NCBI GenBank assembly: GCA_020437385.1
Contig: JAGQWL010000030.1
Location: 1-41,028, forward strand
Origin: Bacteroidota bacterium
GTDB lineage: Bacteria > Bacteroidota > Rhodothermia > Rhodothermales > JABDKH01
DNA length: 41,028 nt
Direction: 5' to 3'
This document shows positions 1 to 41,028 of this stretch, piece after piece. The translations under genes and the position numbers were made by a program. The notes beneath the pieces are model-generated. The model ran no database searches. It was not told the origin of the DNA and saw only the letters and a program-made list of their open reading frames with translations. Within the stretch, counting starts at the first letter, position 1. Every line of letters begins with the position of its first letter.

Positions 1-535
1 AAATCCACTGCGAAAGAAATGTGTCTCCAAGTTGAATTTGTAGCTCTCGGCTATTGTTGGCAATGTCGTTTGCGGGAAAGAGGCCGAGAACAACAACGTC
101 GGGATTGGATGCGCGAACGAGGGTAGAGTAGACGGCAAGCTCTTGAATTGTCCCGATTCCGGAGGACGCGAAATTGTTCACGCGAAGAGACTGCGGACAG
201 ATTTCCTCTACCAGCTCCGTTACGCGACGTTCTTCCGAGACCGCGAGGCCCTCAATCATGCTGTCGCCCAGAAAGGCAATCGTTACCCTGTTGGCGCCGT
301 CCGCTGCGCGCGAGGTCTCGACCATACCGAGGTCGTTGGTAACGTAGCTCGGAGGATTCTCCGTTGAATAGGCCGGTACAGGTACCTTCGTGTTGGGCGC
401 ACGCCAGGGCCCGAGGCCCTCGATGAACTGGCGTTGGCTCATCTCAAACGCGACTGGACCGAACTGCTCAAGTCCCGCCTCGAGCGCTACAAGCGATAGG
501 AAGGAGCTTGCGAGGAGAAGGAGTTTGTTGGACAT
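1..535 (-). CDS. SGNH/GDSL-hydrolase-like exported protein, 3' end cut by the window
   Basis: Reading the minus strand from the ATG at 535 gives 178 codons, open to the window edge. The first 20 residues are a hydrophobic signal sequence or membrane anchor (MSNKLLLLASSFLSLVALEA). G90-D91-S92 in the stretch AFLGDSM fits SGNH block I, with S92 as the expected nucleophile. G126 in ASSGIGT fits block II. N156-D157 in GLFPANDI fits block III. The Asp/His block V would lie beyond the window. Family members are esterases or lipases, or O-acyl transferases that edit cell-surface polysaccharide; which applies here cannot be told. It diverges from the glycerate kinase gene, with about 116 bp between the two proposed starts. 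Confidence 0.75.
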   Translation of the reverse strand, partial: MSNKLLLLASSFLSLVALEAGLEQFGPVAFEMSQRQFIEGLGPWRAPNTKVPVPAYSTENPPSYVTNDLGMVETSRAADGANRVTIAFLGDSMIEGLAVSEERRVTELVEEICPQSLRVNNFASSGIGTIQELAVYSTLVRASNPDVVVLGLFPANDIANNSRELQIQLGDTFLSQWI

Positions 536-651
536 TGATCGGAATGCGTGTTGATGCCTGCCAGATCAATAGTCATACCCCGCCCGATCACAGCGCCGCG
601 TTAGTGTCCCATCGGTCACATTGGCGGGAATACCCCAATTTCGCGAGGAAA

Positions 652-1962
652 ATGATGCCGGATTTCGATCATAGTGAACCGGCCGTTCGATCTGCAGCGG
701 CGATCTGGCGGGCCGGACTCGACGCGGTTCGTCCCGAGAAGCTTGTTACCCAGGCTCTCGTCAAACGAATTCTACCGGACGCGGTCAGAGGACGCATCGC
801 AGTAGTCGGCTGTGGCAAAGCGTCAGTGTCGCTGTTCCGGGCGCTGAGGTCCGTCCTTGGCGCCGACCCCCTGTATGCGGACAAGCGTATATCAGGCGTT
901 GTCACGGCCTCACGCGGGTATAGTCCCAGGACGGCAACGGATCCGACTAGCAGCGTGGAAATCGTCGAAGCCGGCCATCCGCTGCCCGACGAGGGGTCGG
1001 TCGCAGCCGTCAATGCGACCAAAGAGTTTCTTGCGGCGTTCGAGCCAACCCCTGACGACCTCATCGTCGCGTTGATCTCTGGAGGTGGCTCCGCGTCCTG
1101 GGGCGCACCGATCAGCGGCGTCTCGCAGCGAGAAACCAATGAATTTGTCTCGCGGTGCATCGGGTCGGGAGCTGACATTCATGAAATAAACTCGGTCCGT
1201 CGCGTCTTGTTTGAGTTCGGTGCTGGTGGTCTGCTTCAGTACACGGGTCGCGCGCCGGTCGTCGGCCTCATCCTTTCCGATGTGACGGGGGACGACATGA
1301 GTGTCGTCGCAAGCGGTCCGACGTTTCCGACGTTCGATCAAGAATTCGCGTTCGACGTGATGAGACGGTATGACGCGTCAAGTCGTATCGTGTCAGCGGT
1401 CGGCCGTCGCTGTCGCACGCTTCGACATGCGGCTACAGAAAGCGTGGATCTTCGGAACGTGCGGCTCGGCGACAACGGCGTTGCTGTTACCGCAGCCGTG
1501 GAGTATGCAAAACAATTGGGTCTGTCGGTCCTGCCTGTGTTTGAGCTTTCGGGCGAAGCGAGTGTCCGAGGTAGCGAATTCGCCCGGGCGTTTCTCGATC
1601 AGGCGCAGGATAAACCGTATGTATTGATCGGCGGTGGTGAGACGACGGTTAGGGTTGCCGGAGACGGGGTTGGCGGACGCAATCAGGAGTTCTTCCTCGG
1701 CGCTCTGAGGCAACTTCAAGAGACGACCCGACAGTTTGGACTTGTCAGCGCCGGAACTGATGGGATTGATGGCCCGACCGACGCGGCAGGTGGAATCGGC
1801 GGGCGGGAACTGGTAGCGCGGATCCGTGCGGGCGGCTTGTCGATAGACGAAGCCTTGTTGAACAACGATTCGAATTCGTTGCTCCGCGCGTGCAACGGGG
1901 TTTTCAGCACGGGTCCAACCGAGACCAACGTTATGGATCTCGCCGTCCTGACATCAGCGTAG
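652..1962 (+). CDS. Glycerate 2-kinase, MOFRL family (GckA/TtuD type)
   Basis: This enzyme phosphorylates D-glycerate to 2-phosphoglycerate with ATP in the cytoplasm, linking hydroxypyruvate, glyoxylate or serine breakdown to glycolysis. The frame is open from 508, but the first 48 residues do not look like the family. The double ATG at 652/655 (MMPDFDHSEP) starts the usual N-terminus of the form AIWRAGLDAVRPEKLV, giving 436 aa, the normal length. Family signatures seen are HPLPDEGS, the glycine-rich LISGGGSAS, the MOFRL segment GGGETTVRV followed by GGRNQE, the SAGTDGIDGPTDAAGG block, and a C-terminal TGPTETNVMDL. The start at 652 also leaves room for a divergent promoter toward the SGNH gene. 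No Shine-Dalgarno is obvious; the sequence before the ATG is gcgaggaaa. Confidence 0.9.
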   Translation: MMPDFDHSEPAVRSAAAIWRAGLDAVRPEKLVTQALVKRILPDAVRGRIAVVGCGKASVSLFRALRSVLGADPLYADKRISGVVTASRGYSPRTATDPTSSVEIVEAGHPLPDEGSVAAVNATKEFLAAFEPTPDDLIVALISGGGSASWGAPISGVSQRETNEFVSRCIGSGADIHEINSVRRVLFEFGAGGLLQYTGRAPVVGLILSDVTGDDMSVVASGPTFPTFDQEFAFDVMRRYDASSRIVSAVGRRCRTLRHAATESVDLRNVRLGDNGVAVTAAVEYAKQLGLSVLPVFELSGEASVRGSEFARAFLDQAQDKPYVLIGGGETTVRVAGDGVGGRNQEFFLGALRQLQETTRQFGLVSAGTDGIDGPTDAAGGIGGRELVARIRAGGLSIDEALLNNDSNSLLRACNGVFSTGPTETNVMDLAVLTSA

Positions 1963-2054
1963 CGCACTGCGCGGCCTAGCCGGCGATTCGGGTCGGACTC
2001 GAAACGTTGGCTGCCCACAAATCCGTTCCGTATTCTTCCGTACCAATCACATTT

Positions 2055-2067
2055 TCCTTGACAAGGA
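2055..2067. promoter_or_regulatory. Short palindrome covering the ribosome-binding site of the M14 gene
   Basis: TCCTTG-A-CAAGGA is a perfect 6+1+6 inverted repeat. Its right arm supplies most of the AAGGAG at 2063-2068, which lies 12 bases before the ATG at 2081. It could be an operator or simply chance around a Shine-Dalgarno; nothing else supports a regulator. Confidence 0.25.
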
Positions 2068-2080
2068 GTCCTCGTCGTCC

Positions 2081-4648
2081 ATGAATCAACTGTTCCGCGT
2101 TGTTCTGCTTCTTCTGTTTGCGACTGTCGCGTTGAGCCTGTCAAACGCCGTGACTGCGCAGTCCCTTCCGTTCGATTTGCCGGTACCGTATAACACGGTG
2201 GCACGCTACGACAGCAGCGTGCCAACGCCGGAGGAGGTCATCGGCCACCGGATCGGATCCCGACACACGACACCGTCCCAGGTTGTTGCCTATTTCCGCG
2301 CTGTCGCAAACGCGAGCGACCGCGTCGTTCTCGAGGTACACGGGCAGACGTACGAGGGGAGACCGCTGATACATGCTGTCATTACCTCGGCCGACAATCA
2401 CCGGCGATTGGATGCAATTCGGCGCGACAATCTTCGCCTTGTTGAAGATCCGTCAGGGGTATCCGACGAGCAGCTTCAGAACATGCCGGCAGTATTCTAC
2501 GCTGGCTACAGTATTCACGGCAACGAGGCCACCGGCACCGAGGCGGCGGTACTCTTTCTTTATCATCTCGCTGCGGGTCGCGATTCGGAGCTGGACGATG
2601 CGTTAAACAATACCGTGATCCTTCTTGACCCGATGTTTAATCCGGACGGCCGCGATCGCTTTGTCGATTGGGTCAATCGCTGGCGCGGGGCAGTGGCAAC
2701 GACCGATCCGCAGGATCTTGAACACAACGAACCGTGGCCCGGAGGTAGGACGAATCACTACTTCTTCGATCTGAACAGAGACTGGCTGCCGGCCCAGCAG
2801 CAGGAGTCGAGAGGGCGGTTGGAGCTTTTTCACCAATGGAAGCCGCAGCTTCTGACCGACCACCACGAGATGGGTGGCAACTCGACGTTCTTTTTTCAGC
2901 CGGGAGTCCCGAGTCGGACAAATCCGAATACCCCGGCGATCAATCAACAACTGACAGAACAGATTGGCACGTACCACGCCGCAGCCCTCAACAGCTACGG
3001 CGCCCTCTATTACTCGAAACAGTCGTTTGACGACTTTTATTACGGCAAGGGTTCGACGTACCCGGATATCAACGGAAGCATCGGGATACTGTTTGAGCAG
3101 GCATCGTCCCGTGCATTGCAGACGGAGACAAACAATGGCGTCTTGACGTATGCCTTCGGAGTCCGTAACCATTTTGCGGCGTCGTTGTCATCGTTGCAGG
3201 CGTTGCAGGATATGCGCGTGGCTCTTCTGAAAAACCAGCGTGACTTTTACCGAAGTGAGACGAAATTTGCAGACGATCAGCCGATCGACGGGTACGTCAT
3301 CGAGACCGCTGCCGCCCCTCATCGCGCCGCTATTCTTCTGGACATTTTCCGCCGCCATCGGATTCAGGCGTACGTTCTCGCGTCGCATTTCGAAGCGGGA
3401 AACGAAAAGTTTGAAGCCGGAGATGCGGTCTACGTCCCGTTGAAGCAAACGCAGGGGCGGCTTGCAAAGGCAATCCTGGAGACAAGCCGCACCTTCACGG
3501 ATTCGCTCTTCTACGACGTGTCGACTTGGACGCTTCCGCTTGCTATGGACCTGAGGTATGCGGAGGTGCCAAAGCGAAAGGCGCCATCCGTCGGCAAGCA
3601 AGTTGTTCCGGAAGACGTACGAAAAGCCACGTCAGGCGTCAACGGCCGGGCGCGTTACGCCTACCTGATTCAATGGGGACCGTATGACCTGCCGGCGATG
3701 CTGTACAGGTTACTCGATAAGGGTGTGCGACTGCAGCTCATGACCGAGCCCGTTACCGTGCAGGCGGACGGACATCGTGTCGACCTCGATCGCGGCGCCG
3801 TTGTTGTGCCTGTCGCCCAACTTGATGTCCCGGTTGATTCCGTTCACGCCATGGTTCGCCGACTCGCCGATGAGTATGCTATTAAGGTGATGTCGGTCGA
3901 AACCGGCGCGACGCTGGACGGTCCGTTTCTTGGCTCGGGTTCGGCCCGTCAGATCGCGCGGCCCGAGGTAGCAATCGTGGCCGGCTCGCGTCAGAGTTCG
4001 TCGATGGTCGGCGAAGCGTGGCAATTGCTGTCGGAACGTCTTCGCATGCCGGTGTCGCTGTTGGACGTCGATGGACTTTCGTCTGACAACCTTTCGCGAT
4101 ACAACGTCATCGTTGTAGCCGGATCGGGTGCTGACGGAAAGCCGATCGCCGAGTGGGTACGATCCGGCGGAACGCTAATTACGATGGGATCCGGAACCGG
4201 TTGGGCAATGGACAATGGTCTGGCGGGTTTGAAACGAAGGCCTTTCCAGATGGACTCGGTTCTGGCTGGCGTCAGCTACGCCGATCTGGGAGATACGCGC
4301 GGCGCGCAATCGCTTGGCGGTTCAATCGTTCGGGGAGACGTTGACAACACGCACCCGGTAGCGTACGGCGTCGGCACCGTTCTGCCACTTTTCCAGCAGG
4401 GAACCGTGGTCTACGATGCCCCGGAGGAACCGGGTGCCGCGGTGGTTACGGTCAGCGACCATCCGGAGTGGAGTGGTTACTTCTCGCCTCTACACAGGGA
4501 GCTATTGCCGGGCACCATGGCGATTGCCTCGTTCCGGTCAGGTCGAGGCTCCGTCATCACGTTTGCAGGCGATCCCAATTTCCGCCAGTTCTGGTACGGA
4601 ACGAGCAGGCTGTTCGTCAATGCGGTGTTTCTCGGGTCAACACTGTAG
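2081..4648 (+). CDS. Secreted M14-family zinc metallopeptidase
   Basis: This is a predicted exported zinc carboxypeptidase of 855 aa. Residues 1-27 form a signal peptide with a hydrophobic core (VVLLLLFATVALSLS) and a cleavage site after AVTAQ. The M14 metal site is visible: H146-G-N-E149 in YSIHGNEATG, and a later histidine in TDHHEMGG (H261/H262). Glu339 in ILFEQASSRA sits where the general base is expected. NPDGRDRF (187 on) and DLNRDW (230 on) are typical of the Bacteroidota M14 group. The C-terminal half, roughly 400-855, is an accessory region that includes a class I amidotransferase-like stretch (VIVVAGSGADGKPIAEWVRS), a layout seen in long members of the family. It probably degrades peptides in the periplasm or outside the cell. 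It follows the glycerate kinase by 118 bp. Confidence 0.88.
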   Translation: MNQLFRVVLLLLFATVALSLSNAVTAQSLPFDLPVPYNTVARYDSSVPTPEEVIGHRIGSRHTTPSQVVAYFRAVANASDRVVLEVHGQTYEGRPLIHAVITSADNHRRLDAIRRDNLRLVEDPSGVSDEQLQNMPAVFYAGYSIHGNEATGTEAAVLFLYHLAAGRDSELDDALNNTVILLDPMFNPDGRDRFVDWVNRWRGAVATTDPQDLEHNEPWPGGRTNHYFFDLNRDWLPAQQQESRGRLELFHQWKPQLLTDHHEMGGNSTFFFQPGVPSRTNPNTPAINQQLTEQIGTYHAAALNSYGALYYSKQSFDDFYYGKGSTYPDINGSIGILFEQASSRALQTETNNGVLTYAFGVRNHFAASLSSLQALQDMRVALLKNQRDFYRSETKFADDQPIDGYVIETAAAPHRAAILLDIFRRHRIQAYVLASHFEAGNEKFEAGDAVYVPLKQTQGRLAKAILETSRTFTDSLFYDVSTWTLPLAMDLRYAEVPKRKAPSVGKQVVPEDVRKATSGVNGRARYAYLIQWGPYDLPAMLYRLLDKGVRLQLMTEPVTVQADGHRVDLDRGAVVVPVAQLDVPVDSVHAMVRRLADEYAIKVMSVETGATLDGPFLGSGSARQIARPEVAIVAGSRQSSSMVGEAWQLLSERLRMPVSLLDVDGLSSDNLSRYNVIVVAGSGADGKPIAEWVRSGGTLITMGSGTGWAMDNGLAGLKRRPFQMDSVLAGVSYADLGDTRGAQSLGGSIVRGDVDNTHPVAYGVGTVLPLFQQGTVVYDAPEEPGAAVVTVSDHPEWSGYFSPLHRELLPGTMAIASFRSGRGSVITFAGDPNFRQFWYGTSRLFVNAVFLGSTL

Positions 4649-4697
4649 TGGCCGATCGTCGCTACTCGTTCCGTAAGAATTGACCGGCAGCTCGCGC

Positions 4698-6740
<2,043 letters not shown>

Positions 6741-6786
6741 GTTCATACTGATTGCGCAAGGCAAACAACCATTCTGGAGGTAGGTA

Positions 6787-7977
6787 ATGCGAGAGGTATT
6801 CATCGTTTCGGCAGTTAGAAGTGCGATCGGTCACTTTGGCGGCTCGCTGAAGGATCATTCTCCCGTGGATCTGGCGGCTCCGGTCCTGAAGGCTGCCGTC
6901 GATAGAGCCGGGATCGATCCGGGCAAGCTTGATCTTGTGATTATGGGCAATATCCTTCGTGCGGGTCAAGGACAGCTCGTTCCGCGTCAGGCGGCGATGA
7001 AGGCCGGAATACCGGATCACGTTGATGGCCTTGCTGTTGACATGGTCTGTTCAAGTGGGATGTATAGTGTCATGGCTGCCGCGACGCATATTCGTGCCGG
7101 AGAAGCGGAAGCCGTACTCGCGGGCGGCACGGAGTCGATGTCGGCCAGCGGATTCTACCTGTCCTCACGTGCCCGTTGGGGCTACAAGTATCTGGCTGGC
7201 GCGCCTGAACAACTCGTCGACATTCTTCATTACGATGGCCTGACCGACCCGTTCACAGGTGAGGCCATGGGACTGCAAACGGAAAAGCTCATAGCCGAGC
7301 TGGGCATTACCCGCGGCGACATGGATGCGGTGGCGGCAGAAAGTCACCGCCGAGCCGCAGAAGCGCAGGCCGCCGGTAGGTTTTCGGATGAGATCGTCGG
7401 AATTGAATATCGAAAACGAAGAGAGATGGCGGTTCTCAGCCATGACGAAGGCGTTCGACCAGAAACGACAATCGACACGTTGTCGGGCCTGCGACCAGCG
7501 TTCTCGAAGGATGGCACGCTGACGGCGGGGAACAGCAGCCAGATAAGTGACGGTGCCGCAGCACTAATTGTGGCAAGCGGCGACTTCGTGCGCGCAAACG
7601 GCCTGACGCCGCTCGCCCGGTATGACGGCGGCACCTGGGTGGCGGGTGAACCCTACCGGTTCTCCGAAGCCCCGGTACCGGCAGTCACTCGACTTGCAGA
7701 GCGGCTCGGCTCCACGGCAGATGGATACGATCTGTACGAGAACAATGAGGCCTTTGCCCTGAACACGGTAATCATGCGGGATCGTCTCGGCATTGACGAC
7801 TCGAAACTGAATGTGAACGGTGGTGCGATCGCCCTCGGTCACCCAATCGGGTGTTCAGGCGCCAGGATCCTGGTCACCCTCATCCATGCGCTGCGTCAGC
7901 GCGACAAGGAAACCGGTATGGCCGCCATTTGTCACGGGACAGGCGGTGGCACAGCCGTAGCCGTGACTGCGGTGTAA
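6787..7977 (+). CDS. Acetyl-CoA acetyltransferase (thiolase)
   Basis: A 396-aa type II thiolase that condenses two acetyl-CoA to acetoacetyl-CoA or runs thiolysis in the reverse direction. The nucleophilic cysteine is C88 in DMVCSSGM. H352 lies in NGGAIALGHPIGCSG and the second catalytic cysteine is C382 in AAICHGTGGG. Length and motif order match the biosynthetic (AtoB/PhaA) type rather than a FadA partner, and no FadB-like subunit lies nearby. A good Shine-Dalgarno, GGAGG at 6776-6780, sits six bases before the ATG. The stop codon is only 5 bp from the stop of the convergent DUF4097 gene. Confidence 0.93.
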   Translation: MREVFIVSAVRSAIGHFGGSLKDHSPVDLAAPVLKAAVDRAGIDPGKLDLVIMGNILRAGQGQLVPRQAAMKAGIPDHVDGLAVDMVCSSGMYSVMAAATHIRAGEAEAVLAGGTESMSASGFYLSSRARWGYKYLAGAPEQLVDILHYDGLTDPFTGEAMGLQTEKLIAELGITRGDMDAVAAESHRRAAEAQAAGRFSDEIVGIEYRKRREMAVLSHDEGVRPETTIDTLSGLRPAFSKDGTLTAGNSSQISDGAAALIVASGDFVRANGLTPLARYDGGTWVAGEPYRFSEAPVPAVTRLAERLGSTADGYDLYENNEAFALNTVIMRDRLGIDDSKLNVNGGAIALGHPIGCSGARILVTLIHALRQRDKETGMAAICHGTGGGTAVAVTAV

Positions 7978-7982
7978 CGGCG

Positions 7983-9176
7983 TCAGTCGCGGCCGGAGTC
8001 TGTTCGAAGGAACACAGTTCCGCCTGAAGCCTTGGCTCGGATGAGTTCGCCTGCGCCGTTGATACTTCCCTCGGCTGACGTCCGCTGTACACGTCCTCTG
8101 AACGGAAAATCAGTTTCCAGGCGCACGCGTTCGCCGGAAAGCTGGATGTCAGCCTCGAGATCGCCGGGAGCTGCGATGACCACATCACCATCACCAACGC
8201 GGACGGACACTTGAGAGCGGCCAGTCAATCCCACGTAGACATCGCCGTCGGAAGTGGACGCGTCAAGCGTTCCCGCGAGAACCTCGACCTGGATGCTTCC
8301 GTCCGACGTGCGAGCATCGGCCCCGCCAGAACGAAGCGACCCGATCTTGATATTTCCATCTGACGTTCGCGTCGAGATCGTACTGTTGTCAGCCCGCCCG
8401 ACTACGATATTGCCGTCGGACGTTCGAAATGACGCCCTGCCGAGAACCTCGTCGACCCGAATCGAACCGTCTGAGGTCACCAACTCCGACGCTGCGCCGT
8501 TTAGCCTCCTCACTGACACGTCGCCGTCTGACGTGCGGACGTGGATATCTTCGGAATCCAATTGTCCGAAGCGGATGTCCCCGTCGGAGGTTCGTACGTT
8601 GATCGAAGAGCCGGACAGCGACTCGAACTCGATGTTGCCGTCGGATGTGCGAACGGCGTGCGTGCCGACGTGCCGACCTGCACGAATGTCGCCATCCGAC
8701 GTCGAGACGTCGAGGTCGAATCGTTCTGGTAACGTGACCTCGATCAGAATCCTTGCGCGATCAGTGGTCGACCACGAAATCGAAAACCTCCGCTTCGTGC
8801 GCTCCGAGACGATACGAACTGCGCGAGAAGACTGATCGACCGTGATCTTCTGTTCTTCGTAGTAACGCCGTGCACGTTCCGCATCGCGGCCGTCTACTGT
8901 AATGAGCACGTGAGCAGAGCCGGTCGGGCCGGTCCTCAGCACGACATCAGCGTCCGGAACATCGACTAGCAGGAGATCCCCGTCCGAGACGTCGTAGGTT
9001 GCATCGACCATGACCTCGCCAGAGGTATGACGTAGATCAGCGGGAGGAGCCGGGCGTACCGCAGCCTGGGCACCCGAGACGCATGCGACACTGGTCGTCA
9101 GACAAAGGCAAAGCGCCGCGTTCCTTACGGCCAGGCGCGAAACCGATAACAAGGCTGAACTATTCATTGGAAACAT
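7983..9176 (-). CDS. Exported DUF4097-type beta-solenoid protein with TSDG repeats
   Basis: A predicted envelope protein of about 397 aa (394 if the ATG at 9167 is used). The frame extends upstream to 9302, but the ATG at 9176 is preferred because it leaves a promoter-sized gap before the divergent glycosylase gene. The N-terminus has a basic patch and the hydrophobic stretch NAALCLCLTTSVACVSGAQA; cleavage after AQA, or lipidation at the last cysteine, is possible. From about residue 160 to 340 there are nine copies of T-S-D-G, then a VGDG variant, spaced about 19-21 residues. This repeat is typical of DUF4097/DUF2807 right-handed beta-helices, called putative adhesins. No catalytic residues are evident and the function is unknown. 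The gene is single and convergent with the thiolase. Confidence 0.85.
   Translation of the reverse strand: MFPMNSSALLSVSRLAVRNAALCLCLTTSVACVSGAQAAVRPAPPADLRHTSGEVMVDATYDVSDGDLLLVDVPDADVVLRTGPTGSAHVLITVDGRDAERARRYYEEQKITVDQSSRAVRIVSERTKRRFSISWSTTDRARILIEVTLPERFDLDVSTSDGDIRAGRHVGTHAVRTSDGNIEFESLSGSSINVRTSDGDIRFGQLDSEDIHVRTSDGDVSVRRLNGAASELVTSDGSIRVDEVLGRASFRTSDGNIVVGRADNSTISTRTSDGNIKIGSLRSGGADARTSDGSIQVEVLAGTLDASTSDGDVYVGLTGRSQVSVRVGDGDVVIAAPGDLEADIQLSGERVRLETDFPFRGRVQRTSAEGSINGAGELIRAKASGGTVFLRTDSGRD
8180..8710 (-). repeat. Coding repeats specifying nine TSDG solenoid rungs
   Basis: Within the DUF4097 gene, units of about 60 bases recur, each with a core encoding (R/S/V)-T-S-D-G-(D/N/S)-(I/V). 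On the plus strand the core reads roughly ccgtcggacgt or ccatctgacgt. The repeat is conserved mainly at protein level; the bases between cores have diverged. Confidence 0.85.
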
Positions 9177-9330
9177 CTCGCTACTTCGGGGATCTGACGT
9201 CGTGATCGGCGCAAACACTGTCTCGGACAGATACAGGGCCGTCACGAATAGATAAAGTACTAACGGATATGTCGACGTCAAGTTACAGAGTCGGGACCTC
9301 ACTGTCGCCGCGAGGAGGGGGCCGGCGCCA

Positions 9331-10026
9331 ATGAGAGACGATCGGAGCGGGCCCTTGCAAGCAGCATTTTTTGATCGAAACGCACTCGAAGTTGCGCCGG
9401 CGTTGCTGGGGAAGCTACTGGTTCACGAGATCGATGCGGAGACCAAGATCGTCGGTCGCGTTGTAGAGACCGAAGCCTACACCGGTGACGACGCTGCGTT
9501 TCATGCATGGGGCATTATCGATGGGCCAACCGGAAGCGTCGTGCCAAGCGGAAGAGGATACGATCTATTTGCGCCGCCGGGCAACGCGTACGTCTACCTG
9601 TGTTATGGAATGTATTGGATGCTGAATGTTGTCACCGAACGAGAAGGTGTGGCGGGTTGTGTGCTGATTCGAGCGGTCGAGCCGATCGCCGGAATCAACG
9701 AGATGTACGAGCGGAGGCCGACGGCAGCGAACGACATCTCGTTAACGGACGGGCCGGGCAAGCTCACCATGGCATTCGGAATTGACAAGGATCATCACAA
9801 GCAATCGCTCTGTTCACCGCCACTATACTTTGCTCACGGGCCTCCTCCCGCCGAGGCGATCAGAACGTCAAGTCGAATCGGGATTACCAGAGCGGTCGAT
9901 CATCAATGGAGGTACTTCCTGGAAGGCAATCCCTGGGTTTCGAAAGGTACGCCGAGCGATGTCGCCGCTGAAAGGCGGCGCGAACGCCATCGTGGAAGGC
10001 CAAAACGGCGCCGAAATTCGTCTTGA
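9331..10026 (+). CDS. DNA-3-methyladenine glycosylase, AAG/Mpg family
   Basis: A 231-aa base-excision repair enzyme that removes alkylated purines such as 3-methyladenine. The signature VVETEAYTGDDAAFHAW is present, with E46 in the position of the catalytic glutamate of human AAG (E125). YVYLCYGMYWMLNVV and GPGKLTMAFGI are the other family blocks. Between the conserved His58 and YVYLCYG, the loop GIIDGPTGSVVPSGRGYD is about eight residues longer than in the human enzyme and replaces the usual TPRN-type segment. The last 20 residues are very basic (RRRERHRGRPKRRR) and may contact DNA. A GAGGAGG-like sequence lies about 10-15 bases before the ATG. The gene diverges from DUF4097. Confidence 0.88.
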   Translation: MRDDRSGPLQAAFFDRNALEVAPALLGKLLVHEIDAETKIVGRVVETEAYTGDDAAFHAWGIIDGPTGSVVPSGRGYDLFAPPGNAYVYLCYGMYWMLNVVTEREGVAGCVLIRAVEPIAGINEMYERRPTAANDISLTDGPGKLTMAFGIDKDHHKQSLCSPPLYFAHGPPPAEAIRTSSRIGITRAVDHQWRYFLEGNPWVSKGTPSDVAAERRRERHRGRPKRRRNSS

Positions 10027-10218
10027 AGGCACGAGGCGGATTTGTAGTCGCTACTGATCGGGCCAAGCAAATCGAGGCAGAATAGCGTAATTTACCCGCT
10101 CACTTGGCGACGTGGCTGTAGCTCGCCAGACCCCACCAGCATGCGCACATCGTGACCGCAACCATGACGGTTGACGCCGCGGGAAGCGCACACAGAACCG
10201 GAACCCCAGTAAAACGAA

Positions 10219-13077
10219 GTGAAGACTTCAGCCGAAATACGACAGGACTTTCTGCGCTTCTTCGAGCGGCGCGGACACCAGATTGTGCCCAGCGATTCGC
10301 TTGTGCCAAAGGACGATCCGACGTTGTTGTTTACCAATGCCGGAATGAATCAGTTCAAGGACGTGTTCCTGGAGACCGGCACCCGGCCCTACAACCGCGC
10401 GGTGGACACTCAGAAGGTTTTGCGTGTCTCCGGAAAACACAACGATCTCGAAGAGGTTGGTCTGGATACCTACCATCATACCTTCTTCGAGATGCTGGGC
10501 AACTGGAGCTTCGGCGACTACTTCAAGAAGGAGGCAATTGGCTGGGCCTGGGAATTGTTGATAAAGGAGTGGGGCCTCGATCCGTCGCGTGTTTATGCAA
10601 CGGTTCATGGTGGTGATGAAGGTCTTGGTCTCGAATCGGATGAGGAGGCGGCCGGCTTCTGGGCGAGCGAGACCGGCATCCCCAGGGAGCATATTCTGTA
10701 CTTCGGATCGAAGGACAACTTCTGGATGATGGGTGACACGGGACCGTGCGGCCCATGTTCAGAAATCCACTACGATATGCGGTCCGATGAAGAACGTGCC
10801 GCCGCCAACGGCGCCGGTCTTGTGAATGCGGGCGACCCTCGCGTAATCGAAGTCTGGAACCTCGTATTTATTCAGTATGAAGCGAGGCCGGACGGAAGTC
10901 TGCGCCCGCTGTCCGCAAAGCACGTCGACACCGGAATGGGGTTCGAGCGGATGGTGGCCGTGCTGCAGGGCAAGTCGAGCAACTACGATACAGACCTTTT
11001 TGCGCCGCTTCTGGCGCGTATTGCCGAGCTGTCACCCGTCCAGGCTCTCAAGGGCTACGACGATATCGACCTGGAAGCCGAAGAGAGCGAGCGAGCGCGT
11101 ATTGCGATGCGGGTGATCGCTGATCACGCCCGAGCAGTGTCTTTCGCGATATCGGATGGTGTTCTTCCTGGTAATGGTGGACGCGGCTACGTTATTCGAC
11201 GCATCCTCCGGCGGGCCATTCGGTATGGGTACCAGACGCTGGGCTTCACGGCTCCTTTCATGGACCGTCTGCTCGATGTGATCGTCGAACAGATGGGCAG
11301 TCAGTTTCCGGAGCTGACAAAAAATCGTGATTACGTCGCCAGAGTTATTCGGAGCGAGGAGGAGAGCTTTCTGGAGACACTGGGAACCGGAATCACATTC
11401 TTCGAGCGCATCGTACCGTATGTCAGTGCCGGCTCAGATGCGGACATTTCGGATTCGGTTGCGACGCTGTCTGCTGACAAGGGTACACTTGAGATTCTGC
11501 GCAACGCGTATGGAGACGTCGCGGGCGGTGCCGATCGCGCGAGTTCCGGTCGGGCCATTGCGAGCGCGTTTCTGGGCAGTGCAAAAGAGGGCCTCATCCC
11601 AGGTGAGGTCGCGTTCCTGTTACACGACACATACGGCTTTCCCGTTGATCTGACACAGCAGATGGCAAGGGAGGCTGGCGTCGGTGTCGAAATGGTGCGA
11701 TACGAGGCTCTGATGGAAGAGCAGCGCGAGCGAGCCCGGGCCGCGTCTCAGTTCGGCCGAGGTGCCTTTGATGGTGAATGGACTGTTGTATCGGCGGAAG
11801 AAACCGATTCCGTTTTTGTCGGCTACGATCGCGAAGAGGTCGACAGTACTCACATCGTCATGATGCGCTTGCGTGACGCGGATGGCGACAATCCTGGGCA
11901 GGCTGAACTTGTGCTCGGTACAACGCCCTTCTACGCGGAGAGTGGCGGACAAGTCGGCGACGTCGGTGAAATCATTTCGGGGGACGAGCGCCTGCAGGTA
12001 CTCGATACGTTCAAAGAGGACGGCCGTATCGTCCACCTGGTTGATCGAGCGCCGGCGGATGCAACTAAGCCAGTGCGCGCCGCGATTGCCTCTGCTCGGC
12101 GTGCAGAAATCAAGAAGCATCATTCCGTGACGCACTTGATGCACGCGGCGCTACGAGAGGTTCTGGGCAAACACGTCTCGCAGAAAGGTTCGCTCGTTGC
12201 TCCCGATCGTCTCCGTTTTGATTTCGGGCATTTCGATAAGGTTTCCGACGAGCAATTGGCTGCCGTATCGTCACGTGTGAATGAGATGATCCAGCGCAAT
12301 CTGCCCCGTACTGAAGAGCGGGATGTTCCCATAGAGGACGCGATGTCTCGTGGGGCCACGGCGCTGTTTGGCGAGAAGTACGGTGAACGTGTCCGGATCA
12401 TATCGTTTGATCCAGACTATTCGATGGAGTTATGTGGTGGAACGCACGTCGCGGCCACAGGCGAAATCGGGTTGTTCCTGTTTTTGAATGAAAGTTCCGT
12501 TGCTGCGGGCGTTAGAAGAGTCGAAGCCGTCGCGGGAAACGCCGCCATTGCCTACGTCGCAGATCGGATGAAGGAGCTGCATTCAGTAGAAAGTCATTTC
12601 AAGGCTTCTCAGGGTTCAGTCGCCGCTGAGGTTGCGGCCGTCCTGGATGAACGCAAGACCCTGGCGCGCGAAGTGGAAGGACTCAAGGTACGTTTGCAGG
12701 CGGCTGCGCTGGACGACCTGATTTCGGCAGCCCGTGTACGCGACGGTATCCGTATACTGGCGGAGAAAGTCGCGCCCTGTTCGATGGAAACCCTTCGCTC
12801 GCTTGGCCAGGAAATGCGCGAACGGATGGGAAGTAGCTCCCTCGGCGTTCTGGGAACTGTTGACCCGGACGGCGAGAAGGTGTATCTCGTTGCGTCGGTT
12901 TCGGACGACCTTGTGAAGGACGGTATCAAGGCCGGCGAAATCGTGTCGCGCCTCGCTCGCATCGTTGGAGGTGGCGGCGGTGGACGACCAGAACTCGCTA
13001 CGGCGGGCGGAAAAACCCCCGAAAAGATTGACGAAGCCCTGGCTGCCGTGGACGAGATTCTGTCGGACGCCAGGTAG
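10219..13077 (+). CDS. alaS: Alanyl-tRNA synthetase
   Basis: Charges tRNA-Ala with alanine and edits mischarged serine or glycine. The GTG at 10219 gives the canonical N-terminus (KTSAEIRQDFLRFFERRGH) with the class II motif stretch TLLFTNAGMNQFKD. The editing and zinc site is complete: H635-x3-H639 in HHSVTHLMH, and C739 and H743 in ELCGGTH. The C-terminal DHHA1/C-Ala region ends in the glycine-rich GGGGGGRPELATAGGK. At 952 aa it is about 75 residues longer than the E. coli enzyme. Much of the excess is an insertion of about 45 aa near residues 400-458, before EVAFLLHDTYGFPVDLT. The 192 bp upstream hold no gene that I can recognise. Confidence 0.97.
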   Translation: MKTSAEIRQDFLRFFERRGHQIVPSDSLVPKDDPTLLFTNAGMNQFKDVFLETGTRPYNRAVDTQKVLRVSGKHNDLEEVGLDTYHHTFFEMLGNWSFGDYFKKEAIGWAWELLIKEWGLDPSRVYATVHGGDEGLGLESDEEAAGFWASETGIPREHILYFGSKDNFWMMGDTGPCGPCSEIHYDMRSDEERAAANGAGLVNAGDPRVIEVWNLVFIQYEARPDGSLRPLSAKHVDTGMGFERMVAVLQGKSSNYDTDLFAPLLARIAELSPVQALKGYDDIDLEAEESERARIAMRVIADHARAVSFAISDGVLPGNGGRGYVIRRILRRAIRYGYQTLGFTAPFMDRLLDVIVEQMGSQFPELTKNRDYVARVIRSEEESFLETLGTGITFFERIVPYVSAGSDADISDSVATLSADKGTLEILRNAYGDVAGGADRASSGRAIASAFLGSAKEGLIPGEVAFLLHDTYGFPVDLTQQMAREAGVGVEMVRYEALMEEQRERARAASQFGRGAFDGEWTVVSAEETDSVFVGYDREEVDSTHIVMMRLRDADGDNPGQAELVLGTTPFYAESGGQVGDVGEIISGDERLQVLDTFKEDGRIVHLVDRAPADATKPVRAAIASARRAEIKKHHSVTHLMHAALREVLGKHVSQKGSLVAPDRLRFDFGHFDKVSDEQLAAVSSRVNEMIQRNLPRTEERDVPIEDAMSRGATALFGEKYGERVRIISFDPDYSMELCGGTHVAATGEIGLFLFLNESSVAAGVRRVEAVAGNAAIAYVADRMKELHSVESHFKASQGSVAAEVAAVLDERKTLAREVEGLKVRLQAAALDDLISAARVRDGIRILAEKVAPCSMETLRSLGQEMRERMGSSSLGVLGTVDPDGEKVYLVASVSDDLVKDGIKAGEIVSRLARIVGGGGGGRPELATAGGKTPEKIDEALAAVDEILSDAR

Positions 13078-13139
13078 TGCGTCCGCGTGCCGGTAAAGAT
13101 GAGTACCGCCGCAGGCGATTATTAGAATTCAGTCAGTGT

Positions 13140-13151
13140 TAGAAGCTTCTA
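13140..13151. promoter_or_regulatory. 12-bp perfect palindrome next to the pcrB start
   Basis: TAGAAGCTTCTA is a perfect palindrome ending four bases before the proposed GTG at 13155, where a ribosome-binding site would normally lie. It could bind a dimeric repressor. Palindromes of this size do occur by chance, so confidence is low. Confidence 0.25.
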
Positions 13152-13154
13152 TCA

Positions 13155-13988
13155 GTGATTCGACAGAACGGCCATAAAGACACGATCAGGTTCGACGGGG
13201 ACGGACACGCGGGACGCGAGACGCCCGGACGCACGTATGCGAGATTGCGGAAGGTCGCACAGGACCGGGGTGCCGGCTTTGTTGTCTTGATCGATCCGGA
13301 TCGACTGACGTTTTCAGAGCTTGAGTCATTCTGCCACGACTGCGAGGAAGCGGGTGTGGACGCGTTTTTTCTAGGGAGCAGCGTCCTGTTCGGGGCGTCC
13401 CTCGACAAGTATGCTGCGGGGCTGAAGCAAATGACCGATCTCCCGGTCATCGGCTTCCCTGGCTCGATAGGGCAGTTGTCGGCACATCTCGACGCGGTGT
13501 TGTATCTGTCGGTAATCAGCGGGCGCAACCCTGAATATCTGTTCGGCCAGCATGTGCACGCCGCACCAATGATCCGCGCTCTTGAGCTGGAGCCCATCTC
13601 AACCGGGTACATGCTCGTCGAGTCAGGCAGGATGACCACGGCGCAATACGTGAGCGGTTCTCTGCCGTTGCCCTCGAACAAACCGGACGTTGCGGCGGCA
13701 ACGGCGCTTGCGGCAGAGATGATGGGAATGAAGCTTCTCTTCACCGATGGCGGCTCAGGCGCGGAGCGGCCAGTTCCTGACGAAATCGTAGCCGCAATCA
13801 GTCAGAATTGTGTCACGCCACTTGTGGTCGGTGGCGGAATCCGCACTCCCGAGGTGGCTGCTTCAAAGGTCGAAGCGGGTGCCAGCTTCGTAGTCGTTGG
13901 AAACGCTATCGAGCGTCGCCTTGATCGGAATTATATTGCGGAACTTGCTTCAGCAGTCCACGTTGCAGAGCCTCGCCTGTTGGGGTAG
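13155..13988 (+). CDS. Geranylgeranylglyceryl phosphate synthase family (PcrB-type)
   Basis: A predicted TIM-barrel prenyltransferase that joins an isoprenoid diphosphate to sn-glycerol-1-phosphate. In Bacteroidota this group II enzyme is soluble, and its physiological product is still poorly defined. Blocks seen are FVVLIDPDRLT, FFLGSS, FPGSIGQLS, YLSVISGRNPEYLFGQH, ISTGYMLVESG, DGGSGAERPV and PLVVGGGIR; the last two form the phosphate-binding loops. The GTG at 13155 gives 277 aa with about 27 residues before the family's usual first helix (TYARLRKVAQDRG). The true start could be further in, but no ATG is available there. It follows alaS by 77 bp and is followed by tRNA-Ser. Confidence 0.9.
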   Translation: MIRQNGHKDTIRFDGDGHAGRETPGRTYARLRKVAQDRGAGFVVLIDPDRLTFSELESFCHDCEEAGVDAFFLGSSVLFGASLDKYAAGLKQMTDLPVIGFPGSIGQLSAHLDAVLYLSVISGRNPEYLFGQHVHAAPMIRALELEPISTGYMLVESGRMTTAQYVSGSLPLPSNKPDVAAATALAAEMMGMKLLFTDGGSGAERPVPDEIVAAISQNCVTPLVVGGGIRTPEVAASKVEAGASFVVVGNAIERRLDRNYIAELASAVHVAEPRLLG

Positions 13989-14035
13989 CGGAAGTGTTAC
14001 TGTACCCCGCGCCGGGCGGTACTGTAGAAGTGTTG

Positions 14036-14122
14036 GAGGGGTGCCAGAGTGGTTGAATGGGGCGGTCTCGAAAACCGTTGTACCCTTCGCGGGTACCGAG
14101 GGTTCGAATCCCTCCCCCTCCG
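14036..14122 (+). tRNA. tRNA-Ser(CGA), with an apparently short 5' acceptor strand
   Basis: Recognised by the anticodon arm GCGGT-CTCGAAA-ACCGT (anticodon CGA, codon UCG), a long variable arm with stem GTACCC/GGGTAC typical of tRNA-Ser, and the T arm GAGGG-TTCGAAT-CCCTC at 14098-14114. The 3' acceptor strand is CCCCTCC (14115-14121) with discriminator G at 14122. The 5' strand reads only GGAGGG before the T8-G9-like TG, so one G is missing relative to the expected GGAGGGG. CCA is not encoded. The short strand may be a sequencing or assembly slip in a G run, or a real 6-bp stem. Confidence 0.9.
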
Positions 14123-14255
14123 CATATCCAATTCCTCGTCTGGCGGACCAGCTTATCATCGGGTTCCACCGTCCGATATCCAGGTTGTCCGTCCCCGGTA
14201 GTGAATCGAATGTCTCGCGCCGGTTTCCGCCATAACGTGTCCGTAATCAGCCTAT

Positions 14256-14705
14256 ATGGAGTGGTTAGTCTGTAAAGCCTGCGGTTCGAGTGCAATTATG
14301 CCTATGGACGTTACGCTCGATGGGCAAGATCTCGACGACATCGAGGACATCGAGCTCGACGGCTTCGAAATGATGGAAGAGGAGTATCCGGAGGATTCCG
14401 ATCTTGATGGAGACGACGCCGAGGACCACGAGTCGCGATTCTTCACCTGCCACGTTTGCGGCGACAATTGGCTTTCAGTGAGGGAAGACTCAGAGGACGC
14501 CACGTGCCACATCACGTTCATCCATCAAATGGGCATGGCACCGGTCCTCAAGCGTGTGGCGCACGTCGAATCACAAATCGTCATCAACGAAGGGTCGGTA
14601 GATCACTGGGAATACTTCCTCGACGATGAACAAGTGGACGAGAAGATCTGGCTCGAAAAGCTGACGCGCCGTCGAAAGGTCCTGAAGTCCGTCTGTACGA
14701 ACTGA
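14256..14705 (+). CDS. Small acidic zinc-ribbon protein of unknown function
   Basis: A 149-aa protein with two CxxC knuckles, C6-K-A-C9 and C65-H-V-C68. The second is followed by G-D-N-W, recalling the second knuckle of TFIIS/RPB9-type zinc ribbons. The 55 residues between them are strongly acidic (for example DDIEDIELDGFEMMEEEYPE), an unusually long spacer for a single ribbon. Residues 85-149 are mixed helical and basic at the end (LTRRRKVLK). There is no signal peptide or membrane segment, so it is presumably cytoplasmic. I do not recognise a named family. It follows tRNA-Ser and is convergent with the SCO gene, 58 bp apart. A nucleic-acid or RNA-polymerase role would be a guess from the fold alone. 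Confidence 0.75.
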   Translation: MEWLVCKACGSSAIMPMDVTLDGQDLDDIEDIELDGFEMMEEEYPEDSDLDGDDAEDHESRFFTCHVCGDNWLSVREDSEDATCHITFIHQMGMAPVLKRVAHVESQIVINEGSVDHWEYFLDDEQVDEKIWLEKLTRRRKVLKSVCTN

Positions 14706-14763
14706 CATTGTAGCAACTCGAAGCGCGACCGGGCCGACCGCCGACGGGGAGTGCGCGACATCT

Positions 14764-15612
14764 TCAGCGGATCGAATATCCTTCGATTGCGTCGATCAAT
14801 TCTGAAACGGTCCAATCAGTGTCTCTCCACGTTCGCAAGATCAAGCCGTCACCTCGAATCACGGCGACGATCAGTGGATGTGCGATCGGCTGCTCTTCAC
14901 CGGGGAAGCGACTAACTCCAAGGTAGGTGTAAACGGAATCGAGAGCGGACGAGCGTCCCGTCAGGAACGTCCACGTTCCCTCGTCTGCACCGTACCGCCG
15001 ACCATAAGCGTGAAGCACTTCTGGTGTGTCAAACTCTGGATCGACCGTAATCGACAGAAGCTCGACCCTTGACAGGCCACGCGCGGCAAGCAACGCCTGC
15101 ATCTCTTGAAACCGCGATGAAAGTAGTGGGCAGAATTCCGGCAGGGGACACCGCGTATAGACAAAATCAACGACAAGCAGGTCTGTCGCATTGCCTTCAA
15201 AGAGTGTGCGCGAGTTCAGTCGCGAATCCTCGAGTTCAATCGGCGGAACAATCTCGCCGGGAAGTAAGGTGAGCAACGCGCCCGAAGGTGTTACGCCAGG
15301 CGTAACGTCATGCGCGCCGACGACATCAAAGCGTTCGACGTTGTCAATCCAACTCGAGTCTTGCGCTACGTTGAGCGTGAAAGTAATTCCGTCGCCGATG
15401 GCGAATCGGCGCAAATCATCCGGATCGAGTGCACGAAAGGGCATGGTCATGGCCGGCATGAATCCGGGGACGTCGTCATGCGCGACAAATACAGTCACGC
15501 TGTCGTCCGCGAATCCAACCACCCGGCCACGAACCTCAAAGGATGCGTTGTTTTGACAAGCCTGCAATAACGCAGCAGCAACAAGAAGAAGGAAGGGAGT
15601 ACGTTGTCGCAA
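14764..15612 (-). CDS. SCO1/SenC-type lipoprotein with N-terminal CusF-like copper domain
   Basis: A predicted membrane-anchored copper chaperone or thiol protein for cytochrome oxidase assembly. The start is taken as the TTG at 15612, ten bases after the stop of the upstream gene. This gives 282 aa with a lipoprotein signal FLLLVAAALLQAC, lipidated at C19. Longer starts would overlap the previous gene by over 100 bp and bury the signal. Residues 27-97 resemble CusF-type copper-binding domains, including the methionine cluster MPAMTMPF (M52, M55, M57). Residues 115-282 are the SCO thioredoxin fold. The cysteines occur as C155-PLPEF-C161 instead of the classical CxxxC, a spacing I recall from CusF-SCO fusions, and H245 in IAHPLIV is the third copper ligand. 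Last gene of a three-gene minus-strand group. Confidence 0.87.
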   Translation of the reverse strand: MRQRTPFLLLVAAALLQACQNNASFEVRGRVVGFADDSVTVFVAHDDVPGFMPAMTMPFRALDPDDLRRFAIGDGITFTLNVAQDSSWIDNVERFDVVGAHDVTPGVTPSGALLTLLPGEIVPPIELEDSRLNSRTLFEGNATDLLVVDFVYTRCPLPEFCPLLSSRFQEMQALLAARGLSRVELLSITVDPEFDTPEVLHAYGRRYGADEGTWTFLTGRSSALDSVYTYLGVSRFPGEEQPIAHPLIVAVIRGDGLILRTWRDTDWTVSELIDAIEGYSIR

Positions 15613-15622
15613 AATGGATAGC

Positions 15623-17749
15623 CTAGATGCGCCAGAGCAGCTGTGCGCGGATTTCCCTGAGGCGGTTTCCAGCGACTTCGTCGAGTCCCGAACCGACTGT
15701 CTCCACGTTTTCATACCTGGTAACGGCATACTTTACCTGAAGGAGGAGATTTTGCTGCGGTTTGAAGGAGAGCATAAGATACGTTCGCTGTCCGCGGCCC
15801 GAAAACGACGGAATTGAGAACGAATACCGCAAGTCGTATTCGTATGTGAACACGCGTGCGTCGAAGCTGTCAGTGTCAAACAGCATGAGGCGTGAGTCGA
15901 GCGCGAGCGCGGGACTCACATTCCAGCGCAAGTCCTGCAGCAAGAGCGTACCGGTTGCCGTCGGTTCTTTCTCCGCAGAAAACCGCGTGACTTCAACGCG
16001 GGATCTCAGCGTGAGCTGTTTGCTGAATTCGTACTGGAGGTTGAGTCGAACGGACTGGCGTGTTTCGTCTCTCAACCCGTCGACGGTTTGGCCGGAATCG
16101 TCAACGACCGGCACGCCGCCTTCCTTTGTCTCGGACCGAGCCTGTACGTACCAGTTAAGCCAGCGTCGCGGCCGATGCTCGACCAGGAGCAGGGTCTCAT
16201 GACCGGACGAGGGCATCGGCACGCCGAATCGGATCCACGGAAAGCGGTACTGATCCATGTACGTCGAAATTACCCAGTGCCGTGCCGGCGTTACGCGAAG
16301 CCCGAGGTAGACGCCGGATTCATTTTGTGTAGCGCCACTGCTTTCCCCAAAGGCAAACGAATGGAGATTCGTAAACGATCTCGGATACCTTCGCGCTATC
16401 ATCACGGCGCGGATTCCTCGGCCGAATCGGGCAGAAGTGCCACCGAACGTCGCGACATTCCCGTCCTGATCTCGCGCGACTTCTCCGAATAGGCGAAACG
16501 TGCTTATGAACCACGATCCATACGCGCTGGCGATCCCAACGTCACGCCCCGTGAAACGGTAACGCTGATACGCTGCGTCGCCTGGAATCAACGGTTTGTC
16601 GAATTGAGATTTGTACGCAACGGCGCCGATGGAGAACTTCCCGGCGGTAAATTCAACGTTTCCGCCGAGCAGCGCCTCTGATAATGCGTCTCGCTTCGCT
16701 ATTTCCGTAGGTGTCCGGTGAAGGCCGGTATTCGTCAGGTTCACTTCTTCCAACTCCTGCTGAAGCGAATCCGACGCCGAGACCGTTGCGTCAAGAGTAC
16801 GTCGAGAGGCGAATCCTGAGACTGAAAGTGCCCGGGTCAGCCTAATGGTCGTGGCCACTCCACGCAGGAATCCGTTCTCGTCGGTCGAGCCATATGGGGT
16901 GATCCCGTTGCCAGATCGAGAGGCTGGGCCGATCACGTCGCGACCTTTTCCCGCAGACAGCCCCTTCCAGAACACCAATCCCTGGCCGAATGCCGCGACG
17001 TAGTCACCTACGACTAACGTGTGGATTCTTCCAAAATCGCGTATCGCGGCGTGCCCGGTGACATGATCATATCCCAGCGAGCCGGTGGACGGGCTCCAGT
17101 CAAGCACTTCCCCCGGGTCTTTCTCGCCAGTGAGATTGAGGCTGAGGCGCCTTCCGTAAGTTGCCCGAAGCCGCGAGTAGATGCGTTCGGGTCCCCCGAC
17201 ATACGTCGTGCGTGTTGAATCGTCCTGGTAGCCGACACCCGTGTCCAAACGCCGCGTCACACGCTGGATGACATCGAGACGAATTCCGCGGACGAGTTCT
17301 CTTACCGGCACGGGACTTGGGAATGGACTCGGGCGCTTCGTTCTCGTTTTCAGCTCCTCGCCAATCATCAGGTAAGGCCGAGCGTCCTGAAAGACGTCTT
17401 CTGTGAGTCCAGGAACGAGTTGCAGTTCCGGCAAAGACTGGAACGGTCCTCGGTTTCGCCGATAGTCGACAATTGCGAAGGCCAGACCCTCGTCAATTCC
17501 GGGAACGAGAGAAAGTTCGTCGATGGTGGCCGTGTTGACATCGAGCGGATTCTCCAACAGAAACTCAAGTGTTTCGACCAGAAGTGAGGTGTCGCCGGCG
17601 TCTTCGTCGATCGATTCGATTGCGCGCTCAATGGCTTCGGCCGCGCTCGAGTCCGGGAGGACCTGCGCGTTCGAAAGGGCGGGGGAGAAGGCCGCGAGTA
17701 CGAGGCACGTTGCGATAAGCGTCGCCGGCTGAGCGATAGATGCTCTCAT
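15623..17749 (-). CDS. Helix-hairpin-helix domain fused to an outer-membrane beta-barrel
   Basis: A 708-aa exported protein. The frame extends to a GTG at 17761, but the ATG at 17749, five bases after the upstream stop, is favoured. Residues 1-29 are a signal peptide (TLIATCLVLAAFSPALSNAQ). Residues 68-128 hold two ComEA-like helix-hairpin-helix units: PLDVNTATIDELSLVPGI with FAIVDYRRNRGPF, then LPELQLVPGL. This is the fold of periplasmic DNA-receptor ComEA. The remaining 560 residues alternate polar and hydrophobic residues with many aromatic strand ends, as in a large outer-membrane barrel, ending in LREIRAQLLWRI. Related HhH-barrel proteins occur in Bacteroidota without a proven role; DNA uptake or protein scaffolding are both possible. 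It appears translationally coupled to the PorV/PorQ-like gene and is followed by SCO after 10 bp. Confidence 0.85.
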   Translation of the reverse strand: MRASIAQPATLIATCLVLAAFSPALSNAQVLPDSSAAEAIERAIESIDEDAGDTSLLVETLEFLLENPLDVNTATIDELSLVPGIDEGLAFAIVDYRRNRGPFQSLPELQLVPGLTEDVFQDARPYLMIGEELKTRTKRPSPFPSPVPVRELVRGIRLDVIQRVTRRLDTGVGYQDDSTRTTYVGGPERIYSRLRATYGRRLSLNLTGEKDPGEVLDWSPSTGSLGYDHVTGHAAIRDFGRIHTLVVGDYVAAFGQGLVFWKGLSAGKGRDVIGPASRSGNGITPYGSTDENGFLRGVATTIRLTRALSVSGFASRRTLDATVSASDSLQQELEEVNLTNTGLHRTPTEIAKRDALSEALLGGNVEFTAGKFSIGAVAYKSQFDKPLIPGDAAYQRYRFTGRDVGIASAYGSWFISTFRLFGEVARDQDGNVATFGGTSARFGRGIRAVMIARRYPRSFTNLHSFAFGESSGATQNESGVYLGLRVTPARHWVISTYMDQYRFPWIRFGVPMPSSGHETLLLVEHRPRRWLNWYVQARSETKEGGVPVVDDSGQTVDGLRDETRQSVRLNLQYEFSKQLTLRSRVEVTRFSAEKEPTATGTLLLQDLRWNVSPALALDSRLMLFDTDSFDARVFTYEYDLRYSFSIPSFSGRGQRTYLMLSFKPQQNLLLQVKYAVTRYENVETVGSGLDEVAGNRLREIRAQLLWRI

Positions 17750-17754
17750 ACGTG

Positions 17755-18615
17755 TCACCACAGCATTGAAAGTCCTCCGGCGGGGGACCAGCCGAGAACC
17801 TCGTGCCGCTGCGCGGATATATCCACGGCCACAAGTCCGAGTCGAACGCCGGCTCCAAACGTCAGCCCCGCCGGCTGCGAAACGGCTCCCGCACGAACGT
17901 ACAACACGTCGACCGGCAGGAGCTCAATCCCGACCCGCGCAGACAAGGGATAGCCAATCTCCTGATAGGCATCGGCTGAGACCAGAAGAGGTTCCGACGG
18001 GCGGAATGCCAGTCCGACGGCAAGCGATCTCGGAAGCTCGCCGCCGTTGCCAAGGTCTGCTGCGCTGACGTTTGTTGCCGAAAAGCCAAGATCGAGTCCG
18101 CTGGCCAGTTCCACCATTCCACCAAGGCTGAAGTCAACGGCGCCTTGCGCACCGTAGCCGGCAATCGTCACGCTGCGATACGAGAGCAGCATCCCGAAAT
18201 AGGCCTTACGCATAGCGCCGAATGCGAACCCGCGTCCGTACCCAACAGAGGCATCTGTGCGGCGAAAGTCCGAAAAACCGAACGAAGAGGCGCCCAGAGA
18301 GAATGCGCCGATTGTTGTCGGCTCGATGTACTGAAACGCCGAGTATCTCAGTTCCGAAAGGCCAAATGACTGGCTGGCGAAGAATGCGAGCGATCTACCC
18401 GAGCGTGTGCCTGCGACGGCAGGGTTTCCGTCCGTCCACGCGTCTCCTCTGAGAGCGGTTGCAGCGCCACCCATCGCGGCGGCACGAGCGCCCCCGGTCA
18501 ATATCTGTCCGGTCACCGGGGACGCCGTCGACAGGATGAAAGTCGCGAGAGCGAAAGCCGCCGGCGCATTCCGGATTGCCCTGCGAAACCGAACACGGCA
18601 GTTATTGTTTATCAC
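17755..18615 (-). CDS. PorV/PorQ-like outer-membrane beta-barrel protein
   Basis: A 286-aa predicted outer-membrane protein. The frame runs up to 18675, but the GTG at 18615 gives a proper signal peptide: n-region INNNCRVRFRRAIRN, hydrophobic APAAFALATFILSTA, cleavage after PVTGQ. It also avoids overlap with the divergent DUF4835 gene. The mature N-terminus GARAAAMGGAATALRGDAW and the downstream GNPA resemble the UPF0164/PorV/PorQ group of barrels that carry or retain type IX secretion cargo. Glycine-rich amphipathic strands continue to the terminal Trp. PorV, PorQ or an unrelated FadL-like barrel cannot be told apart here. Its TGA precedes the HhH-barrel ATG by five bases, so the two are probably one operon. 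Confidence 0.78.
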   Translation of the reverse strand: MINNNCRVRFRRAIRNAPAAFALATFILSTASPVTGQILTGGARAAAMGGAATALRGDAWTDGNPAVAGTRSGRSLAFFASQSFGLSELRYSAFQYIEPTTIGAFSLGASSFGFSDFRRTDASVGYGRGFAFGAMRKAYFGMLLSYRSVTIAGYGAQGAVDFSLGGMVELASGLDLGFSATNVSAADLGNGGELPRSLAVGLAFRPSEPLLVSADAYQEIGYPLSARVGIELLPVDVLYVRAGAVSQPAGLTFGAGVRLGLVAVDISAQRHEVLGWSPAGGLSMLW

Positions 18616-18643
18616 GATCCAATTCGTTTGGCTTGATTCCCCA

Positions 18644-19543
18644 ATGCGAAAGCTACGATTTCCAGTACTTCTCACGCTGCTGGCGTGTTATGCCCACGTT
18701 GTATCGGCCCAGGAGTTCGATTGTACAGTTTCGGTCGACCAGTCACAGCTTGAGGGATCGACCTCTACATTCGCGTTTCTGAAGGATCTCGCTCCCAAAC
18801 TGGAGGAGTACATCAATCGCCATCGGTGGACTGAAGACCGGTTCGAGCCTGAAGAGCGGATCGAATGCACGGTCAACATCCAGATTCTTGAATCGCTGAC
18901 GCTCACTCGATTTCGCTCAAATATCATCGTTGCCAGCAAACGTCCGATCTACGGTACTGTTCAAAACACGAACGTATTGAGGATCATCGATGAGGGGTGG
19001 GTCTTCAATTATGCCGAGGGAACGCCCATTCTTCACAACCCCGACCGCTTCGACGAACTCACGACCCTCATTGACTACTATGCGAACATCCTTCTAGCGT
19101 ACGACTACGACACGTTTGAAGAATTAGGGGGTTCGCCGTATTTCGAGGAGGCGCGTCGAATCTCCGATCTCGGGAAGAACGAGGGTGCGCTCGGCTGGGC
19201 GACTCTCGGCGGTGATCGCAGCCGCGGTGATATCGTCACCGAAATGCTGGATCCCACGTTTCGCAAACTGCGACAAGTATATTTCAAGTATCACCTTGAA
19301 GGACTTGATCGATTTGTAACAACGACGGAGGAGGCACGACAAGCCGTCTTGTCAGCACTCCAGGAAATCAAGGAACTGTCAGAAAACCGAGCGCGGTCCT
19401 ATACGATCGATCTTTTCTTCTCAGCGAAAAGCAAAGAGATCGCAGCCATCTTCAAGGACTCGCGAGAAAGTGTTGCAGCGTATGATCTTTTGGCAGAGAT
19501 CGATACCGCCCACCTTTCAGATTACAACTCCCTTGTCGACTAG
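18644..19543 (+). CDS. DUF4835 family protein (PorD-like, type IX secretion associated)
   Basis: A 299-aa exported protein. The frame is open from 18407, but the ATG at 18644 begins a clear signal peptide, MRKLRFPVLLTLLACYAHVV followed by SAQ, with a mature start at EFDC. The body matches DUF4835: a segment of the form KDLAPKLEEYINRHRWTEDR early on, then ESLTLTRFRSNIIVASKRPI, IDYYANILLAYDYDTFEELG, and a C-terminal AKSKEIAAIFKDS. The family is conserved across Bacteroidota and has been linked with type IX secretion and gliding under the name PorD; its biochemical activity is not known to me. Only 28 bp separate it from the divergent PorV/PorQ-like gene, so the promoters must overlap or lie inside coding sequence. 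Confidence 0.88.
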   Translation: MRKLRFPVLLTLLACYAHVVSAQEFDCTVSVDQSQLEGSTSTFAFLKDLAPKLEEYINRHRWTEDRFEPEERIECTVNIQILESLTLTRFRSNIIVASKRPIYGTVQNTNVLRIIDEGWVFNYAEGTPILHNPDRFDELTTLIDYYANILLAYDYDTFEELGGSPYFEEARRISDLGKNEGALGWATLGGDRSRGDIVTEMLDPTFRKLRQVYFKYHLEGLDRFVTTTEEARQAVLSALQEIKELSENRARSYTIDLFFSAKSKEIAAIFKDSRESVAAYDLLAEIDTAHLSDYNSLVD

Positions 19544-19545
19544 CC

Positions 19546-19573
19546 GGGTATTACGTCTCGACACGTGATACCC
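19546..19573 (+). terminator. Stem-loop just after the DUF4835 stop
   Basis: The segment GGGTATTACGT (19546-19556) pairs over 11 positions, one of them T-G, with ACGTGATACCC (19563-19573), around a six-base loop CTCGAC. It begins two bases after the stop codon. No T run follows, so it is not a classical intrinsic terminator; it may protect the mRNA 3' end or pause transcription. Confidence 0.5.
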
Positions 19574-19710
19574 ACGACTACGCGCTCGACAATGCACTAT
19601 ACCAGTACAGGGAGCGTACCCGGTCCTCACGTCACGACGGTCAGCACGGAAGGTCGGATCGCCGCTCGTCACGCGGGACATGTCCGCAGCTGTAGATAGA
19701 CCGCTGCCCC

Positions 19711-19752
19711 AATGGACCTTTGCAAATGGACCTTAGCAAATGGACCGATGCG
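19711..19752. repeat. Three 14-bp tandem repeats beside tRNA-Leu
   Basis: Three head-to-tail units: AATGGACCTTTGCA (19711-19724), AATGGACCTTAGCA (19725-19738) and AATGGACCGATGCG (19739-19752). They lie on the 3' side of the minus-strand tRNA-Leu, 11 bases from its end, in a 424-bp region (19544-19967) with no protein gene that I can support. They may be a slippage product or a protein-binding array. Confidence 0.8.
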
Positions 19753-19763
19753 AATAAAGGAGG

Positions 19764-19847
19764 TGCGAAAGGGGGGACTTGAACCCCCACGGGTGTTACC
19801 CCACTAGATCCTAAGTCTAGCGCGTCTGCCAATTCCGCCACTTTCGC
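19764..19847 (-). tRNA. tRNA-Leu(UAG)
   Basis: On the minus strand the acceptor GCGAAAG/CTTTCGC pairs over seven bases with discriminator A at 19764. The anticodon arm is CTAGA-CTTAGGA-TCTAG, anticodon TAG reading CUA/CUG-type leucine codons. A long variable arm and the T arm GGGGG-TTCAAGT-CCCCC complete the class II structure of 84 nt. CCA is not encoded (the next bases are CCT). Confidence 0.96.
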
Positions 19848-20003
19848 GCGAGTCGCATCATATTCTTGTCGCGTTACAGGGTTCCCGAGCGCGATGTTCG
19901 AACGAAATCCAAGGTATGGGGGCTGCAAGTAGCTTAGATTTGCTCTGCAACTGTCAATTATCGCTTATTGGTCCCATGTATATGGGTCGGCATGGAGGAG
20001 GCA

Positions 20004-22250
20004 ATGATCACAAGAGGCGGTCACATCCAACTATTTCTCGGCCTCGTGCTCACTTACGCACTCGGCGCAGGCTGTTCTGCACCCCGTGAGACGGTACAGA
20101 TTACCGAGAGGGCACCCATCGTCGAGCGCGCACCGAACACAGAACAGCGCTCGAATGAAACAACATCTCGCAGGGTTTATGAATCGAGCGCCGAAACGGC
20201 TTCACCTGGTGTCGCGAGCGGACGGTTTGATCGTGGCAAGATGTGGACGTTCGATGATCCGCCGCTTGAGTATTTCAAGGAAGCGTATGGGTTTGATCCC
20301 GGTCAACGATGGTTTGACAAGGCTCGGTTGAGTGCCCTCAGGTTCGCAACGTACTGCTCTGCAAGCTTTGTCTCCGCAGATGGCCTCGTTTTGACGAACC
20401 ATCACTGCGGGCGTGAAAGTGTTACGAAAGTGTCAAAACCAGGCGAAGACCTTCTCGACAACGGCTTTTACGCCGAGAGCCTCGACGACGAACGCAAGGT
20501 TGATGGACTGTTTGTCGATCAACTGATCTCAATCTCTGACGTCACCGACCGCGTGTACAAGGGCGTAGATGAAGATGCGCCGGCCGACCAGCAAGTTGCC
20601 AGTCGCGAGACAAACCGCACAAAGGTTGAGGAGGAAATGACGAACGCCGTTCAAAAGCAGGACACGCTGCTTTCGGTGCAGGTGATCGAACTCTATAACG
20701 GCGGTAAATATTCCGCGTACACGTTCCGGAGGTACCACGACGTTCGCCTGGTGATGGCTCCTGAGCTCCAAATCGGGTTCTTCGGCGGCGACTGGGACAA
20801 CTTCACGTATCCCAGATACAACCTCGACATGAGTTTCTTCCGGGTTTACGATGCCGACGGAGAACCGCTGCGTCCAGAGAACTATTTCAGGTGGTCGGCA
20901 GGCGGGGCTCGCGAAGGTGATCTGACTTTCGTTATCGGTAATCCCGGCTCGACGAGCCGACTCTCCACAGTGGCCCAGCTCGAGTTCGAAAGAGACGCAG
21001 CGCTGCCTCAGGCCATACGCGTCATCAAATCCAGAAGTGCGGTGCTCAAGTCCTTCATCGACACGGATCCAGTTGCCGCAGACTCGCTGGATCTCAGGAA
21101 TACCTGGTTTTCGCTCGAGAACTCATTGAAAGCGAACGAGGGACAACTGTCAGGCCTCGAAGACGAGGCCTTCATGGCGCGTAAGCGGGCCGGGGATGAG
21201 AAGCTTTCGGCGGCCATCCGGGCGGACTCGTCGACAGCGCGGTACCGCGACGTTTTTGACAAGATCGCGGATATCCAGATCTCAAAGCGTGCAGTCGCGA
21301 ACCAGTCGGGTGCCTTCACTTACTTCTCATCCGACGTGATGACATCCCACATTCTGTTGCGGGGACTCTACGGCTATATCGCTGACATTCTCAAACAGCG
21401 CGGTGCGCCTGAGAGTCGCGTGGACGAAATGAAGAAGGGCGGTCTCGGCGTGTCGGACTGGCCAGCGCAAGTAGAACAAGGCTACATCTCCGCCAGACTC
21501 GCTGAACTACGCGACTACCTTGGCGCCGAGCATCCGACGGTTCGTGCAATCCTGAAGGGCAGCTCGCCGGATTCGGTTGCCGCGCGTCTCGTTCGAGAAA
21601 CATCAATTGCAGACTCGTCCGGCTTTGCGGCTGCCCTCGAGAGCGGCTATCTCGCATCTGGCGATGTTACTGTTCCCGTCGTTCAGTCGCTCGCCGAACT
21701 GTACTTCTCGCTGGGTCAGCAGCTCGGGCAGTTCGAAGACTCCGAAAAAAACTTGAACGCACAGCTTGGTCGTGCGCAGTTTGCTGTATACGGAACGGAG
21801 GTCCCGCCAGACGCCTCGTTCTCGCTTCGCATTGCCGACGGCGTCATATCAGGTTACCAGTACAATGGGACGAAGGCGCCGATCTATACAACGTTTTACG
21901 GGATGTACGACCGGTTTCATTCGTTCGAAGGGGATAAGGATTGGACGTTGCCTAAACGCTGGACACCCGCACCGGCTGCACTCGATCTTTCTACGCCCGT
22001 TAACATCATCTCGACTAACGACATCACCGGTGGGAATTCCGGCTCTCCAATGGTGAATCGGAACCTGGAAATCGTTGGTTTGGTGTTCGACAGCAATATC
22101 GAGGCGCTCCCGAACGAGTACATGTACCTCGATGAAACGGGACGGACCATCTCCGTTGATTCAAGAGGTATTGTCGAGGCAATCCAGAGTGTTTATGGCG
22201 CAACTCGCCTCGCGAACGAACTGCGCGGGGGCGAATTGGGATCGAAGTAA
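20004..22250 (+). CDS. S46 family dipeptidyl peptidase, lipoprotein or exported
   Basis: A 748-aa serine exopeptidase of the DPP7/DPP11 family, which removes dipeptides from peptide N-termini in the periplasm or at the cell surface. The frame opens at a TTG (19968), but GGAGGAG directly before the ATG at 20004 decides the start. Residues 1-24 (IQLFLGLVLTYALGAGC) look like a signal with possible lipidation at C24, followed by a Glu/Arg/Thr-rich linker to about residue 70. The trypsin-like catalytic histidine is H134 in LTNHHCG and the serine is S679 in GGNSGSPMVN. S697 in VFDSNIEAL falls where DPP7 has Gly and DPP11 has Arg in the S1 pocket, so substrate preference cannot be read off directly. 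Stop codon 22 bp from the convergent metalloenzyme gene. Confidence 0.92.
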   Translation: MITRGGHIQLFLGLVLTYALGAGCSAPRETVQITERAPIVERAPNTEQRSNETTSRRVYESSAETASPGVASGRFDRGKMWTFDDPPLEYFKEAYGFDPGQRWFDKARLSALRFATYCSASFVSADGLVLTNHHCGRESVTKVSKPGEDLLDNGFYAESLDDERKVDGLFVDQLISISDVTDRVYKGVDEDAPADQQVASRETNRTKVEEEMTNAVQKQDTLLSVQVIELYNGGKYSAYTFRRYHDVRLVMAPELQIGFFGGDWDNFTYPRYNLDMSFFRVYDADGEPLRPENYFRWSAGGAREGDLTFVIGNPGSTSRLSTVAQLEFERDAALPQAIRVIKSRSAVLKSFIDTDPVAADSLDLRNTWFSLENSLKANEGQLSGLEDEAFMARKRAGDEKLSAAIRADSSTARYRDVFDKIADIQISKRAVANQSGAFTYFSSDVMTSHILLRGLYGYIADILKQRGAPESRVDEMKKGGLGVSDWPAQVEQGYISARLAELRDYLGAEHPTVRAILKGSSPDSVAARLVRETSIADSSGFAAALESGYLASGDVTVPVVQSLAELYFSLGQQLGQFEDSEKNLNAQLGRAQFAVYGTEVPPDASFSLRIADGVISGYQYNGTKAPIYTTFYGMYDRFHSFEGDKDWTLPKRWTPAPAALDLSTPVNIISTNDITGGNSGSPMVNRNLEIVGLVFDSNIEALPNEYMYLDETGRTISVDSRGIVEAIQSVYGATRLANELRGGELGSK

Positions 22251-22272
22251 AGACGGGTACTGGTTTGGTTGT

Positions 22273-23193
22273 TCAGGTTGGGTTCAGGCACGCAACGCAC
22301 GGACCGACAATGTCCAGAAGAGAGTGTGCGGAGGAGAATTGCTCTCTGCCAGGACCGGCGACGAGAAGTGGTACAGGGTTTAATGTGTGCGAACGGGTCG
22401 ACAGATCTTCGATATTGCCGTGGTCGCTCGTTAGAACAAGTGTGGTTGACTCGAGGTCGATCCTCGAGAGGACCTCTCCTAGGAACGTATCGACGGAACG
22501 CAGCGCTTCCGCCGCAAGCTCGTGTTGTTGCGAGTGTCCCGCCTTGTCCGTCTTGAAGTATTCGAAGAGAACATAGTCGTGATCGTCGAGCAACGCGACG
22601 ATCCGATCGGAGGCCTCGGATATTGTTATCGGTAGGCCGATGCTCCGGGCGTTTGGAAAACGCTGGCCCGTAATGTCGGCCGCCAGTGCCTTTCCGTCTG
22701 CCAGATCGCTTTCCGTTCGTATGCGGATGCCGGCCTCGACGGCGCATCGTGTCGTGACGGTCCAGCGGTTCTTCAGCCGGGCATATTCGAAGAAGCGATC
22801 TGGATAGGCGTTGGCGAATGCAAGTCGCTCAGCTCGACAGCCGGTCTTCAACAACCGGGCAAAAACAGATCGCGTCCTTAGAATGTCGTACGTGCGTGTG
22901 TGCGGGAATGGACCGTAGTGCCGTCCCGCGGCGGCGGCGCAATTCACGCCGGTAAACAGCGATGCCTGTCCGGTCCCAGACTGCGGCAGCCCCTCAACGC
23001 CGAGTCGGGCGTCGAGTAGCCACGGTGACCGGCGCTCCATTGCGATTGATTCCGAATCAGGTCTGTCGAGGAGGCGCCCACCGTACAGCGCTTCGAGATT
23101 CGGATACGATGCGACCGAGAACGGATTTGCCGGGCCGTCGGGCCCGACGCCAACGCCGTCAACAAAAATGAACAGCAGCTTGCGGCCTTCCAT
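22273..23193 (-). CDS. iPGM/alkaline-phosphatase-superfamily metalloenzyme
   Basis: A 306-aa protein with the metal-site pattern of the phosphoglycerate mutase/phosphopentomutase/alkaline phosphatase superfamily. D12 in FIFVDGVGVG, a probable nucleophile T74 in LPQSGTGQAS, D216 and H220 in KTDKAGH, D257-H258 in LTSDHGNIED, and H269 in RSHTLNPVP are the expected ligands for two divalent metals. At this length it lacks the large inserted phosphotransfer domain of true cofactor-independent phosphoglycerate mutase (over 500 aa), so it is more likely a phosphatase or phosphodiesterase of unknown substrate. It starts three bases after the stop of the DprA-like gene and is presumably cotranscribed with it. 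Confidence 0.83.
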   Translation of the reverse strand: MEGRKLLFIFVDGVGVGPDGPANPFSVASYPNLEALYGGRLLDRPDSESIAMERRSPWLLDARLGVEGLPQSGTGQASLFTGVNCAAAAGRHYGPFPHTRTYDILRTRSVFARLLKTGCRAERLAFANAYPDRFFEYARLKNRWTVTTRCAVEAGIRIRTESDLADGKALAADITGQRFPNARSIGLPITISEASDRIVALLDDHDYVLFEYFKTDKAGHSQQHELAAEALRSVDTFLGEVLSRIDLESTTLVLTSDHGNIEDLSTRSHTLNPVPLLVAGPGREQFSSAHSLLDIVGPCVACLNPT

Positions 23194-23196
23194 CGC

Positions 23197-24156
23197 CTAT
23201 TGCCGTTTTCTCGAACTCGACAATGCCGCCAGTACCCATTCGTCGTCTGTCGCACCTACGAGCGGATGCACGTCAGGTCTGTCGGGCGTTTTGTCGCCCA
23301 GAATGAACAACGGAATATGCCGATCGCGGCAGAAGTCGGCCAGCATCTGAAAGTGCGTGTTTTCGGATGCAGGCCGTTCCGACGATGCGCAGTACACTAC
23401 CACAGTGCCCAACGCCGCCATGAGCGCGTCGCGGTGGGCAAGATCATGGTCAAACGGACCATGCACCATATCAAACGGCGAGACGAGTGCTCCGCCGCTT
23501 CGAACGATTTGCGTTGCTGTCGAACGGAAGGTAGGGTCGATGCGCGCGAGTCCGCTGTCGCAGACACCAACGGACGATGGACCTCCTTGTCCCGCAGAGG
23601 CGATGGCTATCTTTGACAGCACCACGTCTGCGCCTGGCCTTGTCCCGGTCATGATCGGATACCCACTCGTCATCACCGTTCTGGCGAGGCGCTGGAGATG
23701 CTCGAACGAATCGGCGGAGAGCGAACCGCCGTCAACGACAAACGTGGCAGCGGTTGAACTGCCCAATACCTCCGTGTCACCGTAAAGGAACAGAATTGGC
23801 GACGAATACCTGCCTTGGAGACGCTGCATCCGATCCGAAACCATCGGATGCGCGGCCGTAACAACCTCAATACGCTTCTCCTGCAGTTCCAACAGTTCTC
23901 GCTCGGCTGCCCGACGCAATTCAGCGATCAAGGAGGCGTCCAGAATACGGGCCGCCAGCGTCGCGGCCCCGGGTATGCCGCGAAGCCGGACCAATACCTG
24001 CTCGAGCGGACATTCCTGCAGTTCTTCAAGACTATCGTACGAGCGCAGCAGCTTCGTCACGCCAACCGCCCCGAGACCATCAATCTGCCTGAGGGTAATG
24101 GCAAGTACGGCGTTGGCGTCTGACGGTCGGCCCGACTGGTCTGAGGAGTTTTGCAT
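23197..24156 (-). CDS. Divergent DprA/Smf-like protein
   Basis: A 319-aa protein with the general layout of DprA: an N-terminal helix-hairpin-helix-like segment (LRQIDGLGAVGVTKLL, residues 22-37) and a Rossmann-like domain beginning at SSPILFLYGDTEVL. The usual DprA signatures are absent. Where GSR is expected there is DGGS. MTGTRPGADVVL stands in place of SGLAxGID. HRDALMAALGTVVVYCA stands where FPxRNRIIAGL and the VVEA strand would be. It could be a DprA paralogue with a changed ligand site or another LOG/Smf-fold protein. Canonical DprA loads RecA onto incoming single-stranded DNA; whether this one does is open. It diverges from the patatin gene and is followed by the metalloenzyme. Confidence 0.65.
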   Translation of the reverse strand: MQNSSDQSGRPSDANAVLAITLRQIDGLGAVGVTKLLRSYDSLEELQECPLEQVLVRLRGIPGAATLAARILDASLIAELRRAAERELLELQEKRIEVVTAAHPMVSDRMQRLQGRYSSPILFLYGDTEVLGSSTAATFVVDGGSLSADSFEHLQRLARTVMTSGYPIMTGTRPGADVVLSKIAIASAGQGGPSSVGVCDSGLARIDPTFRSTATQIVRSGGALVSPFDMVHGPFDHDLAHRDALMAALGTVVVYCASSERPASENTHFQMLADFCRDRHIPLFILGDKTPDRPDVHPLVGATDDEWVLAALSSSRKRQ

Positions 24157-24290
24157 ACGATGAGTCCGAGCGAATCCGGTACGGCAACTGGCTCGGGGTT
24201 ATATTTCACAGGGAGAACCTAAGCCGTGTCGAATGGATTCCCAATAGCAACTCTCGTTTCTGGATCGACTAAGAGCCCTACCTGCTTCAC

Positions 24291-25517
24291 ATGGGATTGA
24301 CCGATGTAGTGCGCCGCGTCACGCGTGCGTTCAATCCGCTTGAGCCTGTCAACATGGGCCTGCTGCTCTCTGGCGGCGGGGCGCGGGCGAGCTATCAGGC
24401 GGGCGTACTGAAGTATCTGGGTGAGGCGTTTCCGACCATGCGATTCCCCATTCTCACCGGCGTGTCGGCGGGTGCGATAAACGCGGCACACCTTGGTACC
24501 CATTCCGGCGACCTCAAAGAATGTACAGAGCGGTTGGTCGATTCCTGGCTGGAGATCAGTCCCGGCGATGTGTACCAGTCCGAGTCTTCAATCTCGTGGG
24601 CAAAGAATTACCTCTTCAAACGCTCGAGGGATGAACCGGACATAACGCGACGGGCCTTTCTGGAAACCTCGCCACTGAGGGACTATCTGATGCGCAAGCT
24701 GTCTGATGGCACGGGGCGACTCGCTGGTGTCGAAACGCGGCTCGCCAGTGGCTTCCTGCAGGCCCTCGCTATCGTGACGACCAACTATACCACGGGACAA
24801 ACGGTCACGTGGGTTCAGGGGAGCGACATTGAACGCTGGGAACGACCGAACCGCGTATCGTTCAACACGTCGTTGACGATCGACCATGTCATGGCATCAA
24901 CTGCGCTTCCGCTCATCTTTCCCGCGATTCAGATTGGAGATGCCTACTATGGTGACGGCGGCATTCGTCTGGCTGCTCCGTTGGCCCCGGCGGTCCATCT
25001 CGGCGCAAACAAGGTTCTGGCGATCTCGACGCGATATGCTCGATCAAGAGCGGAAGCAGATGAACCGCAGTTTGTTGGATACCCGCCGCTTGGACAGATC
25101 TTTGGCCTGTTGATGAACTCAATCTTCCTGGATGCGCTCGATCAGGACGCCTTGATGATGGATCGAATAAACGCGCTGTTGGACGAACTGCCGCGCCGAA
25201 AACGACTGGGTCTTAGACCTGTCGAATTGCTCGTACTCCGACCATCGGTCGACCTCGGGCGACTCGCATCCGAATTCGAAACGACCGTCACGGGACCTCT
25301 CGCACTTTTTTCTAGGCTGTTTGGGCGATCAAAGAGTCCGGACTGGCTGAGTATGTTGCTCTTCGAGAATCAATACGTTACGCGGCTCATTGAAGTCGGA
25401 TATACCGACGCACGCGAGCAACACGACCGGATCGAGGGTTTTCTGGAAGACTCCGAGTTACCGCCCCGGTCCGAGGCCCATCTTGCCGAACTGGACGGTC
25501 CTGGTCACAACTCATAA
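24291..25517 (+). CDS. Patatin-like phospholipase
   Basis: A 408-aa predicted lipid acyl hydrolase with a Ser-Asp dyad. The oxyanion loop is LLLSGGGARASYQAGVL (24-40), the nucleophile is S59 in the GxSxG motif TGVSAGAINAA, and the partner is D222 in YYGDGGIRL. The domain covers about residues 20-240. The C-terminal 170 residues are helical and hold no motif I recognise. There is no signal peptide, so action on the inner membrane from the cytoplasm is likely. The ATG at 24291 lacks a Shine-Dalgarno. The region before it (24157-24290) must hold promoters for both this gene and the divergent dprA-like gene; TATATTTC at 24200-24207 is a weak match to the Bacteroidota -7 element. mutS begins 14 bp after its stop. 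Confidence 0.9.
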   Translation: MGLTDVVRRVTRAFNPLEPVNMGLLLSGGGARASYQAGVLKYLGEAFPTMRFPILTGVSAGAINAAHLGTHSGDLKECTERLVDSWLEISPGDVYQSESSISWAKNYLFKRSRDEPDITRRAFLETSPLRDYLMRKLSDGTGRLAGVETRLASGFLQALAIVTTNYTTGQTVTWVQGSDIERWERPNRVSFNTSLTIDHVMASTALPLIFPAIQIGDAYYGDGGIRLAAPLAPAVHLGANKVLAISTRYARSRAEADEPQFVGYPPLGQIFGLLMNSIFLDALDQDALMMDRINALLDELPRRKRLGLRPVELLVLRPSVDLGRLASEFETTVTGPLALFSRLFGRSKSPDWLSMLLFENQYVTRLIEVGYTDAREQHDRIEGFLEDSELPPRSEAHLAELDGPGHNS

Positions 25518-25531
25518 CGGTCGACATCCGT

Positions 25532-28219
25532 ATGTCAGCAAAGCAGTCCGCTACGTTGTTTGACGGAACAGAAGATGAAACTGCTGTTCGGGGAAGTACG
25601 CCGCTTATGCGTCAGTACTACTCGATCAAGGAAAAGCATCCGAATACGGTCCTGCTTTTTCGAATGGGTGACTTCTATGAGACGTTCGACGAAGATGCGC
25701 GTCTGGTTGCTCCGATACTGGGACTCACGCTGACAAAGCGCGCGAACGGAAAGGCAGAAGACGTCGCACTCGCGGGATTCCCGCATCATGCACTGGACTC
25801 CTATCTACCAAAGCTCGTCCGGACGGGACACCGTGTCGCCATCTGTGAACAGGTCGAGGATCCGAAGACGGCTAAGACGATCGTCCGCCGAGAGGTAGTA
25901 GAAGTGGTTTCTCCGGGCGTGTCATTCCGGGACGAGCTTCTGAATCCACGGCGTGCCAACTACCTCTGTGCGCTTGTCTTCGCAAGCAATCGCCAGACGG
26001 CCGGCCTCGCGTTTGTTGACGCCTCCACCGGCGAGTTTTTCGCAGCAGAGATTGACGCTGCAGAACTTGAACGCGTGCTCGACGGCATCGCCCCAACGGA
26101 GCTGCTTCTTTCCGAAAAGCAGTCGCTGGACCGCATCCCCACCGAACAGACAGGAACGCTGGTGACGAGCCTTCCGGACTGGCTCTTTGGTTTCGACATG
26201 GCCCAGTCAGCGTTGACCGATCACTTCCGGACGCATTCGCTGAAAGGTTTCGGGTTGGACAACCTTCCGCTGGCGACGCGTGCAGCCGGCGCCGTCATAC
26301 AGTATGTTCGCGAATCCCAGAATGGACGGATCCCCCAGATTCGGAGTCTGAAACGCTACCAGACCGAGACATTCATGTTGCTCGATCCGGCGACGCGTCG
26401 CAACCTGGATCTCGAGCACGAAGTCGATACGGGAAAGTCGGTTGTAGCTATACTCGACCGAACGAGAACCCCGATGGGTGCCCGACGGCTTCGAGCATGG
26501 ATCTTTCGACCACTTGTGGAAGAAGGTCAGATCAATGCTCGCCTGGATGGTGTCGCCGAGTTTATTCGAAAGGACCGCCGTCGCTCGGTCAGCACTGCAT
26601 TGGAGGCGATCGGGGATATCGAGCGGCTCGTCGTCAGGAACGCCACGGGGCGGTCTACGCCTCGTGACCTCTCCGCGCTTGCGTCGTCATTGCGGGCTGC
26701 GCGCGAGATCCCTGCGCTCCTCAAGGACGCCCGTGCGCACATCGTACGTGAGACGGCCGCGGGCATCGATCCCTGCGACGAGGTTGTCGATTTGATCGAG
26801 GCCGCGATCGTCGCCGAACCACCCGCAAGCCTGGGCTCCGGCGTCACGTTCCGCAACGGTTTCAATGCAGAGTTGGACGAAGCGCGGTCGCTGAGTTCAT
26901 CCGGGAAAGAACACATTGCCCGCATTCAGAAGGCAGAGTCTGGTCGGAGTGGAATCCCGTCCCTCAAAGTGGGATACAACAAAGTGTTTGGCTACTACCT
27001 TGAGGTCACAAACGCTCACAAAGACAAGGTCCCGGATTACTTCATCCGTAAACAAACGCTCGTAAACGCAGAGCGCTACATTACTCCGGAACTGAAGGAA
27101 CTGGAGGAGAAGATCCTTCGGGCGCAGGAGACCATCGAGGGACTTGAGCGGGAGCTGTTTGACAAGATCCGCACGGAAGTGGCGGCCCACGAAGAACGTG
27201 CGCTCTCCGTTGCGGATTCGATTGCGACCATCGACACGCTGTGCGCCTTCGCCACAGCCTCCGAAGCTGGACGGTTCGTAAGAGCGGTGGTCGATTCGGG
27301 CAGCGTCCTCGATATACAGGGTGGCCGTCATCCTGTCGTTGAGGCATCGCTTGAACCGGGTGAGCAGTTTATTCCAAACTCCGTGACGATTGACCCGGAG
27401 ACGGAACAGATCCTCGTCATCACCGGGCCAAACATGGCCGGTAAGTCCGTAGTATTGCGGCAAACAGGTCTTATCGTGCTGCTTGCCCAGGTCGGATGCT
27501 ACGTTCCTGCCGAGCGCGCGCGCGTCGGCGTCGTCGACCGGATCTTCACCCGCGTTGGCGCCTCCGACAATCTTTCGGCAGGGGAGAGTACCTTTCTTGT
27601 GGAAATGAACGAGGCCGCAAACATTCTTAACAACGCGACGCCGCGCTCACTGATACTGCTGGACGAAGTTGGACGAGGTACGAGTACATTCGATGGATTG
27701 TCTATTGCATGGTCTCTAGTCGAATACCTCCACGAGCACGGTCCCGTTCGTGCGAAGACCATGTTTGCGACCCACTACCACGAGTTGAACGAACTGGCTT
27801 CAAGGCTCGAACGTGTTGCCAACTACCGGGTCCTGGTCGAAGAACACGCCGGTCGCGTAGTGTTCCTGCGGAAGCTTGTGCGTGGGGGAGCGGATCATTC
27901 GTACGGGATTGAGGTTGCCCGGATGGCGGGTCTTCCGGAGCCGGTTGTTTCGCGCGCCCGCGAGATTCTGTTTCATCTAGAGAAGTCATCGCTTGTCGAA
28001 GATGCACCTCAGGCCGGCGACGGCGCCACACGGCCTGTCCGCGTCGGCGCGCCAATGTCGCATCCCGATCAATCAGCCGGAAGAGATACTCTTGGCCCTG
28101 TCGCACGTGACATCATTGAGAAGATAGCCAGAGTCGATGTGAACACGCTTACGCCCGTTCAGGCACTGGTCCTGCTCTCCGAGTTGTCCTCAATTGCAAA
28201 GACATATCATGATTCGTGA
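25532..28219 (+). CDS. mutS: DNA mismatch repair protein MutS
   Basis: Recognises base mismatches and small loops and recruits MutL. At 895 aa it has the full domain set. The mismatch-binding motif is F48-Y49-E50 in RMGDFYETF. Connector, lever and clamp follow, with LLDPATRRNLDL and KVGYNKVFGYYLEVT. The ABC-type ATPase has Walker A GPNMAGKS (632-639) and Walker B LILLDEVGRGTSTFDG (D711-E712), and THYHEL is also present. The C-terminus after about residue 820 is variable with a final conserved helix (LTPVQALVLLSELSSI). This is MutS1, not MutS2, since no Smr domain is present. It lies between the patatin and carbonic anhydrase genes, with the latter overlapping its last codons. Confidence 0.98.
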   Translation: MSAKQSATLFDGTEDETAVRGSTPLMRQYYSIKEKHPNTVLLFRMGDFYETFDEDARLVAPILGLTLTKRANGKAEDVALAGFPHHALDSYLPKLVRTGHRVAICEQVEDPKTAKTIVRREVVEVVSPGVSFRDELLNPRRANYLCALVFASNRQTAGLAFVDASTGEFFAAEIDAAELERVLDGIAPTELLLSEKQSLDRIPTEQTGTLVTSLPDWLFGFDMAQSALTDHFRTHSLKGFGLDNLPLATRAAGAVIQYVRESQNGRIPQIRSLKRYQTETFMLLDPATRRNLDLEHEVDTGKSVVAILDRTRTPMGARRLRAWIFRPLVEEGQINARLDGVAEFIRKDRRRSVSTALEAIGDIERLVVRNATGRSTPRDLSALASSLRAAREIPALLKDARAHIVRETAAGIDPCDEVVDLIEAAIVAEPPASLGSGVTFRNGFNAELDEARSLSSSGKEHIARIQKAESGRSGIPSLKVGYNKVFGYYLEVTNAHKDKVPDYFIRKQTLVNAERYITPELKELEEKILRAQETIEGLERELFDKIRTEVAAHEERALSVADSIATIDTLCAFATASEAGRFVRAVVDSGSVLDIQGGRHPVVEASLEPGEQFIPNSVTIDPETEQILVITGPNMAGKSVVLRQTGLIVLLAQVGCYVPAERARVGVVDRIFTRVGASDNLSAGESTFLVEMNEAANILNNATPRSLILLDEVGRGTSTFDGLSIAWSLVEYLHEHGPVRAKTMFATHYHELNELASRLERVANYRVLVEEHAGRVVFLRKLVRGGADHSYGIEVARMAGLPEPVVSRAREILFHLEKSSLVEDAPQAGDGATRPVRVGAPMSHPDQSAGRDTLGPVARDIIEKIARVDVNTLTPVQALVLLSELSSIAKTYHDS

Positions 28220-28763
28220 GTTCATCGGTAAGACGCCGCTACTTGAGGGCAAGAACTTCGTCGCAGACTCGGCGGACGTGATCGGTGACGTTCGCCTCGG
28301 TCCACAGTCGTCTGTCTGGTTCAATGTGACGATTCGCGGCGACGTGAATCGAATCAGAATCGGCAGTCGATCGAACGTTCAGGACAACAGCTGCATCCAT
28401 GTTACGCACGAAACCGCGCCCACAGTCATCGGGGATGAGGTTACGATCGGACACTCGGCCATTATACACGGATGCAGAATCCGGGACCGCGTTCTGATCG
28501 GCATGGGTGCCATCGTTCTGGATCACGCTGACATCGGGTCTGATTCGATCGTTGGGGCAGGTGCGCTGGTCACGTCTCGTACCGTTGTCCCACCCCGCAG
28601 CATGGTACTTGGTTCACCGGCCCGCGTGGTGCGTGAATTGACCGACGTGGAGATCGCCTCGATCCGCTCGTACGCAGCGAACTACGTCAGGTACTCGGCA
28701 GTGTACCTCGGCCTGGAACAGCCCGCTACAAACCCCTTCTATGATGCGTCGGCGCCCGAATAG
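28209..28763 (+). CDS. Gamma-class carbonic anhydrase-like protein (YrdA type)
   Basis: A 184-aa left-handed beta-helix protein built from hexapeptide repeats, for example VIGDVRLGPQSSVWFNVTIRG. The ATG at 28209 overlaps the end of mutS by 11 bases, suggesting translational coupling. Metal-ligand histidines are visible in C-I-H64-V-T-H67 and in IGH82SAIIH87GC, the pattern of YrdA/PaaY/gamma-CA trimers that bind zinc or iron between subunits. IGMGAIVLDHADIGS and PARVVREL are further family blocks. Members hydrate CO2 or have lost that activity; the acidic loop of the methanogen enzyme Cam is missing, so activity is uncertain. Its last 38 bases overlap, tail to tail, with the deacetylase gene on the other strand. 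Confidence 0.9.
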   Translation: MIREFIGKTPLLEGKNFVADSADVIGDVRLGPQSSVWFNVTIRGDVNRIRIGSRSNVQDNSCIHVTHETAPTVIGDEVTIGHSAIIHGCRIRDRVLIGMGAIVLDHADIGSDSIVGAGALVTSRTVVPPRSMVLGSPARVVRELTDVEIASIRSYAANYVRYSAVYLGLEQPATNPFYDASAPE

Positions 28764-29415
28764 GCGAGTCGATACGCCAGCCGGCGTTCCTCAACTCGGT
28801 CAGAACGGACCGAACCAGGGCAAGCCGTGTTACCGGCGCAGGAGCTGAATCGTGCAAAACGATGATTGATCCGTGTCGCACTGCTCCCACGACAGCAGCA
28901 CCAAAGGGACGCGCATCGCCTTCGTAGTCAAAGTCCGCCGTCATCACGTCCCACAATACACAGGTGCGACCTGTGCGTCTGCACCAGGCCAGGAGGCCCG
29001 GAGTGACGTGACCGTACGGCGGACGGACCAGCGCGGCCGCACTACCAGTACTCTCGGTAAGAATACGATCACTTGCCGCCAGATCAGCCACACAGCTTTC
29101 GCGGGAAACCTTCCAGTAGTCGATGTGGCGCAATCCGTGATTTCCAACCGTGTGCCCCGAGGCAACGATGCGCTTAACAATGGGACCGGTGTCGTGGACG
29201 CGTGACGCCGTCAGAAAGAACGTGGCCTTCGCGCCGAACTCATCCAGGAGATCCAGAACGAGCGGCGTAAGGTCCGGCGTGGGACCGTCATCGAAAGTCA
29301 GGTACGCGGTCCGCGTTTCAGTGGCAATCCGAGACAACGTAGAAGGCAGGAGTGGGCCGACCAGTCGACCTCCGCTGGACAGCAATTTTATCCGTCTCTG
29401 AATGTTGCTCTGCAT
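28726..29415 (-). CDS. NodB-domain polysaccharide deacetylase
   Basis: A 229-aa carbohydrate esterase family 4 protein that removes N- or O-acetyl groups from sugars. The ATG at 29415 lies eight bases after the stop of the glycosyltransferase gene and is preferred to an ATG at 29442, which would overlap it. Motif 1 is LTFDDGPTP with D42 as base and D43 as metal ligand. Motif 2 is GNH93GLRH97. Motif 3 is RPPYGH. The remaining blocks are DVMTADFDY and SIIVLHDS. No clear signal peptide is present, so it may act at the cytoplasmic face on a lipid-linked sugar. Third gene of a flippase-GT2-deacetylase cassette. Confidence 0.9.
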   Translation of the reverse strand: MQSNIQRRIKLLSSGGRLVGPLLPSTLSRIATETRTAYLTFDDGPTPDLTPLVLDLLDEFGAKATFFLTASRVHDTGPIVKRIVASGHTVGNHGLRHIDYWKVSRESCVADLAASDRILTESTGSAAALVRPPYGHVTPGLLAWCRRTGRTCVLWDVMTADFDYEGDARPFGAAVVGAVRHGSIIVLHDSAPAPVTRLALVRSVLTELRNAGWRIDSPIRAPTHHRRGL

Positions 29416-29422
29416 GGGTTGG

Positions 29423-30526
29423 TCACCATCTGTCCGTTGCAAACAGACCCATCGTCGAAACGAAGACGATGTAGAATGGCTGAAGGAGTGCAGCGAGCGG
29501 AAACAACCGGAGGAGCGGTTCGCGGCGGTAGAGGCGGGCGGCCGGCCACAAGATCAATGCATCGCCGGATGCTTTTGTCAACACAAGGGCGATCGCGAGC
29601 CAGGCTGACACGATGCCTGCGAGTGCACCTGCGGCCAAACCAAGAAGCAGCACGTAGAACAAGAACACCGCGATGGATATTATGCGGATCCTCCGATCCG
29701 GAAATCGCCCGGCCATTGAGGACCATCGAATCCGTTGTCGCAGAAAGTCGGACAGGCTTGCGGCCGGATCGCTGTAGACCGCCGCATCAAGACCAGGTGC
29801 AAATGCCACGCGCCAATCCTGGCGAGCATGGATGGTCTGCAACAACGCCTCATCGAAGCCCGGAAGCGAAGCAATCTCGGGATGACGCGTGGATTCGTCT
29901 TCGAAAACATCTTTTCGATAACACAGGTTGGCACTGTTGCAGATCGTGGGAAGACCGGAACCGATGGAACCTGCACCAACTGCGACAAGACCGAGAAACT
30001 CGAGTGACTGCAAACGACCGAAGATGGACCCGTCATCCTCGAACAATACAGGGCCGGCAACAAATCCCACATCTTCGGTCAGATGCCCCAGCATCTGCGA
30101 CGTCCAACCAGGAGACTGACGGCAGTCTGCGTCTGTCACGAGGATGATGTCGGCGCTGGTGGCGTCGAGGCCCGTCCGAATCGCCGAGGACTTTCCGGTT
30201 GACCATCCAGTTGTTGAGACCAACCTGACTGACGCCCCATACAACCGGTGCGACCGTACGACTTCTTCCGTTGCGTCGCTGGACTGGTCGTTTACAACGA
30301 TTATCTCGCCGATTGGTGCCGTCTGTTGGGCCAGTGCGTCGAGGCATCTGCCAATAGATGCTTCCTCGTTCTTCGCAGCAATCAGGATGGAGGCCCTCTG
30401 GAAACTCGATGCAGCTGCTGCCGGCGGCTTCTCGTGTATCGCGAGCAGGCCGCGCCGACATGCCAGGGCCATCAGCACATAGGCGACCCCAAGAGCCACT
30501 GCCGTTGCTCCCAACAGGTTGATCAT
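29423..30526 (-). CDS. Membrane GT2-family glycosyltransferase
   Basis: A 367-aa enzyme that transfers sugar from a nucleotide donor to a lipid or growing glycan. An N-terminal membrane helix (LLGATAVALGVAYVLMALA) precedes the GT-A domain: ASILIAAKNEEASIGRCL, VVNDQSSDAT, and the metal-binding D132-A-D134. FDEALL (D225-E226) and Q264-RIRW match the D and QxxRW elements of processive type II transferases. Two or three membrane helices follow (about residues 282-360). Its ATG overlaps the stop of the flippase-like gene by four bases (ATGA) and the deacetylase starts eight bases after its own stop, so the three are almost certainly one operon. Confidence 0.9.
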   Translation of the reverse strand: MINLLGATAVALGVAYVLMALACRRGLLAIHEKPPAAAASSFQRASILIAAKNEEASIGRCLDALAQQTAPIGEIIVVNDQSSDATEEVVRSHRLYGASVRLVSTTGWSTGKSSAIRTGLDATSADIILVTDADCRQSPGWTSQMLGHLTEDVGFVAGPVLFEDDGSIFGRLQSLEFLGLVAVGAGSIGSGLPTICNSANLCYRKDVFEDESTRHPEIASLPGFDEALLQTIHARQDWRVAFAPGLDAAVYSDPAASLSDFLRQRIRWSSMAGRFPDRRIRIISIAVFLFYVLLLGLAAGALAGIVSAWLAIALVLTKASGDALILWPAARLYRREPLLRLFPLAALLQPFYIVFVSTMGLFATDRW

Positions 30527-31455
30527 GCGCCAGACTCCTTTTTCGAGAGATGCCGCACCGCAAACGGGATTCCAATCAACGCGGGCATTAAGACGTTGAT
30601 GCCAAATATCGCAAGGGCCGCGTTGAACGCAGCGGCATTGCTCATCCCGGCGTAGCCGAACACAAACGCCGCGGCACCCTCGCGTACGCCCAGGTCCAGG
30701 AATGACACGGGTGGCGTGACGGATCTGACAAAGAATACGACGGCGCAGGTCGACAACAGGACAACCATGGACTCGTCGATCCCGAACGCTCGGACGGCGA
30801 GTACGAACTGAATGGTGAAGACGACGTAGCGCAGAATCGCGAACCCGAGTGACTGATACCTGTCGGCGAGCGACACCGACGCCAGAAAGTCAAATGACTG
30901 CGAGACGCGCCGGGGAAGAAGCCGAAAGGAAAAAAGTCGGTCGCCGGCAAGGAAAACGAGTCCCAGAGCTATCCAGTAGACGAACGCTGCGGGAAAGAGA
31001 AGCCGCACCCATCCCTCTGCGCCTACAGCTCGACTGTAAACTGAGGCAGCCATCAGGCAACCAAATGCGATAACAACCTGCTCTCCAAAGCGCGAAATGA
31101 GGACGGATGCCGCAACCTTCCAACGATCCGCACGCTCGGACTCGAATGTTCGTCCGTAGAACTCACCAATTCGGGCTGGTGTTATGAGTGCGAGAGAAAA
31201 ACCGGCAAGAACCGCCCGCGTCAATGTCGCAATAGACTGTCCGGGATCAATCGGACGAACAACGGGACGCCACACGAGCACCTCAAGGATGACATTGACC
31301 GGCATCAGCACGACAACGAGAAACACCAACCCGACGTCTCCATCGGCCGCCGTATCGAGGATACGATCGGCGTCTATCCAAAGGATGACGATGGCAATAG
31401 AAGCAATTGCAACGATTACCTGCAGGACGGACTTGAGTAAGGATGCGTGGGACAA
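30523..31455 (-). CDS. Flippase-like integral membrane protein (UPF0104/LPG synthase TM family)
   Basis: A 310-aa protein with about seven or eight hydrophobic helices, for example VLQVIVAIASIAIVILWI and DVGLVFLVVVLMPVNVILEVLVW. The segment SLALITPARIGEFYGR is the family hallmark (LPGRxGE-like), as is TPPVSFLDLGVREGAAAFVF near the end. It matches the membrane part of lysylphosphatidylglycerol synthase/MprF, which without the synthetase domain is thought to move lipids across the membrane. The first available start is a TTG at 31455. The gene heads the cassette with GT2 and deacetylase and diverges from purD. Which lipid it handles is unknown. Confidence 0.85.
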   Translation of the reverse strand: MSHASLLKSVLQVIVAIASIAIVILWIDADRILDTAADGDVGLVFLVVVLMPVNVILEVLVWRPVVRPIDPGQSIATLTRAVLAGFSLALITPARIGEFYGRTFESERADRWKVAASVLISRFGEQVVIAFGCLMAASVYSRAVGAEGWVRLLFPAAFVYWIALGLVFLAGDRLFSFRLLPRRVSQSFDFLASVSLADRYQSLGFAILRYVVFTIQFVLAVRAFGIDESMVVLLSTCAVVFFVRSVTPPVSFLDLGVREGAAAFVFGYAGMSNAAAFNAALAIFGINVLMPALIGIPFAVRHLSKKESGA

Positions 31456-31512
31456 GCCGGAACCAGATGGACGATGGAGCCATGCCGACCGAATTCGTCC
31501 AACGATTGGACG

Positions 31513-31527
31513 TCAGGCCATGCCTGA
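31513..31527. promoter_or_regulatory. Inverted repeat between the flippase-like gene and purD
   Basis: TCAGGC-CAT-GCCTGA forms a 6+3+6 inverted repeat in the 132-bp divergent region, 61 bases before the purD ATG. It does not match the enterobacterial PurR box. It may be an operator or chance. Confidence 0.25.
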
Positions 31528-31587
31528 TGCCTGAAGCAACTCGGAAGTCAGTAACTTGCGGTATTGTAAACAGCATCCTCAAGATAC

Positions 31588-32865
31588 ATGCGGATTTTGA
31601 TTGTTGGGAGCGGCGGCCGTGAGCACGCCCTTGCGCACCGACTGGCCTCGGAGGGCAACGAAGTGGTCTGCGCACCGGGTAACGCGGGCACCGCGCTCGT
31701 GGCGGAGAACGTGGCCGTAAACGCGGATGATGTGACCGGCCTCATGCGATTCGTCGAGCAACAGCGAATCGACTTGACCGTAGTCGGACCAGAGGCACCA
31801 CTCGTGCTGGGTATTGCAGACGCGTTTCAAGAGAGTGGCCATCCGATTGTTGGTCCAAGCGCGTCGGCCGCACGTCTTGAGGGCAGCAAGGCATTCGCAA
31901 AGGCGTTCATGGCGCGTCATGAGATTCCGACAGCCCGATTCAGCGGGTTCCGACGCGGCGAGTTGAACGATGCAATCGCGTACGTGCGCTCCGAAGGCGC
32001 GCCAATCGTCATTAAGGCCTCCGGACTTGCTGCGGGCAAGGGCGCCGTCGTTTGTTTGGATCTTGCATCTGCGGAGAGTACGCTTCGCGAAATGCTGGAT
32101 GGAGAGTCCTTTGGCACTGCATCAGACGAGGTGGTTGTCGAGTCTTTCATGGAGGGTGAGGAGGCCTCGGTCTTCGTCCTCTGTGATGGCGTCGATTACG
32201 TGATGTTGCCGGGTGCACAGGATCACAAGCGGATCGGTGATGGCGACGTCGGACCAAACACTGGCGGAATGGGTGCCTATTCGCCGGCACCTGTCTTGAC
32301 TAAGAGCGTTCTCGAGCGCGTACGTCACACGATCATTGAACCGACTCTCAGCGGCATGGTCGAGGAGGAAACGCCGTACGCCGGGTTTCTCTACGTCGGT
32401 CTCATGATCGATGCGGGAGGAAACCCTCGTGTAGTCGAGTACAACTGTCGGCTGGGAGATCCTGAGACGCAGGTGATCATTCCGCGGATTCGGTCGCGAC
32501 TCACGGATCTGCTGACCGCATGCGCCGAGCATCGATTGGGTGGGATTACCGCGGAACTCGACGACCGCAGCGCGGCAGTAGTGGTTGTCGCGTCAAACGG
32601 ATATCCGGCTTCATACCGAAAGGGTTACCCGATTTCGGGCCTTGACGACGTAGGTGGCGTTGCGACAGTATACCACGCGGGTACAGCAGAGTCAGACGGT
32701 CGCGTGGTTACAAACGGTGGTCGCGTCCTGGGGATTACCGGACTCGGACAGACGCTCCAGGAGGCTTTGTCCCATGCGTATGACGGAGTGGCAAGGATCG
32801 CGTTCGAAGGAATGACCTTTCGACGCGACATCGGTCGAAAGGGGCTTGCTCGTTCCATCAGCTGA
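31588..32865 (+). CDS. purD: Phosphoribosylamine-glycine ligase (GAR synthetase)
   Basis: Catalyses step two of de novo purine synthesis: 5-phosphoribosylamine plus glycine plus ATP gives GAR. At 425 aa it has the normal single-function length. The N-terminal RILIVGSGGREHALAHRL is the hallmark. The ATP-grasp domain shows APIVIKASGLAAGKGAVV and DHKRIGDGDVGPNTGGMGAY. The metal-binding strand is VVEYNCRLGDPETQV. The C-terminal domain has VVVASNGYPASYRKG and TNGGRVLGITG. No other purine gene is in the window. The next gene begins 10 bp downstream with an AAGGA sequence, so cotranscription with the beta-propeller protein is likely but probably not functional. Confidence 0.98.
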   Translation: MRILIVGSGGREHALAHRLASEGNEVVCAPGNAGTALVAENVAVNADDVTGLMRFVEQQRIDLTVVGPEAPLVLGIADAFQESGHPIVGPSASAARLEGSKAFAKAFMARHEIPTARFSGFRRGELNDAIAYVRSEGAPIVIKASGLAAGKGAVVCLDLASAESTLREMLDGESFGTASDEVVVESFMEGEEASVFVLCDGVDYVMLPGAQDHKRIGDGDVGPNTGGMGAYSPAPVLTKSVLERVRHTIIEPTLSGMVEEETPYAGFLYVGLMIDAGGNPRVVEYNCRLGDPETQVIIPRIRSRLTDLLTACAEHRLGGITAELDDRSAAVVVVASNGYPASYRKGYPISGLDDVGGVATVYHAGTAESDGRVVTNGGRVLGITGLGQTLQEALSHAYDGVARIAFEGMTFRRDIGRKGLARSIS

Positions 32866-32875
32866 CGAAGGAACG

Positions 32876-33745
32876 ATGATCCGCACCCTGTTGCTCGCAG
32901 TCGCGTCCGCCGGGCTGGCTCCAGCCAGCCACGTCGCAAACGCACAGGCGTTGCCGGACACAGTAGATCTGGTGACGGCTATTCCTGTCGTCCGGTTTGA
33001 ACGGGCGGTCGCGATGGATAACGATAAGAGCGAGACCGTCTACGTCGCCGACTCCGCGACGGATCAGATCGTTCGACTCGACTTGAGCACGGGTTCCGTT
33101 GAGCGATGGGCTGGGCCCGGTGGGGGACTACAACAGTTTGATGCTCCCAGCGACATCGATGCGACGAACGGGTTGAGGATCATCGTGGCGGACGAGGGGA
33201 ATGGCCGATTAGTCTGGTTGTCCGCCGATGGCGTTTTTGTCTCGGCGGTGTCGCTCGGTCCGACGCCTGGGAATTTCGATTCGGTCGTACGCCGGCCGGT
33301 CTCAATTGCAGCGATCGGTGATGCAGTGGTATTCATTGATGCCGCGAGATCCGAGTTGCTTCAATGGACACCGGCACAGGGTGTGAGGCGCATCGCGGGC
33401 GGTGCGGGTTCTCCGGTCTTCCTTGTCGATCCGACCGCTGTCACGATCGATGAAGACAACATCTTTGTTGCGGACGAGGGTAGTCGATCCGTTCTTGTGT
33501 TCGATCGTCTCGGATCCCTGGAACGGCAACTGTGTCGGCAGGAATGCGCCGAGATCCGGAACGTCGGAATCGTTGGAACCGAAACCGTCGCCGTCGTTCT
33601 GGAGTCGGAGGTCCGGTTGTACACTCGCGACGGCCGCCTTCACCATCGCATCTACGTCCATTCAAGCGGCCTTGTCGATGCCTCGATACAATCTTCCTCC
33701 ATTCTGTTCCTGACGCGAAACGGCCTGTACCGAATTCGATACTAG
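32876..33745 (+). CDS. Exported NHL-like beta-propeller protein
   Basis: A 289-aa protein. The ATG at 32876, preceded by AAGGA, starts a signal peptide (MIRTLLLAVASAGLAPASHV then ANAQA). The body is made of about six repeats of roughly 40-45 residues, with strands such as ETVYVADSATDQIVRLDL, RIIVADEGNGRLVWL and NIFVADEGSRSVLVFDRLG. The pattern is (I/V)xVADxGxxR(V/L) as in NHL/SMP-30-type six-bladed propellers. C229 and C233 in RQLCRQECAE may form a disulfide. There is no catalytic signature, and a protein-binding or scaffold role in the periplasm is a guess. It is nearly tail to tail with DUF3465 (4 bp). Confidence 0.82.
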   Translation: MIRTLLLAVASAGLAPASHVANAQALPDTVDLVTAIPVVRFERAVAMDNDKSETVYVADSATDQIVRLDLSTGSVERWAGPGGGLQQFDAPSDIDATNGLRIIVADEGNGRLVWLSADGVFVSAVSLGPTPGNFDSVVRRPVSIAAIGDAVVFIDAARSELLQWTPAQGVRRIAGGAGSPVFLVDPTAVTIDEDNIFVADEGSRSVLVFDRLGSLERQLCRQECAEIRNVGIVGTETVAVVLESEVRLYTRDGRLHHRIYVHSSGLVDASIQSSSILFLTRNGLYRIRY

Positions 33746-33749
33746 TCGG

Positions 33750-34178
33750 TCAGTCATATCTCCGGCCGTCGACCTCGAGCCAGCCCTCGGCATGATGTCC
33801 ATCAGGATCATGATGCGTCCAATGGACGACGCCACCCTGACTGTTCCACTCATACTGACCGCGAAAATGGACCGTTGCTCCGGGCGCGACGGGGACACGG
33901 GAGGCGATATCGATATTGTGGCTAATCAATACCGTCATATCGTTCGCGAGCCGCACGACGAAACGCTGATGACGTGACCCGTCGCGATCGTCGTCAAGCA
34001 GACGAACAACGGTTCCGGTGCCCGAGACCATTCGCCCAGACTGACCAGAGTCGAAGAGAGCAGCGATCTCCGACTCGGAATCCTCGGCGACACTGTGCTC
34101 CTGAAACCTGAGATAGGCCTCGGTGCCAACAAGCAACAGGAGCAAAACGAGCAGAGATAGTTTCGTGCGGCTTGTCAC
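33750..34178 (-). CDS. DUF3465 family protein with N-terminal membrane anchor
   Basis: A 142-aa protein of unknown function. The GTG at 34178 overlaps the stop of the aldehyde dehydrogenase gene as GTGA and yields the anchor or signal TSRTKLSLLVLLLLLVGTEA. Residues 55-142 match DUF3465: GTGTVVRLLDDDRDGSRHQR, VLISHNIDIASRVP, VHFRGQYEWNSQGGVVHWTH and a C-terminal HHAEGWLEVDGRRYD. The strand pattern suggests a small beta-barrel, perhaps OB-like, facing the periplasm. Conserved histidines and an SRHQRF motif hint at ligand or metal binding, but no activity is known to me. Coupling to the dehydrogenase may be positional only. Confidence 0.85.
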   Translation of the reverse strand: MTSRTKLSLLVLLLLLVGTEAYLRFQEHSVAEDSESEIAALFDSGQSGRMVSGTGTVVRLLDDDRDGSRHQRFVVRLANDMTVLISHNIDIASRVPVAPGATVHFRGQYEWNSQGGVVHWTHHDPDGHHAEGWLEVDGRRYD

Positions 34179-35659
34179 GTGTTGTCGATCTGCGCCTTCT
34201 GCAGCTTGCCTGAGTAGTCGACGTACACAGTCTTCGTTTCCGTGTAGAAGTCGAATACCTCCCATCCGCCTTCGCGGTGACCATTTCCCGTCTTCTTGAC
34301 GCCGCCAAACGGCATGTGGGCCTCGGCACCGATTGTCGGTCCGTTGATGTAGGTAATCCCGGCCTCGATGTCGTGCATCGCCTTGAATGCAGTCGAGATG
34401 TCGTTTGTGTAGATCGAAGACGACAAACCGTAAGGAACGTCGTTCGCAATTGAGACCGCCTCATCGTAGGAGTCGACCTTGATCACGGACAGGACGGGAC
34501 CAAAAATCTCCTCCCGAGCGATTCGCATATGACGCGTTACACCCGAGAAGATCGTCGGCTCGATGAAGAAGCCGTTGTCCAGTTTTCCGCCGGTGGCACG
34601 TGCTCCACCCATCTCCAGCACGGCGCCTTCCTTTTTGCCAATCTCAATGTAACCGAGAACCTTGTCCATTCCCTTCTGATTGATCACCGGGCCCACGTCG
34701 ACATCTTTTTCGTTCCCGTATCCGAGTCGCAAACCTGAAGCAGCGCTCTTCAGCATCTCCAGCAGCTTGTCGTGCACGCCGGACTGGATGATCAGGCGGC
34801 TTGTCGCCGTGCAACGTTGTCCGGTCGTGCCGAAGGCACCCCACAGGATACCGTCGATAACCAGATCCAGGTTAGCGTCATCAAGCACGATCATTGGATT
34901 CTTGCCACCCATCTCGAGGGAACAGCGCTTATGCATGGCCCCACATGTTTCAGCAATCTTTCCACCGGTATCCGTCGAACCGGTAAACGTCACAGCGTCG
35001 ATATCGGGGTGCGAGACAAGGGCGGATCCCACTTCGCCGCCGCCCTGCACAAGGTTCACGACACCGGTCGGAAGACCGGCATCTTCAAACACCTTGACGA
35101 GCAACGCGCCGCTGTGGGGAGCATCCTCACTCGGTTTGAAGATGACGGTGTTACCAGCCGCGATAGCCGGGAACATCTTCCACGTTGGGACCGCAACCGG
35201 GAAGTTCCAGGCAGTGATAACGCCGATTACACCGACCGGTCGCCGAATCGACATATTGAACTTGTTTGGGAGCTCACTGGGTACAGTGTGGCCGAAAAGC
35301 CGTCGGGTCTCTGAAGCCGCATAGTACGCGGTATCAATGGCTTCCTGCACATCACCTCGGGTTTCGAAATGCGGCTTGCCCATCTCTCGCGTCATTTCAA
35401 AAGCGAGTTCGTCTTTGCGCTCAGTAAGGATGTCGCCAATCCGCTTCAGGATGTTACCGCGCTCGGGAGCGGGCATCCGGGACCAGGATCGGAATGCAAC
35501 ACGGGCCGCGGCCACTGCAGAATCAACATCCTCGGGCGTCGACGCGGGAAACTCTCCGATGACGTCCGAATGCACTGCCGGATTCGTATCGGTGAAGGTT
35601 TTTCGGTTGCTGGATTTGATCCATTCGCCGTTGATGAAGTTGAGCGTAAGTGCGGACAT
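34175..35659 (-). CDS. NAD(P)-dependent aldehyde dehydrogenase
   Basis: A 494-aa ALDH-superfamily enzyme that oxidises an aldehyde to the acid. The frame extends to 35710, but the ATG at 35659 gives the family-like start MSALTLNFINGEW. N152 in AWNFP, K175 in IFKPSE, E249 in LEMGGKNP and the nucleophile C283 in GQRCTATSR are all present. The cofactor loop FTGSTDTGG is also intact, as is the late block EEIFGPVLSV. The C-terminal MPFGGVKKTGNGHREGG resembles semialdehyde dehydrogenases acting on carboxylated substrates, such as alpha-ketoglutarate semialdehyde or aminoadipate semialdehyde, but the substrate cannot be fixed. It diverges from a class I aminotransferase, which fits amino acid breakdown, and is coupled to DUF3465. 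Confidence 0.93.
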   Translation of the reverse strand: MSALTLNFINGEWIKSSNRKTFTDTNPAVHSDVIGEFPASTPEDVDSAVAAARVAFRSWSRMPAPERGNILKRIGDILTERKDELAFEMTREMGKPHFETRGDVQEAIDTAYYAASETRRLFGHTVPSELPNKFNMSIRRPVGVIGVITAWNFPVAVPTWKMFPAIAAGNTVIFKPSEDAPHSGALLVKVFEDAGLPTGVVNLVQGGGEVGSALVSHPDIDAVTFTGSTDTGGKIAETCGAMHKRCSLEMGGKNPMIVLDDANLDLVIDGILWGAFGTTGQRCTATSRLIIQSGVHDKLLEMLKSAASGLRLGYGNEKDVDVGPVINQKGMDKVLGYIEIGKKEGAVLEMGGARATGGKLDNGFFIEPTIFSGVTRHMRIAREEIFGPVLSVIKVDSYDEAVSIANDVPYGLSSSIYTNDISTAFKAMHDIEAGITYINGPTIGAEAHMPFGGVKKTGNGHREGGWEVFDFYTETKTVYVDYSGKLQKAQIDNT

Positions 35660-35772
35660 GCAGAAATTGGACTGATTGGCGCCTCTAAGGAATTCCCCGT
35701 TTCCGGACACGGAATCGAGGTTCTAAAAATAGGTTGCAATAGCCCCCTGAACAACCTGCAGCGCTGACCGGC

Positions 35773-35805
35773 CGGACAGCACTCGGCGATGTGTCCGAGT
35801 TTTTT
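35773..35805 (+). terminator. Intrinsic terminator with a competing stem in the aminotransferase leader
   Basis: ACTCGG (35781-35786) pairs with CCGAGT (35795-35800) around an eight-base loop, followed by a T run to 35805: an intrinsic terminator reading on the plus strand. An alternative stem, CGGACA (35773-35778) with TGTCCG (35792-35797), uses part of the same right arm, so the two cannot form together. Upstream, AGGTTG (35731-35736) can pair with CAACCT (35752-35757). No plus-strand protein gene ends here, so the terminator would act on a leader transcript of the aminotransferase or on a small RNA. Confidence 0.6.
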
Positions 35806-35878
35806 GTCGTAATTTCCAACGGCGGTTGAGGCTCGCAGCGCGCGCCCCCGGAGACCGTCATCCAAATCAAGGAATTGA

Positions 35879-37060
35879 ATGAACTGGGAATCGAGACTAG
35901 CAGATCGGGTCAAGAAGGTGCCGCCGAGTGGGATCAGGCGATTCTTCGACATCGCGGCGACAATGTCCGATGTCATCACGCTCGGCATTGGGGAACCGGA
36001 CTTCGTAACGCCTGACCCGATAATCGACGCTGCGATTGCGTCAATGCGAGCGGGGAAGACGGGCTATACTTCCAACGCCGGTCTTCTTGAATTGCGGAAG
36101 GCGATCTCCGAGGAGATCGAACGACTGTATGGCGTCCACTACGACCCAGTTTCGGAGATCATCGCAACGGTGGGAGTGAGCGAGGCACTCCAACTGGCAA
36201 TGCTGGCTCTATTGAATCCGGGGGACGAAATTCTGATTCCCGAGCCCTGCTTTGTTTCATACGGTCCGACGGCGATTTTCGCGGGGGGCTCGGTGGTGTA
36301 CGTTCCGACGTATTTCGAGAACGACTTCCAGGTTACCGCTGAGGACATTCGATCCCGAATTTCCCCAAGAACGAAGGTCCTGTTTCTCGCATACCCGAGT
36401 AACCCGACTGGGGCGGTATTGCGGCGCAAGACGTTGGAGGAAATAGCGGAAGTTGTGGTTGAGCATGACCTCATTGTTTTTTCGGATGAGATCTATGACC
36501 GCCTGATTTATGGTTCTGCCCACAGCGAGGGGCACACCTGCCTACCGTCGATTCCTGCACTGAGGGATCGAACCGTGTTGCTCGGTGGCTTTTCAAAAGC
36601 CTACGCAATGACGGGTTGGCGCCTGGGCTACCTGTGCGCGCCGCCCGGTTTGTATGACAGTATCTACAAACTCCACCAATACATCATCATGAGTGCCCCG
36701 TCGGCGGCTCAGTACGGAGCGATCGAAGCCATCCGATCGAGCCAGGGCGCGGTTGAACGGATGCGTGTTGCCTACGACGAACGTCGGCGCGTGCTTGTCG
36801 ATGGATTGCGGTCGGCAGGATGCCCCACGTTTGAGCCCGAGGGGGCGTTCTACGCGTTTCCGGACATTCGGCCAACCGGCCTCAGTTCGGAGGAGTTTGC
36901 TCAGGGGTTGCTTGCCGAGGAGAAGGTTGCCGTCGTACCGGGCGATGCGTTTGGTCCCAGCGGTGCCGGATTCGTTCGCTGCGCCTACGCGAACTCACTG
37001 CCAAACATCGAGGAGGCCGTACACAGGATTGGCCGCTTCGTTGCCAAACATCTAGGTTGA
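35879..37060 (+). CDS. PLP-dependent aminotransferase, class I fold
   Basis: A 393-aa cytoplasmic transaminase of the AspC/PatA-like class I group. Recognisable are LGIGEPDF (35-42), the substrate-site YTSNAGLLELR, YPSNPTGAV with N175, FSDEIYDRLIY with the PLP-binding D203, the PLP lysine K240 in GGFSKAYAMTGWR, and R248. FVRCAYANS near the end carries the carboxylate-binding arginine. The exact amino donor is not readable; relatives include aspartate, aromatic and N-acetyl-diaminopimelate aminotransferases. AAGGA lies seven bases before the ATG at 35879. The 219-bp leader carries a terminator and alternative stem, so transcription may be attenuated. A small membrane-protein gene starts seven bases after its stop. 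Confidence 0.92.
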   Translation: MNWESRLADRVKKVPPSGIRRFFDIAATMSDVITLGIGEPDFVTPDPIIDAAIASMRAGKTGYTSNAGLLELRKAISEEIERLYGVHYDPVSEIIATVGVSEALQLAMLALLNPGDEILIPEPCFVSYGPTAIFAGGSVVYVPTYFENDFQVTAEDIRSRISPRTKVLFLAYPSNPTGAVLRRKTLEEIAEVVVEHDLIVFSDEIYDRLIYGSAHSEGHTCLPSIPALRDRTVLLGGFSKAYAMTGWRLGYLCAPPGLYDSIYKLHQYIIMSAPSAAQYGAIEAIRSSQGAVERMRVAYDERRRVLVDGLRSAGCPTFEPEGAFYAFPDIRPTGLSSEEFAQGLLAEEKVAVVPGDAFGPSGAGFVRCAYANSLPNIEEAVHRIGRFVAKHLG

Positions 37061-37067
37061 TGTCGGG

Positions 37068-37412
37068 ATGAAGATCCTTCTCGGGGCGTTGTTGGCTACG
37101 CTGCTGAACATCATTCTGGGATGGCAGTGGTGCGTTGCGGCGGGAGCCGTCGTCGGCTGGTGGTCGATAAAGCGTGGATGGCTCGCGGGGGCGTCTGCAG
37201 TCGCGCTTTCGTGGCTGGTCCTCGTATCGCTTAACTACGCGGCGGCGGGTGAAGCGGTCGCTCGTATGTCGCGCACAATGGCTGCCTTCGTTCCGAATGC
37301 GCCGGCCTGGGCGGTCCCAGTGGCGACGGTGATCGTCGGTTCGATACTCGGGGCCGCCGGAGGCTTCTTCGGACAGGCAGCAGCGCCGTATATTTCACGT
37401 CCCCGTTCCTGA
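37068..37412 (+). CDS. Small integral membrane protein, unknown function
   Basis: A 114-aa hydrophobic protein with three or four predicted helices: about 2-22 (KILLGALLATLLNIILGW), 21-35, 38-60 (WLAGASAVALSWLVLVSL) and 80-105 (AVPVATVIVGSILGAAGGFF). The short linkers carry few charges (KRGW). The first helices show the alternation WWSIKRGW often seen in small Bacteroidota membrane proteins, but I do not recognise a family. It begins seven bases after the aminotransferase stop and ends 51 bp before prfB, so it is probably read in that operon. Confidence 0.75.
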   Translation: MKILLGALLATLLNIILGWQWCVAAGAVVGWWSIKRGWLAGASAVALSWLVLVSLNYAAAGEAVARMSRTMAAFVPNAPAWAVPVATVIVGSILGAAGGFFGQAAAPYISRPRS

Positions 37413-37463
37413 ACGCCTCTGTCGGAGCCGACGCGTTCCTTCGATGAACTACAAAAACTGACA

Positions 37464-38568
37464 ATGGAGCAAGTACGAAATCTGTTAGAGCGCGTTGGCG
37501 CGCTCGGGAGGTACCTTTGACGTCGATAAGCGTCGCAACCTGATCGCCGACCTGAACAAGCAGCGACTCGACCCGGAGTTCTGGTCGGATTCGCGAAACG
37601 CACAGAAGGTCGAGCGCGAGCTTTCTGCTCAGGAAAAGTGGATCACGGATTGGGAGACCGTGCGTCGCCACGCCGACGATCTTGAGACCCTCGTCGAACT
37701 TGCCGGCGAAGAAGGAGAGGATCTTTCTGACGACATCGATGAAGAGTTGGCGCGGCTGGAATCCCTCGTCGCGTCGCTGGAACTGAAAAGCATGCTCGGC
37801 GGCCCGGACGACGAGCGCTCAGCCATTCTGACGATTCACCCTGGTGCTGGCGGAACCGAAAGCCAGGATTGGGCGGAAATGCTCCTTCGCATGTACACGC
37901 GCTGGGGCGAACGGCACGGCTACAAGGTGCATCTGCTGGAGTACCAGCCAGGAGAAGGAGCCGGAATCAAGAGTGCTTCACTTGAAATCGATGGCTCCAT
38001 GGCGTTTGGCTACCTGAAAGCCGAATCGGGGGTTCACCGTCTTGTCCGGATCTCTCCATTTGACTCGTCCGGGCGGCGGCATACTTCGTTCGCCAGCGTG
38101 TTTGTGTATCCGGAGATAGACGAGTCAATCGAGATTAACCTGAAGCCCGACGACATCGAAATGCAGATGTTTCGGTCCGGTGGAGCCGGCGGGCAAAACG
38201 TAAACAAAGTCGAAACGGGCGTTCGCCTGATCTGGACCGGTCGTCTAAGTGATGGACGACAGGAGCGCGTCGTTGCCGAATGCACGGAAGAGCGGAGCCA
38301 ACTGCAGAATCGGGAGAGAGCCATGACAATGCTCAAGAGCCGCGTCTATCAGCTCGAGCTTGAAATCCAGGAAGCGGCAAAAAACGAGATGGAAGGATCC
38401 AAGAAGAAGATCGAATGGGGCAGCCAGATCCGTTCCTACGTGTTCCAGCCGTACACGATGGTCAACGACCACCGGACAGAGACGAAGATCACCGACGTCA
38501 ACTCTGTCATGGACGGAGATCTCGACACATTCATTAAGGCTTTCCTGCTCCACGATGCGCGCGGATGA
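37464..38568 (+). CDS. prfB: Peptide chain release factor 2, expressed by programmed +1 frameshift
   Basis: RF2 releases proteins at UGA and UAA stops. The first frame starts at the ATG at 37464, reads 18 codons ending ...GRYL, and meets TGA at 37518-37520. Shifting by one base after CTT (37515-37517) continues at GAC (37519) to the stop at 38568, for 367 aa, matching the length of E. coli RF2 (365). The stop-recognition tripeptide SPF is at 197-199 (RISPFDSSG) and the hydrolysis motif GGQ at about 242-244 (SGGAGGQNVNK). A gene call that ignores the shift would begin wrongly near 37495. Upstream lies the small membrane protein, downstream nadB after 120 bp. Confidence 0.97.
37506..37521 (+). 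promoter_or_regulatory. prfB autoregulatory frameshift signal
   Basis: GGGAGG (37506-37511), a Shine-Dalgarno-like element, is followed after three bases by CTT-TGA-C. This is the RF2 autoregulation site: low RF2 lets the ribosome pause at UGA and slip from CUU to UUU. It differs from E. coli (AGGGGG then TATCTTTGAC) in only a few bases, with the same spacing. Confidence 0.95.
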
Positions 38569-38688
38569 TTTGGCCGGGCACGTCACAGAGCGTTACATTT
38601 CCTTGATACACGTCCCCAATAATCGGTCCCCCGTCAGGCCTCCCAGTGAATCCGATCCGCGTCGTCACGCGTCGGCAGACTTGCATTG

Positions 38689-40275
38689 ATGGCAGAGAAA
38701 TTCGATTTCCTCGTACTCGGTTCCGGTATTGCGGGCCTGTCGTATGCACTCAACGTCGCTGAACACGGCACCGTTGCGATCGTTACGAAAAAGGAATCGG
38801 TCGAGTCGAACACAAATTATGCTCAAGGTGGCGTCGCCGCCGTCCTTGCCCCGACCGATTCGTACGAATCGCACATTCAGGACACGCTTACGGCAGGAGC
38901 AGGGCTCTGTGACCCTGACGCCGTGGAGGTTGTCGTCCGGGAGGGACCGGAGCGGGTCCTTGAACTTGCAGAGATGGGAGCGGAATTCACCCGCCAACAG
39001 AACAGCTTCCATCTTGGCCGGGAAGGCGGACACAGTGCCAACCGAATCGTTCATGCAGCCGATACGACAGGGCGGGAAATCGAGCGAGCGCTTCTGTCAC
39101 GGATTCGGGCGCACCGGAACATCCAGGTTTTCGAGTACCATTTCGCACTGGAACTCATTACCGAGCACCACATTGGGCAGCATGTCACGAGGTTGCGTCC
39201 GGATATCCACTGCTATGGCGCCTATGTGCTCGACGAAAAAGCGGATGTCGTCAAAACCTTTCTCGCGAAGGTAACCCTTCTGGCCACAGGGGGCTCGGGA
39301 CGGGTCTACCTGCATAGTACGAACCCGTCGATTGCCACCGGAGACGGGGTGGCAATGGCGTATCGTGCAAAGGCACGGCTGGAGAACATGGAGTTCGTTC
39401 AGTTCCATCCGACGTCGCTCTACCACCCCGACGCAGACTCGTTTCTGATCTCGGAGGCAGTCCGCGGAGATGGAGCTGTGTTGAGGAATATGCGAGGCGA
39501 ACGGTTCATGCCTCACTACGACGAGCGCGCGGAACTGGCCCCGCGTGATATCGTTGCCCGTGCCATCGACGATCAGCTGAAGCAATCCGGTGATAATCAC
39601 GTTTGGCTGGATATTTCGCACAAACCGTCCAACGAGATCCTCGAGCATTTTCCGAATATCTACGAAACCTGCAAGAAGTTCGGAATTGACATCACCACAG
39701 ATCCTATACCCGTAGTACCCGCCGCGCACTACCAATGTGGTGGGGTTAAGACCGATCTGTATGGCCGTACCTCGATTCTTGGTCTGTTTGCATGCGGCGA
39801 GGTCGCGTGTACCGGCTTGCATGGCGCCAACCGTCTTGCCAGCAATTCGTTGCTGGAGGCCCTTGTGTTCAGTCACCGCGCCATCGGACCGTCGCTCGAC
39901 TATGCGTCTTCGGTTTCAAAGAGGGAGGTCGTCCCCGATTGGGATGATTCCGGAACGGAACATCCGCACGAATGGGTGCTCGTGTCGGCCAACCGTGACG
40001 AATTGCGGCGGGTCATGTGGAACTATGTCGGAATCGTTCGCTCCACATTACGTCTGGAACGAGCTGCTCGCAGAACAAAGCTGCTCTACGAGGAGACAGA
40101 GGACTTCTATCGCAGATCAAAGGTCTCCCCGGCGTTGTGTGAACTCCGCAATATGATCGCGGTCGCCTACCTCATTATCCAGAGTGCGTCGATGCGTCAC
40201 GAGAGTCGCGGCTTGCACTATATCACGGATTACCCGCACACGGTAGAGGAGGAACGGCGTAGCACCCTCGTTTGA
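38689..40275 (+). CDS. nadB: L-aspartate oxidase
   Basis: A 528-aa FAD enzyme that oxidises L-aspartate to iminoaspartate, the first step of de novo NAD synthesis, feeding NadA. The ATG at 38689 is used; a TTG lies one codon earlier. The FAD-binding LGSGIAGLSYA is at 10-20, then SNTNYAQGGVAAVL, EGGHSANRIVHAADTTG, LLATGGSGRVY, the substrate-site FHPTSLY and RGDGAVL. The C-terminal GLFACGEVACTGLHGANRLA and NSLLEALVFSHRAI are diagnostic, and the terminal helices include ESRGLHYITDYP. nadA and nadC are not in the window. It stands 120 bp after prfB and 170 bp before the subtilase gene, so it may have its own promoter. Confidence 0.97.
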   Translation: MAEKFDFLVLGSGIAGLSYALNVAEHGTVAIVTKKESVESNTNYAQGGVAAVLAPTDSYESHIQDTLTAGAGLCDPDAVEVVVREGPERVLELAEMGAEFTRQQNSFHLGREGGHSANRIVHAADTTGREIERALLSRIRAHRNIQVFEYHFALELITEHHIGQHVTRLRPDIHCYGAYVLDEKADVVKTFLAKVTLLATGGSGRVYLHSTNPSIATGDGVAMAYRAKARLENMEFVQFHPTSLYHPDADSFLISEAVRGDGAVLRNMRGERFMPHYDERAELAPRDIVARAIDDQLKQSGDNHVWLDISHKPSNEILEHFPNIYETCKKFGIDITTDPIPVVPAAHYQCGGVKTDLYGRTSILGLFACGEVACTGLHGANRLASNSLLEALVFSHRAIGPSLDYASSVSKREVVPDWDDSGTEHPHEWVLVSANRDELRRVMWNYVGIVRSTLRLERAARRTKLLYEETEDFYRRSKVSPALCELRNMIAVAYLIIQSASMRHESRGLHYITDYPHTVEEERRSTLV

Positions 40276-40445
40276 CTGGTGGCGAACCTGGAATGACAGT
40301 TGGCGTTTGACGAAGCCGCGCAAGTTCCGGCGCTCCCCCTTCCAACCTGGGCGGTATTCAGGGTACCGTCGGATTGGGCCCCTTTAGCCAAGACCGGCGT
40401 AGGCCGATCAGAAAACAAGATTTTTCGACCTAAGCAGAGATAGAC

Positions 40446-41028
40446 ATGGATTTTGTGCCATTCCGGACAAGTTCAGTTCGATTGTTGGCCTCGGCCTTTG
40501 TTCTCGTCGCGGCAGGATGTTCATCGTCACGGGTCGCCAGTGACGAAACCTCTGTCGCGAATCGTGCTTCGGATCCTGAACCAGCAGGGCAGACAACCGA
40601 ATCGGGCCCGTCGGTTGAAAGTCTCACCAGCGGGCAGGAATCGCCAAATGTCTGGTTTCAGGATGAGACGACGGATTCGAGGGTTGGAGCCGAAGTGGTT
40701 CCGGCGTACGCGATCCTCGAAGGACGATCTCCACAGAAACAGGTTATTGTGGCCGTGATCGACTCGGGTGTCGATATCAACCATGAAGACCTAAAAGACA
40801 ATATCTGGACGAACGAGGACGAGGTCCCGTCAAACGGTATTGACGATGACAACAACGGCTATGTCGATGATGTCCACGGTTGGAATTTCATCGGTGGTCG
40901 CGATGGTCGGAACGTCGAATTTGACACATATGAGATGACCCGTGAGTTGGTTCGCCTGCAGGACAAGTATGGCCAACTAGCGGATGCTGAAGCGAACCTG
41001 CCTGGGGATAGCTCCGAGCTGGCCTACT
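40446..41028 (+). CDS. S8 subtilisin-like lipoprotein protease, 3' end cut by the window
   Basis: Open from the ATG at 40446 to the window edge, 194 codons. Residues 1-25 are a lipoprotein signal, RLLASAFVLVAAGC, lipidated at C25 and followed by SSS. A polar linker (26-78) leads to the start of the S8 domain: the catalytic aspartate D106 in VIVAVIDSGVDINHEDL, then the calcium-loop-like GIDDDNNGYVDDVHGW. The catalytic His and Ser lie beyond the window. This layout is common in exported Bacteroidota subtilases that digest external protein. Further homologous features, such as a type IX sorting domain at the C-terminus, cannot be assessed. Confidence 0.92.
   Translation, partial: MDFVPFRTSSVRLLASAFVLVAAGCSSSRVASDETSVANRASDPEPAGQTTESGPSVESLTSGQESPNVWFQDETTDSRVGAEVVPAYAILEGRSPQKQVIVAVIDSGVDINHEDLKDNIWTNEDEVPSNGIDDDNNGYVDDVHGWNFIGGRDGRNVEFDTYEMTRELVRLQDKYGQLADAEANLPGDSSELAY

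Follow-up and report, generated by a model that had tools for sequence, protein, structure and literature searches.

A pair of outer-membrane barrels that may form a DNA entry gate in Bacteroidota, as suggested by gene neighbours and distribution

Natural transformation is known in Bacteroidota, and one gene pair raises the question of whether DNA could enter these cells through an outer-membrane barrel that carries a helix-hairpin-helix (HhH) domain. The pair, here called P and Q, lies in a stretch of 41,028 nucleotides from a Bacteroidota contig (the window). A preliminary description had read Q as a signal peptide, an HhH region and a barrel in one chain, and had proposed that this chain could be a compact outer-membrane port for DNA, combining pore and ComEA receptor. 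Our results suggest that P and Q may be a barrel pair forming a DNA entry gate, a reading that draws on gene neighbours and on distribution among genomes. The features of the locus are as follows.

15623..17749, minus strand: gene Q, a 708-residue outer-membrane barrel protein with an N-terminal HhH domain (open frame and homologues)
17663..17749, minus strand: predicted signal peptide of Q, about residues 1-29 (hydrophobic stretch ending SNAQ, by eye on the sequence)
17357..17545, minus strand: HHH_3 (ComEA-type) domain of Q, residues 69-131, with two hairpins (PF12836 match)
15626..17302, minus strand: beta-barrel domain of Q, residues 150-708, 24 predicted strands (AlphaFold2)
17755..18615, minus strand: gene P, a 286-residue, 14-strand barrel of FadL/PorV fold directly upstream of Q (AlphaFold2; GTG start at 18615)
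18644..19543, plus strand: porD (DUF4835), divergent neighbour of P (NF052317 T9SS_PorD, 269.6 bits, cut-off 170; PF16119)

The frame of Q is open over 15623-17761 on the minus strand, giving 708 residues from the ATG at 17749 or 712 from an in-frame GTG at 17761. The order of signal peptide, HhH domain and barrel within the 708-residue chain was upheld by the open frame, the HHH_3 match and the structure prediction, with the signal peptide assigned by eye. The barrel was predicted with good confidence in an AlphaFold2 model from a 23-sequence alignment (mean pLDDT 85.4, pTM 0.83), in which 24 long strands were counted at residues 157-707 and residues 6-20, in the putative signal peptide region, formed a low-confidence helix. 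Conserved barrel motifs are KDPGE (210-214), GxGQG (in the region of 253-257), HRT (344-346) and GSG (686-688). The net charge of the barrel is positive in 21 of 23 sequences, which favours a DNA port. Foldseek searches with Q returned generic barrels alone (best TM about 0.4). The VIA ranking was headed by partial matches to Wzi, AlgE and OprD-like barrels; FimD ushers, matched over the whole barrel with Z 13.5-14.3 (rmsd 3.5-4.0 for 366-380 residues), came lower. Neither search identified a solved relative of Q, although one could exist among families outside those returned. A literature search found no DNA-binding or mutant data on Q.

The stop codon of P occupies 17755-17757, confirming the earlier statement that Q starts five bases after it. 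P was predicted as a 14-strand barrel with N-terminal helices (pLDDT 89.1, pTM 0.81), and its model matched the FadL/PorV fold over the whole chain (FadL: Z 30.6, rmsd 2.1, 243 residues aligned; PorV 8gl6_F: Z 29.4). This fold is not specific, because P is matched as well, or nearly as well, by chains of FadL, TodX and the BAM complex as by PorV. P immediately precedes Q in 51 of 54 loci of one set, which is weighted towards close relatives, and in 11 of 20 loci from a more varied sample; in the other 9 it was not found next to Q, which counts against a shared role as a port.

The preliminary description had predicted that comEC would accompany Q, and comEC was indeed found in the genome that carries it. 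A physical link between the two is seen in the Sphingobacteriaceae-like family f20, of which 91 genomes were sampled. In all 61 Q-bearing members comEC lies directly downstream of Q, its ComEC domain being encoded on the same strand 642-889 bp beyond the Q match, and the gap between the genes was +2, +6, +5 and -7 nt in four loci read closely (L108, L109, L110 and L111). In Paradesertivirga mongoliensis (L048) consecutive genes of the three overlap, with P at 4121-4924, Q at 4917-6959 and the frame of comEC running from 6959; a Sphingobacteriales MAG (L047) shows this order too, again with overlaps. The MerR and DUF4412 genes that flank the core at L109 are missing at L111, where P-Q-comEC is kept, indicating that the core stays together while the flanks vary. 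Damage can also be shared: one genome (G253) has lost Q and the first 141 residues of ComEC, while in another (G264) P was not found and comEC is frameshifted. These observations support a DNA port. Against it, 30 of the 91 f20 genomes keep comEC and have no Q, one lineage (L141-L143) lacks both P and Q between MerR and comEC, and alaS, MerR and DUF4412 genes often occur at these loci as well. The operon belongs to one lineage and probably reflects one event.

Beyond this family, Q was matched at E<=1e-3 in 37 of 40 related genomes, over the barrel in 34 and over the HhH domain alone in three (G008, G022 and G032), and the barrel model was matched in 167 of 198 genomes of the phylum. Since ComEC is present in 197 of these 198, its co-occurrence with Q says little by itself. 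Joint absences are consistent with a port: none of the three genomes of family f15, in the window's own order, has a match to Q, to small ComEA or to ComEC, and two of the three have no strong DprA match (178 bits in the third). Running against a port are at least 30 of the 198 genomes with ComEC and no Q match, eight of them also without the strong DUF5689 pair considered below, and one genome with Q but no ComEC match (G026), the assembly of which is fragmented. All 44 SprA-less genomes retain both Q and ComEC, and one genome with SprA (G019) lacks both. Q tracks ComEC, not the type IX translocon.

The last observation bears on the possibility that P and Q form a small protein or polymer export channel of SprA-PorV logic, serving or descended from type IX secretion. 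Like the SprA-PorV translocon, P-Q combines a large barrel with a partner of PorV/FadL fold. No competence gene adjoins P-Q in the window, a point against a DNA port; the divergent neighbour of P is the type IX gene porD (likely ATG at 18644, 28 bp from the start of P), which we treat as context, and a weak DprA-like paralogue is found at a distance of about 5.6 kb. Of 41 P-Q neighbourhoods, 16 contain a DUF4835-family gene. (In Bacteroidales, a conserved gene close to DUF4835 was considered as RecN but is a HEAT-repeat cyclophilin.) However, SprA has 36 strands as against 24 predicted for Q, the Pfam matches listed for Q include no SprA domain, and SprA_N is absent from 44 genomes that keep Q. 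P scored 20.7 bits against the PorV_fam model NF033709, which covers PorV and PorQ and has a curated cut-off of 90; its homologue adjoining comEC at L108 scored 53.5. The low score of P, the low specificity of its fold, the SprA-less genomes that keep Q and the genome that has SprA without Q make an export channel unlikely.

A second possibility is that P and Q serve general transport across the outer membrane or envelope maintenance, for a lipid, glycan or nutrient, and that the linkage to comEC in one family is functionless inherited synteny. P is closest to the FadL/TodX hydrocarbon channels (Z about 30), sharing their 14 strands and N-terminal helices; the best partial matches of Q are the carbohydrate-related barrels Wzi and AlgE (Z 16-17.6 over about 270-311 residues); and Q is widely kept across the phylum. 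P, for which a hydrocarbon ligand would be hypothetical, is shorter than those channels and operon-linked to Q. A general transporter would, moreover, leave unexplained why f15 lacks Q together with ComEC and ComEA, why damage is shared in G253 and G264, and why a second gene pair, described next, is complementary to Q. We therefore regard this explanation, too, as improbable.

In Riemerella anatipestifer, RA0C_RS04915 and RS04920 are essential for transformation, and it was proposed that these adjacent envelope proteins bind DNA and bring it across the outer membrane (PMC8459023). The two are described as a CarboxypepD_reg barrel and a DUF5689 protein. Strong DUF5689 matches (147 bits or more) were found in 22 of 31 Q-less genomes and in 5 of 167 Q-bearing genomes (Fisher p 1.4e-17, kinship ignored), a pattern that favours a DNA port; with family f28 left out, the counts were 5 of 13 and 5 of 167 (p 1.8e-4). 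The DUF5689 gene follows one for a protein of 850-954 residues in 10 of 11 such loci read, and three of five of these preceding proteins tested carry a carboxypeptidase-regulatory domain. Two comEC-adjacent clusters in Flavobacteriaceae-like genomes were considered as this pair and rejected, since Pfam identified dipeptidyl peptidases and POT transporters; the actual pair was located elsewhere in the genomes, via DUF5689. The Riemerella pair thus resembles P-Q in consisting of two adjacent envelope proteins and occurs mostly where Q is missing, whereas its proteins belong to other families, have no HhH domain and are the ones to which the mutant phenotypes belong.

A port of the PilQ/secretin type would act at the same proposed step, the passage of DNA across the outer membrane. 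Q differs from it in that its Pfam matches at E<=10 include no secretin domain (PF00263), and seven genomes of families f3, f10 and f14, all with Q and ComEC, have no secretin match, which favours P-Q as the port there. A secretin match in the window's own genome counts against it, and 29 of 40 relatives also have one; the argument from a missing secretin to Q is therefore valid for some families only. Many of the secretin matches are of a size that may point to other pili.

The HhH domain of Q was matched by Pfam HHH_3 (PF12836) over residues 72-131 (E 2.4e-16, 60 bits, cut-off 27), as one domain containing both hairpins, and it resembles the HhH of Tex (3bzc; Z 13.3, 72 residues, 31% identity). 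As in ComEA, there is a single HHH_3 domain of equal length and register and an export signal. The G-h-G motif is the DNA-binding motif of the HhH hairpins in the ComEA family. In the window's Q the hairpin glycines are replaced (G84/D86 in hairpin 1, G114/T116 in hairpin 2), and among its relatives G-h-G was found in 0 of 47 sequences at hairpin 1 and 2 of 46 at hairpin 2, in a table of 48 rows with one empty (the frameshifted L034 fragment) and one misaligned (L119). All 21 small ComEA-like proteins examined have [IV]GP at hairpin 1 and GIG at hairpin 2. The Q domain of the window is acidic (10 acidic and 4 basic residues, net charge -6). The table's mean charge of -1.2 includes its empty and misaligned rows; across 51 Q domains (L034-L087) the mean was +0.35. 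As this charge varies, some domains reaching +8, it is the hairpin motif, not charge, that carries the case against ComEA identity. The DNA-binding surface expected from the preliminary description is thus not borne out. Q also scored under the ComEA cut-offs (TIGR01259: 35.1 bits, cut-off 152.35; TIGR00426: 32.2, cut-off 53.1) and has about 560 extra barrel residues; the separate, ordinary small ComEA-like protein encoded in the same genome (C295) was itself under both (69.7 and 50.5 bits). With G-h-G almost always gone from both hairpins, we reject the identification of this domain as ComEA. That one chain could unite the ComEA receptor with the outer-membrane pore, its HhH domain binding incoming DNA, is in keeping with the HHH_3 match, comEC in the genome and the comEC linkage in another family, but the phylum-wide loss of the hairpins, the acidic domain here, the separate ComEA and the essential role of small ComEA in transformation of P. 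gingivalis (PMC11532111) make it very improbable. From sequence and predicted structure, the evidence shows Q to be a pore with a non-canonical HhH domain rather than a receptor and pore combined. The domain derives from a ComEA-type domain that lost its DNA-binding hairpins, and more likely serves as a periplasmic docking or plug module.

From the gene structure, the predicted folds, the hairpin loss, the operon of one family and the distribution patterns observed here, we infer a model in which P and Q would act in the natural transformation of Bacteroidota as two barrels of the outer membrane, with DNA as the substrate and transport directed inward. The wide 24-strand barrel of Q would let double-stranded DNA across the outer membrane; P would bind to Q, docking to it or gating it, by analogy with the docking of PorV to SprA in the type IX translocon. 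A separate periplasmic ComEA (C295 here) would next take the DNA, and the inner membrane would be crossed via ComEC. What stands of the outer-membrane DNA port first proposed for this locus is the predicted barrel, comEC in the genome, the P-Q-comEC operon and the joint absence with ComEC and ComEA; what falls is the ComEA function in the same chain. We give an even chance to P-Q being a non-secretin outer-membrane DNA-uptake port in which the HhH is a remodelled docking domain. A broader version, that it is the ancestral, pilus-independent and non-secretin DNA-uptake port of Bacteroidota, later replaced by the RS04915/RS04920 pair in Flavobacteriaceae-like lineages, is possible, although we lean somewhat against it.

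For P. gingivalis, the study cited above states that the route by which DNA reaches the periplasm "remains unclear" and that T2SS and T4SS were not found (PMC11532111). P-Q offers a concrete target: it shares an operon with comEC in one family, is missing along with ComEC and ComEA from another, and has a distribution complementary to that of RS04915/RS04920, the one outer-membrane pair backed by mutant evidence. If the reading is true, HhH proteins now annotated by domain name alone would serve as markers for the DNA gate of a large gut, oral and marine phylum.

We favour a role in natural transformation for the gene pair P-Q. Q joins a helix-hairpin-helix (HhH) domain to a predicted barrel, and P, encoded directly upstream, is a predicted FadL/PorV-fold barrel. 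The preliminary description of these genes was correct in its open frame, 5-base gap from the end of P to the start of Q, HhH match and predicted barrels. Its two HhH units are present as two hairpins, not as separate units: both lie within one ComEA-type domain (Q residues 72-131, a single HHH_3 domain in Pfam, E 2.4e-16). The genes concerned are:

14764-15729, minus strand: CusF copper-binding and SCO1/SenC domain protein (domain matches)
15623-17749, minus strand: Q, open frame from the ATG at 17749, 708 aa
17755-18615, minus strand: P, 286 aa
18644-19543, plus strand: porD (DUF4835), divergent from P, its start ~28 bp away
19968-22250, plus strand: peptidase S46 family protein (617 bits)
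23197-24156, minus strand: weak DprA-domain protein, 319 aa (PF02481, 40 bits; cut-off 29.6)

As listed, the 5' end of the CusF-SCO1/SenC gene overlaps the 3' end of Q. The DprA-like gene is a paralogue, the true DprA being separately located on contig C398; a second DprA-like gene also lies within ~6-21 kb of Q in several related genomes, namely G000, G006, G020, G013, G034, G025, G035 and G011.

An AlphaFold2 model of the 708-aa chain (23 aligned homologues; pLDDT 85.4, pTM 0.83) predicts a single domain of long strands, a putative barrel, beyond the HhH domain, with 24 strands counted between residues 157 and 707. Structure searches with this model found no close solved relative of Q. The whole predicted barrel aligns with FimD ushers (rmsd 3.5-4.0, 366-380 residues, Z 13.5-14.3), which are 24-strand barrels, while higher-ranked matches such as Wzi (Z 17.6) cover only about 270-311 residues. 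P is predicted to be a 14-strand barrel (pLDDT 89.1) and its model aligns with FadL (Z 30.6, rmsd 2.1, 243 residues), with the type IX translocon protein PorV (8gl6_F; Z 29.4, rmsd 2.2, 244 residues) and with Bacteroidota BAM-complex chains (Z 25-27), although it scores only 20.7 bits against a cut-off of 90 with the PorV/PorQ family model. The PorV fold of P and the divergent porD gene both favour one main rival reading, that P-Q is an export channel, type IX-related or of another kind; the other main rival is a general envelope or nutrient channel. A DUF4835-family gene is close to the pair in 16 of 41 neighbourhoods, in Rhodothermia-like and Bacteroidales-like families.

Among 198 genomes across the phylum, ComEC was matched in 197, the type IX protein SprA in 154 and the Q barrel in 167, some of the Q matches being weak or partial. 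Q and ComEC are both present in every one of the 44 genomes without SprA, of which 43 belong to family f25 and the other is G041; in G019, SprA is present and both ComEC and Q are missing. In a set of 40 genomes related to that of the window, family f15 (G019, G029, G038) is without Q, a small ComEA match and ComEC, and its DprA matches are weak in G019 and G029 (28 and 42 bits) and reach 178 bits in G038. Family f4 (G008, G022, G032) has no strong match to Q, and ComEC scores there are 110-143 bits, whereas those of the others are 185-235. G026, an assembly of 530 contigs, has Q and is missing a ComEC match.

Linkage of Q to comEC is found in family f20, which is probably Sphingobacteriaceae because the named members with the arrangement are Paradesertivirga mongoliensis (Sphingobacteriaceae), where P, Q and comEC overlap (L048), and a Sphingobacteriales MAG (L047). 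Q occurs in 61 of 91 sampled f20 genomes, and in 61/61 of these it is followed on its own strand, 642-889 bp downstream, by a ComEC domain. The order is P-Q-comEC in L108-L110 and Q-comEC in L111, where the gene model did not find P. The linkage is good evidence, but it comes from one lineage, in which alaS, MerR and DUF4412 genes are also common around the operon, and so does not amount to many independent observations; none of the remaining 16 loci of the diverse set (L112-L127) has comEC adjoining Q. The remaining 30 of the 91 have comEC without Q. In three such loci fully read (L141-L143, genus-level lineage g84), P and Q were not found and MerR is followed directly by comEC; here the pair has been lost naturally and comEC kept. 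Q is gone and the comEC start truncated in G253; P was not found and comEC is frameshifted in G264.

In Riemerella anatipestifer, transformation requires both of two adjacent genes, RA0C_RS04915 (an outer-membrane protein with a carboxypeptidase-regulatory domain) and RS04920 (DUF5689), as well as ComEC, DprA, ComF, RecA, a DUF1343 protein and a separate HhH protein, RS02645 (PMC8459023, in excerpt). DUF5689 is matched strongly, at 147 bits or above, in 27 of the 198 genomes: 22 of 31 without Q and 5 of 167 with it. Recognised by domain content and order, not by RS04915 sequence, the Riemerella-type pair has an 850-954-aa protein preceding the DUF5689 gene in 10 of 11 loci, and an endonuclease/exonuclease-family gene is near the latter in 8 of 11. 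Most of this alternation comes from family f28 (pair in 17 of 18 Q-less genomes); without f28, strong DUF5689 is found in 5 of 13 Q-less against 5 of 167 Q-bearing genomes (p 1.8e-4, uncorrected for descent). Nine Q-less genomes are without strong DUF5689, one of which, G019, is also missing ComEC. In these 8 of the 11 loci (L149-L159) the gene accompanying the CarboxypepD_reg/DUF5689 pair is of the endonuclease/exonuclease/phosphatase family (one member PF19580, E 6.7e-100, Pfam), which would be in keeping with a function in the processing of DNA from outside the cell.

The HhH domain of Q differs from ComEA. In the window it carries 10 acidic residues against 4 basic ones (net -6); mean charge is -1.3 in Q of close relatives (28 domains) and +0.35 in L034-L087 (51 domains), against +2.8 for small ComEA-like proteins (21 sequences) of the same genome group. 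The hairpin motif separates the two more clearly than charge: the first hairpin reads [IV]GP and the second GIG in the sequences of all 21 small proteins, whereas Q relatives across the phylum have G-h-G in 0/47 at hairpin 1 and 2/46 at hairpin 2, including in Q adjoining comEC (L047, L048, L108-L111, L147, L148). The window's genome encodes a separate small ComEA-like protein (214 aa, L032:2845-3489; TIGR01259, 69.7 bits), and deletion of the small ComEA PGN_0421 abolishes competence in P. gingivalis (PMC11532111, in excerpt). The ComEA role is therefore filled by another protein, and the ComEA function earlier proposed for the Q chain is not upheld.

A search of open-access papers, with subscription papers and preprints outside its scope, found no function for the HhH-barrel family or its pairing with P; BT3167 of B. 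thetaiotaomicron is tabulated as 'Helix-hairpin-helix domain-containing protein' (PMC10434189, in excerpt). In the transformation role that we favour, Q would be an outer-membrane port with P as its PorV-fold partner; we infer the substrate, the binding of the two partners and the direction of transport. Such a port would feed the separate ComEA and then ComEC.
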